A stretch of 64,000 nt of DNA, from positions 186,001 through 250,000 of the forward strand of contig NZ_VDUZ01000004.1 of the NCBI RefSeq assembly GCF_008039615.1, in the 5' to 3' direction. The position numbers and the translations under genes are program-made. Below are positions 1 through 64,000 of the stretch, one piece after another. How positions within the stretch are numbered: position 1 is the stretch's first letter; every line of letters starts with the position of its first letter. Source of the stretch: Vineibacter terrae. Lineage in GTDB: Bacteria > Pseudomonadota > Alphaproteobacteria > Reyranellales > Reyranellaceae. Under the pieces are notes generated by a model. The model saw only the letters and a program-made list of their open reading frames with translations. It did not search any database and had not been told where the DNA came from.

Positions 1-2
1 AC

Positions 3-2240
3 ATCGATCCTGATCTGCTCGCGTATCGCCCGGTTCTGCTCCGGGCCCTGTCGCTGGGCTCGGCCGTGCCGCTCGACGGGGCGGCCAGGCAGACCGCGCC
101 GGAAACCGTCATCGAAGCCACGTGCGCCATCTTCGGCGCCCTGGCTGCCGTGAAGCCGCTGGTGATCTTCATCGATGACTGGCAATGGGCCGACGATGCG
201 ACACGCCAGACGCTCGGGCGAATCCGGAACATCGGGCGCGGGCCGATCCTGGTCCTGATCGCAAGCCGCGACTTCGCGCCCGGCGATCTGGCGATGAGCG
301 ATCTGGATGTCCTGGGACTAAGGCCGCTCACGGAGACGGAGGCGGAACAAACCATCAGCCAGCTCCTGCCGGGCATGGATCCCTTCGTGGTCCAGGATAT
401 CCGCGACTACTCGGGCGGCAACCCGCTGTTCCTGGAGGAGCTATGCCACTCGGTGGCGCACCAGAGCACGGCGCGCCGCATCGGCCATGCCCAGGCTGGC
501 GCCGCCTGGCTCGACAAGCTCATTGAGGCGCGTGTCGAACGGCTGCCAGCGGACCAGGCCCAGCTGGTTCGCATGGCGGCCGTCATCGGCAACGTGATCC
601 CGGTTTGGCTGCTGGAGAGGCTCAGTGGCTGCAACGTGCATCATCCGCTCGTCCTGGCGCTGATGAAGCAGGATCTGCTCTTCATGGGGGAGAGCGCCGG
701 AACACTGCGCTTCAAGCACGGCATCGCGCGCGACGTGATCTATGACGCCGTCGGGCTCAGCCAGCGCATGGCGCTGCATCGGCAGATCGCCGAGGTGCTG
801 CGGGAACAGGGCGCATCGGGTGGCGAGGAGGAGTTCTACGAGGCGCTTGCCTGCCACTACGGCGCGGCACGTCAGGCGCGTGAAGCAGCCAGGTACGCGG
901 AGCTGGCGGGCGACAAGGCAGTGGCCACGTCCGCCCTGGACCGCGCTCAGGTCCAGTATCAGGCGGCGCTGGCCGCGCTTGACCTGCTCGAGTCTTCGCA
1001 TGAGACATATGAGCGCTGGATCGGGATCGTGCAGCGCCTGGCTTTCGCCGCCGTGTTCGACCCGTCGCGGGAGCAGGTTGAAATCCTGCGGCGTGCGGTT
1101 ACGCTGGCCACGAGCCGTGGCGATGCGCCGGCGATCGCTCGCACCGAATACTGGCTCGGATATCTGACTTATGCTCTCGGTGAAGGCCGTGTCGCGACGC
1201 GCTATCTGGCGTCAGCGCTCGCCTATGCGCGGCGGGCCAACGACGCGCGGCTGGTGGCGCAGGTCGAGGCCACGCTGGGAGAAGCGTGCGCGGCCACCTG
1301 TGACTACGGCAAGTCGCTTGCGCTGCTTGACAGCTCGATCAGGGCGAAGAGCCAGCGCCAGAAAGGGAGCCGGCCAGCAGTGGGCTTCGCCTATGCATTG
1401 GCCTGCAAGGCGGCGGTTCATGGCGACCGCGGCGAGTTCGAGCAGGCGCAAGTCTGCTTCGACGACGCGCTTGCAGCGGTGCGCGGCACCGGTCATGAAG
1501 TCGAGGGCTCGGTGCTGTGCTGGCGCAGCGGTGTATACCTTTGGCAGGGCTGCTGGGACGAGGCCTGGCGAACCGCCGTGGATGCGCTGCGGGTCGCCGA
1601 GCGTGTCAGGAGTCGCTACCTGTATGCGCAAAGCCTGTCGCTGGGTGGATATGCATCATGGATGATGCAGCGCTCGGCAGCGGCGCTGCAGACCATCGTG
1701 GACGCGACGTCCTGGCACCGGGCGCGTGGCCGCAGCCTGTTCATCTCGCTCAACTATGGCTGGCTGGCCGACGGCATGGCCGCGAGCGGACGATGGGCGG
1801 AAGGGCGAGCATATGTGGCCCGGACGCTGATGCGCAGCCGTGGGCACGATAGATTGGGCGAAGCCATGGCATATCGCGCCATGGCACGCGCCTCGGCAGC
1901 CGGTCAGGCCCGTCGGCCACCGGCGTACTATATCGAGCTCGCAAGGAGGGCGGCATCGGCGCGGGACTCCTCCCACGAGATGGCTGCCACTCAGCTCTGC
2001 GATGCCGAGATCAAGCTCGGCCAGGGTGACCTCACCGCGGCCATCGTGCTGCTCGAGCAGGCGGGACACGCGTTCCGGGGGATGGGCATGGCCTGGCATC
2101 TGGCCGAGACGGCCCGGCTGCACCGCCTCTGTCAGGCTCAGGCTGTGCCGGGGGCGACCGGGGCCGCGGACGTCACCGGCGCTGGGGAAGTCATTGCGCC
2201 AGCGATGATCCCGAGCAGAATGCCCATGCCCATCCGGTAG
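3..2240 (+). CDS. AAA-ATPase/TPR signalling regulator, C-terminal part (5' end outside window)
   Basis: The frame is open to the first base of the window, so only the C-terminal ~745 residues are seen. The visible N-terminal part is the second half of an AAA_16/NACHT-like ATPase: the Walker B-like run VIFIDDWQWAD lies about 55-65 residues in, followed by a GGNPLFLEEL motif typical of the predicted ATPases of LuxR/SARP regulators and multidomain adenylate cyclases. The remaining ~450 residues are Ala/Arg-rich helical repeats of TPR type (Y-x-x-A-L-A-Y-A patterns). There is no C-terminal HTH, so any output domain (cyclase, kinase or HTH) would lie upstream, outside the window. The 3' end overlaps the convergent P450-like gene by about 100 bp. 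The fold assignment is good; the pathway is unknown. Confidence 0.75.
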   Translation: MDPDLLAYRPVLLRALSLGSAVPLDGAARQTAPETVIEATCAIFGALAAVKPLVIFIDDWQWADDATRQTLGRIRNIGRGPILVLIASRDFAPGDLAMSDLDVLGLRPLTETEAEQTISQLLPGMDPFVVQDIRDYSGGNPLFLEELCHSVAHQSTARRIGHAQAGAAWLDKLIEARVERLPADQAQLVRMAAVIGNVIPVWLLERLSGCNVHHPLVLALMKQDLLFMGESAGTLRFKHGIARDVIYDAVGLSQRMALHRQIAEVLREQGASGGEEEFYEALACHYGAARQAREAARYAELAGDKAVATSALDRAQVQYQAALAALDLLESSHETYERWIGIVQRLAFAAVFDPSREQVEILRRAVTLATSRGDAPAIARTEYWLGYLTYALGEGRVATRYLASALAYARRANDARLVAQVEATLGEACAATCDYGKSLALLDSSIRAKSQRQKGSRPAVGFAYALACKAAVHGDRGEFEQAQVCFDDALAAVRGTGHEVEGSVLCWRSGVYLWQGCWDEAWRTAVDALRVAERVRSRYLYAQSLSLGGYASWMMQRSAAALQTIVDATSWHRARGRSLFISLNYGWLADGMAASGRWAEGRAYVARTLMRSRGHDRLGEAMAYRAMARASAAGQARRPPAYYIELARRAASARDSSHEMAATQLCDAEIKLGQGDLTAAIVLLEQAGHAFRGMGMAWHLAETARLHRLCQAQAVPGATGAADVTGAGEVIAPAMIPSRMPMPIR

Positions 2241-3430
2241 CCGGGACATGCGTGCGTCGGATGAGGCTCTCTTCCGCGGCTGCCGCCAAAGATCGGCGTG
2301 ACGTCGGTGACACCTTTGCGCAGATCTTCCTGGGTGGCCGACTCGATGCTGACATGGATCCTGTCGCCCTTGGACACCTTCTCCCCGTTGAGCAGGTGAT
2401 CCGCCGCGGCCGTGCGCCAGACGCTTCCGGGCGTAGGCCGCATCTGCATCGCCTGCATCAGCGGCTCCTCAAGAACGGCACACGCTTTCTTGTACAGATC
2501 TTCCGACGGATGCGCCGCGAACGCGGCGGCAAGGGCGTCGTACCTGTTGGTCCGTTTCCAAATCTCCAAGACGGCAAGTAGATTGAGCTGCACCGTGGGC
2601 AGCATGCCCATCATCACGCCAACGATGGTGCGGGCGAGCAGGTCGGCCTGGCCCGGGAAGGCCTTGAAGAGGGCTCGTGTCAAGGTGCCGTCCGGCGTCG
2701 TCCCGTCTCGGTGATGCCCGGTCACGAACTGCCGCACGGACAGCCGCAGAAGATGGCCCTTCACCATGCCTGACCAGGCTCGCTTCGCATCCGGCGAAAG
2801 CTCCGTTATGGAGTGCGACAGGAAGGCGAAATCTCCCGGACATTTCGGCGGATGTGCGGTGTCGAGGCCGAACCCACCTTCCATCATGTGCACGCCATCC
2901 GGCAGGCCGAACCAGTGTGTGCAAAGCGCTGCCAGCACCCTCACAGACAATTTCTCCGCGTCGCCTGGCGCGATGCCCTGCTGATCTATCGCATTTCTTG
3001 TCTTGTCGAATGCAAGGCGGAACGCCTCCTCGGCCGCGACGGCCGAGATGGCCGCATTGGATTTCCACGCCTGCTCGCCATACCGCTTGTCGCTTCCGTC
3101 AAGGCCGAGATAGATCAGGCCCAGGCTGTCTTCCATGCGCTCAGCATAGCCGCTGACGGAATAGTGTTGAGCCGCATCCTCGAAGACCTCCATCACCCGT
3201 TCCTTGCCGGTGACCCGGATCACATCGGCCGACCGGACGACATCCCGCTGTTGATCGAGGTCAGGCAGGTTGAGAGGTCCGGCAGCGTCGAGGGCGGGTG
3301 CGCTCCCCCGAAACGCGTCGGCAGCATGAGCGAGACTTGGCGGAAGCAAATCTCCGATGTCGCGAGCATTCTCAACCATGCGTTGGGCATCGATGATCTT
3401 TTCCTCACTCCATTTGGAATCTGATGGCAT
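2138..3430 (-). CDS. cytochrome P450-like haem protein (peroxidase-associated type)
   Basis: 430 residues. The C-terminal THACPGYRMGMG motif matches the Cys-ligand loop of P450-like proteins found beside or fused to haem peroxidases (fatty-acid dioxygenase/diol synthase type). It is preceded by an ERR-like/meander region containing RPTPGSVWRTA and by the helix-I-like stretch MMGMLPTVQLNLL. There is no N-terminal anchor, so a soluble enzyme is expected. The start at 3430 is chosen because GGAGAG sits 6 nt upstream; an in-frame start at 3511 has no comparable site. A -10 match and a CRP-type palindrome lie upstream. Substrate is not predictable; a missing peroxidase partner is possible, because none is next to it. 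It overlaps the convergent ATPase gene at its 3' end. Confidence 0.62.
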   Translation of the reverse strand: MPSDSKWSEEKIIDAQRMVENARDIGDLLPPSLAHAADAFRGSAPALDAAGPLNLPDLDQQRDVVRSADVIRVTGKERVMEVFEDAAQHYSVSGYAERMEDSLGLIYLGLDGSDKRYGEQAWKSNAAISAVAAEEAFRLAFDKTRNAIDQQGIAPGDAEKLSVRVLAALCTHWFGLPDGVHMMEGGFGLDTAHPPKCPGDFAFLSHSITELSPDAKRAWSGMVKGHLLRLSVRQFVTGHHRDGTTPDGTLTRALFKAFPGQADLLARTIVGVMMGMLPTVQLNLLAVLEIWKRTNRYDALAAAFAAHPSEDLYKKACAVLEEPLMQAMQMRPTPGSVWRTAAADHLLNGEKVSKGDRIHVSIESATQEDLRKGVTDVTPIFGGSRGREPHPTHACPGYRMGMGILLGIIAGAMTSPAPVTSAAPVAPGTA

Positions 3431-3522
3431 TGAATCTCTCCGAGTCCGTGTCGAGTGGGACATCGGCGGCACGCTTCGGCGACTCAGATCATATTTTGCG
3501 CGGATGCCCATCCCCGACCATT

Positions 3523-3587
3523 ATTATAACCGCAAAGAAATTCCGGCACGCCATAAGAAAACTACGCAATGTGATACTCGTCACATT
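3523..3587 (-). promoter_or_regulatory. CRP/FNR-type operator with minus-strand -10 for the P450-like gene
   Basis: AATGTGA-N6-TCACATT occupies 3568-3587 and contains the exact TGTGA-N6-TCACA core of the CRP consensus. On the minus strand a perfect TATAAT lies at 3528-3523 with no good -35. If transcription starts 7 bp past the -10 (about 3516), the palindrome centre (3577.5) falls at -61.5, the classic class I activator position. The site also lies 115 bp upstream of the divergent LuxR gene. The transcription start is inferred, and whether CRP or another family member binds is unknown. Confidence 0.6.
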
Positions 3588-3701
3588 CGAGCTGGTTTTG
3601 CCCCCCTAAGGTGGCCGTCGCCTGCGGGAGGACAGCCGTGACCGGATACGCGACCGGAACGGAGCGCGTCACGCTCTCGCCCTTGCGCGGTAGCATCACC
3701 T

Positions 3702-4859
3702 ATGTCCGATACATCCCACTTCTTGATCGTCGAGAGCATCTATGAGGCGGCAGCCGATCCGTCGCAGTGGAGCCGGGCGCTGAGCCGGCTGGCAGCGTCG
3801 ATCGGCGGCCAGAGCTTCATGGTGGTGCACGACCCGGTCCAGGGTGTCGGGACCTGCTCCTGGCATGCCAACTGGGACCCGCGTTGGGTCGCGGCCTACG
3901 ATCGGCACTACGCCAGCCGAAACCCCTGGCTGGCGCGGGTGGCGCGGCGGCCGGCAGGCCGGGCCGAGCCGGCCGAGTTCTTCCTGGCCCGCGCCGACCT
4001 CCGCAAGACCGAGTGGTACAACGATTTCCTGCGGCCGCAGGGGCTTGGCAGCGCCATCGGCGTGACCCTGTTGCAGGACCGCACACGCTACATCACCGCC
4101 GGCGTGCTGGTTCCCGAGCGCGATGAAGCCGAGCACAAGGCTTCCGTGGCCTTCCTGCAGCGTCTTGCGCCACATCTGCAGCGGGCGCTGCAGGTCAATC
4201 GCCAGCTTGCCGGTGCCGACATGCAGTGGCAGGCGGCGCAAGCCTGCTTCGATCGTCTGGATACGGGCGTGGTGCTGGTGGGAAGCGACCGGCGGATCCG
4301 TCTCGCCAACGCCCAGGCGCAGCGGATCCTGCGCGAAGGCGACGGGTTGAGCCAGGACCGCGACGGCCATCTGCGCGCCGCTTCCGGCACCGACGACCGC
4401 CTCGTGCAGGCCGCCCTGCAGTCGATCCTTGTCGGCGATGCCATGCCATCGGGCGCCGGTGACGTCCTGGCGGTGCGCCGCCGCTCCGCGAAGCGGCCCT
4501 ATGGCCTTCTCGTCGCCGGCCTGCGGCCATCGTCGATGATGCCCGACGCCGCCGGCACGATGGCGATCGTGCTCATCATGGCTTCGGATGGCGAGCGGAC
4601 GATCAAGGCCGAAACCGTCGCGAAGCTTCTCGAGCTGACGGGCGCCGAGGCGCGCGTCGTCACCTTGCTGGCCTCGGGCGTGCGCGCGCCCGATATCGGT
4701 CCGGCCATGAACGTCAGCTATAACACCGTGCGCACGCTGCTGGCGCGCGCCATGGCCAAGACCGAAACCACCACCCAGGCCAACCTGGTGCGGCTGGCCG
4801 TCTCGGCCGGCGGCGGCGCGCTGGCGCGAGCGCCCGCGATCGCGGCGCGGCCAACGTGA
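3702..4859 (+). CDS. LuxR-family transcriptional regulator with PAS-like sensor region
   Basis: 385 residues. The first ~165 residues form a mixed alpha/beta sensor region, followed by a PAS-like segment around 190-290 (VLVGSDRRIRLANAQAQRIL is the usual PAS entry). The C-terminal ~60 residues are a LuxR/FixJ-type HTH: LTGAEARVVTLLASG, then the recognition-helix area VSYNTVRTLL. There is no receiver domain, so regulation is probably by ligand or by partner. The gene is divergent from the P450-like gene, and the CRP-type palindrome lies between them, so it may control that gene; this is inference from position. The start is the first ATG; the Shine-Dalgarno is weak. Confidence 0.8.
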   Translation: MSDTSHFLIVESIYEAAADPSQWSRALSRLAASIGGQSFMVVHDPVQGVGTCSWHANWDPRWVAAYDRHYASRNPWLARVARRPAGRAEPAEFFLARADLRKTEWYNDFLRPQGLGSAIGVTLLQDRTRYITAGVLVPERDEAEHKASVAFLQRLAPHLQRALQVNRQLAGADMQWQAAQACFDRLDTGVVLVGSDRRIRLANAQAQRILREGDGLSQDRDGHLRAASGTDDRLVQAALQSILVGDAMPSGAGDVLAVRRRSAKRPYGLLVAGLRPSSMMPDAAGTMAIVLIMASDGERTIKAETVAKLLELTGAEARVVTLLASGVRAPDIGPAMNVSYNTVRTLLARAMAKTETTTQANLVRLAVSAGGGALARAPAIAARPT

Positions 4860-4919
4860 TCGTATTTCATCGCACCGCGCTCTAAAGTCGGCGGCAAGGA
4901 TTGCCGCAAGGGCCGGATC

Positions 4920-5669
4920 ATGATGCCATCGCTCGTCGCACGCTGCCTTGCCGGGGCGCTGCTGGTGCTCACCTCGGCCTGCGTGCAGCAGCAGGCGCCA
5001 TCGGCGTCCCCGGCGGCGGCGCCGGTCCTCTCCTGGAAGGCGCTGCTGATCGGCGGCGACGATGCGCAGCCGGTGTTCAGCAACGCCGTCGACACCCTGC
5101 AGCAGCGCCTGGCGGCGTTCGGCGTGGCGGCGCAGGACATCGCCGTGCTCAAGAGCGACGCGCCGCCGGGAGAGGGCGTGGCCAACCGCGCCAATGTCGA
5201 GCGGCAGGTGCACCGCCTGGCCGGGACGGCGGCCACCGGCTGCTTCGTCTTCATCACCGCCCATGGCTATCCGCGGGGCGGGCTGGTGCTGGCGCGCTCG
5301 CGCATCGTGATCCGGCCCGGCGACCTCGACCGCCTGCTCGAGCGCGCCTGCGGCGCGCTGCCGACCGTGGCCATCGCCTCGGGCTGCTTCTCCGGCGTCT
5401 ACACCGACGATGCCACCCTGCGCCGGCCCAACCGCATCGTGCTCGCCGCCGCGCGCGCCGACCTGCCGTCCTTCGGCTGCAGCGCCAGCGAACGCTACAC
5501 CTACTATGATCGCTGCTTTCTCGATGTGCTGCAGCAGGGCGCGCCCTGGCAGGCGATCGCCGCCAGGGTCAGCCAGTGCGTGTCCGGGATCGAGCGCCGC
5601 AGCGGCGATCCACCCTCACACCCCCAGGCCTTCTTCGGCGCCGCCGTCGCGCGCCTGGCGGCGTTCTGA
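4920..5669 (+). CDS. C13-family (legumain/caspase-like) cysteine peptidase lipoprotein
   Basis: 249 residues. A lipobox ending LTSAC puts the lipidated Cys at 21, so the protein should sit on a membrane facing the periplasm. The catalytic dyad of clan CD is visible: His115 in FITAHGYPRGG and Cys156 in IASGCFSG, each after a hydrophobic strand. The tail (SASERYTYYDRCFLD) matches bacterial C13 proteins. Substrates of these bacterial members are not established; asparaginyl specificity cannot be assumed. The last 54 bp overlap the 3' end of the convergent DUF1835 gene. ATG codons at 4920 and 4923 are equally possible starts. Confidence 0.75.
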   Translation: MMPSLVARCLAGALLVLTSACVQQQAPSASPAAAPVLSWKALLIGGDDAQPVFSNAVDTLQQRLAAFGVAAQDIAVLKSDAPPGEGVANRANVERQVHRLAGTAATGCFVFITAHGYPRGGLVLARSRIVIRPGDLDRLLERACGALPTVAIASGCFSGVYTDDATLRRPNRIVLAAARADLPSFGCSASERYTYYDRCFLDVLQQGAPWQAIAARVSQCVSGIERRSGDPPSHPQAFFGAAVARLAAF

Positions 5670-6954
5670 GCGCACCGGCCGGCCCTGTCCGGCCGACCAG
5701 CGCCATCCCGGCGCATCGGCGGCGATGCGCACGCCGCCGACCCAGCGCCCGGGCAGGCGCAGCTGCGTGCCGTCGGATCGGCCCGCCAGCAGGGCGGCGC
5801 CGATCTCCGTCAGCCGGTAGGCCTGCTGCGGCCAGGGTTGCCGGGCCGTGGCGTCATCGAGCGCCACAGGCGGCGCGCCGGCTTCGGCCATGTCGCGCAG
5901 GATGGCGCGGAACATCAGATCGCCGAGGAAGGGCAGGGGCTCGCGCGCCTGGGTGGCGTGGAACAGCGCCGACACCGTGCCCGGACCATCCTGGAGCTGG
6001 GCCAGGATCAGGCGCTGCGTCAGGCTCAACCCGTCCTGCGTCCAGGGCAGCTCCTGCAGGTGCCGCGTCAGCGCCCCGGCCATGGCCGGCAGCTCGGGCG
6101 TGCCCGAGGCGGCGACGGCATGCAGCGCCATGGGGGCGGGCTCGCGCAGGGCCGTCCAGACGGCATGGCCCAGCCGCAGCTGCGCCGCGGTCACCGGGCG
6201 GCGGGTCTCCCACAGCGAGCGCAAGGCCGCCGGTGACAGCTGCCCCAGCCCGACATAGCGATGCGTCATCGGGAAGCGGTCGGCGCAGATCAGGTCCAGC
6301 GGCGGCGGGCGCGTCGCCGCCTGGAGCGCGGCCAGCACGCGGGCCAGCACGAGCTGGTCGTAGCTGTCGTGCTCGAACCACAGCACGATGCGCTGCGTGC
6401 CCGCGGCCAGCCGTGACAGCGCCGCGTCCTGGGCCGCCAGCCTGGCCGCGGCCGCCTCCGGCGTCGTGTCGTAGGCCGCCGCGATGAAGCGGCTGCGGAT
6501 GGCGGCCAGGTCACCGTCGCGGGGCACGGGCCCCTGGCAATAGGGATCGCTGAACTCGACGAAGCGGCCGGTGAAGCCGGCCTGCGCCAGGCCTTCGCCG
6601 ATATCCGAGCCGCAGCGCAGATGCATCGTCGGCTGTCCGGCGTCAGGGGCGGGCGCCCGGCCGGCAATGTCGCGTCGGGCACGCTCCAGGCGCTCGACAT
6701 GGACCTTGAGCTGCGGCCAGCTCGCCAGCCCCAGCTCGCGGGCGATGACCAGCTGCGCGTCGCTGAGCCTGCCCAGGTGCTGCGTGCGGCATGTCGGCCG
6801 GCATGACGTCGCGCGCGGCGGGGTGGTGCCGCCTGACACGCTCGACGGCCTCGGGCGCGCACCGCGCTATTGCCTGCCGCAGCTCCTTGGCGCGGGTCTT
6901 CTGCTGCTGGAGATTGAAACGCTGGTCGTCGCCGCGCAAAGCTGCGTCGGTCAT
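5616..6954 (-). pseudogene. DUF1835/DUF3658-type protein, interrupted by a single-base frameshift
   Basis: The first 55-60 codons (start 6954, with AAGGGG upstream) encode a helical region with FNLQQQKTRAKELR. The reading frame then changes near 6780: after MPADMPHA the family sequence continues one frame away as HLGRLSDAQLVIARELGLASW, followed by the DUF1835 core (MHLRCGSDIGEGL, LWFEHDSYDQLVLARVL) and the DUF3658-like tail. Deleting one G restores a full-length ~445-residue protein. It could be a true frameshift mutation or a base error in a GC-rich stretch. Family members are cytoplasmic and uncharacterised. The C-terminus overlaps the C13 gene on the other strand. Confidence 0.7.
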
Positions 6955-7119
6955 GGCGATCCCCTTTGCTGGTGCCTGTGTCCGCATGACAGACCAAAAG
7001 GGATTAAGACGTAATCGTCGCTGCTGGTTGTGGGCGCTGCCCTTCCCGCGGACCGGATGCGTCAACCTCGCTGCCGCAACATAGCGCCCGCCGGGCCTGA
7101 TTCAAGAGTGGATTGGCTG

Positions 7120-7160
7120 TTGACAGTGAGTATTCGCTCATATAAAAAGAGCACATACTC
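7120..7160 (+). promoter_or_regulatory. promoter with tandem TetR-type operator-like palindromes
   Basis: TTGACA at 7120-7125 is followed 17 nt later by TAAAAA (7143-7148), or 15 nt later by TATAAA. Two related quasi-palindromes cover it: TGAGTATTCGCTCA (7127-7140) between the -35 and -10, and AGAGCACATACTCA (7148-7161) just after the -10. Their centres are 21 bp apart, two helical turns, and the outer halves are also inverted copies of each other. This layout is typical of TetR-family repression. No tetR-like gene is in the window, so the regulator is unknown. Confidence 0.6.
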
Positions 7161-7175
7161 ATTTCGGAACCTGCC

Positions 7176-7532
7176 ATGAGCGTCGTATCCCAACCTCAGC
7201 AAGCGTCGTACCCGTCCAGCGCCGTGGCCACCGCCCATCCCTTCGCCAAGGCGTTCGCCTCGGGCGGCCTGGTCTATATCGTCGCGACGTCGGTCATGCT
7301 GCTGCTGGCCCTGCGTGCGCTGCCGGTGGATGCGACGTCCTACGAGCTCGGCTACGCCACGGCGCGGGCGCTGGCGCAGTTCACCGTGGCCGGCTTCGTG
7401 CCGGCGCTGATCATGGGCATGGCCGTCCAGCAGTCGCCGCGGCGCTGGCGCTTCTGGCAGATCTCGCTTTCGGTGATGGCCATGTTCTGCGTGACTGCCG
7501 CGCTGCAGACCCTGGGGACCACGCCGCACTGA
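7176..7532 (+). CDS. small inner-membrane protein, unknown function
   Basis: 118 residues with three likely membrane helices: about 25-46 ([20 protein letters not shown]), 68-86 and 93-112. I do not recognise the family; DUF2798-like small membrane proteins are similar in layout, but no diagnostic motif is visible. It lies directly behind a strong promoter with tandem TetR-type operator-like sites, so it is probably kept off and induced by a small ligand, as is common for efflux or stress proteins. The next gene, of Mpo1 type, follows 58 bp downstream on the same strand and could be cotranscribed. Confidence 0.6.
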
Positions 7533-7590
7533 GCCACATCGGCCCCGACGCCCACCTTGTGCTATCGTGCGGCCGCTGGAGGCCGCTGAG

Positions 7591-7923
7591 ATGGCAAAGA
7601 CCTGCACGACCTATACCGAATTCTGGCCGTTCTATCTGCGTGAGCATGCCAAGCCGGCGACGCGGGCGGTGCATTATGTCGGCACGATCCTGTCGATGGT
7701 CGTGCTTGTGTGGGCCATCGCCACCCAGAGCTGGTGGTGGCTGGTCGCGGTGCCGCTGGCCGGCTATGGCGCGGCCTGGATCGGGCACTTCTTCATCGAG
7801 AAGAACCGGCCGGCGACCTTCACCTATCCGTTCTGGTCGCTGATCAGCGACTACAAGATGTGCTTCATGTTCCTCACCGGCCAGCTCGGCCGGGAGCTGA
7901 TGAAGCATCAGATCCGGACCTGA
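7591..7923 (+). CDS. Mpo1-like (DUF962) membrane protein
   Basis: 110 residues. The family signature is clear: [18 protein letters not shown] near the N-terminus, then two membrane helices (about 30-46 and 48-65) and the [17 protein letters not shown] box, followed by [12 protein letters not shown]. The conserved His residues of these boxes are the iron ligands in yeast Mpo1, a dioxygenase acting on 2-hydroxy fatty acids; bacterial members are assumed to be related but are largely untested. The start at 7591 is preferred over 7567 because GGAGG lies 8 nt upstream. Length is normal for short bacterial members. Confidence 0.8.
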
Positions 7924-7945
7924 TACCGGCGGCGCGCTCCCGGCG

Positions 7946-7960
7946 CGTATAATTTATACG
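7946..7960. promoter_or_regulatory. 15-bp palindrome containing a TATAAT -10
   Basis: CGTATAATTTATACG is a perfect palindrome around its central T. It contains TATAAT at 7948-7953, 66 bp before the epimerase start. No good -35 is visible 16-18 bp upstream. It may be an operator overlapping the promoter of the epimerase gene. Confidence 0.4.
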
Positions 7961-8018
7961 TTCGCATCGTGGAACCGGTTGGCCACAATGCCGGCCCACC
8001 GGCGAGCGGGTGTGCGGC

Positions 8019-8957
8019 ATGCGTGTGTTGTTGACAGGGTCTTCGGGGTGGCTGGGCCGGGCGCTGGCGCCGCTTCTGCAGGCGCAGGGGCATGAGGTGA
8101 TCGGCTTCGATCCGGTGCCGTCGGCGCATACGACGATTGTCGGCTCGGTCGCCGATCGGGCTCTCGTGCGCGCCGTGATCGCCGATGGCCGCGTCCAGGC
8201 CATCATCCATGGCGGCGCCCTGCACAAGCCGCATGTCGAGCGCCATGCGCCCGACGACTTCATCGCCGTCAATGTCAGCGGCACGCTGAACCTGCTGGCG
8301 GAGGCGGTGGCGCAGGGTGTCGAGCGCTTCGTCTTCACATCGACGACGTCGCTGATGATCTCGCGCCGCATCCGGGCCGGCCGCGAGGGCGGCGCGCGCC
8401 GGGCCGAATGGCTCACCGAGGCCATGCAGCCGGCGCCGCGCAACATCTACGGTGTCAGCAAGCTCTCGGCCGAGCATCTCTGCCGGCTGTACCACGAGCA
8501 GCACGGCCTGCCGATGGTGGTGCTGCGCACCGGGCGGTTCTTCCCGGAGGCCGATGACATGGCGCATGTCATCCGCCAGTCGGACGCCAACACCAAGGCC
8601 AACGAGCTGCTCTACCGGCGGCTCACGGTCGATGACGCCGCCCGGGCGCATGTCATGGCGCTGGACCGCGCGCCGGCGATCGGCTTCGACGTCTTCATCA
8701 TCTCCGCGCCGCCGCCCTTCGTGCCGGATGACTGCGAGGCGCTGATCAACGACGCGCCGCGCGTGGTCGCGCGCTATTTCCCCGACTACCCGGCGATCTA
8801 CGCCCGGCTGGGCTGGACGATGTTCGACAGCATCGACCGGGTCTATGATCCGTCGCACGCGGCGCGGCGGCTGGGCTTCACCTGCCGCACCGGCTTTCGC
8901 GAGATGCTGGCCGGGCTGACACGTGGTCGGGCCGCGGCGCTCCAGCGCCGCTCATGA
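8019..8957 (+). CDS. NAD-dependent epimerase/dehydratase (extended SDR)
   Basis: 312 residues. The N-terminal Rossmann motif TGSSGWLG is at 6-13 and the catalytic YGVSK (Tyr and Lys) is at 144-148, with the Ser/Thr run TSTTS at 107-111. This is the extended-SDR layout of nucleotide-sugar epimerases. The substrate cannot be read from the sequence. MRVLLTG at 8019 is the natural start; an upstream ATG at 8010 adds only MCG. The last codons run into a long palindromic repeat (8925-9005). No sugar or polysaccharide genes surround it, so a pathway cannot be assigned. Confidence 0.8.
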   Translation: MRVLLTGSSGWLGRALAPLLQAQGHEVIGFDPVPSAHTTIVGSVADRALVRAVIADGRVQAIIHGGALHKPHVERHAPDDFIAVNVSGTLNLLAEAVAQGVERFVFTSTTSLMISRRIRAGREGGARRAEWLTEAMQPAPRNIYGVSKLSAEHLCRLYHEQHGLPMVVLRTGRFFPEADDMAHVIRQSDANTKANELLYRRLTVDDAARAHVMALDRAPAIGFDVFIISAPPPFVPDDCEALINDAPRVVARYFPDYPAIYARLGWTMFDSIDRVYDPSHAARRLGFTCRTGFREMLAGLTRGRAAALQRRS

Positions 8958-9005
8958 GTCCGGCGCCGCGCGCCGGATGCGGCGCTGGTGCGCCGCGGCC
9001 CGACC
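8925..9005. repeat. palindromic repeat, family A, copy 1 (cloverleaf-like)
   Basis: The two 27-bp arms (8925-8951 and 8979-9005) match at 26 of 27 positions as inverted repeats, starting GGTCGGGCCGCGGCGC. Between them is a second hairpin, TCCGGCGC-N3-GCGCCGGA (8958-8976). The left arm overlaps the last codons of the epimerase gene. A second element with the same layout is at 23711-23787, and both carry CGCTCATG after the left arm, so they are related repeats, probably REP-like. The element could also act as a bidirectional terminator for the two convergent genes. Confidence 0.7.
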
Positions 9006-9026
9006 ATGAGGTCCTTCGGATCTGGG

Positions 9027-9761
9027 TCACTCGCAGTCGAAGCGGAAGAAGCGGGCGGCGACCCCGTCCTGCGGCTGGACCATGCGCAAGGTCTTGCTCT
9101 GGAGGTCCAGCCGCCAGTGGCCTTCGCGGGCATCCACCGTCTTGCCCCAGGCGATGGTGCCCTCGAAGCGCTCGCCCTGCTGGTCGAGCATCTGCCAGAT
9201 CGTGGCCGGGGCGACCGGGCCGGCAGATTGCGCCGCCGCCGGCTTGACGCTGATCGTCAGCTGCATCGCCGCGCGGGCCGGATAGGCCTGGTGCGTGACG
9301 GTGCCGTCCTTGTCGACCATCACGGCGACGGCGCCGGCGGCGGCGCAGGTGAAGGCCATGGCGCCGGCGTCAGGGGCCGGAGCGGGCGGCGTGGCGGCTT
9401 CAGGCGCGGCGGATTTCGGTGCGGCCGTGGTCGACGGGTCGACATCCTCCTTCAGAAACCGGCGTGCCACCCAGCCCTCGGCGTTCTTGTAGCGCACGCG
9501 GCACCAGCGCTTCAGCGCCGCCGGCTGATCGGGCAGCTCGCGGCAGCCGAGGTTGGCCAGCCCGCGGGCATCGCGCGGCACGGCGCCCACCGACTCGCTC
9601 GACGGCGAGGGCTGCGCGCGCAGGTTCAGCGTCCGGCCGGCGCTGACGCCGGTCACGGCCCAGGATGAGGGGCTCGAGTCTTGTGCCGTGGCCGGCACCG
9701 GGGCGCGCGCCAGCGCCAGTCCGGCGCAGGCGACGAGGGGGATGGCAAGGCGCGACCGCAT
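9027..9761 (-). CDS. secreted bacterial SH3-domain protein
   Basis: 244 residues. A signal peptide (about 1-26, ending PATAQD) is followed by a bacterial SH3 domain at about 34-105: TLNLRAQPSPSSESVGAVP, then RWCRVRYKNAEGWVARRFL. A Pro/Ala-rich linker (about 108-132) leads to a second, unrecognised domain of ~110 residues with two Cys. SH3_3 domains bind peptidoglycan or proteins in the periplasm, and a cell-envelope role is likely. It is convergent with the epimerase gene. Nothing in the C-terminal domain identifies an activity. Confidence 0.75.
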   Translation of the reverse strand: MRSRLAIPLVACAGLALARAPVPATAQDSSPSSWAVTGVSAGRTLNLRAQPSPSSESVGAVPRDARGLANLGCRELPDQPAALKRWCRVRYKNAEGWVARRFLKEDVDPSTTAAPKSAAPEAATPPAPAPDAGAMAFTCAAAGAVAVMVDKDGTVTHQAYPARAAMQLTISVKPAAAQSAGPVAPATIWQMLDQQGERFEGTIAWGKTVDAREGHWRLDLQSKTLRMVQPQDGVAARFFRFDCE

Positions 9762-9828
9762 GCCGGTGGTCCTTACACGATCGCGGACCTCGATACGAGC
9801 GGCGCCGTCGACCGGCCGACGGCCGGTC

Positions 9829-11193
9829 CTACTCCAGCATCACCAGGGTGCCGCCGGTCGCTTCGATCGCCCGCACGCCCATCGTTGGACAATCGAGCAG
9901 CGAGAGGCGCGAATTGCCCTGGACCTCGACGACATGGCCGATGATCTGCACGCACGACTTGCCGGCGGGCAGGTCGGTGGTTCCGGCGTAGTTGATCAGG
10001 GCCGACGGCAGATAGATCGCGCCGCTGATCTTCAACGCGGCGGAGCCGGCCAGGGAGGCCGCATTGCCCAGCACCGCATCGCGGTCCTGGTAGATCGCGA
10101 CGCCGCGCCAGATGCCGGCCTCGGCACCGGACGGGGCGGGGAACTGCACGTCGGTGCTGCCCCCGATCGATACGCTGCCGATACTGCCATCCGCACCAGC
10201 GGTCAGAATGATGGTGATGCCGTCCGTCGTGGCTGTGCAGTTGCCGCAGCGGATCTGGGCCGAGCCGCTGACCTTGAAATCACCGCCCTTGATGACATAG
10301 GTGCCCTTGTTCAGCTTCAGCGTTCCCGACCCGCCGACCGACAGGCCATTGCAGTAGGTGCCGGGGTAAGCCGCGGGCGGCGCGCTGTCGTTCTTGTTTG
10401 TGCTGACCGAGTAGTTGCTGTACGTGCATCCGCTCGTCGCCGGCACAGTCAGGTCGCGGTAGGGGTCCGTGGCAGGCGGCTGGCTGACGTCGGCACCATT
10501 GGTCAGCTCGACCCGGGCGGAGGGCCCCAGCTGCATCTGGCCGGCGGTGTAGACGCTCAGCGCCTTGAGGGTCTCGCTGCCGCCGACATAGACGGCATCG
10601 GCTGCGTTGGAATTGGACAGCACCGTGCAATTCGGGGCCTGGATGGTGCCCGATCCCTGAAAGCGCAGTGCTTGGGATGAGGTTGCAGACAGCGCCAGCA
10701 CGCAGCCCCCGCCGCCGTGGCTGCCCTCGCCGCCGAAGCCCGCCACGGAGCGGCCGGAAAGGCTTGTCGAGCCCAGGCCGAACAAGGCGCTGAAGAAGGT
10801 GTTGGCCTTGACCTGGACAATGACCTCGACGGCCGTCGTGTCGCCGGTATGTGATCCGGCGCGCGGCGGCACGTTTATCGTGATCGTGTTGGGGGCGACC
10901 GCGGCATAGCCATTGCGCTGGGCGTCGCGGGTGGCCACGGCGGTCAGCGTCTCGAGCGCGCTGTCGCCGCCCTTGCTTTTCGCCAGCGCTGCACCGAGAG
11001 CCGCGGCGTCAGCCTGCTGCTGAACGCGCCGCTGCATCATGTAGAGATAGCCGGTGTCGATCGCCAGCGCCAACCCGCCGATGATTGCGGGCATCGCCAA
11101 CGCCGTTATCACGAGCGCGCCACCTTGGTCATGGCGGCGGCACAAACGGCCAAATGCGTGCCACAGCCCCGAGGGCAGTCCGGACAGCCTCAT
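9829..11193 (-). CDS. TadG-like pilus/secreted protein (TadE/TadG family)
   Basis: 454 residues. The N-terminus RRHDQGGALVITALAMPAIIGGLALAIDTGYLYM is a TadE/TadG-type hydrophobic segment (residues ~25-50), followed by RRVQQQADAAALGAA, the usual start of the TadG Flp pilus protein. The rest is a Gly/Ser/Thr-rich beta domain with many Cys pairs; no clear von Willebrand fold is visible. TadG proteins sit in the inner membrane and act in tight-adherence pili. It is an orphan here: no tadABC, rcpA or flp gene is in the window. The 212 bp upstream (11194-11405) hold no gene. Confidence 0.75.
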   Translation of the reverse strand: MRLSGLPSGLWHAFGRLCRRHDQGGALVITALAMPAIIGGLALAIDTGYLYMMQRRVQQQADAAALGAALAKSKGGDSALETLTAVATRDAQRNGYAAVAPNTITINVPPRAGSHTGDTTAVEVIVQVKANTFFSALFGLGSTSLSGRSVAGFGGEGSHGGGGCVLALSATSSQALRFQGSGTIQAPNCTVLSNSNAADAVYVGGSETLKALSVYTAGQMQLGPSARVELTNGADVSQPPATDPYRDLTVPATSGCTYSNYSVSTNKNDSAPPAAYPGTYCNGLSVGGSGTLKLNKGTYVIKGGDFKVSGSAQIRCGNCTATTDGITIILTAGADGSIGSVSIGGSTDVQFPAPSGAEAGIWRGVAIYQDRDAVLGNAASLAGSAALKISGAIYLPSALINYAGTTDLPAGKSCVQIIGHVVEVQGNSRLSLLDCPTMGVRAIEATGGTLVMLE

Positions 11194-11405
11194 AGTAAGC
11201 CTTGCTGAAGAGATTCCCGCTGGGACAGAGGCGGGGAAATATGTTTGTTGATTCTATGCAGGAGCAAAAACAGCTGATCGATATATTCAATGGAGATCGG
11301 TTTCGCAGTCAACAAGGCGATTGACGGTCGCTCCGGAATGGACCGATCACTTCGGGCAAGGCAGCCTCGATAGACCCCCGCCGGCAACGGATGGGATTGT
11401 GGCGG

Positions 11406-13230
11406 TCAGCGCTTGAGCCGGGTGTAAAGCTGCAGGAGCCTGGCCGGCAAGGCGGCGATATCGGGCATCTGCAGGACCGCATGCGGCCCGACGATCCGCG
11501 CCAGATGCACACCGGCGCCGATCCCGAGCGCGAACACGTCGACGCCCCGCTGGCGCAAGCGCTGCGCCACGTGACGGGCATCCGCCACGAGATAGAGCGG
11601 ATCGAAGACGTCGATGTCGGCCGGCTCGCCGTCGGTGAGCAGCAGCAGCACGCGCCGGAAGGCGCGGCGCGCCTCGAGGCCTGCGCCGGCATGGCGCATC
11701 GCCGTCCCCAGCCGGGTGGAGAAGCCGGCGCGCAGTCCGGCCAGCCGGCCGCGCACAGGCAGGTCGAACGGCTCGTCGAAATCCTTGAGCTGGGTGTAGA
11801 ATACCTTGTGGCGGCCGTCCGAGCAGAAGCCGTGGACCGCAAGCGCGTCGCCGGCGCCGTCGATGGCCGCGGCGGCGGCTCTTTCGGCCGCCAGCACGGT
11901 GCGGCCATCGCCGTCGGCGTCATTGGTCGATTCCGACAGGTCCAGCAGCAGCAGGGCCAGGTCGCGCGGGCCGGGGACATGGCGCACATAGACCCTGTGA
12001 TCCGGCGGCTGGCACGTCCGCAGGGCGACATGGGCGGCGATGCAGGCATCGATATCGAGGGTCTCGCCCTCGCTGCGCCGCTTCTGCCGCAGGCGCCGGC
12101 CGATCGTCGCCGTCTTCGCCAGGGCCTGGACGCGGCGGGTGACATCGTCGCTTGCCAAGGGCGTCGACAGGGACCACGCCGCCGGTGCTGGCGAAGGCGC
12201 CGTCTCCACGATCGTCGTCCAGTCGGAGCGCTCGCGTGCCAGCACGTGATCCCACTCGGGGTAGGTCGCGATCGCCTTCCGCGGCGGCCGGCGCCGCCGG
12301 GCGCGCACGCCCGACGTCATCACGCGGCGGTGCGTCGTCGGATGCCGGCGCCTGCGGCTCGTCACAACGCTCGATGCGGGCCGTGTCGATCGTGAGCGCG
12401 ATATCGTCCATGACGGCGTCCGGCGCGTCGGGGAAATCCCAGAGGCCGGCGTTGTCGTCACGATAGGCCGGCTCGACGACATAGGTGTGGGGATTGAACT
12501 GCACACGCATCTGGCCCAGGTCGTTGCCCAGCAAGCCGCCCAAGGGGCGGCTGATCCGCGGATCCGTGAGCGTCGCCTGCGCGAACAGGGTGCGGCCCTT
12601 GGCGACCCAGGCATCGTCGTCGCGATAGGCGGGGTCGAGCAGGGCACGCGCCAGGCGGGCCAGCAATGCCGGCGCCGTGCCGCCGTGTGGCAGCGCCACG
12701 TGGAACGGCGACCAGAAATGACGCAGGCCGGGCATGGCCCGCAGCGCCAGCGCCTCGACGCGGGCATCCTCGATCAGCGAAACCAACGTGACCTGCAGCG
12801 GCTTCAACGTGCCGATCGCCAAGCGCTGGGGCGTGTAGGTGAGATGGGCGCCCAGATGCGCCGCGGCGGCGCGGTAGAGCGCCATCGCCGCATCGCCCGA
12901 GAGGCCCGGGAAACGCTCCGGGAAGCGCAGCAGGGTTCCCGTGAAGGATGTACGGCGCGGGGCGGGAGCGTCGGCCGGCGCCAGGGCAGGGCGCAGCGGC
13001 GGACGCAGGCCCCATAACGCCGTGAGTTGCGCCGCAAGCCGCGATTCGGCACGACGGAAGTCGGATGCGGCGCCACCGCGCGCCAGGAGGCGCTGCGCCA
13101 GCGGGTCATCGAGCGCGAAATAGGCGCGCCGCCGGCCACGATCGTCGGCGGTCGCGCGCAGGCCGCTCACCATCCAGGCCTCGAGGCCATCGATATCGAC
13201 CATGGCCAGCAGGTGGTCCAGTCGTGCCGT
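11406..13230 (-). pseudogene. norD-like VWA protein, frameshifted and 5'-truncated
   Basis: The N-terminal half (frame from ATG 13203: [15 protein letters not shown] ... FPERFPGLSGD ... PHTYVVEPAYRDDNAGLWDFP) and the C-terminal half (AIATYPEWDHVLARERSDW, then the VWA domain with MIDAS motif DLSEST) are both clear NorD/CbbO-type sequence, but in different frames. The switch lies in a GC-only stretch around 12273-12330. Upstream of 13203 the frame still looks family-like (TARLDHLLA) up to about 13225, where it abuts a broken ABC-protein gene, so the natural 5' end is missing. Family members help insert cofactors into nitric oxide reductase or Rubisco. No nor or cbb genes are nearby. Confidence 0.72.
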
Positions 13231-13605
13231 AGAGGGTCGGGTACCACAGCAGGCCGTTCAGGCGCTCGACGACGGGCAGCACCGCCTTGCGGCTCGACGA
13301 CGTGTAGCACCCGAAGATGGGATGGTCGTGATGCGGTCCTCGATCATCAGGCGCTTGGCGTAGTGGCCGAAAGCGGCCGACTCGGAGGCCGGATCGTAGA
13401 CGACAGGGACGAGCTCGCGGCCGTTGACGCCGCCGCTGCCGTTGATCTCCTCGATCGCCAGCAGGGTGCCGTTCAGCTGGGTCTCCTCGATCACCGACAT
13501 GAAGCCGGAGTGCGAGAAGAGCACGCCGCCACGCCACGGCTCGCCCGTCTTTCCTGGAGGTGTCGGGCCGGACACGCTTGTGCGCGGGAGCAATCGGCAT
13601 GGCAT
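13226..13605 (-). pseudogene. fragment of amide/urea ABC substrate-binding protein (AmiC/FmdD type)
   Basis: From ATG 13605 the frame reads [54 protein letters not shown], the N-terminal lobe of branched-chain/amide-type periplasmic binding proteins. After RITTI the frame breaks at a tandem 5-bp duplication (GATGG GATGG, 13316-13325). Removing one copy continues as [29 protein letters not shown]. Homology then stops at about 13229, where norD-like sequence begins. About 110 of an expected ~400 residues remain, and there is no permease or ATPase gene nearby. The duplication is a true mutation type, so this is a dead gene rather than a base-call error. Confidence 0.75.
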
Positions 13606-13901
13606 TCTCCCAAACGTCTTTATTGTGGCCTGGCGCTCGACGGGCCAGCGAGATTGTTCGACGTTGACTGCTATCGCTCGTGCAAGAATCGTGACACGGA
13701 ACGCGTGGCGGGCGCAAGGCGGCCCCCGCGGGAACTGGCTGCCTCGGGAACAGGCCAAGTGAGCGGCAACTTAGCAGTCGCTCACGGCACGTCGCGTGCC
13801 GCCGCCGATAGCGCAGACAGAGCTGACGCTCGCCCCGAAGCGAATGAAGGGCAGAGGGCCGCCCGGCGGGGTGATGCGTTTCCGTGAGGAGAAAGCGTCT
13901 C

Positions 13902-13980
13902 ATTCTCCTCATTTTATGATGAGAATAAGTTGAATCTTGAGGCGAAAGGCCCTACATTCTCATCACGTTTTGAGGAGAAT
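13902..13980 (+). promoter_or_regulatory. two near-identical operator-like palindromes upstream of fic
   Basis: ATTCTCCTCA-N5-TGATGAGAAT (13902-13926) and ATTCTCATCA-N5-TGAGGAGAAT (13956-13980) have the same 10-5-10 layout, each with one mismatch between arms, and start 54 bp apart. The right arm of the second contains the GAGGAG Shine-Dalgarno, and its last base touches the fic ATG at 13981. A further half-site, TGAGGAGAAA, is at 13885-13894. The arrangement suggests autoregulation by looping. The 13606-13901 stretch otherwise shows no gene. Confidence 0.65.
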
Positions 13981-15081
13981 ATGTACATCTGGGAAAGGCC
14001 ATCATGGCCGGATTTTCGGTGGCAGGATGCACGGCTGCTCGAGCCGCTCGCAGCCGCGCGGCTAAAGCAGGGGCAGCTGCTGGGCGGCATGGCGCGTCTG
14101 GGCTTTGACCTCCGGCGTGAGGCGCAGTTCAATGCGCTGACCGAAGATGTCCTCAAGAGCTCCGCGATCGAGGGTGATATGCTCGATCGCAACAGCGTGC
14201 GTTCCTCACTCGCGCGACGTCTTGGCCTGCCGGATGCGGCTGCCGCTGCTGTCGATCGTCGGACAGAAGGTGTCGTCGACATGCTTCTCGATGCCACGGA
14301 AAATCACGATAAGCCTTTGACGGCACGGCGGCTGTGCGGCTGGCAGGCCGCGCTGTTCCCGACCGGCTATTCAGGCCTGCATCGAGTAAAGACGGGTCGC
14401 TGGCGTGACGATGCGCAGGGGCCGATGCAGGTCGTCTCTGGCCCGATCGGACGCCAGCGCGTTCACTACCAGGCGCCTCCGGCTGCGAGGCTCGACACCG
14501 AGATGCGGCGCTTCCTGGAATGGTTCAATCGCAAAAGCGGACCGGAGGGGCTGCTGCGCGCCGGCCTCGCGCATCTCTGGTTCGTGACCATCCATCCGTT
14601 CGACGACGGCAATGGACGCGTGGCGCGTGCGATCGCTAACCAGGCGCTGGCGCAGTCGGAAGGCTCAGGGCAGCGCTTCTACAGCATGTCGAACCAGATC
14701 CAGAAGGAGCGTACCGGCTACTACGCCATGCTGGAACGCACGCAGAAGGGCGGTCTTGACGTCACGCAGTGGCTGGTCTGGTTCCTCGACTGCTTCTCCC
14801 GCGCGCTCGACGGCGCCGAATCGGCTCGTGACAATGTGCTGAGCAAGGCCGACTTCTGGCAGCGCTATGCGCGTGAGCTGTTCACGGCACGGCAGAAGGT
14901 GGTGCTGAACCGGTATCTGGACGGATTCGAAGGCAAGCTGACCGCCAAGAAATGGGCGGCGATCGGCAAATGCTCGGTGCCCACGGCGCAGCGCGACATC
15001 AACGATCTGCTCGAGCGCGGCATCCTGCGGCGCAATCCTGGCGGCAGCAAGAACACCAGCTACGATCTGGCCGGGCGCTGA
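13981..15081 (+). CDS. Fic-family adenylyltransferase with N-terminal inhibitory motif
   Basis: 366 residues. The Fic motif HPFDDGNGR is at 205-213 with the catalytic His205. The inhibitory (S/T)xxxE(G/N) motif is SSAIEG at 60-65, so AMP transfer should be held off until the Glu is displaced (class II). The N-terminal part matches the DUF4172 domain common in such proteins, and the C-terminal ~50 residues (LTAKKWAAIGKCSVPTAQRDINDLLERGIL) form a winged-helix DNA-binding domain. The start at 13981 is set by GAGGAG; an upstream in-frame start at 13930 is less likely. No antitoxin gene is needed or seen. Autoregulation through the two upstream palindromes by the C-terminal HTH is plausible. Confidence 0.85.
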   Translation: MYIWERPSWPDFRWQDARLLEPLAAARLKQGQLLGGMARLGFDLRREAQFNALTEDVLKSSAIEGDMLDRNSVRSSLARRLGLPDAAAAAVDRRTEGVVDMLLDATENHDKPLTARRLCGWQAALFPTGYSGLHRVKTGRWRDDAQGPMQVVSGPIGRQRVHYQAPPAARLDTEMRRFLEWFNRKSGPEGLLRAGLAHLWFVTIHPFDDGNGRVARAIANQALAQSEGSGQRFYSMSNQIQKERTGYYAMLERTQKGGLDVTQWLVWFLDCFSRALDGAESARDNVLSKADFWQRYARELFTARQKVVLNRYLDGFEGKLTAKKWAAIGKCSVPTAQRDINDLLERGILRRNPGGSKNTSYDLAGR

Positions 15082-15177
15082 CTGCGTATCGACTTTGACC
15101 TGCAATCATATAGTTGCATGATGCGCCCGGCCGTCCGCTCGAGGCCACCACGCGACGCTGGAAGGGAGCGGCCTGAC

Positions 15178-15558
15178 ATGAGCTTCGGCAAGACGACACC
15201 GATCCTGCGGATCTTCGACGAGACCAAGGCGAAGGAGTTCTATGTTTCGTTCCTGGGCTTCAAGGTCGACTGGGAGCACCGCTTCGAGCCGGACCTGCCG
15301 CTCTACATGCAGGTCTCCAAGGACGGCTGCATCATCCACCTCTCGGAGCATCACGGCGATGCCTGTCCCGGCGCCGCCATCCGGATCGAGACCGACGAGC
15401 TCGACGCCTTCCATACCCAGCTGCTGGCGCAGAAGCACAAGAACACGCGGCCGGGGATCGAGGACATGCCGTGGGGCCGCGACATGTCGATCACCGATCC
15501 GTTCGGCAATCGGCTGACGTTCACCAGCGCGGGGGGCACCAGCGCGGCGGGGACGTGA
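15178..15558 (+). CDS. glyoxalase-superfamily protein (bleomycin-resistance-like)
   Basis: 126 residues, one VOC module pair: TPILRIFDETKAKEFYVSFLGFKVDWEHRF, then IIHLSEHHGD, and the C-terminal WGRDMSITDPFGNRLTF. The pattern is that of BLMT/glyoxalase-like binding proteins, which act as dimers. Metal ligands cannot be assigned with certainty, so an enzyme, a drug-binding or a metabolite-binding role are all open. The start at 15178 has a GGAGCGG site upstream and removes an Arg/Pro-rich false N-terminus. It ends 1 bp before the stop of the convergent cyclase gene. Confidence 0.75.
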   Translation: MSFGKTTPILRIFDETKAKEFYVSFLGFKVDWEHRFEPDLPLYMQVSKDGCIIHLSEHHGDACPGAAIRIETDELDAFHTQLLAQKHKNTRPGIEDMPWGRDMSITDPFGNRLTFTSAGGTSAAGT

Positions 15559-15559
15559 C

Positions 15560-16669
15560 CTACCGCATGCCAATCACATTCCAGGCCGGCACCGCTCGGG
15601 TGAAGCCCTTCAGGATCCTGGCGTCGGTGGCCTGCAGCTCGGCGATGTCGCCGACGGCGTCCGCGACGCGTGAGCTGATCAGGATCTCGCCGTCGGCGGC
15701 CTCGCCGCACAGGCGCGCCGCGAGGTTGGGCGTGGAGCCGATGGCGCTGTAGTCGTTGCGGCCCTCGAGGCCGATCTGGCCCAGGGTGGCGTAGCCCTGG
15801 GCGATGCCGACGCCGAAGCCGATCGGCTGGCCGCGGCGCTGCCACTTGGTGCTGATGGCGTGCACGGCCTCGCGCATGGCCACCGCCAGCCGCACGGCGC
15901 GGTGGGCCGGATCGGGGCAGGGCAGGGGATCGTTGAAGAAGACCATCAGGCCGTCGCCCATGAAACGGTCGAGCGTGCCTTCGTAGGCGTGGATCGGCGG
16001 CCCGACCGCGGCGTGGAAGTCGGCCAGCAGCGCCATCACTTCCTCGGGCTCGGCATGCTCGGCGAACGCGGTGAAGCCACGCAGGTCGCAGAACAGCACG
16101 GCGATGTCGCGGCGGTGGTTGCGCAGGATGCTGTCGTCGCCCTGGGCCAGGATCACCTCGGCGAGCTGCGGCGCCAGGAAGCGCTTGAGCTTGCCGACGC
16201 GCACGATCTCCTCGAGCTGCGTCGCCACGCGCGCCTCGAGCCTGGTGTTCCAGTCGGCAAGCTCGCGCGCCTGCTGCTGCACCTGGTCGTGCAAACGCTT
16301 GATGCGCAGCATGGCGCGCACGCGCGCCACCAGCGTGGCGTGGTCAATGGGCTTGAAGAGGTAGTCGTCGGCACCGGCACCCAGCCCGGCGACGAGATCC
16401 CGGGTCTCGGCGCGCGCCGTCAGCAGGATGATGGGCACGAACGGGATCGCTGGATCGGCGCGCAGCCGGCGGCAGACCTCGAAGCCGTCGAGCTTGGGCA
16501 TCATGACGTCGAGCAGCACGACATCAGGTGCCATCGACGCGATCTTGGCGAGGCCGTCCTGGCCGTCGACCGCGGTCGTCACCGCGTAGCCCTGGCTCTG
16601 CAGCCGCAGCTGCAGGATCTCGCGATTCTCCGGGACGTCGTCGACCACCAGGATGCGCGCGCCGGTCAT
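15560..16669 (-). CDS. response regulator with adenylate/guanylate cyclase output domain
   Basis: 369 residues. Receiver domain 4-120 with acidic pocket Asp10/Asp11, phosphoacceptor Asp54 (VLLDVMMPK), Thr84 and Lys106. A coiled-coil linker (~125-165) leads to a class III cyclase domain with metal-binding aspartates Asp195 (FCDLRGFT) and Asp239 (FMGDGLM), then YSAIGSTPNLAARL. Phosphorylation should switch cyclic-nucleotide synthesis. It follows the receiver-fusion gene by 8 bp on the same strand, and such receiver plus receiver-cyclase pairs are common in alphaproteobacteria. The cognate kinase is not in the window. The CRP-type site near 3.57 kb could be one downstream target of cAMP; that is inference. 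Confidence 0.88.
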   Translation of the reverse strand: MTGARILVVDDVPENREILQLRLQSQGYAVTTAVDGQDGLAKIASMAPDVVLLDVMMPKLDGFEVCRRLRADPAIPFVPIILLTARAETRDLVAGLGAGADDYLFKPIDHATLVARVRAMLRIKRLHDQVQQQARELADWNTRLEARVATQLEEIVRVGKLKRFLAPQLAEVILAQGDDSILRNHRRDIAVLFCDLRGFTAFAEHAEPEEVMALLADFHAAVGPPIHAYEGTLDRFMGDGLMVFFNDPLPCPDPAHRAVRLAVAMREAVHAISTKWQRRGQPIGFGVGIAQGYATLGQIGLEGRNDYSAIGSTPNLAARLCGEAADGEILISSRVADAVGDIAELQATDARILKGFTRAVPAWNVIGMR

Positions 16670-16677
16670 GGGGCGCG

Positions 16678-17469
16678 CTACCCCAGCCTGGCCCGCACCA
16701 TCGCCAGCAGCTGGCGCGGGCTGAAGGGCTTGGCGAGATAGTCGTCGCAGCCGGCGGCGCGCGCCTTGCCCTCGTCGCCGCTCAGGGCGTAGGACGTGAC
16801 GGCGATCACCGGGATATGCCGCGTCGCCTCGTTGGCCTTGATGCGGCGCGTCGCCTCGTAGCCGTCGAGCACCGGCAGCTGGATGTCCATCAGGATCAGG
16901 TCGGGCTTCTCGCGCGCCGCCGCCGCGACGCCCTCGGCGCCGTCGGCCGCCTCTATCATCTCGTAGCCGACGCTGGTCAGCAGGTCGCGCACGATCTGGC
17001 GGTTGTCTTCGGTGTCCTCGACCAGCAGGTGCAGCCGCTTGGCGTCCAGTTCGCCGGGGAGAAGTGAGACACCAGTGACGTTGCCGCCAGGACGCGCGTG
17101 GCTGCGTGCGAGGCCGAGGCGCACGGGGTCATCGCCAACCATGACGATCGGGATGGTCTTCGTCTCGTTGTGAGCGGCCCGCACCACGGCTTCGGAGATG
17201 GCAAGGATGACGTCGGGGCGGCGGGCAATGATATCGCGGACGGCGTCCCGCAGTCCATCCGGCGGGGCCACACGCACATGGACCTCCAGGTTGCGTCCCT
17301 CCGCGTAGCCGAGCCGCGCCAGCTCGGGAAACATCACGCGGCGCGCGGTCTCTGGTTCCACCGGCGAAAGGATGCCGAGGCGGTAGATCCGATCGCCGGT
17401 CTGCGCGAAGCCCGGCGCGGCAGCCAGCAGCAGCAGGGACAGCCAAGCGAGGCAGGGGAGCCACTTCAT
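16678..17469 (-). CDS. fusion: exported ABC_sub_bind N-lobe joined to a response-regulator receiver
   Basis: 263 residues. Residues 1-23 are a signal peptide (ends APGFAQ). Residues 27-143 match the ABC_sub_bind (DUF534) substrate-binding family, including IPIVMVGDDPVRLGLARS and ARPGGNVTGVSLLPGELDAKRL. Without a break the sequence becomes a DivK-like receiver: LLVEDTEDNRQIVRDLL, phosphoacceptor Asp195 (LILMDIQLP), Thr225, Lys247. The join is near residue 145 (about 17034). The second half of the binding protein is missing, and no start codon for a free receiver is visible at the join. Exported, the receiver would face the periplasm, away from kinases. A deletion scar or an assembly chimera are alternatives. 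It is 8 bp upstream of the receiver-cyclase gene. Confidence 0.7.
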   Translation of the reverse strand: MKWLPCLAWLSLLLLAAAPGFAQTGDRIYRLGILSPVEPETARRVMFPELARLGYAEGRNLEVHVRVAPPDGLRDAVRDIIARRPDVILAISEAVVRAAHNETKTIPIVMVGDDPVRLGLARSHARPGGNVTGVSLLPGELDAKRLHLLVEDTEDNRQIVRDLLTSVGYEMIEAADGAEGVAAAAREKPDLILMDIQLPVLDGYEATRRIKANEATRHIPVIAVTSYALSGDEGKARAAGCDDYLAKPFSPRQLLAMVRARLG

Positions 17470-17553
17470 GCGATCCCCGTGTCGGCTCGGGCAGCGAGAC
17501 CACGGTACTGACGCAAGCATACCATTCGATCGGATATGCCGCGAGGCGAGATC

Positions 17554-18441
17554 TCAGGCTGCGCGCCGCCACAGGTCGCGCGACGCCAGCACGGCGCCGC
17601 CGACCACCAGGGCGGCCGCCAGCAGCAGCGTCGGCGTCGCGGCGGCGCGGCCGGCGGCGACCAGCAGGGCGGTCGAGAGGATCGGCGTGGCGTAGCTGAG
17701 CGCGCCCAGGGCGCGGATGTCGCCGCGCTTCATGCCGATGTCCCAGAGATAGAACGCGGCGCCGACCGGGGCCACGCCGAGCGCCGCGACCGCCGCCCAG
17801 GCGCCCGTGGTGGCCGGCCATACCGTCGTCTCCACCGCCAGATGGCAGAGCGCAGCCAGCACGGCGGCGGCGGCGCAGAAGGCGGCGACGGCGTCCGTCG
17901 GCACCTCGCCGAAGCGCCGGCTGGTGACGGAGTAGACCGCCCACACCACGGCGCAGCCCAGGGCCGCGAGATAGCCCGGCCAATGGGCGCCGGCGAAGCC
18001 GACCTCGCCGCGGCCCAGGGTCAGCACCACGATGCCGGCCAGGCCCAGCACGGCGCCGCCCAGGTGCCAGGCCCGCAGCCGCTCGCCGCCGATCGGGGCC
18101 GACAGCAGCACGATCAGCAGCGGCCAGAGGTAGTTGATCAGGTTCGCCTCGGCCGGCGGCGCCTGGCGCAGCGCCACGAAGTAGAGCAGGTGGTAGCCGA
18201 ACAGGCCGCCGACGCCCAGCAGCCAGACGCGCGGCGGCCAGGCCATGGCGGCGCGCAGCGCGCGGCCCTGGGCGATGATCCAGGCGCCGCCCACGATGGC
18301 GCCGATGGCGAAGGTCATCGCCGCGAGCTGGAAGGGCGGGATCTTGCCGGTCAGCACCGTGAGCAACGCCAGAGCCGACCACATCAGGATCGAGATCGCC
18401 CCCAGCGCGGTCGCCCGCTGCCGCTCCTGCGGTCCGGTCAT
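17554..18441 (-). CDS. EamA/DMT-family transporter (YddG-like)
   Basis: 295 residues, about ten membrane helices in two EamA repeats. Motifs seen include QAPPAEANLINYLWPLLIVLLSAPIGGERL in the first half and APVGAAFYLWDIGMKRGDIRALGALSYATPILSTALL in the second, both typical of the aromatic amino-acid/drug exporter branch. It sits in the inner membrane and exports a small metabolite that cannot be named. ATG 18441 is preferred; GTG 18450 is also in frame. It is monocistronic, with the Sel1 gene divergent. Confidence 0.8.
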   Translation of the reverse strand: MTGPQERQRATALGAISILMWSALALLTVLTGKIPPFQLAAMTFAIGAIVGGAWIIAQGRALRAAMAWPPRVWLLGVGGLFGYHLLYFVALRQAPPAEANLINYLWPLLIVLLSAPIGGERLRAWHLGGAVLGLAGIVVLTLGRGEVGFAGAHWPGYLAALGCAVVWAVYSVTSRRFGEVPTDAVAAFCAAAAVLAALCHLAVETTVWPATTGAWAAVAALGVAPVGAAFYLWDIGMKRGDIRALGALSYATPILSTALLVAAGRAAATPTLLLAAALVVGGAVLASRDLWRRAA

Positions 18442-18668
18442 CGCCGCCACATTGCGCTGGCGTCCGGCGTCGGGCCGGTGCGTCTGTGGCTGACCGTCAA
18501 GACTGCATCTGTATGCAATAAGTTGTGGACGCGCACAGTTTTTCTATCTATAATCTCATTGTCACGCTGCCCGAGGTGAGGCGCCGTGAGCGGTCCTCGA
18601 TGCGTGGTGTGCTGTCCAGCAAATCATATCCGAGGCGGCCGATCCAGAAGCTGCCCCTGGGGGAAACG

Positions 18669-21062
18669 ATGACCGACCAAGGCCCGGCGCCGCGGCGCCG
18701 GGGGAAGATGCGTCACCGGTTGCTGGTGACAGTGGTTGCCGCCGGCCTGGCGACAGGCATCGTCGGGCCGGCGGCAACGGCGCCGATCGACGACGCGATG
18801 GCTGCCGTCATGCGCGAGGACTACGCCACGGCCGTGCGCCTGCTGCGGCCGCTGGCCGAAGCTGGCGATCCCGGGGCTCAGATCACGCTCGGCCATCTAT
18901 ACCGAGTCGGGCTTGGCGTTCCACGCGATCACGCCGAAGCTCTGAAATGGCACCACCGGGCGGCGGCGCAGGGGGAGGCCGAGGCTGAGGTGGCCATCGG
19001 CGATGCCTACCGCGAAGGTCTTGGCGTCGCCCGGGACATGGCCGAGGCGGCCAAGTGGTATCGCCTGGCCGCCGAGCAGGGCAACGCCGATGCACAGTAC
19101 AGGCTTGGCTGGCTGTACCGCAACGGAGAGGGCGTGACGGCGGATCATGCCGAAGCCGCGCGCCTGTTTCGCGCTGCCGCCGAGCAAGGGCATGCCGGTG
19201 CCCAGCACGACCTGGCGCGAAGCTACTTTTTCGGCCAGGGCGTGCCCAAGGATGCCGCGGTTGCATTGGAATGGGAACGCAAGGCCGCCGAGCAGGGATT
19301 TCCGGAAGCCCAGTACAGCCTCGCAGCCCTGTATCTGATGGGGCACGGAACGGCAGAGAATCGAGCAGAGGCTGTGACGTGGTTGCGCAAGGCCGCCGAG
19401 CAAGGCAATGCCGAAGCGCAGTATCAGCTCAGTCATGTCTACATGGACGGCATCGGCGTCACGCCGAATCGCGTCGAAGCCGTCCTCTGGCTGCGCAAGG
19501 CAGTGGTGCAACGGCATCCGCAAGCCTGCCTTGTGCTCGGACGACTGCACCGAGACGGCGGCGATGTCGAAAAGAACGCCGCCGAGGCCGTGCGGCTCTT
19601 TCGTCTCGCCGCCGACCAGGGCGATGCCGAGGCTCAAGATGAGCTTGGCATGATGTACGAGCGGGGCCTTGGCGTCGAGGAGAGCGCGCCGGAGGCGGCG
19701 TCGTGGTATCGCAAGGCAGCGGAGCAAGGCTACGCCTTGGCCCGCTACAACCTTGGCCGCATGCATGCCTATGGCCACGGTGTCACGCGAGACAAGGCCG
19801 AGGCGGCAAGGCTTTTCCGGCTCGCTGCCGACCAAGGGCTGGCCGATGCGCAGCATGCGCTCTGCGGCGCCCTCATGGTCGAGGCCGGGGTGCCGCGCGA
19901 CGAGGTCGAGGCCGTCCAATGGTGCCGCAAGGCGGCAGAGCAGGGCCACGTCTACGCGCAGGTCAACCTTGGCGTCTTCTACCGCGACGGCCGAGGTGGC
20001 TTGGCGCAGGACGATGCCGAAGCGGCCTCGTGGTTCCGCAAGGCTGCTGAGCAGGGCGATGCCGACGCGCAGTACGCACTCGGCCGGGCTTACGCGCAGG
20101 GCGAAGGCTTGCCGCGGGATGACCGCGAAGCCTTGCGGTGGTTTCGCCATGCCGCCGAGCAGGATCACGGGCAGGCGATCACCGCTATCGGCATGATGTA
20201 CGAAGAGGGGCGTGGCATCGCGAAGGACGAGGCCGAGGCGGCGAGGTACTATCGCCGCGCGGCTGCCTTGGGCGATGCCTACGGTCAGCACAGGCTCTGC
20301 CGCGCCCTTGCTCTCGGGGTCGGCGGGTCGCGTGACGATGTCGAGGCCGTCCAATGGTGCCGCAAGGCAGCGGAGCAAGGCTACGCCAGGGCACAGGTCG
20401 ATCTTGGTGCATTCTATCGTGACGGCGCTGGTGGCCTGCCTCAAGACTTCGCCGAGGCGGCATCCTGGTTCCGCAAAGCGGCTGACCAGGAGGACGCCCA
20501 GGGCCAGTTCGTCCTGGCGCAGCTGGTTTTCCTCGGCAAGGGCGTGCCGAAGGACGAGGCGGCTGCGGTGCGGCTCTATCGCTTGGCGGCGGCGCAGGGC
20601 CGCGCCGAGGCGCAGCTGGCGCTTGCCCGCGCCTACGCCGCGGGCGTCGGCGTGGTGAAGGATCCGGCGCAAGCCGCCACCTGGTTCCGCAAGGCCGCGG
20701 AGCAGGGCGACGCTGACGCCCAGCTCGAGCTTGCGACGATGTACGGCCACAGCCATGGCTTGGCGCTGAGCTATGAGGAAGCGGCCAAGTGGTATCGCCG
20801 CGCCGCCGATCAGGGCAACGCCACGGCGCAATATGGCCTGGGCGTGCTGCATGGCAACGGCCGGGGTGTGACACGCGATGATGTGCAGGCCTGGGTGTGG
20901 TTCGACCTTGCGGCGACGGGCTTCGGCACGGACGACACTGCCTGGCGCGATGCCGCGATCCGGGAGCGCAACGCCATCGCTGCCCGTCTGACGCCGGCGC
21001 AGGTCCAGGAAGCCCGCCAGCGCGCGGCCGATTATCGGCTGATGAGCTCGCCTTGGCAGTGA
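18669..21062 (+). CDS. long Sel1-repeat (TPR-like) exported protein
   Basis: 797 residues from ATG 18669. A charged N-terminus and hydrophobic stretch (LLVTVVAAGLATGIVGPAATA) form a signal peptide or anchor. The rest is a near-continuous array of about 20 Sel1 repeats of ~36 residues with the core A-x-x-x-YR-KAAEQG-A-AQ-LG-Y--G-GV--D. Such arrays are protein-protein interaction scaffolds in envelope regulation, exopolysaccharide control or secretion; nothing here selects one. Repeats around 19910 and 20330 are almost identical at the DNA level (VEAVQWCRKAAEQG), pointing to internal duplication. A TATAAT lies at 18549-18554. Confidence 0.82.
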   Translation: MTDQGPAPRRRGKMRHRLLVTVVAAGLATGIVGPAATAPIDDAMAAVMREDYATAVRLLRPLAEAGDPGAQITLGHLYRVGLGVPRDHAEALKWHHRAAAQGEAEAEVAIGDAYREGLGVARDMAEAAKWYRLAAEQGNADAQYRLGWLYRNGEGVTADHAEAARLFRAAAEQGHAGAQHDLARSYFFGQGVPKDAAVALEWERKAAEQGFPEAQYSLAALYLMGHGTAENRAEAVTWLRKAAEQGNAEAQYQLSHVYMDGIGVTPNRVEAVLWLRKAVVQRHPQACLVLGRLHRDGGDVEKNAAEAVRLFRLAADQGDAEAQDELGMMYERGLGVEESAPEAASWYRKAAEQGYALARYNLGRMHAYGHGVTRDKAEAARLFRLAADQGLADAQHALCGALMVEAGVPRDEVEAVQWCRKAAEQGHVYAQVNLGVFYRDGRGGLAQDDAEAASWFRKAAEQGDADAQYALGRAYAQGEGLPRDDREALRWFRHAAEQDHGQAITAIGMMYEEGRGIAKDEAEAARYYRRAAALGDAYGQHRLCRALALGVGGSRDDVEAVQWCRKAAEQGYARAQVDLGAFYRDGAGGLPQDFAEAASWFRKAADQEDAQGQFVLAQLVFLGKGVPKDEAAAVRLYRLAAAQGRAEAQLALARAYAAGVGVVKDPAQAATWFRKAAEQGDADAQLELATMYGHSHGLALSYEEAAKWYRRAADQGNATAQYGLGVLHGNGRGVTRDDVQAWVWFDLAATGFGTDDTAWRDAAIRERNAIAARLTPAQVQEARQRAADYRLMSSPWQ

Positions 21063-21199
21063 TCGGCCGTCCTCCCAGGGCAAGCAGATCCACTGTCCCG
21101 AGCGGCGCAGGTGGGGCTGCCATGCCCGTTCGTTGCCGCCTCGGCCTGAGGTAGTCTCCCCGGCGATCGCTATCGTCGTGATGGCGGCCAGAGGGAGTC

Positions 21200-21679
21200 A
21201 TGGATGGCGGCACGGTCGCGATCGCCGGGCATCGGCTGCGGCTGGCGGGGCTGGATGCGCCCGACAATGCGCAGATCTGCCGTGATGCGGACGGCGCCGC
21301 CTATGCCTGCGGGGCCTAGGCGCGCCGTGCCCTGGCCGTGATCATCGCCGGCCGCGCCTTGCGCTGCAGCGGCGAGCGCCGCGACCAGTACCGGCGCCCG
21401 CTCGTCACCTGCCAAGCCGGCGAGACTGATATCGGCCGCGAGCTGGTGCGCGCCGGCTGGGCCGTGGCGCTGCCGACACCGGATTACGCGGTGGAAGAGG
21501 CCGAAGCCCGCAGCGAAGGACGCGGACTATGGCAGGGTTCGTTCCAGCGGCCGGACGAGCCGCCATACCGATGCCATCGCACGCGATGCCCAGGCAGTGA
21601 CGAGGCTGGCGGCCGCTTGTCCTGTATTCGTACCGGAGTGATCAATCGTCGGCCGACTCTGTTTGTTCTATGTTCCTGA
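21200..21679 (+). pseudogene. thermonuclease (SNase-like) family remnant with in-frame stop
   Basis: The frame from ATG 21200 reads MDGGTVAIAGHRLRLAGLDAPDN, an SNase-family start, through AYACGA and then hits TAG at 21317-21319. The same frame continues with ARRALAVIIAGRALRCSGERRDQYRRPLVTC, GRELVRAGWAVALP and EARSEGRGLWQGSF, all family-like, up to about 21556. The signal peptide expected for a secreted nuclease is missing: a TGA lies in frame at 21179. One changed base explains the stop. The gene is probably dead. It sits at the left edge of the phage cassette. Confidence 0.7.
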
Positions 21680-21722
21680 TATGTTCATTTTTTACTTGAC
21701 TAATTCAAGAGAATAGAACAAA
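21662..21722 (+). promoter_or_regulatory. LexA (SOS) box and promoter region of the phage cassette
   Basis: GTTCCTGATATGTTC at 21672-21686 is an exact GTTC-N7-GTTC, the direct-repeat SOS box of alphaproteobacteria. A third GTTC is at 21665-21668. The AT-rich island is bracketed by a perfect 10-bp inverted repeat (TTTGTTCTAT 21662-21671, ATAGAACAAA 21713-21722). TTGACT at 21696-21701 could be a -35, but no convincing -10 follows. The first cassette gene starts at 21766 with AAGGAG. Repression by host LexA is the simplest reading. Confidence 0.65.
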
Positions 21723-21765
21723 ACTACGCCCATCCCCACACGATCAGCCTTGCGAAGGAGCGGAC

Positions 21766-21936
21766 ATGAAAGGTCCTCTGCACGCACCGCGCACGGGGCC
21801 GGGCTTCTCGGCCGGCGCCAAGCCACCCCGTGTCACCAAGGGCTGCGGACCGCATCCCCGCGCCAGCACCGGGGGCAAGTCGGGCCTGCGGCGCACCGGC
21901 GACAAGACCGCCACATCGGCCGGCACCGGCAAATGA
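21766..21936 (+). CDS. small basic phage protein, unknown
   Basis: 56 residues, rich in Gly, Lys, Arg, Pro and Thr, with no membrane segment or known motif. It is supported by a good AAGGAG site 7 nt before the ATG, by being the first gene after the LexA-type promoter, and by a 4-bp ATGA overlap with the next gene. It could bind DNA or RNA non-specifically, but this is only a composition argument. I do not recognise a family. Confidence 0.55.
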   Translation: MKGPLHAPRTGPGFSAGAKPPRVTKGCGPHPRASTGGKSGLRRTGDKTATSAGTGK

Positions 21937-22304
21937 GATCGAAGCCAGGCGGGGCGCCCCGCACCGGCCGCGCCGCTTGCCGCAGCCCCGATGCCGGCGG
22001 TGACGTGCGGGCGCTGGCCTTGCGCCATGTCGAAGCCGCCATCGCGGCGCTGGTCGACGTGATGGCCAATCCCGACTCGCCGGCCGGGGCCCGCATCTCG
22101 GCCGCCGAGTCGATCCTCAATCGCGCCTGTGGCCGGCCGGGATCGGTCGCAACCGCGAGCATGCCGGATGACTTTGCCGACGTCCTCACCGCCGCCGCCG
22201 CCATCCGCGCCGCCCGGTCCGGCGCCGCCGCCGGACATGCCGCCGGATGCGCTGCGCCGGCTGATGGCGGATTGGGCGACCCAGCCGCTTCTCTTCGTCA
22301 GTGA
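21933..22304 (+). CDS. putative terminase small subunit-like protein
   Basis: 123 residues. A helical core (ALRHVEAAIAALVDVMANPDSPAGARISAAESILNRACGRPG) resembles helical proteins found directly before TerL in short-tailed phages; the rest is low-complexity Ala/Gly. The ATG overlaps the previous stop (ATGA), and the 3' end overlaps the TerL 5' end by about 130 bp. The role is inferred mainly from position. A DNA-binding HTH is not obvious. Confidence 0.5.
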   Translation: MRSKPGGAPRTGRAACRSPDAGGDVRALALRHVEAAIAALVDVMANPDSPAGARISAAESILNRACGRPGSVATASMPDDFADVLTAAAAIRAARSGAAAGHAAGCAAPADGGLGDPAASLRQ

Positions 22305-23655
22305 GGCGCTGGGCGCCGAGCCCTATCCCTGGCAGCGCGAGGTGCTGCAATGGCTGGGGGCCGGCGAGAAGCGGATCTCGGTGCGCTCCGGCCACGGTGT
22401 CGGCAAGACGGCGCTCGAAGCCTGGCTGGCGCTGTGGTTCCCGCTGACGCGGGCCGATGCCAAGGTCGGCATCACGGCGCCGGCCGGCCCGCAGATCGAG
22501 GTCAATCTCTGGCCGGAGATCCGCAAATGGGCGCCGCGCCTGCGCGACAGGACCCCGGTCGGGGCCTGGCTGGCGGGACGGATGCAGATCAATGACCTGG
22601 AGATCGCGTTCGTGAACGAGAACCTGGTGCGCGCCCGCACGGCCCGGCCCGATCAGCCTGAGGCGCTGCAGGGCCTGCACGCCGGCAACGTGCTGATCCT
22701 GATCGACGAGGCCAGCGGCATCGACGAGCGCATGTACGAGGCCAATATCGGCGCGCTGTCGACCGAGGGCGCCATCCAGGCGATCTTCAGCAATCCGACG
22801 CGCAACGCGGGCTACTTCCACCGCACCCATCACGAGCAGGCCGACCGCTGGAAGACGCTGGTCGTGTCGTCGCTGGATGTGCCCAACGCCCAGGGCCATG
22901 TCGACGACGTCATCCGGCACTACGGCAGGGACAGCAACCAGTACCGCGTGCGCGTGCTGGGCGAGTTCCCGCTCGAGGGCGACGATTCGGTCATGCCGCT
23001 GCACCTGATCGACGCCGCGATGCGGCGCGCCGGCACGGTGGCGCGCGTCGAGGGCCTGGCGCCGGTCTGGGGCGTCGATGTCGCCTGGATGGGCAGCGAC
23101 CGCAGCGCGCTCGCCAAGCGCTGCGGCAACGAGCTGCTGGAGCCGGTGCGCTGGTGGTCGGGCAACGACCCGCACCAGACGGCGCTGCGCATCTTCGACC
23201 AGTGGCAGGCGACCGAGGCCCAGATGCGGCCCGCCGCCATCATGGTCGACGCCATCGGCATGGGCGCCGCGACCTACCTGAAGCTGCGCGAGCTGGGCCT
23301 GCCGGCGCGGCAGATCAATGTCGGGGAGGGCGCCGCGGCCAGCGACCGCTACATGCGGCTACGCGACGAGCTGTGGTTCCGCGGCCGCGCCTGGCTGCAG
23401 GACGGCGCGGCGATCATGCCGCGCGACAATGCGCTGAAGGCCGAGCTGGTGTCGGTCACCTACGGCATGACACCAACCGGCAAGATCAAGGTCGAGTCCA
23501 AGGAGGAGATGCGGCGGCGCGGCCTGCGCAGCCCCGACCTCGCCGACGCCTTCCTGCTGACGCTGGCCGCCGGCGAGCATCGGCGCGCGCCGCTGTCCAG
23601 GCCGCAGCGCTACGCGCCGCGCCGTCGCGACTCCGGCTCCTGGATGAGCGCGTAG
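22168..23655 (+). CDS. phage terminase large subunit
   Basis: 495 residues. The ATPase domain has Walker A SGHGVGKT at 74-81 and Walker B LILIDEASG at 176-184, preceded by the adenine-binding YPWQREVL. The nuclease domain shows the three acidic positions of the RNase H-like fold: GVDVAWMGSDRSA, IMVDAIGMGAA and SPDLADAFLL near the C-terminus. It pumps DNA into the procapsid through the portal and cuts it. Several in-frame starts exist (22129, 22168, 22237) and none has a good Shine-Dalgarno; translation may be coupled to the upstream gene. All catalytic motifs are intact. Confidence 0.92.
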   Translation: MTLPTSSPPPPPSAPPGPAPPPDMPPDALRRLMADWATQPLLFVSEALGAEPYPWQREVLQWLGAGEKRISVRSGHGVGKTALEAWLALWFPLTRADAKVGITAPAGPQIEVNLWPEIRKWAPRLRDRTPVGAWLAGRMQINDLEIAFVNENLVRARTARPDQPEALQGLHAGNVLILIDEASGIDERMYEANIGALSTEGAIQAIFSNPTRNAGYFHRTHHEQADRWKTLVVSSLDVPNAQGHVDDVIRHYGRDSNQYRVRVLGEFPLEGDDSVMPLHLIDAAMRRAGTVARVEGLAPVWGVDVAWMGSDRSALAKRCGNELLEPVRWWSGNDPHQTALRIFDQWQATEAQMRPAAIMVDAIGMGAATYLKLRELGLPARQINVGEGAAASDRYMRLRDELWFRGRAWLQDGAAIMPRDNALKAELVSVTYGMTPTGKIKVESKEEMRRRGLRSPDLADAFLLTLAAGEHRRAPLSRPQRYAPRRRDSGSWMSA

Positions 23656-23710
23656 CCGGGAAGGATCTTGCGGTGGCTCGGCCAAGGAAGTGCGTCGCTG
23701 GCGACGGCTG

Positions 23711-23787
23711 GGACCGCGCCGCTCCAGCGGCGCTCATGGCTGCAAGCCGGCGCTCCGCGCCGGTGCGTCGCTGGAGCGACGCGGTCC
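23711..23787. repeat. palindromic repeat, family A, copy 2
   Basis: Arms GGACCGCGCCGCTCCAGCGG.. (23711-23733) and its inverted partner (23765-23787) differ at 2 of 23 positions. Between them CCGGCGC-TCC-GCGCCGG (23747-23763) forms a second hairpin. The layout and the shared CGCTCATG match the element at 8925-9005. Here it sits inside the phage cassette, between terL and the portal gene, so the family can enter or arise in the element as well as the chromosome. Confidence 0.65.
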
Positions 23788-23824
23788 GACCCCGTCATCA
23801 GCTGCAGCGGAGGCCTGCAGCAAC

Positions 23825-23871
23825 ATCCGTCCTTCGGGCACCTTCTCCCCGCCTTCGCAGGAAGAAGGCTA
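23825..23871. repeat. short REP-like hairpin before the portal gene
   Basis: CCTTCTCCCCG and its partial complement GGAAGAAGG (about 23840-23868) form a hairpin preceded by CATCCGTCCTTCGGGCAC. This resembles a repeat common in alphaproteobacterial intergenic regions. It ends about 20 bp before the portal start. No U-run follows, so termination is doubtful. Confidence 0.4.
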
Positions 23872-23887
23872 TAACGGAGACATCCCC

Positions 23888-26122
23888 TTGGCTGACGACG
23901 CATCGCTGCTGACCGAGATCCAGGCGCGCTACGAGGCGGCGCGCGATCATGCGTCGCGCTGGCGCGAGGAGGCGCGCGAGGCGTTCCGCTTCTATGCCGG
24001 TGAGCAATGGGATGATGCCGACATCGACAAGATGGCGGAGCAGCAGCGTCCGATCGTCACCTTCAACCGCGTCATGCGGCTGGTGAACGCCGTCATCGGC
24101 CACGAGGCCAACAACCGTTCCGAGGTGCGCTACATCCCGCGCACGCTGGGCGATGCGCGGGTGAACGAGCTGCTGACCGCCGCCAGCCGCTATTTCCGCG
24201 ACGCCTGCGATGCCGAGTTCGAGGAGAGCGACGCCTTCCGCGACATGATCATCACGGGCATGGGCTGGACCAACGACCGCCTCAGCGATGCGCATAATCC
24301 GGAGTACGACCTGATCGAGGAGCGCGTCGACCCGCTGGAGATGCTGTGGGATCCCTCCAGCCAGAAGCCCAACCTCGCCGATGCCCGCTATGTCTTCCGG
24401 CGCAAGCGCTACACCGAGAAGGAGATCAAGGCGATCTGGCCCGATTTCACGGGGCCGTTCACCAGCGCCTTCGACGACGACGCGGACAACACCGGTGATC
24501 CCGTCGATCGCAGTCCAAGAACAGCCTATCGCGGCGGCGCCGGCGGCGATGACCGGGATGTCGGCCAGGACATCCTGGTGCTGGAGTACCAATACAAGGA
24601 GCGCGAGGTCTATTATGTCATCAGCCATCCCGGCGTCGCCGAGACCATCGAGGTGCCGGCCGGCGAGTTGACCGACGAGCTGCGCGACAAGCTGAAGGAG
24701 CGCGGCGTTCCCTTCGTCATGAAGCGCCGCAGCATGACGCGGCGCTGCTTCGTGATCGGCCAGAGCATCGTGCAGGGCCCTGACGTCGTGTGCCCGCACG
24801 ATTTCACCTACCACTGCATCACCGGCTTCCGTGATCGGGAGCATCACCACTGGTTCGGCATCGTGCGCATGCTGCGCGATCCGCAGCGCTGGTCCAACAA
24901 ATGGCTGGCGCAGATCATGCACATCCTCAACAGCAACGCCAAAGGCGGGCTGATGGCCGAGGAGGGCGCCGTCGCCGACCGCCATGAGTTCGAGGCGTCA
25001 TGGGCCGATCCTGCGGCCGTGACCTGGTTCTCCGACGGCGCGCTGAAGAGCAACGCCGTGCAGCCCAAGCCGCCGCCGACCTGGCCAGCCGGCGTCGAGC
25101 GGCTGCTGCAGTATGCCAACGCCAGCTTCACCGACGTCTCGGGCGTGAACCAGGAGCTGCTGGGCCTGGCCGACCGCCAGCAGGCCGGCGTGCTGGAATG
25201 GCAGCGCAAGCAGAGCGCGGTGACCCTGCTGGCGCCGCTGTTCGACTCGCTGCGCCGCTTCCGCAAGATGCAGGGCCGCTGCTGGCTGTACATGATGCAG
25301 CGCTACGTCAGCGACGGCCGCATCATCCGCATCACGTCGGACCAGGGCAGCCAGAACGTGCCCTTCGGCGGCCCGGCCGGGCTGCAGCATCCGCAATGGA
25401 AGCTGCCGGAGACGGCCCAGTACGACGTCATCGTCGACCAGGCGCCGACGGCGCCGAACCAGAAGGAGCAGACCTGGGCCGTGCTGACCCAGCTGTTTCC
25501 GATGCTGCGCAACGTGCTGCCGCCGAAGATGATGATGCTGGCGATGGAATACTCGCCCTTGCCCGAATCCTTCGTCGCCAAGCTCAAGGAGGTGCAGCAG
25601 CAGCTCGAAGCGCAGGGGCCGCCGCCCAATCCGGACATGATCAGGATGCAGGCCCAGCTCGAGGCCCGCAAGGCGGAGCTGCAGATGCGGCAGCAGGAAG
25701 CGGCCTTGAACGCCGACCTGGAGCGCCAGAAGGCCGAGGCCCGCATGCAGATGGAGATGGCGCGCGCCAAGCACGACATGGAGATCCAGCGCTTCAAGGC
25801 GCAGGCCGAGACCGATATCGACCGCGAGCGCGCCCAGTCCCGCGCGGCGCTCGACATCGAGGCGCATGGCCTGAAGGTCGAGCTGGCGGGAGGCGCGGCC
25901 GACGGCAGGGGGCCGATCTCACGCCTGTTCGACGGCCTGTCGGAACGCCAGGAGCGGACGCTGGCCGCGCTGACGGAGAGCAGCCAGCGCAGCGCGGCGG
26001 CCCTGGCCGCCGGCCTGGCCGAGCTCGCCAATGCCCTGATGGCCGACAACGAGCTGGTGCGGGATCCCCGCACCGGACGTGCGGTCGGGACCCGGAAGGT
26101 CAGAAAGCCTGACGGCGTATAG
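23888..26122 (+). CDS. phage portal protein, P22-type
   Basis: 744 residues from a TTG start with GGAG 8 nt upstream; the open frame further upstream is repeat DNA. The N-terminal part has the P22-portal pattern: RYEAARDHASRWREEAREAFRFYAGEQWDD, RPIVTFNRV, VNAVIGHEANNR. GVNQELLGLADRQQAGV and the clip/crown-type middle follow. Residues ~590-680 are a long Glu/Lys/Arg/Gln coiled coil, as expected for a barrel. It forms the dodecameric DNA gate of the capsid. Length is close to the P22 portal (725). Family assignment is firm; the start codon is less so. Confidence 0.88.
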   Translation: MADDASLLTEIQARYEAARDHASRWREEAREAFRFYAGEQWDDADIDKMAEQQRPIVTFNRVMRLVNAVIGHEANNRSEVRYIPRTLGDARVNELLTAASRYFRDACDAEFEESDAFRDMIITGMGWTNDRLSDAHNPEYDLIEERVDPLEMLWDPSSQKPNLADARYVFRRKRYTEKEIKAIWPDFTGPFTSAFDDDADNTGDPVDRSPRTAYRGGAGGDDRDVGQDILVLEYQYKEREVYYVISHPGVAETIEVPAGELTDELRDKLKERGVPFVMKRRSMTRRCFVIGQSIVQGPDVVCPHDFTYHCITGFRDREHHHWFGIVRMLRDPQRWSNKWLAQIMHILNSNAKGGLMAEEGAVADRHEFEASWADPAAVTWFSDGALKSNAVQPKPPPTWPAGVERLLQYANASFTDVSGVNQELLGLADRQQAGVLEWQRKQSAVTLLAPLFDSLRRFRKMQGRCWLYMMQRYVSDGRIIRITSDQGSQNVPFGGPAGLQHPQWKLPETAQYDVIVDQAPTAPNQKEQTWAVLTQLFPMLRNVLPPKMMMLAMEYSPLPESFVAKLKEVQQQLEAQGPPPNPDMIRMQAQLEARKAELQMRQQEAALNADLERQKAEARMQMEMARAKHDMEIQRFKAQAETDIDRERAQSRAALDIEAHGLKVELAGGAADGRGPISRLFDGLSERQERTLAALTESSQRSAAALAAGLAELANALMADNELVRDPRTGRAVGTRKVRKPDGV

Positions 26123-26172
26123 GCCGGGTCTGCGTCCGCTTCCGATATCCGATGCTCGAGAGGTTCAGCGCC

Positions 26173-26580
26173 ATGACCGTCCAGCTTTCCACCGCCGCAC
26201 GCAATGCCCAGCTCGACGCCATCGAGACCGCGACAGGCGTCTCGGCGGTGCTGAAGATCCGGACCGGCGCGCAGCCCGCCAGCTGCGCCACCGCCGACAG
26301 CGGCACCGTGCTGGCGACCTGCGCCCTGCCCAGCGATTGGATGCTGGCGGCATCCGGCGGCAGCAAGGCCAAGAACGGCACCTGGGAGGACGCCAGCGCC
26401 GACAGCAGCGGCACCGCCGGTCATTTCCGGCTCTATGCCAGCGACGGCACGACGTGCCATCTGCAGGGCAGCGTGACGGCCACCGGCGGCGGCGGCGACA
26501 TGACCGTGGACAACACGTCGTTCGCGGCCGGACAGGCCTTCACGATCACGGGCTTCACGCTGACGGCGGGGAACGCCTGA
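26173..26580 (+). CDS. conserved phage structural protein, unknown role
   Basis: 135 residues. The start MTVQLSTAARNAQLDAIETATG, followed by a Gly/Thr/Ser-rich beta region (SAVLKIRTGAQPAS), is a pattern I know from phage genes between portal and scaffold or capsid in alphaproteobacterial prophages. No catalytic motif is visible. GAGAGG lies upstream of the chosen ATG. The stop overlaps the next start (ATGA). It may be a decoration or neck protein; this is inferred from position and beta-rich composition. Confidence 0.6.
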   Translation: MTVQLSTAARNAQLDAIETATGVSAVLKIRTGAQPASCATADSGTVLATCALPSDWMLAASGGSKAKNGTWEDASADSSGTAGHFRLYASDGTTCHLQGSVTATGGGGDMTVDNTSFAAGQAFTITGFTLTAGNA

Positions 26581-27347
26581 TGGCCGACCAGAAGCTCTCC
26601 GCGCTGACCGCCCGCGAGGCCAATGTCGGCGACCCTTTCAATGACCTGCTGTACTACGTCGTGGCGGCCGGCGCGACGGACGCCGACAAGCAGCGCAAGA
26701 CGACGCCGTGGGATATTCTCATCGGCTCGGCGCGCAAGATGGCCTGGTTCAAGACCGACCTGATCACCATGGACATGCCGACCTACGGCAATGCCGGCAG
26801 CTCCAACCAGGTCGACCAGAACCACCAGGGCGTGGCCCGCATCTTCGGCGCCAACACCGACGACAACGGCGGCTTCTGGGGCACGTATCGCGGCGTCAGC
26901 ATGCAGGGCGGCGCGGTCCGGACGCTCTTCATCGTGAAGACCGAAGGCAATCTCTCGATATCGGGCGACCGGTACATCGTGCAGATGGGATTGCCGGCCG
27001 AGGGCGACAGCCAGCTCAATCAGGACGGCATCTACGTCAAATACTCGGACAACGTGAACGGCGGCAGATGGCAGCTGGTCACCCGCAGCGGCGGCGTCGA
27101 AAGCACCGCCGACACGGGTGTCACGGTGCAGGTGGACACGTGGTATCGCATCCAGATCGATATCGCCGCCGATGCGTCCTCCGCCAGCTGCATCGTCAAC
27201 GGCAGCTCGCCCGTCACGGTCAACACGAACATGTATGACCAGGACGCCACTCTCAACGTAGGCTTCAGGAAGACCAGCGGCACGAACGAGCGTGGCCTCG
27301 TCGTCGACTTCGTGTCCTACATGAAGCATCTCGCGTCGGCACGCTGA
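26580..27347 (+). CDS. phage beta-sandwich protein (LamG-like), unknown role
   Basis: 255 residues. After a short N-terminal part starting MADQKLSALTAREA, the body alternates strands and ends with WYRIQIDIAADASSASCIVNGSSPVTVNT and FVSYMKHLASAR, the usual pattern of a concanavalin/LamG-like jelly roll used in virion decoration or host binding. Start and stop overlap its neighbours by one base each (TGATG), so it is translationally coupled. The fold is inferred from pattern; no binding residues can be assigned. Confidence 0.55.
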   Translation: MADQKLSALTAREANVGDPFNDLLYYVVAAGATDADKQRKTTPWDILIGSARKMAWFKTDLITMDMPTYGNAGSSNQVDQNHQGVARIFGANTDDNGGFWGTYRGVSMQGGAVRTLFIVKTEGNLSISGDRYIVQMGLPAEGDSQLNQDGIYVKYSDNVNGGRWQLVTRSGGVESTADTGVTVQVDTWYRIQIDIAADASSASCIVNGSSPVTVNTNMYDQDATLNVGFRKTSGTNERGLVVDFVSYMKHLASAR

Positions 27348-28021
27348 TGGCCAATTATCTGGACCTCGAGACAGGCGACCGGCTCCTGCTCGAGACGGGC
27401 GATGGCCTGCTGCTCGAGGACCAGGCCGGCGCCGCCATCAGTGGCGTGGCTGGCGTGTCGCTCGGCGCCGTCACGGTTGCTGCCGCCGGCGCGGTCGCGC
27501 TGCGGGCCGCGTCATCGACCGGGCTGGCGCCGACAACAGCCGTCGCCGCCGGTGCGCTGGCGCTGCGCGGCGTGGCGGCGGCCACGCTAGGCAACACCGG
27601 CCTCGCCGCTGCCGGCACGTTCGCGCGCCATGGCACGGCGTCGCTGCCGCTGGCGGCGGTGATGTTGTCGGCCCAGGGCCTGGTGGCGGCCGCGGTGCCT
27701 GTGCTGCTGCCGGCACCCGGCACGCTGGGCGGCGGCGCCTGGACGGTGGAAGGCTTCGCGCGGCTGCGACGCCAGCTGCGGCGTGGCAAGCGGCGCCTGC
27801 GCCGGCTCGCCACCGGGATCACCGGGACGGCGTCGGCGTCGGCGCCGGCGCTGGTCGAGCCGGCGCTCCAGCCCTTGATCGCGCAGATCGACGATGCCGC
27901 CAGCCTCGAGGCGCTGGCGCGCATCGAGGCGGCCCTGGCCGCCATCCGCGCCGACGTCGATGCCGCCATCGCGCGGGCGCGCGAGGAGGACGATGAAGAG
28001 CTGCTGTTGCTGGCAGCATAG
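27347..28021 (+). CDS. phage protein with Ala-rich repeats and C-terminal coiled coil
   Basis: 224 residues. The N-terminus holds two copies of LxLETGDxLLLE, a short motif frequent in phage structural genes. Residues ~30-130 are an Ala/Val/Gly repeat region, residues ~140-165 a very basic stretch (LRRQLRRGKRRLRRLA), and the C-terminus is an acidic Ala-rich helix. I do not recognise a family. The basic stretch could contact packaged DNA. The gene is coupled to the previous one (start overlaps its stop) and lies 7 bp before the scaffold-like gene. Confidence 0.55.
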   Translation: MANYLDLETGDRLLLETGDGLLLEDQAGAAISGVAGVSLGAVTVAAAGAVALRAASSTGLAPTTAVAAGALALRGVAAATLGNTGLAAAGTFARHGTASLPLAAVMLSAQGLVAAAVPVLLPAPGTLGGGAWTVEGFARLRRQLRRGKRRLRRLATGITGTASASAPALVEPALQPLIAQIDDAASLEALARIEAALAAIRADVDAAIARAREEDDEELLLLAA

Positions 28022-28028
28022 GAGGACC

Positions 28029-28931
28029 ATGAGCATCTTTGATCAGAAGCCAGGCAGCGAGCCCAGCGCCGAAGCCGAGCTGGCGAGCCTGCAGAGCGAC
28101 GCCGGACAGCAGCCGGCACCGGATTCGCAGCTGCACGAGGCATCCACGGCAGCGGACCTCGCCGATCCATCGTTGCCGCCGGCCGACGACCACGGTGACG
28201 GCGATGGCGACGGCCGGTCCGGCGAGGACTCGCGCTACGTGCCGTATCAGGTCCTGAAGGAGGAACGCGGCAAGCGGCGCGCCCTGGAAACCCGGCTGGC
28301 GGCGTTCAGCGAGCAGGTCGACGCGATGATGCAGCAGCGCCAGCACGAGCAGGCGCAGATGCAGCCCCAGGACATGCCGCCCGATCCGCAGCAGGACCCG
28401 ATCGGCGCCTTGCGCTACGAGCGCCAGCAGCGCGAGCACATGCAGCACTACCTGCAGGCGCAGGCCCTGGAGCAGCGCGTGGCCAGCGACTACGTGGCTG
28501 ACGCCCAGCGCTTCGCGGCCCAGACGCCCGACTTCCCGCAGGCCTACAACCATCTTCTCGCCGGCCGGGTCGCGGAGCTGCGCGCCCAGGGCTGGCATGA
28601 CGATGCCATCCGCGCCCAGGTCCAGCGCGAGGAGCTCACCATCGCGTTTGGCGCGCTGCGCGCCGGCCGCAGCCCGGCGCAGCAGGCGTATGAGCTTGCC
28701 AGGGCACGCGGCTATGTGAAGGGCACGGCGCGCACGCCGTCGGCGGGGGATCCGACTCTGGCGGCGCTCAAGGCCCGCGCCGCCGCCTCGATCAGCGAAG
28801 GCGGGATGCCGCCGCGTGGCGACCTGTCGCTGGAGGAGATCGGCCGGCTCAGCGGGCCGGCGTTCGATACCGCCTTCGAACGCTACACACGGGCGCAGGG
28901 CAAGCGCTCGAGCCTGTTCCGCAGCGACTAG
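28029..28931 (+). CDS. putative phage scaffolding protein
   Basis: 300 residues, preceded by GGAGGA. The N-terminal ~70 residues are acidic and disordered, followed by a long Gln/Glu-rich coiled coil (SRYVPYQVLKEERGKRRALETRLAAFSEQ, then QQREHMQHYLQAQALEQR) and a basic C-terminus. This is the usual layout of scaffolding proteins, which guide capsid assembly and leave before packaging. In related phages the major capsid gene follows directly; here about 6.4 kb of other DNA lies between. The role is inferred from composition and position. Confidence 0.65.
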   Translation: MSIFDQKPGSEPSAEAELASLQSDAGQQPAPDSQLHEASTAADLADPSLPPADDHGDGDGDGRSGEDSRYVPYQVLKEERGKRRALETRLAAFSEQVDAMMQQRQHEQAQMQPQDMPPDPQQDPIGALRYERQQREHMQHYLQAQALEQRVASDYVADAQRFAAQTPDFPQAYNHLLAGRVAELRAQGWHDDAIRAQVQREELTIAFGALRAGRSPAQQAYELARARGYVKGTARTPSAGDPTLAALKARAAASISEGGMPPRGDLSLEEIGRLSGPAFDTAFERYTRAQGKRSSLFRSD

Positions 28932-28962
28932 CACCGGCTATCGGCAGAAGGTGAGTCATGAC

Positions 28963-29050
28963 TGTCATCCCGAGCGCAGCGAGGGATCTCCCGCGAATGG
29001 CGCACCATGCGCCTTGCCGCAGGAGATCCCTCGCTGCGCTCGGGATGACA
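28963..29050. repeat. palindromic repeat, family B, copy 1
   Basis: Perfect 29-bp inverted arms (28963-28991 and 29022-29050), beginning TGTCATCCCGAGCGCAGCGA, enclose a smaller hairpin GGCGCA-N3-TGCGCC. This is a widespread bacterial intergenic repeat; its false translation gives PSAARDL / SLAALGMT. It lies just past the scaffold gene, before the ABC binding-protein gene. MITE-like mobility is possible, but no terminal duplication is evident. Confidence 0.8.
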
Positions 29051-29209
29051 GGTGGATCAGTGACCAGCGATTCCAGGTTAGAGCGCTGCCCGCGCTCCGA
29101 GCGGGGTCGGCTCGGGGGATCGCCGGGCCGGCTGATTGACAGTCCACGAACGACGTGGTGCGATCCTTGCTTCGAGCGCCAGGGCTGGGCTCGAGCGGGG
29201 GAGAGGATC

Positions 29210-30160
29210 ATGAAGGCAGGTTGGGTCGTGGGAGCGATGGCCGTCGCGGCCCTGGCGGCGGCGCCGGTCGCGATGGCGCAGGAGACGAAGGTTGCCATCG
29301 GCATCAGCGGCTGGACCGGGTTCGCGCCGCTGACCCTTGCCAAGGAGACCGGCATCTTCAAGAAGAACGGCCTCGACGTGACGATCAAGAAGGTCCCGCA
29401 GGCAAGCCGGCACCTGGCGATCGGCTCCGGCGACATCCAGTGCGCGGCGACGACGGTCGAGACCTGGGTGGTGTGGAACGCCAACGGGATCGCCACCAAG
29501 CAGATCTTCCAACTCGACAAGTCCTATGGCGCCGACGGCATGGTGGTGCGCAACGACGTGCAGAAGATCGCCGACCTGAAAGGCAAGAAGGTGGCCGCGT
29601 CGGCGCCCGGCACGGCGCCCTACTTCACGCTGGCATGGTTCCTCAAGAAGAACGGGCTGAGCGTGAAGGACGTCACTGTCGTGAACATGGAGCCGGGGCC
29701 CGCGGCGCAGGCCTTCATCGCCGGACAGAACGACGCGGCGATGACCTACGAGCCCTACCTGTCGTCGGTCCGCGCCGCGCCGCAGGCCGGCAAGATCATC
29801 GCCACGACCCTGGACTATCCGATGATCATGGACACGTTCGGCTGCACGCCCAAGTTCCTCGACGACAACCCCAAGGCCGCCAAGGCGCTGGCCGACAGCT
29901 ATTTCGAGGCCGTGGCGATGATCGCCAAGGAGCCCGCCAAGGCCTACGAGGTGATGGGGGCCGACGTGAGGCAGACCGGCGAGCAGTTCGCCGGCTCGGC
30001 CAAGTATCTGCGCTGGCAGGACCGCGCGGCCAACCAGAAGTTCTTCACCGGCGAGTTCCAGGCCTTCTCGCGCGAGGCGGCGGCGCTGCTGCAGGAGATC
30101 GGCATCATCAAGCAGGCCCCGGACATCGCCGCCATCGTCGACACGCGCTTCCTGCAATGA
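29210..30160 (+). CDS. ABC transporter substrate-binding protein, NitT/TauT (SsuA-like) type
   Basis: 316 residues from ATG 29210 (GGAGAGGATC upstream). A signal peptide ends at AMAQE (residue ~24). The mature part has the NMT1/SsuA-like fold: SGWTGFAPLTLAKETGIFKKNGLDVTIKKV, the LAIGSGDIQCA hinge region, and DAAMTYEPYLSSV. It would bind an organic sulfonate, nitrate analogue, riboflavin-like or pyrimidine-type ligand; the sequence does not decide. It is followed by its permease and ATPase genes after one family B repeat, so expression of the three may differ. Confidence 0.85.
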   Translation: MKAGWVVGAMAVAALAAAPVAMAQETKVAIGISGWTGFAPLTLAKETGIFKKNGLDVTIKKVPQASRHLAIGSGDIQCAATTVETWVVWNANGIATKQIFQLDKSYGADGMVVRNDVQKIADLKGKKVAASAPGTAPYFTLAWFLKKNGLSVKDVTVVNMEPGPAAQAFIAGQNDAAMTYEPYLSSVRAAPQAGKIIATTLDYPMIMDTFGCTPKFLDDNPKAAKALADSYFEAVAMIAKEPAKAYEVMGADVRQTGEQFAGSAKYLRWQDRAANQKFFTGEFQAFSREAAALLQEIGIIKQAPDIAAIVDTRFLQ

Positions 30161-30177
30161 CGGCGTTCGTGCCAGCT

Positions 30178-30262
30178 GTCATCCCGAGCGCAGCGAGGAT
30201 CTCCCGCGAATGACGCACCGTGCATCCGGCCGCACGAGATCCCTCGCTGCGCTCGGGATGAC
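30178..30262. repeat. palindromic repeat, family B, copy 2
   Basis: Arms GTCATCCCGAGCGCAGCGAG.. (30178-30203) and the inverted partner (30236-30262) match apart from one deleted G in the left arm. It is the same element as at 28963-29050, with the inner hairpin partly decayed. The two copies flank the binding-protein gene exactly, in the gaps before and after it. Confidence 0.75.
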
Positions 30263-30298
30263 GGAGGTGCGTTGCGCGCGATTGCGCCACGCCTGACC

Positions 30299-31075
30299 AT
30301 GCCGCGTCCACTCGAGCCCGTCGGCCGGGCCAGCCGCATCGGGCTGGGGATCGCGTTCTTCGTGGTGTTCGTCGCCGTCTGGGCGGCGGCGACCCTGGGC
30401 GGCTTCGTCTCCCGGACCTTCCTGGCCGATCCGATCACCATGGTGATGGACGGCTGGACGCTGCTGACCCGGTTCGGCTTCGCCGCCGACATCGCGGTCA
30501 CGGTCTGGCGCGTGGTCGGCGGCTTCATCCTGGCATCCCTGGTCGCCGTGCCGCTGGGCATCCTGATGGGCGCCTACAAGCCGGTCGAGGCCTTCCTCGA
30601 GCCGTTCGTGTCGTTCGCGCGCTACCTGCCGGCGTCGGCCTTCGTGCCGCTGCTGATCCTGTGGGCCGGCATCGGCGAGACCCAGAAGCTGCTCGTGATC
30701 TTCATCGGCTCGGTGTTCCAGATCATCCTGATGGTAGCCGTCGCCGTCGGTCAGACTCGGCGCGACCTGGTCGAGGCGGCCTACACGCTGGGCTGCGGCG
30801 ACCGCTCGGTGGTCCGCCGCGTGCTGATCCCGGCCAATGCGCCGGACATCGCCGAGATCCTGCGGCTGGTGCTGGGCTGGGCCTGGACCTATGTCATCGT
30901 CGCCGAGCTGATCGGCTCGTCGTCCGGCATCGGCCACATGATCATCGACAGCCAGGCGCTGCTGGCCACCGGCCAGATGATCTTCGGCATCATCGTGATC
31001 GGCCTGATCGGGCTGATCTCCGATTTCCTGTTCAAGGCGGCCAATCGCGCGCTCTTCCCCTGGAGGCTGGCGTGA
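30299..31075 (+). CDS. ABC transporter permease, NitT/TauT type
   Basis: 258 residues, about six membrane helices. The EAA loop that contacts the ATPase is EAAYTLGCGDRSVVRRVLIPANAPDIAEILRLVLGWAWTYVIVAELIG, the standard SsuC/TauC pattern. It forms the inner-membrane channel for the ligand delivered by the upstream binding protein. The start is uncertain: ATG 30299 gives the natural N-terminus, while an upstream ATG at 30272 lies next to repeat DNA. The stop overlaps the ATPase start (GTGA). Confidence 0.87.
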   Translation: MPRPLEPVGRASRIGLGIAFFVVFVAVWAAATLGGFVSRTFLADPITMVMDGWTLLTRFGFAADIAVTVWRVVGGFILASLVAVPLGILMGAYKPVEAFLEPFVSFARYLPASAFVPLLILWAGIGETQKLLVIFIGSVFQIILMVAVAVGQTRRDLVEAAYTLGCGDRSVVRRVLIPANAPDIAEILRLVLGWAWTYVIVAELIGSSSGIGHMIIDSQALLATGQMIFGIIVIGLIGLISDFLFKAANRALFPWRLA

Positions 31076-31857
31076 GCAAGCTGCTGATCGACGGCGTCGC
31101 GCGGGTCTTTCCCGGCGTGCATGGCGGCGCGCCGACGCGCGCGCTGGAGCCGACGACGCTGGCCGTCGAGGCCAACGATTTCATCGCCATCCTGGGGCCC
31201 TCGGGCTGCGGCAAGTCGACATTGCTGCGCATCGTGGCCGGCCTCGACCGGCCGACCAGCGGCCGCGTGCTGCTCGATGCGCGCGAGGTGAGGGGGCCGG
31301 GCGCCGATCGCGGCATGGTGTTCCAGTCCTACACGCTCTTCCCGTGGCTGTCGGTGGCGCAGAACATCGCCTTCGGCCTGCGCGAGCGGCGCCTGCCGCC
31401 GGCCGAGCAGGACAGGATCGTCGCCGACTACGTCGAGCGGGTGGGGCTGCGCGGCTTCGAGCGGCATTGGCCCAAGCAGCTCTCCGGCGGCATGCAGCAG
31501 CGCACCGCCATCGCCCGCGCGCTGGCCAACGACCCGCAGATCATGCTGCTGGACGAGCCGTTCGGCGCGCTCGACACCCAGACGCGCGCCTTGATGCAGG
31601 AGCTGCTGCTGGGTATCTGGGAGCGTGAGCGCAAGACGGTGCTGTTCGTGACCCACGACATCGAGGAGGCGATCTTCATCGCCTCGCGCGTCGTGGTGAT
31701 GACCGCACGGCCGGGGCGCATCAAGGCCGACATCGCCATCGACCTGCCGCATCCGCGGCACTACACCTTGAAGACGACGCCGGAATTCTCGGCCCTGAAG
31801 GCGCGCCTCACCGAGGAGATCAGGGCCGAGGCGGTGCTGGCGGCCGAAGCGCATTGA
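31072..31857 (+). CDS. ABC transporter ATP-binding protein, NitT/TauT type
   Basis: 261 residues from GTG 31072, overlapping the permease stop. All ABC motifs are intact: Walker A GPSGCGKST, Q-loop MVFQSYTLFPW, signature LSGGMQQR, Walker B IMLLDEPFGALD and the switch His in FVTHDIEEA. It is a SsuB/TauB-like ATPase powering the permease. Operon order binding protein-permease-ATPase is standard. Ligand is unknown. It is the last gene of the transporter set inserted in the phage cassette. Confidence 0.9.
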   Translation: MSKLLIDGVARVFPGVHGGAPTRALEPTTLAVEANDFIAILGPSGCGKSTLLRIVAGLDRPTSGRVLLDAREVRGPGADRGMVFQSYTLFPWLSVAQNIAFGLRERRLPPAEQDRIVADYVERVGLRGFERHWPKQLSGGMQQRTAIARALANDPQIMLLDEPFGALDTQTRALMQELLLGIWERERKTVLFVTHDIEEAIFIASRVVVMTARPGRIKADIAIDLPHPRHYTLKTTPEFSALKARLTEEIRAEAVLAAEAH

Positions 31858-31886
31858 CGGCGCCGGTGCCGCCGGCTCGCGGCAGC

Positions 31887-32978
31887 CTATCGGCGCATCA
31901 CCTCGTACACCGCCTTGCGCAGCGTGGCCTCGGCCTGGTCGATGGTATCGCGGTTCGCCAGGTCGCCGTGCCGGCCGGTGGTGAGGAAGATGTAGAACAC
32001 GCCGTCGTCAGCCGCGACGACCGTGTAGCGCAGCAGCACGCGCAGCACGGCGCTGTCGCAGGCGGAGAACATGCGTTTGGCCGCGCCCAGCTCGTCGGAC
32101 GTGAAGCCCGAGGCGAACGTGCCTTTGCAGCTGCGGCTGTCGCCGGCCAGGATGTTCGCGGCGACCTCGTCGACACTGGCGGCGGCGCCTCTGGGGATGA
32201 TCCGCAGCATGCCCAGGACGCGCGGCCCCTGCCAGACGATGTGGCCGATGTTGAGGAAGCTGTTGTCGAGCGTCCGGAGCTCGCTGTCGCTGAGGATTCG
32301 GAAGCCGCCCATGTCGCTCTGGGCCAGCATGTTGGCGACAACCGTCATCGCCTGCAGCCGCTGCTCCATCGTCGGTTGCGGCAAGTCGGCTTGCGGTCGT
32401 GGGGTCGGCTGCGGCTCGTGCGGCGCCGGGCCCCGGAGCTGAGGCGGTGTCGGCGCGGGATCGAGGCCGGCGATCTGCCGCTGCTGCTTCACGCACATGC
32501 CCAGCGAGGTCAACGCCGCGTAGGTGCCATCGAGGCTGAACTGAAAGCGGCGCCCCTCGGCCGTCACGTAGAGCATGTAGCCGCGGCGGAAGAGGTCGAA
32601 CATGTTCGCCTCGGCGGGCAGCTCCGCGATGGCGAAGCTCGCCTGCGTGGCCTTGGCGTTCACCTGCCGGGGCTGGAACGAGTCGATCCAGAAGGTCACG
32701 GGCACGGCCTGGCCGACCGTCAACCGCCAATCGTCGTGCTGCCAGGCAATGCGCCAGGTCCAGTCACCCGACACGGAGAAGAACATCGATATGCCGCTGC
32801 GGTAACGGGCACTCATCCCGCAATGCGTGAAGCGCCCGTTGGCTTCAAAAGCGGCGCCGCGCCAGTTGCCGGAAGCGAAGGTGCTGCCGGCAATCGATTC
32901 GGCGCGGGCAGGCAGGGTGACGAGCACGCCCACGAGAAGAGCGATGGCGAGTGCTGCTCGCTTCACGGTTTTCTCCAT
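31887..32978 (-). CDS. secreted protein of unknown function
   Basis: 363 residues. A clear signal peptide (ALAIALLVGVLVTLPARAES) is followed by a ~130-residue beta-rich domain (GNWRGAAFEANGRFTHCGM, SGDWTWRIAWQHDDWRLTVG), a Pro-rich linker (~175-205) and a ~160-residue alpha/beta domain with two Cys. I do not recognise a family. It is the only minus-strand gene in the interrupting block, and it is convergent with the ABC ATPase gene. A periplasmic location is likely; nothing suggests an enzyme. Confidence 0.65.
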   Translation of the reverse strand: MEKTVKRAALAIALLVGVLVTLPARAESIAGSTFASGNWRGAAFEANGRFTHCGMSARYRSGISMFFSVSGDWTWRIAWQHDDWRLTVGQAVPVTFWIDSFQPRQVNAKATQASFAIAELPAEANMFDLFRRGYMLYVTAEGRRFQFSLDGTYAALTSLGMCVKQQRQIAGLDPAPTPPQLRGPAPHEPQPTPRPQADLPQPTMEQRLQAMTVVANMLAQSDMGGFRILSDSELRTLDNSFLNIGHIVWQGPRVLGMLRIIPRGAAASVDEVAANILAGDSRSCKGTFASGFTSDELGAAKRMFSACDSAVLRVLLRYTVVAADDGVFYIFLTTGRHGDLANRDTIDQAEATLRKAVYEVMRR

Positions 32979-33067
32979 CGTGAAGGTGACAACGCATGGT
33001 TTATTTCATTCCAGTGTAATCGCGTTTTCGGTCAGGCGCCACCACAGGAAACGCGCCATGCGCTATT

Positions 33068-33113
33068 TTTATACCCGGATAATATTGACAACCTATTTAT
33101 ACCCGGATAAAAG
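33068..33113 (+). promoter_or_regulatory. promoter of the DUF2239 gene with two identical operator-like repeats
   Basis: TTTATACCCGGATAA occurs twice, at 33068-33082 and 33096-33110, 28 bp apart. TTGACA (33085-33090) lies between them, and TAAAAG (33108-33113), 17 bp further on, is the -10, so the second copy covers the spacer and -10. Each copy is an imperfect palindrome (TTAT..CC.GG..ATAA). Repression by an unknown regulator is likely. The gene starts only 7 bp after the -10, so a leaderless or near-leaderless transcript is possible. Confidence 0.6.
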
Positions 33114-33119
33114 ATCCGT

Positions 33120-33707
33120 ATGTCGACCACACCCGATCAACGCTGCACGGCTTTCCGGGGCCATCAGCGCATCGCTTCCGGCAATCTTCTTCAGGTGATA
33201 CTTGAAGTTAAGAATTTGCTAAAAGATGTTGAAAAACAACAGATTCTCATATTTGACGATGTGACAAGCAAGCCGATTGACGTCGATTTTCGTGGATCGA
33301 CGGAAGCGGTCCTGGAGCGTCTGTCGCCGGCATCGCCGGAGCGGCGAGGACCGGGGCGCCCGCGATTGGGCGTCGTCGCGCGTGAGGTCACGCTGCTGCC
33401 GCGGCACTGGGATTGGCTGGGCAGCCAGCCCGGCGGCGCCTCGGTCGCCTTGCGTCGGCTGGTGGACGAGGCGCGCCGCACATCCGGTGCGCGGGACCAG
33501 AAGCGCCAGGCCCAGGAGGCGGCGTATCGCTTCATGTCGGCGATGGCCGGCGATATGCCCGGCTACGAGGAGGCGACGCGCGCGCTGTTCGCCGGCGAGC
33601 GGCGCCGGTTTGACGCCCTGACGCAGCCCTGGCCGCCCGACATCCGCGATCATGCGCGGCAGCTGGCTGCGCCCGCCTTCCGCGACGCATCGCCCGACAA
33701 CATATAG
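33120..33707 (+). CDS. DUF2239-family protein
   Basis: 195 residues. The family signatures are clear: CTAFRGHQRIASG at the N-terminus, ILIFDDVTSKPIDVDFRG, then RRGPGRPRLGVVAREVTLLPRHWDWL and GGASVALRRLVDEARR. Members are cytoplasmic and uncharacterised; the central stretch suggests DNA or partner binding, but this is not established. The promoter carries two identical operator-like repeats. The N-terminal region has lower GC than its surroundings. It is followed on the same strand by the MATE gene after ~90 bp. Confidence 0.85.
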   Translation: MSTTPDQRCTAFRGHQRIASGNLLQVILEVKNLLKDVEKQQILIFDDVTSKPIDVDFRGSTEAVLERLSPASPERRGPGRPRLGVVAREVTLLPRHWDWLGSQPGGASVALRRLVDEARRTSGARDQKRQAQEAAYRFMSAMAGDMPGYEEATRALFAGERRRFDALTQPWPPDIRDHARQLAAPAFRDASPDNI

Positions 33708-33799
33708 CCACGCCTCGGCCGAGGCCGCGCGCATCCGGCGTCGCTGACGTGCGGATGCCGTGCCCGCGCCGATATCCCCTTGGTCCAGGAAAGGCGCCG

Positions 33800-35149
33800 A
33801 TGACCGCGAAGCCGCCGCTGTGGAAGACGTTCGTGGTCTTTCTCCTGCCGATGATGGCCAGCAACATTCTGCAGGCGCTGTCCGGCACGCTCAACAACAT
33901 CTATCTCGGCCAGATGGCCGGCGTCGACGCGCTGGCCGCCGCATCCGCCGTCTTTCCGGTCTCGTTCTTCTTCATCTCCTTCATCATGGGGATGAGCAGC
34001 GGGGCTGTGGTGCTGGTCGGGCAGGCCTGGGGCGCGGGCGATGGCGGGCGCGCCAAGGCTGTCGTCGGCACCACCCTGGCGGCGACGGCCGGCGCCGGCA
34101 TCGTCATCGCGCTGCTGGGCGGCATCTTCGCCCACCAGATCATGTCCTTGCTGGGCACGCCGGCCAATGTGCTGGCCGAGGCGACGGCCTATGCCCGCGT
34201 GATGCTGGTCTCGATGCCGATCCTGTTCGTGTTCTTCGTCTCGACCGCGCTGCTGCGCGGCGTCGGCGACACGGTCACGCCGCTATGGGCGCTCAGCCTG
34301 TCGACCCTGGTGGGGCTGGCCGTCACGCCGGCGCTGATCCGCGGCTGGCTCGGCCTGCCGCCGCTGGGCGCGCCGAGCGCCGCCTATGCCATGGTGGTGG
34401 CGTTCATGGTGGCGTTGACCATGCTGGCCGTCCACCTGCGGCGCAAGCGCCATCCGCTGGCGCCGGATGCCGTGCTGCTGCGCAGCCTGCGCATCGACGG
34501 CGCGATCCTGCGCCTGGTGATGCGCATCGGACTGCCCAGCGGCGTGCAGATGGTGATCATGGCGCTGGCCGAGATGGTGCTGCTGGGCCTGGTGAACCAG
34601 TTCGGCTCCGGCGCGACGGCCGCCTACGGCGCGGTCAACCAGGTGATGGCCTATGTCCAGTTTCCGGCCATGTCGATCGCCATCGCGGTGTCGGTGCTGG
34701 GGGCGCAGGCGATCGGGGCAGGGCAGCTGGAGCGGCTCGGCGCCATCACCCGCATGGGCCTGATCCTGAACGTCGTGCTCACCGGTGGCCTGGTGCTGAT
34801 CGCCTATGCGCTGTCGCGCACGATCATCGGGCTCTTCATCACCAGCGCCGTGGTGGTCGAGCTGGCGCAGCAGCTGCTGCACATCGTGCTGTGGAGCGGC
34901 ATCGCCTTCGGCATGGCAGGGGTGTTCTCCGGCATGATGCGTGCCAGCGGCACCGTGGTCGCGCCCACCGCGCTGTCGATCCTGGCCATCGTCGCGGTCG
35001 AGGTGCCGGTGGCGCTCGGGCTCAGCGCCTGGATCGGCGTCACCGGAGTCTGGATGGCTTATCCCGCCGCGTTCACGGCGATGCTGCTGATGCAGGCCGC
35101 CTACTATCACCTGGTGTGGCGGCGCAAGGCGATCCGCAGGATCGTCTAA
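33800..35149 (+). CDS. MATE-family efflux transporter
   Basis: 449 residues, twelve predicted membrane helices in two six-helix bundles. Typical MATE segments are visible: LPMMASNILQALSGTLNNIYLGQMAG at the start, AAASAVFPVSFF, and in the second half FPAMSIAIAVSVLGAQAIGAGQ. It is a Na+ or H+ coupled drug/metabolite antiporter of the NorM/DinF clan; the substrate is unknown. The start at 33800 follows AGGAAAGG. It lies immediately before the phage capsid leader, as the last gene of the interrupting block. A second open frame on the same strand at 33760-35160 is a shadow. Confidence 0.87.
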   Translation: MTAKPPLWKTFVVFLLPMMASNILQALSGTLNNIYLGQMAGVDALAAASAVFPVSFFFISFIMGMSSGAVVLVGQAWGAGDGGRAKAVVGTTLAATAGAGIVIALLGGIFAHQIMSLLGTPANVLAEATAYARVMLVSMPILFVFFVSTALLRGVGDTVTPLWALSLSTLVGLAVTPALIRGWLGLPPLGAPSAAYAMVVAFMVALTMLAVHLRRKRHPLAPDAVLLRSLRIDGAILRLVMRIGLPSGVQMVIMALAEMVLLGLVNQFGSGATAAYGAVNQVMAYVQFPAMSIAIAVSVLGAQAIGAGQLERLGAITRMGLILNVVLTGGLVLIAYALSRTIIGLFITSAVVVELAQQLLHIVLWSGIAFGMAGVFSGMMRASGTVVAPTALSILAIVAVEVPVALGLSAWIGVTGVWMAYPAAFTAMLLMQAAYYHLVWRRKAIRRIV

Positions 35150-35241
35150 GTAAAACCTAAGAAAAGCCGGTTGCGGCGCCGCTCATCGAAATAAACTGCT
35201 TCGTCTGGTTTTGTACCGATTGCGCCTCAGGCAGCGATCAC

Positions 35242-35412
35242 GTATATACGCCACATCAGCGTAGTCGATGCGTGCCTGCCGCCGGGGACAACGGGCGCTT
35301 TCGTGGGCCTCGTCGCAAGAGGCACCCCGCCGCCGGGGTCACAGTACGGGCGCTTTCGCTGGTCGCTGCCGTCAAGCGACGCCGGATTTCTCCGTTTTCA
35401 GGATCTATCGAC
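35242..35412 (+). promoter_or_regulatory. capsid-gene leader with duplicated GC-rich unit (copy 1)
   Basis: An AT-rich GTATATA (35242-35248) is followed by two units of CCGCCGGGG-N3-11-CGGGCGCTTTCG, the first at 35279-35303 and the second at 35330-35358, 51 bp apart. A near copy of the whole leader precedes the gene at 46027. It probably marks a phage late promoter plus a structured or protein-bound 5' leader. No ORF of its own is convincing. The stretch 35150-35241 holds nothing else recognisable. Confidence 0.6.
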
Positions 35413-36468
35413 ATGGCTGCTACCGACTTTCCCGTCGGCCATCCGCTCGTCGTCAAGCTGTGGCAGAAGAGGATCTGGCGTGAGGCGCTGAAGGAAACGA
35501 TGGCCATGAAGTTCATGGGCACGTCGACCAACAGCCTCATCCAGATCCTCGACGAGACCAGCAAGGGCGCCGGCGACCGCATCCGGGTGCCGCTTCGCAT
35601 GCAGCTCGCCGGCCGTGGCGTCGGCGAGACCGAGGCGCTGGAGGGCAACGAGGAATCGCTGCTCACCTTCTACGACGACGTGCTGATCAACGACCTGGCG
35701 CACGCCGTCCGCAACAAGACCCGCATCGACCAGCAGCGCGTGCCCTGGAGCATGCGCGAGGAGAGCGCGGCGGGGCTGCGCGACTGGTTCGCCGAGCGCA
35801 TCGACACCTGGGCCGCCAACGTGCTGGCGGGCAACACCGGGCTGGCCGACGTGCTCTACACCGGCAACCAGGCCACCAGCGCGCCGACCACGACGGCCGG
35901 CAACACGCGCATCATCTATGCCGATGGCGCCTCGACCAGCGAGGCCTCGCTGTCGGCCTCGCAGACCTTCAACCTCACCTACCTGGACGCGGCCGTCACG
36001 ATCGCCAAGACCGCGACGCCGCTGATCCGGCCGGTGAAGGTGGGGAGCCAGGAATACTACGTGGCGTTCCTGCATCCCTACCAGGTCCGCAGCATGCGGC
36101 AGAACACCAATGCCGGGCAGTGGCTCGACATCCAGAAGGCGGCCATGGCCGGCGGCGAGGTCGAGGACAACCCGATCTTCACCGGTGCGCTGGGCGTCTA
36201 CAACGGCGTCGTGCTGCACGAGTGGACGCGCCTGCCGGCGGCGCCGACCAACGCCAGCACCCGGCGGGCCGCGTTCTGCGGCGCCCAGTCCGCGGCCATG
36301 TGCTTCGGCAAGGGCTACTCCGAGGAGCCGCTCTACGAGGAGCAGTCCTTCGACTATGGCCGCCAGTTCGGCCAATCGGTCCAGACGATCGCGGGCATGA
36401 AGAAGCTGGTCTTCAACGGTGTCGACTTCGGCACGATCGTGATCAGCACCTGGGCCGTGGCGCCGTAA
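35413..36468 (+). CDS. major capsid protein, N4-gp56 family
   Basis: 351 residues. The family start (FPVGHPLVVKLWQKRIWREALKETMAMKFMG), the RIRVPLRMQLAGRGV E-loop region and NDLAHAVRNKTRIDQQRVPWSMREE are characteristic of N4 gp56-type HK97-fold capsid proteins. FLHPYQVRSMRQNT lies in the A-domain half. It forms the icosahedral shell. There is no N-terminal delta domain, so a separate scaffold is expected, fitting the gene at 28029. The frame is open further upstream, but that part is leader sequence. Confidence 0.87.
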   Translation: MAATDFPVGHPLVVKLWQKRIWREALKETMAMKFMGTSTNSLIQILDETSKGAGDRIRVPLRMQLAGRGVGETEALEGNEESLLTFYDDVLINDLAHAVRNKTRIDQQRVPWSMREESAAGLRDWFAERIDTWAANVLAGNTGLADVLYTGNQATSAPTTTAGNTRIIYADGASTSEASLSASQTFNLTYLDAAVTIAKTATPLIRPVKVGSQEYYVAFLHPYQVRSMRQNTNAGQWLDIQKAAMAGGEVEDNPIFTGALGVYNGVVLHEWTRLPAAPTNASTRRAAFCGAQSAAMCFGKGYSEEPLYEEQSFDYGRQFGQSVQTIAGMKKLVFNGVDFGTIVISTWAVAP

Positions 36469-36481
36469 GGAGGAGCACACC

Positions 36482-36928
36482 ATGGCCATCATCTCTGCTT
36501 CCTTCGCCGCGGCCAATCAGCCGCGCATCCCCAACGGCGTCGAGACCGTCGACGCCTTCCAGACCTACGTGACGTCGGCGACGCTGAGCGCCGGCGACGT
36601 CATCCACTTCACCAACCTCAAGGTGCCGCACGGCGCCACCATCCTGGCGGTGCGGCTGCACGGCGACACGGCCGATGGCAGCTCCATCTTCCAGGTCGGC
36701 ATCGCCGGCGGCATCACGTCGGCGGCGCTGTTCGGCTCGGCCACGGTCTCGGCCACGCCGGCGGTGAAGGACCAGACGCTGGCTCTGCCCTACGTCGTGT
36801 CGGTCTCGGACGACGCGGCCGTGCGCTACGTCTATCCGACGCTGACGCAGGACGGCGCGGCGACCTCGGGCACGGCCAGCATGTCGCTGGGCGTGCGCGT
36901 CACCTGGACGATGAACAAGACCCGCTGA
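36482..36928 (+). CDS. phage head decoration/structural protein
   Basis: 148 residues, starting 13 bp after the capsid gene with AAGGAGGAG upstream. It is beta-rich with few charged residues (TYVTSATLSAGDVIHFTNLKVPHGATILAVRL ... ASMSLGVRVTWTMNKTR) and has no enzyme motif. The position right after the major capsid gene is that of head decoration or stabilising proteins in N4-gp56-type phages. A perfect hairpin follows the stop. The role is inferred. Confidence 0.6.
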   Translation: MAIISASFAAANQPRIPNGVETVDAFQTYVTSATLSAGDVIHFTNLKVPHGATILAVRLHGDTADGSSIFQVGIAGGITSAALFGSATVSATPAVKDQTLALPYVVSVSDDAAVRYVYPTLTQDGAATSGTASMSLGVRVTWTMNKTR

Positions 36929-36944
36929 GCGTGGCGTAGCGTAG

Positions 36945-36979
36945 CCGGCGGCAGGACGGGAACGAGATCCTGCCGCCGG
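36945..36979 (+). terminator. hairpin after the capsid/decoration genes
   Basis: CCGGCGGCAGGA (36945-36956) and TCCTGCCGCCGG (36968-36979) form a perfect 12-bp stem with an 11-nt loop, 16 bp after the decoration gene stop. There is no U-run, so it may be a weak terminator or an mRNA-stabilising hairpin that sets capsid mRNA above downstream mRNA. Confidence 0.55.
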
Positions 36980-37002
36980 TCCCTCCATTCGACAGGGGCC
37001 AC

Positions 37003-38505
37003 ATGGAACTCGCGCAGGCCATCGGCACGCTGCAGCAGCGTCACGAGGCGATCGGCGTCAGCGTCGCCAGCACGCCGCAGCAGATGCAGGCGCTTGAGCT
37101 CGACTACCACCGCCTGCTGAGCCTGCATCCGGAGCATCCGGCGCTGCTCTTCGGGCTGGGCACGATCTACGCCCAGACCGACCGCAGCGGAGCGGCGATC
37201 GCGCTGCTGCGCCAATCGATCGACCGCGGCTCGCACGGCCCCGAGCCCTGGCTGAACATGGCCGGCGCCTACAAGAACGAGCACAAGGACGCCAGCGCGG
37301 CCGAGTGCTACGCGCAAGCGCTGCAGATCTGCGAGCGCCTGCAGCGGCGCAACGACAAGGCGCGGCGCCAGGGCAAGGCGGCGCCGGTCGATCCGGCGCT
37401 GCTGATCGCCAACCGGTGCAATGCGCTGCACGGCATGGCCTCGCTGTACGTGAACGCGGGCCAGCCCGCCGAGGTCATCGCCTGGGCCGACAAGGCCCTG
37501 GCGGTGAACCCGCACGACCGCTTCGCGCTCTGGAACAAGGCGCTGGGCCTGCTGGAGAGCGGCCGGTTCGCCGAGGGCTTCCGGCTCTACGACGAGGCCG
37601 GGTTCATGACCGGCGGGGTCAAGCCGCCCGAGCGCAAGGTGAAGACCTATGGCGGCCTGCCACGCTGGGACGGAGCACCTGGCAAAACCGTGATCTGCTA
37701 CGGCGAGCAGGGCGTGGGCGACGAGATCATGTTCGCCTCGATGCTGCCCGACCTGATGCGCGATTGCCGCGTCATCATCGACTGCGACCACCGGCTCGAG
37801 GCCATGTTCCGCCGCAGCTTCCCGCAGGCCGAGGCGGTCTATCCCACCTCGGCCTGGGATGCGCCGTTCGACTGGCTCAAGGACCACCGGGTGGACGCCT
37901 GGGTGCCGATGGGCAGCCTCGGGCGCTACTACCGGCCGGACCTCGCGGCCTTCCCGCGCACGCCGTACCTGTCGGCCGACCCGGCCAAGATCGCGAAGTG
38001 GCGCGCCATTCTGGGGCCGCGGCGCAACCTGCGCGTCGGCATCTCGTGGGCCGGTGGCCTGAAGAAGACGCGCTTCGATCAGCGCAGCATGGAGTTGAAG
38101 GCCTGGTCGGCGATTCTGCAGCTGCCCGGCATCGACTGGTACTCGCTGCAGTACCATCCGCAGGCGCCTGACGAGACGGCCCAGGTCGGCGCCGCGCTGG
38201 GCGTCCCGGTCCACCACTGGGGCGACATGATCGCCGACTACGAGGAGACGGCCGGCTTCCTCGCCAACCTCGACCTGGTGATCACGGTGAACACCTCGCT
38301 GGTGCACCTCGCCGGCGCGCTGGGCGTGCCGACCTGGTGCCTGACGCCCGTGATGTGCGCCTGGCGCTACCAATGCGAAGGCCCGATGCCCTGGTACGGC
38401 AGCGTCGAGATGTTCCGGCAGGCGCAGGCGGGCGAGTGGGGGCCGGTGCTGGAGGTGGTGCGCGCGCGACTGGCGGCGATGGCGGCGCAGCGGGAGGCGG
38501 CATGA
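37003..38505 (+). CDS. TPR-containing glycosyltransferase-like protein (GT9/GT41-like)
   Basis: 500 residues. The N-terminal ~200 residues are TPR repeats (LLSLHPEHPALLFGLGTIY, AIALLRQSIDRG, EPWLNMAGAYK). The C-terminal ~290 residues match the glycosyltransferase-like domain of TPR proteins: ICYGEQGVGDEIMFASMLPDL, VGISWAGGLKKTRF and, for the nucleotide-sugar site, NLDLVITVNTSLVHLAGALGVPTWCL. Free-standing relatives occur in alphaproteobacterial prophages, usually next to capsid genes. It could glycosylate virion proteins or the host envelope. It is coupled to the next gene by an ATGATG overlap. Confidence 0.8.
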   Translation: MELAQAIGTLQQRHEAIGVSVASTPQQMQALELDYHRLLSLHPEHPALLFGLGTIYAQTDRSGAAIALLRQSIDRGSHGPEPWLNMAGAYKNEHKDASAAECYAQALQICERLQRRNDKARRQGKAAPVDPALLIANRCNALHGMASLYVNAGQPAEVIAWADKALAVNPHDRFALWNKALGLLESGRFAEGFRLYDEAGFMTGGVKPPERKVKTYGGLPRWDGAPGKTVICYGEQGVGDEIMFASMLPDLMRDCRVIIDCDHRLEAMFRRSFPQAEAVYPTSAWDAPFDWLKDHRVDAWVPMGSLGRYYRPDLAAFPRTPYLSADPAKIAKWRAILGPRRNLRVGISWAGGLKKTRFDQRSMELKAWSAILQLPGIDWYSLQYHPQAPDETAQVGAALGVPVHHWGDMIADYEETAGFLANLDLVITVNTSLVHLAGALGVPTWCLTPVMCAWRYQCEGPMPWYGSVEMFRQAQAGEWGPVLEVVRARLAAMAAQREAA

Positions 38506-39629
38506 TGGCTGATCCGAGCTGGTGGGAGCGACAGAAGCAGGAGCATGCCGACTACATGGAGCGAGGCGGGCTGCTCGGCACGCTGTTCTCGTCGCTGCCG
38601 CCTCAGACGCAGGCCTCCCTGCGACCATGGGGCGAGATGCTGAATCCGCTCGAATGGACGCCCGGCGCCGCGATCCGTGATGCCGTGCAGGCCTCGGCCG
38701 ACACGGCGCAAGCGGCAAGGAACCTCGACGCGTGGGGAACCCTGGCCGGGATCGGCATGATGGGGCTCGGCTTGCTCGGTGCCGGGATGCCGCCAGCGCG
38801 GCAGGCCGGGGTGCTTGCTCGTTCTGCGAGAGCGCCGGTGCAAAATGCGTCGAAAAGTGCTATTACTTTCGACCCGCCGGAGATGCCACGGAGGCCGTTC
38901 GAGGCGGACTATCCCAAGAGGGCAAATGCCGATGCAGCCGGACGACTCACCCACGACATCGAAGGACGACCCCTCACAGCCGAGCGAGTGGTCGGCCGAA
39001 GAATGGTGGGCGGAGATGAGGTTGCCCTCCCGCAAGCGGGGCTTGAGTCCCTCGCAGAGGCAGTCACTGGCCAAGGCCCTGCGAGCGTTGCGCCGCGACA
39101 GATTGGAGGCGACGCAGGCCGCTACTACGAGAAATGGGATCGTGTAACGGGCGACCGCATCCGCCAAATCTTCTTGAATGATGAGCTCACGCCGCAGCAA
39201 GCGCCGCGCACGCTCGGTCACGAGATTGGGCATGCCATTGACTATCGGATCGCCGGTCATATCCCGACCGACGGGATCAAGCTCGAATTGGGGCGGATCT
39301 ACAATGATCTGAACGGTGGGCGCTGGCGGCTCGCGAAGAGCGCCAAGACTGGCGAGCCCGTTCCGCGGCGCTACTGGACAACCCCTGAGAGTCGCGGATA
39401 CCCGGCCAGAGAAGTTGACGGCGAACTGATGGTCGAGGCGATCCGCGCCTACATAGCCGATCCGAACTACTTGAAGACGGTGGCACCGAAGACGGCCGCG
39501 CGGATTCGCGACCACGTCAATCCCCATCCGGCGCTATCGCGCTTCATTCAATTCAACTCGCTTGCCACGCCAGCCATCCCGTTCGGGATGCTCATGCCCT
39601 CGATCCTGGACGAGGAGCGCCAGCCGTGA
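38502..39629 (+). CDS. phage effector-like protein: shared N-terminal domain plus HExxH metallopeptidase-like domain
   Basis: 375 residues. Residues 14-60 (EHADYMERGGLLGTLFSSLP .. RPWGEMLNPLEWTPG) closely match the N-terminal region of the disrupted gene at 54172. A hydrophobic stretch (~79-97) follows, then FEADYPKRANADAAGRLTHDIEGRPLTAERVVGR, a segment known from phage polyvalent proteins. The C-terminal part has HEIGH at 240-244, a zincin-type HExxH motif, after ELTPQQAPRTLG. A likely role is a protein ejected with the DNA that cleaves a target, or a virion peptidase. Its GC is lower than that of its neighbours from ~38.88 kb on. Activity is not proven. Confidence 0.65.
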   Translation: MMADPSWWERQKQEHADYMERGGLLGTLFSSLPPQTQASLRPWGEMLNPLEWTPGAAIRDAVQASADTAQAARNLDAWGTLAGIGMMGLGLLGAGMPPARQAGVLARSARAPVQNASKSAITFDPPEMPRRPFEADYPKRANADAAGRLTHDIEGRPLTAERVVGRRMVGGDEVALPQAGLESLAEAVTGQGPASVAPRQIGGDAGRYYEKWDRVTGDRIRQIFLNDELTPQQAPRTLGHEIGHAIDYRIAGHIPTDGIKLELGRIYNDLNGGRWRLAKSAKTGEPVPRRYWTTPESRGYPAREVDGELMVEAIRAYIADPNYLKTVAPKTAARIRDHVNPHPALSRFIQFNSLATPAIPFGMLMPSILDEERQP

Positions 39630-40135
39630 TCATCACCGATGCCTACTGTGCGCAGAACCGTGCGCTGCACGCCAGCAACGAGCACTACGGCACGTCCGGC
39701 AAGGCCTGGGCGCCCCAGGTGCGCGCGCTGGCCGATTGGGGCCGCAAGGCGATCCTCGATTTCGGCTGCGGCAAGGCCACGCTGGCCAGGCGGCTGGGGC
39801 CGGCCTATCGCGTCACCAACTACGATCCCTGCATCGAAGGCCTCGATGCGACGCCTGAGCCACACCCCGTCGTGGTGTGCGGCGACGTGCTGGAGCATGT
39901 CGAGCCCGAGTGCCTCGATGCCGTGCTCGCCGAGCTGCGCCGCGTCACGCAGGAAGTCGGCCTGTTCGTGGTGCACCTGACGGCGGCCAGGAAGACGCTG
40001 CCGGATGGCCGCAATGCGCATCTCATGCAGCAGCCGGCGGAATGGTGGGCCGACGCGCTCCGGGTGGCCGGGTTCGCGATCGAGAGCGAGCAGGCCGGCG
40101 CGCACGAGGCGATTTTCGTCGTGCGGCCGGCATGA
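39626..40135 (+). CDS. class I SAM-dependent methyltransferase
   Basis: 169 residues from GTG 39626, overlapping the previous stop. The SAM-binding motif I is AILDFGCGKATLARRLG; motif II-like VTNYDP and the post-motif CGDVLEHVEPECLDAVLAELRRV (Methyltransf_11/23 pattern) follow. There is no target-recognition domain, so the substrate is a small molecule, sugar or protein, rather than a specific DNA site. Position between a glycosyltransferase and a second glycosyltransferase suggests modification of a glycan. Coupled to the next ORF by ATGA. Confidence 0.78.
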   Translation: MIITDAYCAQNRALHASNEHYGTSGKAWAPQVRALADWGRKAILDFGCGKATLARRLGPAYRVTNYDPCIEGLDATPEPHPVVVCGDVLEHVEPECLDAVLAELRRVTQEVGLFVVHLTAARKTLPDGRNAHLMQQPAEWWADALRVAGFAIESEQAGAHEAIFVVRPA

Positions 40136-40425
40136 CCGAGCCGTTCCCGTCTTCATCGGCTTCGACGCGTGCGAGGATCACCCTCGACGATGGCATCTAT
40201 TGGCTCGACAAGAACGGAACCCCAGTGAAGAAGATCGGGCCCGGTCCGCAGCGCGAGGAGGGCACGTCCTTGGATTTCACGGTGGCGGATGAGCTTCGCA
40301 AGGCGTTCGGCAACAGGCCGCTGGTGAAGGAATACAACCGGATCCTGCCTAACGTGAAAGCCCTCCGTGACGCCGAGCCGTGCGCGGCTGATATCAATAT
40401 CGTCCTCGCACTCGAAGCCATTTGA
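40132..40425 (+). CDS. small phage ORF whose 5' end is a copied glycosyltransferase start
   Basis: 97 residues. The DNA from about 40121 to 40174 matches the start of the gene at 42786 (the shared run CCCGTCTTCATCGGCTTCGA is 20 bp), but a one-base shift means the ORF reads it in another frame, so its first ~14 residues (MTEPFPSSSASTRA) are a by-product. From ~15 on it reads DDGIYWLDKNGTPVKKIG and ends VLALEAI. I do not recognise that part. It is coupled to the methyltransferase gene by ATGA. It may be a remnant of a displaced second glycosyltransferase gene or a working small protein. Confidence 0.5.
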   Translation: MTEPFPSSSASTRARITLDDGIYWLDKNGTPVKKIGPGPQREEGTSLDFTVADELRKAFGNRPLVKEYNRILPNVKALRDAEPCAADINIVLALEAI

Positions 40426-40463
40426 ACAGCCGGCGCCCGCGCCGCAACGCATACGAGGTAGCG

Positions 40464-42425
40464 ATGGCCGATCCCGTTCTTCTTCCCGGCTTCATGCTGG
40501 TCGACCCCAATCGCATCGACCGGCGCACAGGCGCACCAGGTGAAGTGCGCCTGCGAGTCGGCGCTGCGCCGACTCCGCAGGATCGGCTCTCGACGCTCCG
40601 CAAGACCCATCCGGACGCCGAACCGTATGGTGACGATAACTTCGTCTTCCGGGGACCGGCCGGCCGGCCGACTCTCTACAACCCCAAGGGTGTCGACTGG
40701 GGCGACTTGGCATCGCTGTTACCGGAATACGGCGAGTTCGCCGGCGGCACCATTGGCGGCATGGCCGCGACAGTGCCGGGGGTGCTCGGCGCGGCGCCCA
40801 GCCTCGGCACGTCATTGGCGCTGGTGCCGGCGGGTGTCGGCCTCGGTGCTGCGGCGGGCCGCTATGGCATGGAAATGTTCGGCAACCGGTTCCTGGGTAC
40901 CGACGACACGCGCAACATCGGCCAGCAGCTGGCCGACACCGCAGTTACGGCAGGCACCAATGCGATTGGCGCTCGCGTTGGCGAGATGGTGGGACCGGTT
41001 GTGCGCAGCGCGGTGGGACCCGTCCAATCAGCGTTGATGGGGCAGAGCGGCCGACAGGTCGCCGACGATTTCACGTCGGCGGGCGTTCGCCACACCGCAG
41101 GCGCCACCAGCGGCAATCGGGGTTGGCAGCTGGTCGAGAAGGGGCTCGCCGCTACGCCCGGCGGCGCGCGCGTCATGCAGGACGTTGCGAAGATGCAATG
41201 GGACGACATTGCGCGTGCAGCAGGCAACATCACGGCTGACATCGGCATGGCCACAACGCCCCAGAAGGCGGGCAGCGTGATCCGGACAGGCGCGAAGAAG
41301 GCGGCCGATCGGTTCAAGGAAACACAAGATTTCCTCTACAAGGTGGCCGACTATTGGAGCGGTGATGGGAAGATCGCCCCCACGGCGACGCAGGATCTGG
41401 TCGACACAATGCGGTCCGAGCTGGCGAGGGCGCCGATATCGCGGCGTGGCGCGCTGCAGGGGCCGATTGATCGGGCGCAGGGTGTCCTCGACGACATCGA
41501 CAAAGCTCGCGTCAATATGGAGACTTGGCGGAATATTCGGGCGGACCTGGGGCGCGACATCGACGAGCCCCTGCCCGTCAGAAGCAGCGGGAGCCAAAAC
41601 GAAAACCTGAAACGTCTCTATGGCTCAATGACCGAGGACATGCGCACAGCCGCTGCTGCGTCAGGGCCAGAGGCCAAGCGCGCGATGGACCTCGCCGATC
41701 GCTACACGCGCTTCAACATGACGGTCAACGTGCCGATGTTGCAGAAGATAGCAGACATGGGCGCCGATGAACAGGCGTACCAGTGGGCAATTGGCGAGGC
41801 GCGCAGGGGTGGCAGCCGCCTGTTGCAGTTGCGCAAGAACCTGACGCCCGACGAATGGAAGGTGGTGTCCGCGACGGTATTTGACCGACTCGGCCAGGCT
41901 GCGCCTGGCGCTCGCGGCGCCGCGGAGCTCGGAGGGCCGGCGAACGATTTCTCCGTCAGCTCGTTCTTGACCAACTGGAACAAGCTCTCGAACGAGGCCA
42001 AGGACGCGTTATTTGCCGGCTCTAGGCTGAACGATACCCGTGAGGCTATTGATCAACTCGTCCGTGTGGCCAATCGGGTGAAGGATGTCGAGCGGGTGAG
42101 CAATCCGGCCAGCACCGCGCGGAGCATGCTGACGGGCGGTTCTATCGCGCTGGCCGGCGAGCGCGCCTTGTCGGGCGACATCGGGGGCGCCATCGGCATC
42201 CTCGCGTCGACGACAGCGGTGCCCTATGTGACGGCGAAGATGATGACCAACCCAGCATTCGTCAGATGGCTGGCCGGCGCCGAAACCTTCGGGAAGGGGG
42301 CAAGCCGGGACGCGATGATCGGCCGCTTGGCGGCGATCGCTGCAGTCAACCCGGAGATCCGCGACGAGACGCTGCGCTTGCAACAGATCCTCAGCTCAAG
42401 TGGTGCAGGAGAAGTGCGCCAATGA
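40464..42425 (+). CDS. large phage internal/ejection-type protein
   Basis: 653 residues from ATG 40464 (GAGGTAG upstream). Near the N-terminus is GDDNFVFRGPAGRPTLYNPKGVDWGDLASLLPEYGEF, then a Gly/Ala-rich hydrophobic region (~90-135: GGTIGGMAATVPGVLGAAPSLG..), as in proteins that enter the host membrane with the DNA. The rest is mostly helical with a second hydrophobic part near 570-610. No lysozyme or transglycosylase motif is seen. The size, layout and place fit the ejection proteins (E-proteins) of short-tailed phages. It has lower GC than the structural genes. The family is not recognised with certainty. Confidence 0.6.
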   Translation: MADPVLLPGFMLVDPNRIDRRTGAPGEVRLRVGAAPTPQDRLSTLRKTHPDAEPYGDDNFVFRGPAGRPTLYNPKGVDWGDLASLLPEYGEFAGGTIGGMAATVPGVLGAAPSLGTSLALVPAGVGLGAAAGRYGMEMFGNRFLGTDDTRNIGQQLADTAVTAGTNAIGARVGEMVGPVVRSAVGPVQSALMGQSGRQVADDFTSAGVRHTAGATSGNRGWQLVEKGLAATPGGARVMQDVAKMQWDDIARAAGNITADIGMATTPQKAGSVIRTGAKKAADRFKETQDFLYKVADYWSGDGKIAPTATQDLVDTMRSELARAPISRRGALQGPIDRAQGVLDDIDKARVNMETWRNIRADLGRDIDEPLPVRSSGSQNENLKRLYGSMTEDMRTAAAASGPEAKRAMDLADRYTRFNMTVNVPMLQKIADMGADEQAYQWAIGEARRGGSRLLQLRKNLTPDEWKVVSATVFDRLGQAAPGARGAAELGGPANDFSVSSFLTNWNKLSNEAKDALFAGSRLNDTREAIDQLVRVANRVKDVERVSNPASTARSMLTGGSIALAGERALSGDIGGAIGILASTTAVPYVTAKMMTNPAFVRWLAGAETFGKGASRDAMIGRLAAIAAVNPEIRDETLRLQQILSSSGAGEVRQ

Positions 42426-42591
42426 GCACCGCTGCGAACAGCCCACCCACGATGCTCATGCCCCAGATGCGCCATGGCTGCCAGTACACGTACCGCCAGC
42501 CGTCACCGGCGTCACGGTTGCGCACGTGGTTGAGCCAGGAGACGAACACCAGGCCGGCGATGCACAGCAACAGGGGCAGCAGCTCAAGCAT
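42391..42591 (-). CDS. possible small minus-strand membrane protein
   Basis: 66 residues. LELLPLLLCIAGLVFVSWL and GMSIVGGLFAAVLIGALLLHHL would be two membrane helices joined by a loop with WRYVYWQPWRIWG, which looks like true protein rather than a shadow. It is the only minus-strand candidate in the phage late genes and lies in a 360-bp stretch (42426-42785) that has no plus-strand gene. No good Shine-Dalgarno precedes ATG 42591. It could be a moron acting in superinfection exclusion; that is a guess from layout. Confidence 0.4.
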   Translation of the reverse strand: MLELLPLLLCIAGLVFVSWLNHVRNRDAGDGWRYVYWQPWRIWGMSIVGGLFAAVLIGALLLHHLS

Positions 42592-42785
42592 GCCAGCCAG
42601 TGTAGTGAGGGCCGGCTCGGATGGCAAGGAGAAACGAATGGTACTTCGGCGCCGAAGCACAACCTTAAGCGGCAGTGCCGTCGTTGCCGACATCAATTTC
42701 GACCGAAGGGCAGCCGCAGGTGGAAACGATGGGCCACGGTATCGGCCAGCCACGCGATTCGCCGCGCTGGGATCGTGAGGCCGGC

Positions 42786-43517
42786 ATGACCGGATCGCTG
42801 CCCGTCTTCATCGGCTTCGATGCGCGCGAGGCACCGGCGTTCGACGTCTGCCGCCATTCGCTGCTGCGGCATGCCTCGATCCCGCTGCACGTGCAGGCCC
42901 TGCGCCAGGCCGACCTGCGGGCACAGGGCCTCTATGCGCGGCGCGCCGTGGAGCGTGACGGCCAGCAGGTCGACGAGCTCGATGGCCGGCCGTTCGCCAC
43001 CGAGTTCAGCTTCACGCGGTTCCTGGTGCCGGCGCTGCGCCAGTACGAGGGCTGGGCGCTGTTCTGCGATTGCGACTTTCTGTTCCTGGCCGACGTCGCC
43101 GAGCTGCTGGCGCTGCTGGACGACACCAAGGCCGTGCTGGTGTGCCAGCAGCATCACGTGCCGGCCGAGCTGCGCAAGATGGACGGTCGCGCGCAGCAGC
43201 CCTACCGGCGCAAGAACTGGTCCAGCTTCATGCTGCTCAATTGCGGGCATCCCGACATGCGGTGCCTGACGGTCGGGGCGGTGAACACCAAGCCGGGCTG
43301 GTGGCTGCACGGCTTCGAGTGGCTGGACAGCCCTGGCATCGGCGCGGTGCCGCCGGTCTGGAACTGGATCGAGGGCGTCACGTCGGGCGCGGCCAAGGCG
43401 GTGCATTTCACCGCCGGCGGCCCCTGGTTCCCGGGCTACACCGAGGTGGCCTACGCGCGCGAATGGCGCGACGAGCATGTGCGCGCCCAGGGCGGGCCGC
43501 GAGAGGAGGCAGCATGA
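42786..43517 (+). CDS. phage-borne glycosyltransferase with DxD motif (GT8/GT-A-like)
   Basis: 243 residues from ATG 42786. The start LPVFIGFDAREAPAFDVCRHSLLRHA and the metal-binding FCDCDFLF (DxD-type) are typical of GT-A fold transferases annotated as glycosyltransferases in alphaproteobacterial prophages. The C-terminus has VHFTAGGPWFPGY, which places the conserved His near the end. It probably modifies virion or surface glycans with a sugar that cannot be named. The 5' end of this gene has a partial copy at 40121-40174. It is coupled to the next small gene. Confidence 0.75.
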   Translation: MTGSLPVFIGFDAREAPAFDVCRHSLLRHASIPLHVQALRQADLRAQGLYARRAVERDGQQVDELDGRPFATEFSFTRFLVPALRQYEGWALFCDCDFLFLADVAELLALLDDTKAVLVCQQHHVPAELRKMDGRAQQPYRRKNWSSFMLLNCGHPDMRCLTVGAVNTKPGWWLHGFEWLDSPGIGAVPPVWNWIEGVTSGAAKAVHFTAGGPWFPGYTEVAYAREWRDEHVRAQGGPREEAA

Positions 43518-43768
43518 CCGTTCAGCGCATAGCGGGGCAAGGTGGGCCCGGCGCCTACCGGCGTCGGCGGCGGGCCTTCGCCGAGGAGGCCGCGCGTCTC
43601 GCCGCCCAGCGCTTCGCGCTGGTGGCGCCGATCAAGGTGCAATGGGCCGAGCCGCCGCCAACTGCGTCGGCCGTGGCGGCGAATGTGTGCTCGAGCTGTG
43701 GCCGCGCCCTCCGCTCGAGGACGGTGTCTTACTTCCATGCGAGGGCATGCCATGGCAACGCTGGCTGA
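43514..43768 (+). CDS. small phage protein with a zinc-finger-like Cys/His set
   Basis: 84 residues. A basic helical N-terminal part (AYRRRRRAFAEEAARLAAQRFAL) is followed by CSSCGRAL near 62-69 and HARACHG near 76-82, giving a C-x2-C...H-x3-C arrangement that could hold one zinc. GAGGAGG precedes the ATG, which overlaps the previous stop. The gene overlaps the adaptor gene by 17 bp. No family was recognised; nucleic-acid or protein binding is possible. Confidence 0.6.
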   Translation: MTVQRIAGQGGPGAYRRRRRAFAEEAARLAAQRFALVAPIKVQWAEPPPTASAVAANVCSSCGRALRSRTVSYFHARACHGNAG

Positions 43769-44375
43769 TCTGAGCGGCCGCATCCAGGACGATCTCGACC
43801 GCGCCGATCTGGCGCTGCAGATCGGGCAGGCGATCCGCGACGCCGTGGAGCACTACGAGTCCGAGCGGTTCGCCTTCAACGAGGTCGCCAACGTGACGGC
43901 GACCTTCGGCGGCGGCGCCGACGCCATCCCGCTCGCGTCGCTGCCGGTCTACTTCACGAAGATCGACCGCATCCGCCTGCAGGTGTCCGGCGCGCCGACG
44001 CTGACGGACCTGATCCCGCGTGATTATGCCTGGCTGATGGCCGGCCAGGACGTCAAGGCGATCTGCCGGCCGGTCGAGTACTGCGTCTATGCCGAGCAGC
44101 TGCAGCTCGACAGCCGGCCGGACCAGGCCTACCTGGCGGTGCTCGACGGCGTGCAGCGCATCAGCACGGCCAGCGCCGCCACCGACAGCAGCGCCTGGTT
44201 CAACGAAGGCCGGCACCTGGTGCGCGCCCGCGCCAAGGCCGACCTCTACGCCCATGTCGTCAAGGCGCTCGACCAGGCGCAGGTCATGACCGCGCTCGAG
44301 CAGCGCGCGTTCCGCACGCTCAAGCAGAAGCTCAACGCGCGCAATGCGGGGCGCATCAGGCCGACGATCTACTGA
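43752..44375 (+). CDS. head-to-tail adaptor, P22 gp4-like
   Basis: 207 residues. The first half, LSGRIQDDLDRADLALQIGQAIRDAVEHYESERFAFNEV, is the conserved N-terminal helix pair of the podoviral gp4/adaptor family. A beta region and a C-terminal helix with ARAKADLYAHVVKALDQAQVMTALEQ follow. It would form the first ring below the portal. P22 gp4 is 166 residues, so this is slightly long. There is no muramidase motif. Confidence 0.72.
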   Translation: MATLADLSGRIQDDLDRADLALQIGQAIRDAVEHYESERFAFNEVANVTATFGGGADAIPLASLPVYFTKIDRIRLQVSGAPTLTDLIPRDYAWLMAGQDVKAICRPVEYCVYAEQLQLDSRPDQAYLAVLDGVQRISTASAATDSSAWFNEGRHLVRARAKADLYAHVVKALDQAQVMTALEQRAFRTLKQKLNARNAGRIRPTIY

Positions 44376-44411
44376 CGCAGGCATACACCTCTGTTCGTCG
44401 AAGAGGGGCAG

Positions 44412-44558
44412 ATGACAAGCTCACTAACGATTCAGCGTGGCAGTGTCCCACCGACCCAGAAGAAGGGCGATGCCGGGAAGAAGGCGGCTCGGCAGCGCAA
44501 GCGACGCGCGTGGTGGCTCAGGGCATGCAGGTTGCTGCTCGGCCAGCGGCAGCCGTGA
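44412..44558 (+). CDS. small basic phage ORF
   Basis: 48 residues. KKGDAGKKAARQRKRRAWWLRACRLLLGQRQP ends the protein, so the C-terminal half is strongly basic with two Trp. AGAGGGG lies just before the ATG, in the right arm of a short hairpin (CCTCT-N9-AGAGG, about 44387-44406). It sits between the adaptor and the effector-like gene. No homologue is recognised; it could be a toxin-like or DNA-binding peptide, or not real. Confidence 0.35.
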   Translation: MTSSLTIQRGSVPPTQKKGDAGKKAARQRKRRAWWLRACRLLLGQRQP

Positions 44559-44591
44559 ACGGTCTTTGCTTGTGCCACATCGAAGGAGTGT

Positions 44592-45668
44592 ATGATGTCC
44601 GATCCCATGGGGCTGCTCAGCACCCAGCCATACGACCCGGCGCAGCTTGACCCCCTCAGCGCGTTGAGTCGGTACCACGGCGCGCGGGCTGTCAACGCCC
44701 TGGTGAACACCGTCGGAATGGAGCCGATCTACAAGCCGCAATTGCCTTTGGCGATGCCCGCCGCCCTCCGTCCGCATGCCTTTGATGGCGCCGATGTGCT
44801 CTCGTTGTGGCTGGAATCAACGCCGATCGCCGCAGTTCGCGATGGTGTCAAAGCCTACAAGGATTTCTTGCGATCATGGATGGCCGATGATTCCACGGGC
44901 ATGATATCGGCTGCTGCCGACGGGGCGCTGGCAGCGACGTCGTTCACGCCGTACGGGAAGGCTGGGAAAGCTGCGCGTCCGGTTGCGAAGGCCGTAGCCC
45001 CTCATCTCCGTGAATTTGTGGAGGCGGCGACAAAGTTCAATCCACGTGGCCTGCCGATGGACCTTGCCAGTCGGCACGCACGTGCCGCAGCGATGGGCTT
45101 CGACATGAGTCAGCGATTCTTTCATGCAACCGATCGCACGTTCAAATTCTTTGATCCGAAGAAGGGAGGTGAAATCGAGGCGACCTTCTTCTCGAGCAGC
45201 CCTCACGTGGCCGACAGCTATATCGGCATGGACGGCGTGCCTATGTCGAGCGAAGCGGATGACTTCGCCGCTGCGGTGGCTCGCTTGATGCCGAATGCCC
45301 CTCGCCAACGCCAATATGCGCCGGGCGAGCAGATGTACGACGTGGTTTTGCGCGACCTCGACAAGTTCAAGGTCGTGGACTACTCGCTTCCAGGGCGGGA
45401 AAGCTATGAGGTGACGATAAGGAAGGCGAAGGAGGAAGGCTATCCCGGCGTCATCTTCCGCAACATGGGTGATGCAGGACCAGCGGTGCAGGATTTCGAT
45501 CTGCCGAAGGCGCAGGAGCTGTCCACGATCGTTGCCTTGATCGACCCGTCCTATGCGCGCTCTCCCCGCGCAACCTTTGATCCGAAGAAGAAGCATAGCA
45601 AGGACTTGCTTTCCAATCGGTTGCCGAGAGGCGGTGTCGGGCTGCTCACGCCACATATGCCGGCGTGA
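44592..45668 (+). CDS. phage ADP-ribosyltransferase-like effector protein
   Basis: 358 residues. The C-terminal part has the pattern of polyvalent-protein ARTs: FFHATDRTFKFFDPKKGGEIEATFFSSSPHVADSYIG, with His178 and Tyr210 in the places of the H-Y pair of an H-Y-E enzyme. A linker PMDLASRHARAAAMGF (155-170) is shared with the disrupted gene at 54172 (MDLASRQSRAEKM). The N-terminal 150 residues differ. GAAGGAG precedes the start. Its lower GC sets it apart from the structural genes. A protein ejected with DNA to modify a host target is the most likely reading; the third catalytic residue is unassigned. Confidence 0.62.
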   Translation: MMSDPMGLLSTQPYDPAQLDPLSALSRYHGARAVNALVNTVGMEPIYKPQLPLAMPAALRPHAFDGADVLSLWLESTPIAAVRDGVKAYKDFLRSWMADDSTGMISAAADGALAATSFTPYGKAGKAARPVAKAVAPHLREFVEAATKFNPRGLPMDLASRHARAAAMGFDMSQRFFHATDRTFKFFDPKKGGEIEATFFSSSPHVADSYIGMDGVPMSSEADDFAAAVARLMPNAPRQRQYAPGEQMYDVVLRDLDKFKVVDYSLPGRESYEVTIRKAKEEGYPGVIFRNMGDAGPAVQDFDLPKAQELSTIVALIDPSYARSPRATFDPKKKHSKDLLSNRLPRGGVGLLTPHMPA

Positions 45669-45793
45669 AACGACGATCGAGAAACGACGCGACGAATCTG
45701 GGCATGTAGTGCTCAAAGAGATCGATGGCTGCCTGGGCAAAGAATTTTTTTCTTCGCCTGCTTTCGTTCCGTTGTGCGGCAATCTACAGGTGT

Positions 45794-46026
45794 GTATATA
45801 AACTGCATTCGCGTTAAGCGTTCCTGCCGCCGGGGATCATCGGGCGCTTCGTCGGCCGCACGACACGCGGCAAGCCGCCGCCGGGCCGCTATCTCGGGCG
45901 CATTCGCCGCTGCCGTCGTCAGGCAGCACCGTGTCGTTCGTCTCTCAGCAGTGTGACAGCGTTGCGACGCCCTCGGCGCAAGCCATAGGGCGTCGCGTCT
46001 GTCCATCGCCAGCAGGAGTCCTCGCG
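45794..46026 (+). promoter_or_regulatory. late leader with duplicated GC-rich unit (copy 2)
   Basis: GTATATA (45794-45800), then CCTGCCGCCGGGGATCAT-type units: CCGCCGGGG at 45827-45835 with CGGGCGCTTCG at 45841-45851, and CCGCCGGG at 45878-45885 with CGGGCGCATTCG at 45895-45906. The unit spacing is 51 bp, identical to the leader at 35242. A T-run (45744-45751) upstream may end the previous transcript. It precedes the gene at 46027 (AGGAG at 46012-46016). The 358-bp gap 45669-46026 holds no convincing gene. Confidence 0.6.
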
Positions 46027-46476
46027 ATGTGGTACGGGCAGCGTCCACCGTGGATACAACGGCAGCTGACGCCGGGCGCTGGCATGCCGCCGGATGGCCG
46101 CGCGCCGATGCCGATGCAGCGGCCGCAGATACCGACGCCGCATGTCGCGTCGAGCAACGTGCCGCTGTCGGCTCGGCAAGGCGACACGGGCGCTGGCGCG
46201 CTCAGTCCAGCGATGATGGGTCTGTTGCAGCAGCTGTTTGCTGAGCGCAGCCCCCAGAACATGCAGAAGCCGGCGGGCAGTGCGCCCGAGAACGTGCCCA
46301 ATATCGCGATGCCGCCTGCCATGGGCCCGATGTCACCCGAGGCGGCGCAGCGTGGCGGCGGCATGGACAACGGCCAGGGAGCGATCCCTGGCCGATTCGG
46401 TCTGCTGGCTCAGCTCCCGTTCCTGCTGCGCCGCGGCGGCGTGACGGGTGGCGGCATGATCGGCGGTGGCGTCTGA
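46027..46476 (+). CDS. Pro/Met/Gln-rich phage protein, unknown role
   Basis: 149 residues, low-complexity (QRPPWIQRQLTPGAGMPPDGRAPMPMQRPQIPTPH) with a helical patch LSPAMMGLLQQLFAERS and a C-terminal hydrophobic Leu/Gly stretch (FGLLAQLPFLLRRGG). It is mostly disordered and has no motif. It is the first gene after the second late leader, and its stop overlaps the gp10-like start. A virion assembly or ejection role is possible from place only. Confidence 0.5.
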   Translation: MWYGQRPPWIQRQLTPGAGMPPDGRAPMPMQRPQIPTPHVASSNVPLSARQGDTGAGALSPAMMGLLQQLFAERSPQNMQKPAGSAPENVPNIAMPPAMGPMSPEAAQRGGGMDNGQGAIPGRFGLLAQLPFLLRRGGVTGGGMIGGGV

Positions 46477-47936
46477 TGCGCCTGGCGCTGGGCCCGCTCG
46501 CACCGGACAACCCCGACCTCGGCAATGCCGGGCTCGAGGACGCGGTGAACTGCCTGCCACTGAGCGGCGGCTACGGGCCGCTGCCCGATGCCCGGGCCTT
46601 CTCCTCGAGCCTCAGCAGCACCTGCATGGGGGCCTATGCCACGCGCGACGTCAGCGGCGTGGTCAGCACCTTCGCCGCCACCGCCGGCCAGCTCTACAAG
46701 GCGAGCGCCACCGGCTGGACCAATGTCAGCCGCACCGCCAGCTACACCACGGCCAATGACGGCCGCTGGGACTTCGCGACCTTCGGCAACACCTGCCTGG
46801 CCGCCAACGGCGTCGATGCCATGCAGGTCTACACCCTGGGTAGCTCGAGCCGGTTCCTGGACCAGAGCGCTTCGGCCAGCGCGCCGGTGGCGTCGCTGGT
46901 CACGGTGGTGCGCGACTTCGTCTTCGCCGGCCGGCTGGCGACGCAGATCAACGCCGTGCAATGGTGCCAGATCAACAACCCGCTGCGCTTCACGTCGAGC
47001 GCCCGCCTGCAGTCCGACCGCCAGGAGCTGCCGGGCGAGGGCGGCGCCATCGTGGCCATGACCGGCGGTGACTTCGCCACCATCCTGGCGCAGCGCTCGA
47101 TCTGGCGCGGCACCTATGTCGGCGCGCCGGTGATCTTCCGCTTCGACGAGGTGGTGCCCAACATCGGCTGCTTCGCCCGCGGCAGCGCCGCGCGCTTCCA
47201 GAACATGACGTTCTTCCTGTCGCAGAGCGGCTTCTACCTGTTCGACGGCGCCCAGGCGGTGCCGATCGGCGACGGCATGATCGACGGCTTCTTCAAGGCC
47301 GACCTCAATCCCGCCTTCCGCCACCGCATCACGTCGGTGATCGACCCGATCAACAAGCTGTATGTCGTGAGCTACCCCAGCAACGCCAGCAGCGACGGCA
47401 CGCCCGACCGGGCCATGCTCTACAACTGGGCGGCGCGCCGCTGGGCCCGGGCTGAGATCACGGTCGAGCTGATCTTCGCCGGCCTCAGCGCCGGCATGAC
47501 CCTGGAGCAGCTCGACAGCATCGCCGGCAGCCTTGACGCGCTGCCCTTCAGCCTCGACAGCGACCTGTGGGCCGGCGGCCTGACCGTGGTCAGCGGCTTC
47601 GACATCGGCCACCGCTTGGTGACGTTCGACGGACCGCCGCGGGCGGCGCGGTTCATCACCGGCGAGTCGCAGCTCGTCCTCGACCGCCGCGCCTTCATGA
47701 CCGCGGTGCGGCCGCTGGTGCAGGGCACCGCCGCCACTGCCGTCAGCGTGCAGGTCGGCAAGCGCGACCGGCTGATCGACCCGGTGATGTACACCGCGGC
47801 CTCGGCCATGAACGCCAACGGCACCTGCCCGGTGCGGGCCAATGCCCGCTTCCACCGCCTGCGGCTGGACATCTCGGGCGGCTACAGCCAGGCGCTGGGC
47901 TTCGACGTTCAGGCCGTGCCGGAGGGCATGAGATGA
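46476..47936 (+). CDS. P22 gp10-like packaged-DNA stabilisation/neck protein
   Basis: 486 residues. The beta-propeller-like architecture shows many repeated blades of type YTTANDGRWDFATFGNTCLAANG and FVFAGRLATQINAVQWCQINNPLRF, and includes GDFATILAQRSIWRGTYVG. These are the hallmarks of the gp10/nozzle family in short-tailed phages that closes the portal after packaging. Length is close to P22 gp10 (472). It has a one-base overlap with the previous gene and an ATGA overlap with the next. Confidence 0.75.
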   Translation: MRLALGPLAPDNPDLGNAGLEDAVNCLPLSGGYGPLPDARAFSSSLSSTCMGAYATRDVSGVVSTFAATAGQLYKASATGWTNVSRTASYTTANDGRWDFATFGNTCLAANGVDAMQVYTLGSSSRFLDQSASASAPVASLVTVVRDFVFAGRLATQINAVQWCQINNPLRFTSSARLQSDRQELPGEGGAIVAMTGGDFATILAQRSIWRGTYVGAPVIFRFDEVVPNIGCFARGSAARFQNMTFFLSQSGFYLFDGAQAVPIGDGMIDGFFKADLNPAFRHRITSVIDPINKLYVVSYPSNASSDGTPDRAMLYNWAARRWARAEITVELIFAGLSAGMTLEQLDSIAGSLDALPFSLDSDLWAGGLTVVSGFDIGHRLVTFDGPPRAARFITGESQLVLDRRAFMTAVRPLVQGTAATAVSVQVGKRDRLIDPVMYTAASAMNANGTCPVRANARFHRLRLDISGGYSQALGFDVQAVPEGMR

Positions 47937-48298
47937 CCCTGGTGCTGACCGGTCCGCCGCCGACCTGGAAGACGCAGCTCGAGGCGGCGGACCTGCAGAA
48001 CGTCAAGCGCGGCGTCGCCTTCGCGACGTTCGCGGCGGGCGTGGCGGTGACGCGCTTCAGCGACGGCGGTGCGCTGTACGTGGTCGACACCACGGCCGCC
48101 AACCGCCAGGTGGTGCTGCCACGTGCCGCCGACAGCGCAGGCCAGGAGCACATCGTCAAGCGCGCCACGGCAGGCGCCAACACCTGCGTGGTGTCCAGCG
48201 ACGGCGGCGTGCTGGACGGCACCGCCTCCTACAGCCTCGCCACGCAATACGCCGTGGGGCGCTTCATGAGCGACGGCCAGAACTGGTGGACGACGTGA
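47933..48298 (+). CDS. small beta-rich phage tail-associated protein
   Basis: 121 residues. After MTLVLTGPPPTWKTQLEAADLQNVKRG it is a chain of short strands with SDGGALYVVDTTAANRQVVLPRAADSAGQEHIVKRATAGANTCVVSS and ends in GQNWWTT. Such strand repeats are common in tail-spike head-binding or needle parts. No specific family is recognised. It is coupled at both ends by ATGA/GTGA overlaps to its neighbours. Confidence 0.55.
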   Translation: MTLVLTGPPPTWKTQLEAADLQNVKRGVAFATFAAGVAVTRFSDGGALYVVDTTAANRQVVLPRAADSAGQEHIVKRATAGANTCVVSSDGGVLDGTASYSLATQYAVGRFMSDGQNWWTT

Positions 48299-48864
48299 CC
48301 CTTCGGAAGACCTCAGGGCAAGCCCTTCAGCTCCCCGACATCCAGGGGCCCGTCAACGATCGCGCCTGGGCGATCGAGGGCGTCCCCGCCGACGCGGCCG
48401 CGGTGCCGTGGCGGCGCTGCTGGACGCTGCTGGCGCGGGCGGTGGCGCGCTTCCCGGACGTGGCCGGGAAGTGGACCAGCGAGGCGCTGCTCCACGACGT
48501 GATGTGCGGTCAGGCGCAGCTGTGGGTGGCGTGGTCCTACGAGCGCCGGCGCATCGAGGGCGTGGTGGTGACGCGGATCTTCGACCGGCCGGCGATGGCG
48601 CCCAACGACAAGGTCTGCGAGTGCCCGCTGGCGGCGGGCGTCAACATGGTCCAGTGGGGCGCGCCGATGTTCGCGATGCTCAAGGCGTGGGCGCGCGCGC
48701 AGGGCTGCGACTACATCGCGGGCTACGGCCGGCGCGGCTGGAAGCGGCTGTTCGGCTTCACCGAGATGGGCGCGACCGAGGACGGGCTGCCGATCCTCAT
48801 CATGCCGCTGTGTGGTTCGACCTGCACACCATGTGGTTCGACCGGCTCACCATGGAGGCACTGA
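48295..48864 (+). CDS. GNAT-like phage protein
   Basis: 189 residues from GTG 48295 (GTGA overlap with the previous stop). The segment AQLWVAWSYERRRIEGVVVTRIF, followed by VQWGAPMFAMLKAWARAQGCDYIAGYGRRGWKRLFGFTEMG, has the strand-strand-helix-strand order of N-acetyltransferases, as in similar genes beside tail genes of short-tailed phages. The acetyl-CoA loop is poorly conserved, so activity is uncertain. The start at 48286 (GTG) is an alternative. Confidence 0.55.
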   Translation: MTLRKTSGQALQLPDIQGPVNDRAWAIEGVPADAAAVPWRRCWTLLARAVARFPDVAGKWTSEALLHDVMCGQAQLWVAWSYERRRIEGVVVTRIFDRPAMAPNDKVCECPLAAGVNMVQWGAPMFAMLKAWARAQGCDYIAGYGRRGWKRLFGFTEMGATEDGLPILIMPLCGSTCTPCGSTGSPWRH

Positions 48865-49148
48865 TGGCGGCGGGAGCAGGCACGGGATTGGGCAAGGGGC
48901 AGGGCGGCCCGCTGGCGGTGCGCCTGCCGCCCTGGGCCGCGGGCGGTATGCTGCCGTGGCAGCAATCCTATGGCATGCCGCTGCCGGGCCTGCTGAACCA
49001 GGCGATGCTGCCGGGCATGCAGGCGCAGCTCGCCGCTCAGGCGCAGGTCGCGCAAGCGCCTCAGGCGCAACAGCCGGCGGCGCAGGCCGCCAAGGACCCG
49101 ATGGCGGACTACTGGCTGAACTTCAACCACGGCTCGTCGGGGCCGTGA
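48864..49148 (+). CDS. small Ala/Gln-rich phage protein, unknown
   Basis: 94 residues. It has a Gly/Pro/Leu N-terminal part (AVRLPPWAAGGMLPWQQSYGMPLPG) and an Ala/Gln helix (QAQLAAQAQVAQAPQAQQPAAQAAKDPMADYWLNF). GGAGG lies 7 nt before the ATG, which overlaps the previous stop. No family is recognised. Composition resembles small virion or ejection components; low-complexity makes homology calls unsafe. Confidence 0.5.
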   Translation: MAAGAGTGLGKGQGGPLAVRLPPWAAGGMLPWQQSYGMPLPGLLNQAMLPGMQAQLAAQAQVAQAPQAQQPAAQAAKDPMADYWLNFNHGSSGP

Positions 49149-49164
49149 GCGCAGGAGCGTGACG

Positions 49165-50490
49165 ATGGGCGGCGGCGGCAAAGGCGGCGGCGGCAAGCAG
49201 ACCACGACGACGACGGCGGAGCCGTGGTCGGGGGTGAAGCCGTTCCTGACCGAGGGCTATCAGGATCTGTCGAATCAGTACAAGCAGGGCGCGCCGGGAT
49301 ACTATCCCGGCGGCACGGTGGCGGGCATGTCGCCCTACACCAGCGGTGCGCTGCAGATGCAGGCGATGCGGGCGCTGCAGGGCAGCCCGCTGACGGGCGC
49401 GGCGCAGGACCAGCTGACGCGCACCATGCAGGGCGACTACGTGGCGCAGCTGAACCCGTCGACGTCGGCGGCCCAGGGCGGCCTGGCCAACATCGCCGGC
49501 GGCAGCCAGCTGGGGGCGCTGGACCCGGCGATGCAGGCGGCGCAGGACCAGCAGCGCGCCACCATCCGCGGCGACTACCTCAACGCCGGCAACCCGTACC
49601 TGCAGGGCGCCGTCGATGCGGCGACGCGGCCGCGGGTCGACAGCTTCCAGCGCAACATCATGCCGGCGATCGACAGCCAGTTCTCGGCCGCCGGCCGCTA
49701 CGGCAGCGGTGCGCATGGCGGGGCGCTGGGCGAGGCGATCGGGCAGCAGCAGCGCGCGATCGGCGACGTCGCCACCAACATGGCGTTCGGCAGCTACAGC
49801 GCCGAGCGCGGCCTGCAGCAGCACGCGGCGGACGCTGCGGCGCAGAACTACAACGCCGCCGCCAACCGGCAGATGCAGGGTATCGGCCAGGCCTTCCAGA
49901 ACTGGAACGCCGAGCGCGACCGGCAGAACCAGGGGATGTTCTTCGCGCCGCAGCTGGCGCAGCAGGACTACTTCGACATCAACCAGCTCGGCGCTTCGGG
50001 CTCGGCGATCGACGCTTACAACCAGGCGCTGCTGGATGCCGATATCGGCCGCTACAACTACGGCCAGAACGCCGACTGGGTGCGCACGCAGGACTACCTC
50101 GGCACGCTGCTGGGCGCGCCGTGGGGCAGCACGTCGACGACTTCGCAGCCGCGGCCCAGCGCCTTCTCGTCGGCCCTGGGCGGCGGGCTGCAGGGCGCCG
50201 GCCAGGGCGCCGCGTTCGGGCCGTGGGGCGCGCTGGCCGGCGGCGTCCTGGGCGCCGGCGCCGGCCTGTTGAACCGCTCGGATGCGCGGGTGAAGACCGA
50301 CATCGTGCGCGTCGGCACGCTCGACAACGGCCTGCCGGTGTACCGCTTCCGCTACATCGACGGCGGTCCCGTCCAGCTCGGCGTGATGGCGCAGGACGTC
50401 GCCAGCATGCGGCCGGATGCGGTGCACGACATCGACGGCGTGCTGCATGTCGACTACGTGCGCGCGACGGAAGAACCAAGCCGTGGCTGA
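49165..50490 (+). CDS. phage tail/ejection protein with C-terminal S74 chaperone domain
   Basis: 441 residues. A Gly/Gln/Ala-rich body with repeated helices (NIMPAIDSQFSAAGRYGSGAHGGALGEAI, YNAAANRQMQGIGQAFQNW) precedes a short hydrophobic Gly-rich stretch (~350-380) and a C-terminal peptidase S74-like domain: SDARVKTDIVRVGTLDNGLPVYRFRYIDGG .. LGVMAQDVASMRPDAV. S74 domains fold trimeric fibres and then cut themselves off. The Ser-Asp start of the domain (SDARVKT) is intact. ATG 49165 has AGGAG 7 nt upstream; GTG 49159 is an alternative. The 143 bp to the next gene hold nothing convincing. Confidence 0.72.
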   Translation: MGGGGKGGGGKQTTTTTAEPWSGVKPFLTEGYQDLSNQYKQGAPGYYPGGTVAGMSPYTSGALQMQAMRALQGSPLTGAAQDQLTRTMQGDYVAQLNPSTSAAQGGLANIAGGSQLGALDPAMQAAQDQQRATIRGDYLNAGNPYLQGAVDAATRPRVDSFQRNIMPAIDSQFSAAGRYGSGAHGGALGEAIGQQQRAIGDVATNMAFGSYSAERGLQQHAADAAAQNYNAAANRQMQGIGQAFQNWNAERDRQNQGMFFAPQLAQQDYFDINQLGASGSAIDAYNQALLDADIGRYNYGQNADWVRTQDYLGTLLGAPWGSTSTTSQPRPSAFSSALGGGLQGAGQGAAFGPWGALAGGVLGAGAGLLNRSDARVKTDIVRVGTLDNGLPVYRFRYIDGGPVQLGVMAQDVASMRPDAVHDIDGVLHVDYVRATEEPSRG

Positions 50491-50633
50491 TGGCGCGGAT
50501 GCGTCAGGCGCAGTCGAGGCTCGGGGGTGCGCTCGGTCCTGCGCCTCGCGCCAGCTGACCTTCAGCGACCATCGAGCGTCATCCACGTCCGCCTTTGCAG
50601 TGAGCCTCGATTCGCAAGGCAGGGAATAGCGTC

Positions 50634-52061
50634 ATGGCACTTCGTCACTGGAGCGCGACCGCCAGCGGCAACGCCGCTGTTGCAGGCATCAACTGGACCG
50701 AAGGGCAACCGCCTTCGACAGTGAACGACAGCGCGCGGCAGGAGATGGCGCAGGTGCGCCAGCAGTACCGGCCGGACCAATGGCATTGGGTGGAGATCAG
50801 CAACACCGCCTCGGTGGCGTCGCAGACCAGCTTCAAGGTCTCGACCGACCTGACAGCGGCCTTCCACGCGCAGCGTCGGGTGCGGCTCACCGGCGGCAGC
50901 ACGACGCGCTACGCGTCGGTCGTGTCGTCGAGCTTCGCGGCCGAGACGACGGTCACGGTCACGGTCGACGCCGGCTCGCTGTCCGCCAGCCACACCATCG
51001 CCGCGTTGGGACCGTCGGTCGTCGCCTCGCCAAGCCCGATCAACTTCCTGCCCCTGACGGGCGGCACGCTGACGGGTGATCTGACGCTCAACAAAAACGG
51101 CGGAGTCTTGAGGGTCAGGTCACCTGCGGGTGGCCAGGCCGGTCAGATCATGTTCGGCAGCGGCACTGTCGATCGCTGGGGCATCCTGAAGTTCACCGAT
51201 GAGGCGCTGTACATCCAGCGCTTCAACGGCAGCGGTGCTTTTCTCAACAACGTCGTGCACCTGCAGGCTGATGGGGCAATCAACCTGAACGGCACCACAG
51301 CCGTCAATGGCTCCTTGAACGCCAACGGCGCGGTCACCGTCAGCAGCAACCTGCAGGTCAACGGCAACGCGCAGATCAACGGGACCATCACCACCTTCAA
51401 CACGCTCCAGATTTCGGTGCCCACCACCGCACGGGTGAGCATGAACAGCGGCTCACGGCTGTGGACGGCCGGTGTCGTGAGCAACACGACGTACGCCATT
51501 GCCGACGAGACGGGCGCGCAGCAGCGACTGGTCATGTACGCCGGCGGCGAGACGCAGGTCATCGGCGGCAACGGCGTGCTCCGCGGGCCAGGCACGTTCT
51601 ACCCGAGCGCCGACGGCAATTGGGTGTTGTCGACCGACGGCAACAACATGTTCTTCACCCAGAACGCCAGCTGCTACAGCTACTACACCCGGTCGACAGG
51701 TAACTGGGGCTGGGTCGTAAACGGCATCACCATCGGCGAGCTGAACTTCGGAAATAGCCTCGGCTTCCGGTCCCGAAGCAATGCCAAAGCCTGGGTAAGC
51801 GGCAGCATCGCCACTATCCAGGACAGCATGAACGTTAGCAGCATTACCTACAATGCTGCGGGTGACTATACTATCAACTTCTCTCACGCGATGCCAAATG
51901 CAAACTACGCAGTCGCCGGTTCGACTCAACATACAGTACTTGCTTACATCCTCGGAACGACAGCGAAGAACATAGGATCATGTAGTATCCAGATTCGCAG
52001 CAACAGCAACATACTCGTCGACAATCAATGGAGTTTAGTCATCTTTGCTGCGGGGGTGTGA
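50634..52061 (+). CDS. phage tail fibre protein
   Basis: 475 residues. The N-terminus (ALRHWSATASGNAAVAGINWTEGQPPSTVNDSARQEMAQVR) is a widespread virion-binding segment of tail fibres. The middle has short Asn/Gly repeats (INLNGTTAVNGSLNANGAVTVSSNLQVNGNAQINGTI) of beta-helix type. The C-terminal ~90 residues (from about 51.8 kb) switch to a sequence with visibly lower GC and form the likely receptor-binding tip. The next gene, of similar low GC, is the probable chaperone. Confidence 0.8.
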   Translation: MALRHWSATASGNAAVAGINWTEGQPPSTVNDSARQEMAQVRQQYRPDQWHWVEISNTASVASQTSFKVSTDLTAAFHAQRRVRLTGGSTTRYASVVSSSFAAETTVTVTVDAGSLSASHTIAALGPSVVASPSPINFLPLTGGTLTGDLTLNKNGGVLRVRSPAGGQAGQIMFGSGTVDRWGILKFTDEALYIQRFNGSGAFLNNVVHLQADGAINLNGTTAVNGSLNANGAVTVSSNLQVNGNAQINGTITTFNTLQISVPTTARVSMNSGSRLWTAGVVSNTTYAIADETGAQQRLVMYAGGETQVIGGNGVLRGPGTFYPSADGNWVLSTDGNNMFFTQNASCYSYYTRSTGNWGWVVNGITIGELNFGNSLGFRSRSNAKAWVSGSIATIQDSMNVSSITYNAAGDYTINFSHAMPNANYAVAGSTQHTVLAYILGTTAKNIGSCSIQIRSNSNILVDNQWSLVIFAAGV

Positions 52062-52062
52062 G

Positions 52063-52542
52063 ATGAACAAACGGATATTTTACATCGATGCCGACGGTTC
52101 GCCTCATTTGGTAGTTCCTGCGCCGGCAGCGCGTTTTGATGACGAGACAGACGATGCTTTCCTTACGAGGATATCGGTCAAGGACGTACCGAAGGAAGCC
52201 AGGGCCGTGCGCACTGTTGATGTTGCCGATTTACCGGAAGATCTTAACGCGGGTGCGGTGTTTTTTAGAGCTTGGACGATCACAGGTAATCAGCTCTGTG
52301 TTGACATGGTTACGGCGCGCAGTATTTGGCGAGAGCATATAAGAGAGGCGCGAGCATCACTTTTAGCAGCCTTGGATATTGAATACTTGCGTGCAGATGA
52401 GCAAGAGGACTCAGAGAGAAAGGCGGCCATCGCTGCACGCAAGCAAAAGCTGCGAGACGCACCTTCTGATCCTGCTATTGAAAACGCCGAAACAATTGCG
52501 TCTCTTCGAGAAGTATGGCCGCTAGACGGGGACGATTCATGA
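52063..52542 (+). CDS. tail-fibre assembly/chaperone-like protein
   Basis: 159 residues. It begins 1 bp after the fibre stop. After KRIFYIDADGSPHLVVPAPAAR, the C-terminal half (SIWREHIREARASLLAALDIEYLRADEQEDSERKAAIAARKQKLRDAPSDPAI) has the helical layout of tail-fibre assembly (Tfa/DUF4376-like) proteins. GC is clearly lower than in the flanking genes and matches the tip of the fibre, so the two probably moved together. A ATGA overlap leads to the next gene. Confidence 0.65.
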   Translation: MNKRIFYIDADGSPHLVVPAPAARFDDETDDAFLTRISVKDVPKEARAVRTVDVADLPEDLNAGAVFFRAWTITGNQLCVDMVTARSIWREHIREARASLLAALDIEYLRADEQEDSERKAAIAARKQKLRDAPSDPAIENAETIASLREVWPLDGDDS

Positions 52543-52808
52543 ACGGCCATTCTCACAAACTCGATCAGCTCGCTCAGTCTGCTCTACTGGCTGTCACTGC
52601 GCGGGCGGTCAACGTCGTCGGCGTGCCGCTGATGCTGGCAACGATCCTGTGGCTGTTCACCACAGTGAACGCCCTCGAGCGTGAGGTTGCAAAGCTGCCG
52701 GTAATGTTCAGCGCGATGCAACAGCAGATCGACGCGGCTAGCCGTCGCATCGATGGTCATGACCAGCGCCTGCAACGGCTCGAGGAGCCGTACTTTCGTA
52801 ACAAGTAG
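52539..52808 (+). CDS. holin-like membrane protein
   Basis: 89 residues. One strong membrane helix (VVGVPLMLATILWLFTTV, ~31-48) follows a short amphipathic N-terminus, and the C-terminal 40 residues are a coiled coil (MFSAMQQQIDAASRRIDGHDQRLQRLEEPYF). The position directly before the endolysin and spanin genes supports a holin or pinholin role. Only one certain helix is visible, so class cannot be set. Confidence 0.6.
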   Translation: MNGHSHKLDQLAQSALLAVTARAVNVVGVPLMLATILWLFTTVNALEREVAKLPVMFSAMQQQIDAASRRIDGHDQRLQRLEEPYFRNK

Positions 52809-52815
52809 GTGACGT

Positions 52816-53754
52816 ATGCCTACCAAGGACCAGCTCGCCGTGATCATGCCTGAGGCGGCCAAGTCGGGCCGGCTCGATGTTTGGTACAAGCCGCTGACCA
52901 AGGAGATGGCCGACCACGCCATCACCACGCCGGCGCGGGAGGCCATGTTCCTGGCCAATGTCGCGGAGGAGACCGGTGAGCTGGCGGCGCGCGAGGAGAA
53001 CCTGAGCTACAGCGGCGCGCGGCTGCGGCAGGTGTTCCCGTCAATGTTCGAGGGCCGGGGCAGCCTGGCCGAGGATCTGGCCGCCCAGGGGCCGCAGGCG
53101 ATCGCGAACTACATCTACGCCGATCGCAACAGGCCATCGGGCTACAAGCTCGGCAACATCAACCCCGATGATGGCTGGCGCTACCGCGGCCGCGGGCCCA
53201 TGCAGCTCACCGGCCGGGCCAACTATGAGCGCTTCTTCCGGGAGATCGGCATGCCGGCCGACAGCGATCCTGACCTGGTGCTCGGTCCCGATGTCGGCGC
53301 CCGCAGCGCCTGCCACTTCTGGCAGACCGCCGGCTGCAACGAGATCGCCGACAGCGGCGACTTCGCGGCCGTCGTGAAACGGGTGAACGGTGGCCACATC
53401 AACATGGCGCTGCGCCTGAAGTACCTGGAGCACGCCAAGGCGGCCCTGGCGGCGCCGGTGCCTGATGTCACCGAGCCGCCGCCGGGCACCGAGCGCAAAC
53501 CCGACGGCAACGTGATGATCCGTGACATCAAGGAGTCGACGATCATCCAGGACAGCAACAAAGGCCTATCGGTCACGACGGTGACGGCCGTCATGGGCGC
53601 CTCGGCGCCGGTGATCACCGCCACCGCCGGCATGGATTGGCGGCTGGCGGCGGTGCTGGGTGCCGTGGTGCTGATCGCCGGCGGCGCGATTGGCTTCTAC
53701 CAGCTGCGCATCAAGCGGGCGCGGCTGGCGATGTTCCGGGACGGGGTGGCGTGA
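52816..53754 (+). CDS. GH19 chitinase-like endolysin with C-terminal membrane segment
   Basis: 312 residues. Residues 1-215 match the GH19 endolysin family: AMFLANVAEETGELAAREENLSYSGARLRQVFPSMF carries the catalytic Glu region (51-52), and YRGRGPMQLTGRANYERF is the conserved substrate groove. After a linker, residues ~275-300 are a membrane helix (LAAVLGAVVLIAGGAIGFYQ) with a basic tail. It cuts peptidoglycan at lysis; the tail may tether it. There is no signal peptide, so the holin is needed. The ATG follows GTAGGTGACGT; the stop overlaps the next gene. Confidence 0.82.
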   Translation: MPTKDQLAVIMPEAAKSGRLDVWYKPLTKEMADHAITTPAREAMFLANVAEETGELAAREENLSYSGARLRQVFPSMFEGRGSLAEDLAAQGPQAIANYIYADRNRPSGYKLGNINPDDGWRYRGRGPMQLTGRANYERFFREIGMPADSDPDLVLGPDVGARSACHFWQTAGCNEIADSGDFAAVVKRVNGGHINMALRLKYLEHAKAALAAPVPDVTEPPPGTERKPDGNVMIRDIKESTIIQDSNKGLSVTTVTAVMGASAPVITATAGMDWRLAAVLGAVVLIAGGAIGFYQLRIKRARLAMFRDGVA

Positions 53755-53999
53755 TGCTGGCCTGGCTCCTCGGCACCGGCACCGGCCGCCTGGTGCTGAG
53801 CGGTGTCGCCGTCGCGATCGTGGTCGCCGGCGCCATCGCCTGGATCTACGGGCAGGGCGAGGCCGCCGGCGCCGCCGGCGTCACCGCCGCCGCCCTGGCC
53901 GAGGCGGCGCGGCGCGCCCAGGCCGCAGCCCGCGCCCGCGCCAACCTCGACCAGCGGCCGGAGGTCACCCAGCATGACCCGTATAATCGCGATCGGTAG
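53754..53999 (+). CDS. i-spanin (Rz-like)
   Basis: 81 residues. An N-terminal membrane helix (LVLSGVAVAIVVAGAIAWIYG) is followed by an Ala/Glu/Arg coiled coil (AALAEAARRAQAAARARANL) and a short polar end. The start overlaps the endolysin stop, and its last 26 bp overlap the o-spanin gene in another frame. It would join the lipoprotein partner to link inner and outer membranes during lysis. Confidence 0.75.
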   Translation: MLAWLLGTGTGRLVLSGVAVAIVVAGAIAWIYGQGEAAGAAGVTAAALAEAARRAQAAARARANLDQRPEVTQHDPYNRDR

Positions 54000-54162
54000 C
54001 CTGCCGGCTGTTATCTGGCTGGCGACCGGTTGCACGCCGACCGTGATCGACACCGCCTGCCAGTCCTTCACGCCGATCACCTACAGCGCCAGCCGCGACA
54101 CGCCGGACACGGTGCTGCAGGTGCGCCGGCACAACGCGGCGTGGGATGCGATCTGCAAATGA
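53974..54162 (+). CDS. o-spanin lipoprotein (Rz1-like)
   Basis: 62 residues. Lipobox LATGC with Cys20, then CTPTVIDTACQSFTPITYSASRDTPDTVLQVRRHNAAWDAICK, the usual C-terminal pattern of alphaproteobacterial phage Rz1 proteins. The gene starts inside the Rz gene in a different frame, the classic overlapping spanin layout. This completes the lysis set and marks the end of standard late genes. Confidence 0.78.
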   Translation: MTRIIAIGSLPAVIWLATGCTPTVIDTACQSFTPITYSASRDTPDTVLQVRRHNAAWDAICK

Positions 54163-54171
54163 GGAACGACA

Positions 54172-55235
54172 ATGGCTGATCCGTTCGGCATCCTGGTGGG
54201 CCGCAACATCGGCGGCTTCGGTCCCGGCCCATCGCTGGCGGACATCCTCACGCGCGAGACGCAGAGCCAGGGGGCGGCCGGCGCCGGCGTTCCCGACGCC
54301 GCCGCCCGAGCCGCAGAGCGCGCTCGCTCGCGCCATGAAAGACCATGCCGGCTACATGGAGCGGGGCGGCGTGTTCGGCACGCTGTCCGGCATGGCGCCA
54401 CCCGGGCTGCGGCGGGCGCTGGAGCCATGGGGCGGCATGCTCAACCCCCTGGTGTGGACACCAGGTCCAAGCATTCAGCAAATGCTCCAGTCGTCTGGCG
54501 ACCTGACCCGCGCTACGCTGGCCGGGCAGCCGATAGGTATGCTGAATGCTCTGGCCGGGGTCACGATGGGGGCGATTGGCGCGGTGCCTGGAGGTCGGGC
54601 TGTCACAAGATCAGCTAAAGCCACGGCTGATCTCGCGATGGATTTGGCATCGCGGCAATCTCGCGCTGAGAAGATGTTCCCCGTCGAGGTTTATCACGGC
54701 ACAGCCTACGATTTCGACGCCTTCGACCCGAGAAAATATGGCCAGACAATGCCGGGGCCGGTATCCGGTCTGGGGGGTCTCGGTATCGACAGATCCGAGG
54801 GTTGCCAGCCACTTCGCGGAGATGGCGGCAAAACGACAAGAGGAGTTGCGCGAGCAGGCCATTGCGTTGGGCGAGAAGCCGCCACCGGCTGGCGTCGGCC
54901 CTTCCGTCATGCCCCTGCGCCTCGATCCCAGAAAGCAGGGCAACTTTCGATTGCCTGATCAGCACTCGCTTGGGCAGGTGGCGGCAGCAATTATGGATGC
55001 ATGGGATGCAGGATTTGACTCGGTTCGGCTGACGAATTACCGAGAGGTCCCAGGCATCGGGCCCACCGAGATGATCATCGTGCGGCGGCCGGAAGCCCAA
55101 CTGCGCTCCCGTAATGCTAGATTCGATCCGACCAAGAAGGAACGTGGAACTCTGATGGACAGCCTAGTGCCGCTCGGTACTGTCGGGGGCGTCACATACA
55201 TGATATGGCCAGACGAAGCTAACGCCGAGCGTTGA
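54172..55235 (+). pseudogene. disrupted phage effector-like gene: shared N-terminal domain plus ADP-ribosyltransferase-like domain
   Basis: From ATG 54172 (MADPFGILVG) the frame shifts near 54300 to read SALARAMKDHAGYMERGGVFGTLSGM .. LEPWGGMLNPLVWTPGPSI, closely matching residues 14-60 of the gene at 38502. Then MDLASRQSRAEKMFPVEVYHGTAYDFDAFDP begins an ART-like domain. A second shift falls at a run of six G (54772-54777), after which VSVSTDPRVASHFAEMAAKRQEE and a ~150-residue C-terminal part continue to 55235. With both shifts corrected, a ~350-residue protein results. Decay, phase-variable slippage at G6, or base errors could explain it. It is the last gene of the cassette. Confidence 0.65.
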
Positions 55236-55389
55236 AGTGCTCCATTGAGTCAAGCCGGCAGTGTTCGTAGCGGCGCAGCTCCCGCGCGAACCGCAGGGTG
55301 GCGCGGATGCGAGCGATCAAGTCGCCGCGCTGCGGGGCGCAGTGTTTCCAGAAGAGCCAGATGGTGCGAGTATCTGCGAGTCTCATCAT
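55219..55389 (-). CDS. doubtful small minus-strand ORF
   Basis: 56 residues (MMRLADTRTIWLFWKHCAPQ...RDLIARIRATLRFARELRRYEHCR-like basic helix). The composition, with Trp, His and Cys, is more protein-like than most shadow frames, but no Shine-Dalgarno or homologue is recognised. It converges on the disrupted effector gene. It may be a remnant at the right edge of the phage cassette. Confidence 0.25.
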   Translation of the reverse strand: MMRLADTRTIWLFWKHCAPQRGDLIARIRATLRFARELRRYEHCRLDSMEHFNARR

Positions 55390-55404
55390 CGCCTCCGATG
55401 TCAT

Positions 55405-55853
55405 GCCCGCAGCCTCAGAAGTATCCCGGCCGGCACATCAGGCGCCCCTCCGCACCGCGCCGGTCGATGAGATTGGCGTCGTGCTGCTCGAGATATCGGA
55501 GCGCGGCCCAGCGCTCATTATGTCTGCGGGCTGCATGCCGCGGATTACCTGTGGGCAGAAGCATCGGAAACCCTCTAAGCAATTAAGCCTATTGTAGCTC
55601 CGATTTTAGAGCATCATGAGAAGAAATTTAAAAAAGTTGTACTACTTATGAATGCATCAGGTGCATCGGATCGCCACCAGAACGCGATGCCGCAAGCGCC
55701 TCGCAGAAGGAGCATGGATTGCGACATCGGCGATGACCTCTGTCCGATCCGGACCAATGATCGCACGACAGGGAGCGGGCAAAACATTATCTACGGCGTG
55801 CGTCCGGGGTGAACGGTCTGCGTTGCGGAGCGGACGACGAGGATCACGCGGCT
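55405..55853. other. gene-free stretch at the right cassette edge
   Basis: No supported gene. The part 55560-55660 is clearly AT-rich compared with both sides (TTTAAAAAAGTTG and similar) and is the only such island near the right edge, as 21662-21722 is near the left. I compared the two islands by eye and found no shared direct repeat that could serve as an attachment site. The remainder has host-like GC. Confidence 0.5.
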
Positions 55854-56117
55854 ATGTCCAAGCGGTTCTATCCCGAAACGGGCTACATGGCCCGCAACGG
55901 GTCCTTCTGGTACGACCATCGCGTCATGCTGACCGTGGAAGAAACCGACCGGATCGAAATCTTCCGCCGGCCTTATGTCGGCAAGCCCAGCCTGCGGCTG
56001 GGCTCCTATGGCTATGCCCAGCTCGACGCCGGCAATCCGCCGATCGGGCTGCGCCAGGTCGATGCGATCGACGGCAGGCCGTCGCCCTTCACCGTGCTCG
56101 TCGGCAGGTCAGGCTGA
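55854..56117 (+). CDS. small conserved-looking protein, unknown
   Basis: 87 residues from ATG 55854 (GAGGAT upstream). It is a soluble alpha/beta protein: RFYPETGYMARNGSFWYDHRVMLTVEETDRIEIFRRPYVGKPSLRLGSYGYAQLDAG. There are no Cys and no recognised motif. It converges with the SGNH hydrolase gene. It could be the first host gene after the phage cassette. Composition and codon use look genuine. Confidence 0.5.
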   Translation: MSKRFYPETGYMARNGSFWYDHRVMLTVEETDRIEIFRRPYVGKPSLRLGSYGYAQLDAGNPPIGLRQVDAIDGRPSPFTVLVGRSG

Positions 56118-56144
56118 GAGGCGGCAGCCGCGGGGCGCCGCGCG

Positions 56145-57383
56145 CTACGGCCTGGCCGCCGCCGACAGCAGGCTCAGGGACGTGAGCTGGGCCGCGATCG
56201 CCTCGGCCATGGCGCGATGGCCTGACGCGGTCATGTGCTCGTCGCCGAGGCTGTAGTAGAGCGGGGGGCCGCCCTTGCGCTGGGCCGCCTGCATGGCCGG
56301 CAGCAGCTCGATCACCGGAATGCCAAGCTGCTGGCCCAGCGTCTTGAGCTCGCGCTCCGGCTTGGCCATGTCGAGCTTCGCCTTGGGCAGGGACTGCTGC
56401 AGATGCTCAAGCGTCTCGGGCTCGACCTGGACCTTGGCGGGATAGCTCCACATCGCAAAGCGTGCGCCGGCCGCCTGCGAACGATCCCGCATCGCCTTGA
56501 TCAGGGCGCCGGTCACCGCCCAGCCCTCGCGCCAGAGCTGCTCGTACTGCTCGCGCGTGCGCCCCTTGCGGGCATAGTCCATCGCGACATCGTCCATCAT
56601 CAGCCAGCCGATCCAGACGTTGGGATCGGTCTTGCGGCCGCCGGTCACGGCCTGGCTGGCCTCCCGGATCACCTTCTGGACCATGTCGCCCACCAGCAGG
56701 TCATATAGCCGGGTCTTGAGGCTTGGACCCTTGCGCTTGCGCTCCAGCGCCTCCTTGAGCTGGTCGTTGTCGATCACCAGCTGGCCGTTGGCGTCAAGCC
56801 GCGCATAAGGTCGCTTGGCGTCGCGCTGAAACCATTTCTGCAGCGGCAGATAGTTCGTCTGCACGTCGTTGTTGGGAGCGAAGCCCAGCAGCACCAGGTC
56901 GGGCTTGTAGGACAAGCCGTCCTCGATCAGCCACAGATACTCCTGGACCGTGCTGTAGGCGGCGACGGCAAGATTGATGACCTCGAACTTGTCATTGCCG
57001 AGCAGGCGCTGAAGCTGCACGGCGACGGTCTGGTCGTCGGCGACGCCGCTGCCGAAGGTGCCGGAATCCGACACGATGAGGATGCGCGTGACGCCGGGCC
57101 TGGGCGTCTGGTCGAACTCCGGCCCGCGGATGCCGCGCGAGTTGATGTGCGCCACCTCGGAGTAGGCGAGCTTCTCCATACGGAACTCGGTGCTGGGCCG
57201 GTGTGCCCAGCCGCGCGTCGGGTGGGGCACATGCCACTCGCTCTCGTTTCCCGTAACGGTGCCGAGATGACCGTGCAGCACCAGCCGCAACCCGAATTCG
57301 GCGACCCAAAGCGCCACGAGCACGGCCACCAGCACCATGGCAGCCGATCCGGCCCAGCGTCCGACGCGTGAGAGGATGCTCAT
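56145..57383 (-). CDS. SGNH/GDSL-fold hydrolase, membrane-anchored
   Basis: 412 residues. An N-terminal membrane anchor (SAAMVLVAVLVALWVAEFGLRLVLHG) places the body in the periplasm. Block I is ILIVSDSGTFGSG (catalytic Ser), block III GFAPNNDV (Asn), and block V DEHMTASGH (Asp and His), so the triad is present. The N-terminal HPTRGWAHRPSTEFRM segment is common in AlgX/AlgJ-like and other envelope-polysaccharide esterases. It may add or remove acyl groups on a surface polymer; no polymer genes are adjacent. The ATG follows a T/A-rich start region. Confidence 0.75.
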   Translation of the reverse strand: MSILSRVGRWAGSAAMVLVAVLVALWVAEFGLRLVLHGHLGTVTGNESEWHVPHPTRGWAHRPSTEFRMEKLAYSEVAHINSRGIRGPEFDQTPRPGVTRILIVSDSGTFGSGVADDQTVAVQLQRLLGNDKFEVINLAVAAYSTVQEYLWLIEDGLSYKPDLVLLGFAPNNDVQTNYLPLQKWFQRDAKRPYARLDANGQLVIDNDQLKEALERKRKGPSLKTRLYDLLVGDMVQKVIREASQAVTGGRKTDPNVWIGWLMMDDVAMDYARKGRTREQYEQLWREGWAVTGALIKAMRDRSQAAGARFAMWSYPAKVQVEPETLEHLQQSLPKAKLDMAKPERELKTLGQQLGIPVIELLPAMQAAQRKGGPPLYYSLGDEHMTASGHRAMAEAIAAQLTSLSLLSAAARP

Positions 57384-57465
57384 GGGGATGGTCTTTCAAT
57401 TTGCTCGTTCATTTTAAATTCTCCGAGCAGGGGGCATGAGCATTAAGAGACAGCACCGCCCGACG

Positions 57466-58368
57466 TCAACCGGCAGGAGATCCCACGCAGGCCTCGCCGC
57501 GCAGGACAGGCACGCAGCTGCCGCCGACCGACGCGCGCAGGCCGTCGTCGCTGCGCCAGGCCGTGGCGTGCAGCAGGCTGGGGCGGCCCATCTCCACGCC
57601 CTGGATGATGTCGCACGCCACATCGGCCTTGGAGGTGAGCGACAGCAGCAGCGCCGCGAGCGGCGTGGCGGCGCTGCCGGTCGCGGGGTCTTCGTGGGTG
57701 CCGGCCAGGGGCGCGAACATGCGCGCCCGGATCCGTCTGCCGTCATGGGCATAGAGATAGAGCGAGAGCCGGCCGTTGAGCGCCGGCCAGGCCGCGCGCA
57801 CGCGTCGGAACTGGCCGATATCGGGCAGGGCACGCGCGAGCGCCGCCGCGGACACCTCGGCGAGGACGAAGGTGTTGCCGACCGAGGCCTGCACGGGCTG
57901 GTGCGCAGCGACGATCACGTCAGCCATCTCGAGCCCGGCACAGGCCGCGATGGCATCGGCCGGCAGGCAGGGGCCCAGCACCAGCGGCTGCGGCGCCGCG
58001 ATCGTGGCGCCGGTCACGGCGCCGGCGGCATCGCGCGCGACCTTGATCTCGACCAGGCCGGCGATCTCCTCGAACCGCAGCACGCCGCCCCTGTCCTGGT
58101 GCTGCTTGGCCAGCACGAAGGCGGTGCCGACATTGGGATGGCCGGCGAAGGGCATCTCATGCGTGCGGTTGAAGATGCGCACCCGCGCCGTGTTGGCGGG
58201 ATCGTCGGGCGGCAGCACGAAGGTCGTCTCGCTGAGATTGAACTCGTTGGCGAGCGCCTGCATCTGCGCATCGCTCAGCCCGCGGGCATCGGGGAAGACA
58301 GCCAGCGGATTGCCGCCGAAGCGCTGCGTGGTGAAGACATCGACGGTCACGAATGCGTAGATCGCCAT
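57466..58368 (-). CDS. PhzF-family isomerase/epimerase-like protein
   Basis: 300 residues from ATG 58368. The two-lobed PhzF fold is recognised by [28 protein letters not shown] (containing the catalytic Glu of PhzF), [15 protein letters not shown] and, in the second half, [16 protein letters not shown]. It does not need a cofactor. Phenazine synthesis is not implied: most family members act on unknown small molecules, and no phz genes are nearby. It is divergent from the rhodanese gene. Confidence 0.85.
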
Positions 58369-58495
58369 GGCGGGTTCCGCTCCTGCAGGTCGGGTCCGCC
58401 AGCCTGGGGCGGCTGCGGCGCGGCAGCCAGCGTTCAATTGTCCCGATACGCCAGCCCCGTGCTAGGGTGGCGCCGGCGATGCTCGTGGAGGCCGC

Positions 58496-59371
58496 ATGCG
58501 TGAGCCCGACGCCCTGATCAGCACCGACGCGCTGGCCCGCATCCTGGGGCGCCCCGAGGTGCGCGTCTTCGACTGCACCACCTACCTCGAGCCGCCGCCG
58601 CCCGGCAGCGACGATCCCTACATCGCGGTGCCGGGCGACAAGAGCTTCGCGGCGGCGCACGTTGCGGGCGCCGGTTTCCTCGACCTGCAAGGTGAGTTCT
58701 CCGACCAGGCCACACGGCTGCGGTTCACGATGCCGCCGGTGGCGCAGCTGGAAGCCGCGTTCGGCCGCCACGGCATCGGCGACGGCACGCGCGTCGTGCT
58801 CTACAGCATCGGCACCATGATGTGGGCGACACGGTTCTGGTGGATGCTCAAGGCGCTGGGCTTCGATGGTGCCGCCGTCCTCGACGGTGGCCTCGACAAA
58901 TGGCAGGCCGAAGGCCGTCCAGTCGAGAGCGGTCCGGCCAAGGGCTATCCGCCGGCGCGCTTCACGGCCCGGCCGCGTCCGGGCCGTTTCGTCGACAAGC
59001 AGGCTGTGCTTGCAGGCATGGAAAATGCCGGCACCGTGATCGTCAACGCGCTGGGGTCGCAGTTCCACAAGGGCCTGGAGCCGAGCCGCTATGGCCGCCC
59101 CGGCCGCGTGCCCGGCAGCGTCAACGTGCCTGCGGCGACGCTTGTCGATCCGCAGACCAAGGCCTTCGCGCCGCTGGCCGCGGCTGCGGCACGCTTCACG
59201 GCCGCCGGTGTCACGCCGGACAAGCACGTGATCGCCTATTGCGGCGGCGGCATCTCGGCCACCATCGATCTGTTCCTGCTGCACCAGCTCGGCTACGACG
59301 ACCTCGCGCTCTACGACGCGTCGATGGGCGAATGGGCGAAGGACACGGCGCTGCCGATCGAGCAGGGGTGA
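58496..59371 (+). CDS. sulfurtransferase with two rhodanese domains
   Basis: 291 residues. Rhodanese domain 1 at about 5-135 (FDCTTYLEPP, FAAAHVAGAGFLDL, VVLYSIGTMMWATRFWWMLKALGF: no catalytic Cys), domain 2 at about 160-285 with the active-site loop AYCGGGISAT and VPGSVNVP. It transfers sulfane sulfur from thiosulfate or mercaptopyruvate to a thiol or cyanide acceptor. The active-site loop CGGGISA is of the thiosulfate type rather than CGSGVTA. It has no linked sulfur genes. The last bases lie 7 bp from the urocanase stop. Confidence 0.87.
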   Translation: MREPDALISTDALARILGRPEVRVFDCTTYLEPPPPGSDDPYIAVPGDKSFAAAHVAGAGFLDLQGEFSDQATRLRFTMPPVAQLEAAFGRHGIGDGTRVVLYSIGTMMWATRFWWMLKALGFDGAAVLDGGLDKWQAEGRPVESGPAKGYPPARFTARPRPGRFVDKQAVLAGMENAGTVIVNALGSQFHKGLEPSRYGRPGRVPGSVNVPAATLVDPQTKAFAPLAAAAARFTAAGVTPDKHVIAYCGGGISATIDLFLLHQLGYDDLALYDASMGEWAKDTALPIEQG

Positions 59372-59378
59372 GACCGTC

Positions 59379-61043
59379 TCAGCCCAGGCCCGGCAGGTCC
59401 AGGCCGTGGCTTCGGGCGCAGTCGATCGCCTCGTCGTAGCCGGCCTCGGCGTGGCGCATCACCCCGGACGCGGGATCGTTCCACAGCACGCGCTCGATGC
59501 GCCGCGCAGCTTCCGGCGTGCCGTCGCACACGATCACCATGCCGGCATGTTGCGAGAAGCCCATGCCGACGCCGCCGCCGTGGTGCAGCGACACCCAGGT
59601 CGCGCCCGAGGCGCAGTTGAGCAAGGCGTTGAGCATCGGCCAGTCCGATACGGCGTCGGAACCGTCGCGCATGCCCTCGGTCTCGCGGTTGGGCGAGGCC
59701 ACCGAGCCTGAATCGAGATGGTCGCGGCCGATCACGATCGGTGCCTTCAGCTCGCCTGACGCCACCATCTGGTTGAAGGCCAGCCCCAGGCGATGGCGAT
59801 CGCCCAGCCCGACCCAGCAGATGCGCGCCGGCAAGCCCTGGAACCTGATGCGGGTGCGCGCCATGTCGAGCCAGCTGTGCAGGTGCCTGTTGTCGGGCAG
59901 CAGCTCCTTCACCTTGGCGTCGGTGCGGAAGATGTCCTCGGGATCGCCCGACAGCGCCGCCCAACGGAACGGGCCGATGCCGCGGCAGAAGAGCGGCCTG
60001 ATGTAGGCCGGCACGAAGCCGGGGAAGGCGAAGGCATCGGCAACGCCTTCCTCCAGCGCCATCTGGCGGATGTTGTTGCCGTAATCGATGGTCGGCACGC
60101 CCATCTTGTGAAATTCGAGCATGGCGCGCACATGCGCGGCCATCGAGCGTTTGGCCGCCCTGGTGACGTCAGCGGGATCGCTGACGCGCCGCGAGTCCCA
60201 CTGATCGAGCGTCCAGCCCAGCGGCAGATAGCCGTTGACGGGGTCGTGCGCCGAGGTCTGGTCGGTGACGCAATCCGGCCGAACGCCGCGTCGGATCAGC
60301 TCGGGCAGGACATCGGCGGCATTGCCCAGCAGGCCCACCGATACCGCCCGTTTCTCGGCGCAGGCCTTGGCGATGATCGCCAGCGCCTCGTCGAGATCCT
60401 TGGCCTGCAGGTCGAGGTAGCCGGTGCGGCGACGGAACTCGATGCGGCTGGGACGGCATTCGATCGCCAGCAGCGCGGCGCCGGCCATGGTCGCGGCCAG
60501 CGGCTGCGCGCCGCCCATGCCGCCCAGGCCGGCGGTCAGGACCCAGCGGCCGGCGAGGTCGCCGCCATAGTGCCTGCGGCCCATCTCGACAAAGGTCTCG
60601 TAGGTGCCCTGCACGATGCCCTGAGAGCCGATATAGATCCACGAGCCGGCCGTCATCTGGCCGAACATCATCAGGCCCTTGCGGTCGAGCTCGTTGAAGT
60701 GCTCCCACGTCGCCCAATGCGGCACGAGGTTCGAATTCGCGATCAGCACGCGCGGCGCGTCGGCATGGGTGCGGAACACACCCACCGGCTTGCCGGACTG
60801 CACCAGCAGCGTCTGGTCGGCCTCCAGCCGGCGCAGCGCGACCGCAATGCGATCGAAGCTTTCCCAATCGCGGGCGGCACGGCCGATGCCGCCATAGACC
60901 ACCAGCTCGCCCGGGTTCTCCGCGACATCGGGGTCGAGGTTGTTCATCAGCATGCGCAGCGGCGCCTCGGTGAGCCAGCTCCTGGCGGAGAGCGCCGCGC
61001 CGTGCGGCGCGCGGACGATACGGGCGTTGTCGACACGGCTCAT
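59379..61043 (-). CDS. hutU: urocanate hydratase
   Basis: 554 residues, the standard length. Urocanase motifs are complete: [34 protein letters not shown], the NAD-binding [10 protein letters not shown], and [12 protein letters not shown] with the catalytic Cys. The C-terminal [24 protein letters not shown] is also typical. It converts urocanate to imidazolonepropionate in histidine use. hutH, hutI and hutG/F are not adjacent, so the pathway must be scattered or incomplete. ATG 61043 replaces a longer open frame with false N-terminus. Symbol given because family identity is clear. Confidence 0.94.
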
Positions 61044-61098
61044 CGCAGGCTCCATCAGGGTCACGAAACGAGCATCAGAAACACTACCGGGCCGGCTG

Positions 61099-61821
61099 CT
61101 AGGCGCCCCCGCGCTCCCTTTCCAGCTCACGCTGCACGTCGGCGAGCGCCTGCGGCTCGACCAGCAGCCCCTGGCGCTCGTAGCGTCGTCGGCTGCGGCT
61201 GAAGCGCACCACGACAGCATTGCGGGCGCTGCGGGCCCTGGCCCGGCGGGTGAGCAGCGCATCGCCCGACGGCACGAACTCGAGATCGCCCAGGCCGACG
61301 CAGCCCAGGCAGGCCGGGCCGGCATTCTCCATCACCAGCAGATCACCCGTGCCGCCGCAGCGATGGCATTTCCAGGTGTGCTTGAGGGGCATCACCGCCA
61401 CCAGCTCGGGCGGTCGGCTCTGCTTCTCGGTCAGGCGCTCACGCTTCTTCTCCGGCAGCGCCGGCGACACCCAGTGGGTGCGGAAGACCTGCTCCACCGC
61501 GGGGTTGCCGTCGGGCGTGAAACGCAGCTCGTGATGGTCGACAGCACGCGCCACATAGCGGGTCTCGCTGGCGATCAGGCCCTTGCGGGTCGCCCAGGTC
61601 CGCAGCAGCCCCATGGCCTCGACGAGGCGATCGGGATGGGCCTGGACCGCATCGACGAGGGAGTCGACGCGACCCTGTCGCCATGACGCTTCCACAGTAT
61701 GGTTCAGCCATCCGATCCGGATCAACACATCGATGGGCGCAACATAGTGCTGCGCCGCGAGAGCTTCCTCCGCGGCATTGAATACCCGGTCGACCAGCGG
61801 AACTCTGCTCTTGCGGCTCAT
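61099..61821 (-). CDS. DUF2293-domain protein with a zinc-ribbon-like Cys set
   Basis: 240 residues. The C-terminal [40 protein letters not shown] is the DUF2293 signature. The middle has [32 protein letters not shown], two CxxC pairs that could bind zinc. The N-terminal half is helical. Function of the family is unknown; the basic patch and the zinc ribbon suggest nucleic acid or ribosome contact. It is 55 bp upstream of hutU on the same strand, so co-transcription is possible but not obviously meaningful. Confidence 0.75.
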
Positions 61822-61921
61822 GGCAGCAGGATAGAATCAAGGGCCAGCGGGCTCAACAGCTTCATCCGAACGGAGGCACAGCTCCAGCTGCGTCGCTGCC
61901 TCATTGCGTGTGCATCGCAGG

Positions 61922-63142
61922 TCAGCTCGCCGAGAACAGCCGGGGGAACAGCAGATCCAGCGTATCGACGGGAAAGCGAAGCGAGACTCGTCCTTTGGGG
62001 GTCTCGGATGCAAGGAGGCCTGCGGCGACCACGTCGTTGAAGACGCGTCGGGCTGTGCGCTCCGGCAGGCCGGTGATGCGCGGGATTTCTCCGCGCTCGA
62101 ATTCACCGCGAATAAGCGCTTCTTCCAGCAACCGGGTAGCCTCGGGCTTCAAGCTCTCGCTGCGCTCGACATAAGCGCGCAGACGTCGTGCCAGCGTATC
62201 AAGCTCAAACAGGCTCGACATGAATGTGACCTGGTCGAGACACACGCGTAAAAACCATGCGGTGAAGTCGATCAGTGCCCTCTGCGAGAGGTTGCCGCGG
62301 CCATCGAGATCACCTTGCCGGGGCATATCGGCATGATCCATCATTCGCTTGTAGTCGCCCCGGCTCTCCAGTCCACGCACGAGTCCGCGCGAGATCGACC
62401 ACAGGCCGTGAGCGCCTATCCCGGCCAGATGCGCCATGGCATGGCTCATGAGCCGGCTCACGCGACCGTTTCCATCCGGAAACGGATGGATGTAGTTGAA
62501 GCGATGATGCGCAGCGGGGATCGCCAGGATCCTTGCAGCTTTGCCGAGCCGGTCGGAGCGGTAGCGTTCCGAGAAATAGGCGATGAAGTCGGGAACGCGA
62601 TGACTGGAGGGGGGCAGATGCCTCCCGACAGCAACGTCCTGCTCCGGGCGAGACCGCCAAACGCCAGGCTCCATCAGGAAGTCCCGGTCGTTGTCGCCCA
62701 CCCGAAGCATCGCTTCCGGTGCATCGCGGTAGAACTCACGGTGTAGCCATTGGATGAACTCGACTGAGGTCGGCTCCGGCAAGCGATCCTCGGCATTCAT
62801 GAGATCGATTGCGGCCTGGACGCGTACATGCGCGGCTGCCTCGACCTGCAAGTCGCGGCGCTCCTTGTCCCGGTGGAACTGCCCTGCCAGAGCGCGCTCG
62901 ATGTCCTTAGGCCTCGTGTCATGCCCCTCAATAAGGTTGCTATAGTAGGTGTTCATGATCCGGACGAGGCCGGCCAGGTTGCCGGCCGTGCGGGGATGCA
63001 ACGAATGCCCCAGCTTGGCCGATGCGGCAGCTAGTTCCGCGACGATGTCGGAAAGCGCCTCGGGCAAGTCTTCGAGGCGCGCCGGCTCGATGCGCTGGAC
63101 GCTTTCAATCGCAGGTTCTTTGGCCGATCTCGCTTCTCCCAT
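61922..63142 (-). CDS. Fic-family adenylyltransferase (second copy in window)
   Basis: 406 residues. The Fic motif HPFPDGNGR is at 219-227 and the inhibitory motif SNLIEG at 68-73 (class II). The N-terminal DUF4172-like/Fic_N region contains [14 protein letters not shown], and the C-terminal winged helix reads [26 protein letters not shown]. It is not closely related to the Fic at 13981, apart from domain layout. Tandem GGCCGA-type repeats lie upstream. No partner antitoxin is visible. Targets are unknown. Confidence 0.85.
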
Positions 63143-63208
63143 AACGATATGAATATAAACATTAAAGTTAGCAGCATCCAGAGGTTTTGGCCGAACATTT
63201 GGCCGATC
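63119..63208 (-). promoter_or_regulatory. repeated TTTGGCCGA motifs at the fic promoter
   Basis: TTTTGGCCGAAC (63185-63196) and ATTTGGCCGATC (63197-63208) are in tandem, and TTTGGCCGATC recurs at 63119-63129 inside the first codons of the Fic gene. They could be operator sites; the short A/T-rich stretch 63140-63180 between them may hold the promoter. No gene lies in 63143-63311. Confidence 0.4.
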
Positions 63209-63311
63209 CGCTCAAGACGACAAGCACGCCCGCGGCCGCATAGGGATGCTGTCGGCGCGGGCGCTGTCGTGAATGTCGGAGGGAGATACGATCGGCCGGC
63301 CGCGGTACGAA

Positions 63312-64000
63312 TCAGTCCCGCACCAGCAACCGGTGGGCCGCGAAGCACAGGATGCCGCCCAGGCCCATGAACACGGCCATGGGCTGGATCGTGGTGCTGA
63401 GCAGGGCGCCGACGACGGCGCCGAACAACGCGCCGCAGCCGAACTGGATCACGCCCAGCAGCGACGCGGCGGCGCCCGCCATATGCGGATAGCGCTGCAG
63501 CGCGCAGGCGGTGGCGTTGGGCGAGACGACGCTCATCGAGCCGACCAGGGCGGTCGACAGGAAGATGAAGGGAATCCAGCCGACAGCCTTGGTGTGGGCC
63601 TCGATGATGCCGAGCACGATCAGGGCGGCGCCGACGATCGCCGGCGCCCAGGTGGCGCGCCGCAGCATCACGTCGGCGCCGACCCGGCGCGTCCACAGGC
63701 TGTTGAGGGTCGCGCCCAGGGTCATCACCAGGATCGGCGCGCCGAACACGATGGCATAGGTCGTCGGCGACAGGCCGTAGATCTCGATCAGCACCAGCGA
63801 CGACACAGAGATGTAGGAGAACATGGCCCCGAACAGGAAGCCGGTGGTCAGCGCGTAGCCCAGGAAGACGGGCGAGGACAGGAGCTCGCCGAAGCGCCGC
63901 AGGATGCCGCCGAAGGCCAGCGGGCCGCGCAGCTCCGGCCGCAAGGTCTCGCGCAAGGTCAGCAGGGCGGCAGCGAGCGCGACGGCGCCGAACAGCGCCA
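63312..64000 (-). CDS. MFS efflux transporter, Bcr/CflA-like (5' end outside window)
   Basis: At least 229 residues; the frame stays open to the last base of the window. The visible part is the C-terminal half of a twelve-helix MFS pump: AFGGILRRFGELLSSPVFLGYALTTGFLFGAMFSYISVSSLVLIEIYGLSPTTYAIVFG begins the second bundle, and PNATACALQRYPHMAGAAASLLGVIQFGCGALFG is the Bcr/CflA signature. It exports drugs with protons. Substrate is unknown. The stop is at 63312-63314. Confidence 0.85.
   Translation of the reverse strand, partial: ALFGAVALAAALLTLRETLRPELRGPLAFGGILRRFGELLSSPVFLGYALTTGFLFGAMFSYISVSSLVLIEIYGLSPTTYAIVFGAPILVMTLGATLNSLWTRRVGADVMLRRATWAPAIVGAALIVLGIIEAHTKAVGWIPFIFLSTALVGSMSVVSPNATACALQRYPHMAGAAASLLGVIQFGCGALFGAVVGALLSTTIQPMAVFMGLGGILCFAAHRLLVRD

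Follow-up and report, generated by a model that had tools for sequence, protein, structure and literature searches.

Is a gene that begins as an exported solute-binding protein (SBP) and ends as a phosphorylation receiver a new kind of sensor, or is it the scar of something lost? Such a gene was found in the window, the whole 64,000-nucleotide stretch of Vineibacter terrae DNA analyzed here. An earlier note, made from the letters alone, had given its coordinates exactly (16678-17469), and only the strand needed to be corrected, to minus.

The fused reading frame and the position of the join

As shown in Table 1, the fused ORF is followed by a gene for a receiver-cyclase, whose start codon lies 8 nt past the stop codon of the fused ORF. 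The in-frame fusion described in the earlier note was borne out: an ABC_sub_bind SBP truncated after residue 149 is joined in frame to a complete DivK-like receiver, and the frame is open, with no stop codon and no frameshift. The ABC_sub_bind (PF04392) match extends over residues 50-138 and profile positions 24-113 of 293 (E 1.6e-12). Its score of 47.7 bits against a curated cut-off of 25.9 places this part in the family, while the homology stops at residue 149 and nothing is matched past profile position 113. The protein is not a full-length member; three SBP relatives that were scanned have 318-356 aa and match the profile up to position 292-293. The Response_reg (PF00072) match extends over residues 148-259 and profile positions 2-111 of 111 (E 9.4e-27). 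Both matches are far beyond chance. E151, D152, D195, T225, and K247, which I take to be the acidic pair, the phospho-acceptor Asp, the Thr/Ser, and the Lys of receivers, are invariant in 16 aligned receiver sequences, as in a complete receiver. PleD (1w25) and DivK (1m5t) were among the best solved-structure matches of the receiver. By eye, the N-terminus looks like a Sec signal peptide ending in GFA before Q, and the N-termini of the relatives are alike, ending in AQ.

Table 1. Positions of the fused ORF, its parts, and the following gene in the window
Feature	Position	Strand	Basis
Fused ORF, 263 aa plus stop	17469..16678	minus	ORF list and translation
Putative signal peptide MKWLPCLAWLSLLLLAAAPGFA, residues 1-22	17404..17469	minus	read by eye
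SBP-derived half, residues 1-149, first part of ABC_sub_bind	17023..17469	minus	Pfam, relatives, predicted fold
Join: codon 149 (CTG, SBP side) / codon 150 (GTC, receiver side)	17022..17023	minus	
Receiver-derived half, residues 150-263, with E151/D152, D195, T225, and K247 kept	16681..17022	minus	
Receiver and Guanylate_cyc-family (class III) nucleotide cyclase, 369 aa	15560..16669	minus	Pfam
In-frame GTG codon 65 with GGAGG 5 nt upstream, putative internal start	17275..17287	minus	

Where do the two genes meet? It had been proposed that the boundary lies at residues 143/146 and that the crossover fell in an AKRL stretch shared by both families. The domains of that proposal, an SBP part with a signal peptide and a complete receiver, are correct, but the join is between L149 and V150 (window 17023/17022), just past AKRL. 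The homology of the fused ORF to intact SBPs extends through KRLHLL, and the nucleotide homology of the window to the receiver gene of a paralogous module on contig C52 of the same genome ends at 17024. At the join position, the window reads ELDAKRLHLLVED, the intact SBP relatives read ELEGKRLHLLSE (L143 and L171) or ELDGKRLDLLAQ (L142), and the C52 receiver, which lies downstream of a 974-aa kinase, begins MSKRILVVEDTED. Left of the join, the window matches the SBP relatives and, right of it, the receiver. Few bases are common to both, for example TG, and GAGG in two of the three SBP relatives compared. The receivers of C52 and of the same-genus genome G003 start with MSKRILVVED, one codon shorter than KRLHLLVED of the window. 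Since the KR of these receivers sits one codon nearer to VED, the KR of the window was assigned to the SBP side. Thus, AKRL is off by one codon in register and is not an in-register sequence shared by the two families.

For the AlphaFold models, two alignments (A2 and A3) were used apart; a mixed alignment (A1) was not used for folding, its SBP rows being misplaced onto the receiver. In the model from the receiver alignment, residues 146-150 are drawn as the first receiver strand (block pLDDT 62 and 76), and SBP residues may therefore stand in for the lost KRILV as this strand. In the model from the SBP alignment, the first lobe is drawn with residues 31-120 at a block pLDDT of 84-96, and the value drops to 34 for residues 141-150. 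In both models, confidence is low for the half that had no alignment.

The operon of the family and the surroundings of the fused gene

In the family of V. terrae, SBP gene(s), kinase, receiver, and receiver-cyclase commonly follow one another on the same strand. By my own reading of the locus tables, the gene immediately 5′ of the kinase gene, on its strand, encodes an SBP in 14 of the 18 module loci with the 5′ region of the kinase gene in view (L125, L126, L128, L129, L132, L134, L135, L137, L138, L139, L140, L141, L171, and L173), or in 12 of 16 when L171 and L173, which were fetched for holding an SBP relative, are excluded. The SBP match beside the kinase is partial in L138. The other four loci are L127, L136, L144 (where only the catalytic end of the kinase is matched), and C52, whose SBP genes lie downstream of the module on the other strand. 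A total of 21 module loci were read; three of them (L130, L131, and L133) were outside the count because the contig begins inside the kinase gene. The loci without the module (L142, L143, L172, and L174), L175 and L176, and L017 and L018 (apparently the same contigs as L132 and L137) were also outside the count. In L171, L126, L129, L132, L138, L140, and others, the kinase, receiver, and receiver-cyclase genes are immediately preceded by two to seven ABC_sub_bind genes in a row.

G003 (L125) has the intact order of SBP, kinase, receiver, and cyclase genes. The kinases of C52 and G003 consist of dCache, HAMP, GAF, HisKA, and HATPase_c domains. In the window, no such kinase is present, and only the two ends of the operon are kept in the same order and on the same strand: the start of the SBP gene and the receiver and receiver-cyclase genes. 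The suggestion in the earlier note that the receiver-cyclase downstream had lost or changed its partner thus held, as the usual partner kinase is absent from the window. Only one of the five relatives nearest to the SBP half, that of G024 (L171), lies upstream of a kinase gene on its strand. This SBP is the nearest in kind (45% identity), shares KRLHLL, and is the first of seven consecutive SBP genes that precede the kinase gene; the distance from its codon 149 to the receiver gene on the same strand is 10.3 kb. The SBP relative of G056 adjoins a module but on the opposite strand, and no such kinase was found beside those of G039, G046, and G008 within the stretches read.

The V. terrae genome has one separate paralogous module with a kinase, that of C52. 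The alignment of the window with C52 covers the receiver-cyclase and receiver genes only (15560-17024, 85.6% DNA identity), and the proteins are 90% and 89% identical, respectively. A search of the genome with the C52 kinase gave a single full-length match, the kinase itself; at E 1e-40 there were three others, limited to the catalytic end and 33-44% identical. The best match of the SBP half elsewhere in the assembly has at most 49% identity. In a tree of the receiver and cyclase sequences, the three copies of the genus (window, C52, and G003) form one clade (100/100), within which the window and C52 are weakly grouped (86/29). Since the first receiver helix is identical in these three copies, a cytoplasmic fused product should be recognized by the C52 kinase, judging from sequence. 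The GC3 of the receiver and cyclase genes is 0.94-0.97 in the window (15560-17025) and 0.83-0.85 in C52 (L009 7776-9290), and the C52 module may therefore lie in a region of different origin. C52 also carries a further SBP-like stretch (L009 9604-10122; C52:21609-21950), which may be another broken SBP gene because one TAG lies inside the match.

Is the fused gene placed where a relative keeps the parts? The genome G002 is collinear with the window on both flanks, with an EamA gene 84% identical in DNA. However, the block 13780-17561 of the window, comprising the genes for a Fic protein (DUF4172-Fic), a glyoxalase, the receiver-cyclase, and the fusion, is absent from G002, where some 540 bases holding a DUF2569 ORF take its place (L174 11791-12333). 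Neither G001 nor G002 has a match at E 1e-30. The block would be either an insertion in V. terrae or a loss in G002; because the collinear G002 lacks the whole block, the fusion may have predated the arrival of the module. A search for mobile-element repeats at 12500-18700, around the block, listed only short, GC-rich, chance-like ones. Beside the block, at 13228-13758 on the minus strand, lies a second broken binding-protein gene with the first part of Peripla_BP_5 (profile 2-72 of 363). This gene is whole in G002 (424 aa), which has about 10.2 kb more at the point corresponding to window 13224/13228.

Is the fusion found in other genomes? Related genomes were searched, as the earlier note had proposed (75 of the family, 385 of the class, and 398 of the phylum, in overlapping sets), and the SBP-receiver fusion was found only in the V. 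terrae genome itself. The family search scored the best 34 or fewer first-look candidates per genome, with matches of E 1e-30 or better, and the class and phylum searches scored the best six or fewer, with E 1e-34 or better; a weakly similar fusion elsewhere could escape these searches. A receiver match was present in 34 of the 75 family genomes. In the class and phylum searches, all matches listed except that of V. terrae begin at residue 117 or later. One match spanning residues 11-171 (G039:C1) turned out to be an SBP gene. The in-frame stretches upstream of 271 receiver matches, in 151 of 176 loci, were tested against the window SBP half and the four C52 SBPs, and an SBP-like stretch was found only in five overlapping copies of the window locus. 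Of the seven other-genome loci from outside the family, four were read (L177, L178, L179, and L183), and in these no SBP was seen by eye in the frame upstream of the receiver. At least 5000 plasmid records matched; among the matches listed, three had one place covering at least 80% of the query, at 28-31% identity. Two of them are Bacteroides hybrid kinases (PAS, HisKA, HATPase_c, and Response_reg) and the third, from Tistrella, is a response regulator with Trans_reg_C. Since all three are without ABC_sub_bind, this weak coverage of both halves in a single place does not indicate a fusion. Literature searches, judged by titles, gave nothing recognized as an SBP-receiver fusion or as the family operon, and no match for ABC_sub_bind combined with a histidine kinase and a response regulator.

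Constraint and the origin of the fusion

In a three-way codon comparison of the receiver and receiver-cyclase genes, the window lineage has 16 nonsynonymous and 22 synonymous changes. The corresponding numbers are 14 and 58 for the C52 lineage (Fisher p 0.014 against the window) and 30 and 88 for the G003 lineage (p 0.065), these being two uncorrected tests. This excess of amino-acid change suggests that constraint may have been relaxed on the window lineage, although the counts are few. The SBP half departs from the conserved columns at 6 of 34 (with one gap), and 17 intact SBP relatives do so at 0-8 of 31-36. Decay is not proven, since the frame is unbroken and the SBP half is no more divergent than intact SBPs. 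Two other candidate signs of decay were rejected. One was the loss of the Shine-Dalgarno sequence of the cyclase gene: the gap between the receiver and cyclase genes is short and variable in seven other loci, and the site of G003 is weak too. The other was the GC3 of the SBP half, which at 0.82 is low but compares with 0.80 and 0.85 in two intact relatives and 0.68-0.77 in the C52 SBP genes.

What produced the fused gene? Since the window holds only the two ends of the family operon in the same order and on the same strand, the simplest origin is an in-frame deletion within an operon of SBP(s), kinase, receiver, and receiver-cyclase, and the fused gene is probably the scar of such a deletion, with the kinase lost. 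The deletion would have extended from codon 149 of the SBP gene to around codon 8 of the receiver gene, taking out the remainder of the SBP gene, whatever other SBP genes followed, and the whole of the kinase gene. The KRLHLL of the SBP would thereby have taken the place of KRILV of the receiver as the first beta strand. If translated from the SBP start, the product would carry a Sec signal, and its receiver would be sent to the periplasm, where it could not meet a kinase; the fused receiver would thus have lost its function. The surviving receiver-cyclase would then depend on input from outside its operon; the C52 kinase is the most plausible source, and the window cyclase may persist under it. 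The undeleted ancestor of the window copy is not among the loci read. I infer, rather than see, the ancestral neighbor of the SBP gene, since only the G024 SBP among the five nearest relatives lies upstream of a kinase gene on its strand.

The short-homology recombination of distant, separate SBP and receiver genes favored in the earlier note is unlikely. Two observations would allow it, namely that the stretches read around three of the five nearest SBP relatives hold no such kinase and that a few bases are shared at the join, but AKRL is out of register. Moreover, in the common family order the kinase gene stands between SBP and receiver genes that share its strand, and a deletion therefore needs no second locus. 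Rather than a recombination of unrelated genes, the fusion is better read as one deletion inside an operon whose order recurs in most of the loci counted.

Could the fused protein nevertheless work? A start at GTG65 could give a cytoplasmic product without the signal peptide, which is the main route to a working fusion. It would be a receiver with an SBP-lobe extension working with the C52 kinase, a reading that can be combined with a deletion origin but seems distinctly unlikely. The frame is open, the phosphorylation residues are kept, each half was modeled as folded with its own alignment, and the Shine-Dalgarno energies of GTG65 (-10.2) and GTG67 (-10.5) are stronger than that of ATG1 (-5.7). 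The strong ribosome site of the receiver itself (AGGAGG, -10.9 in C52 and G003) lies within the stretch absent from the window. Yet the GGAGG before GTG65 codes for SBP residues and may be there by chance, the signal peptide is intact, and the window lineage shows the excess of amino-acid change. A join in frame arises in one of three cases without selection. The gain of a ligand-binding partner by the receiver, which the earlier note had envisaged, is also unlikely: the fold of these proteins suggests that the binding cleft between the two SBP lobes should be missing, because only the first part of the SBP remains. Overall, the evidence favors a deletion scar over an acquired ability to sense a ligand.

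An assembly error, in which the C-terminal part of the SBP gene and the kinase gene were skipped or two operons were joined, is very improbable. The assembly is a draft of 135 contigs, and the fusion was seen in a single genome among those searched. However, the join is in frame and inside a 263-kb contig, neither half has a near-identical source (89% at best for the receiver and at most 49% for the SBP half), and no second close kinase is found on another contig. At the join, just a few bases are common to SBP relatives and receivers, which leaves no apparent repeat to mislead an assembler. Least probable of all is that the fused protein, through the GTG65 start or inefficient export, acts as a cytoplasmic receiver with an SBP lobe, tuning or titrating the C52 kinase and linking translation to the cyclase gene; if true, a new SBP-lobe/receiver architecture would have been born by an operon deletion.

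Relation to known systems and meaning for the family

The fused gene is most likely the remnant of an operon without its kinase, whose receiver is mis-sent to the periplasm. Like ABC_sub_bind SBPs, the fused protein has a signal peptide and the first part of the domain, but the remainder of the profile is lacking. Like DivK-type single-domain receivers, it has a complete receiver with the phosphorylation residues, but it has a signal peptide in front and a first strand largely of SBP origin, whereas DivK is cytoplasmic.

SBPs are known to activate sensor kinases; the parts of the sources consulted describe a kinase stimulated by BctC (PMC9602780) and GtrS with GltB (PMC7927077). The family operon appears to fit this theme by analogy, in that its SBP genes adjoin a dCache kinase gene. 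It differs from the systems in those parts of the two papers in its output genes, a receiver and a receiver-cyclase, and the window copy differs further in having lost the kinase.

These comparisons of sequences suggest that the fusion is a deletion scar rather than a new kind of sensor. It is a single-genome example of an operon deletion that would have joined two collinear genes in frame into a chimeric ORF, and it warns against reading such ORFs as functional links. The family operon is the more notable by-product and merits study more than the fusion does. It is a candidate pathway from SBPs to a cyclic nucleotide, and it predicts that periplasmic solutes may control a cyclic-nucleotide signal in the family.
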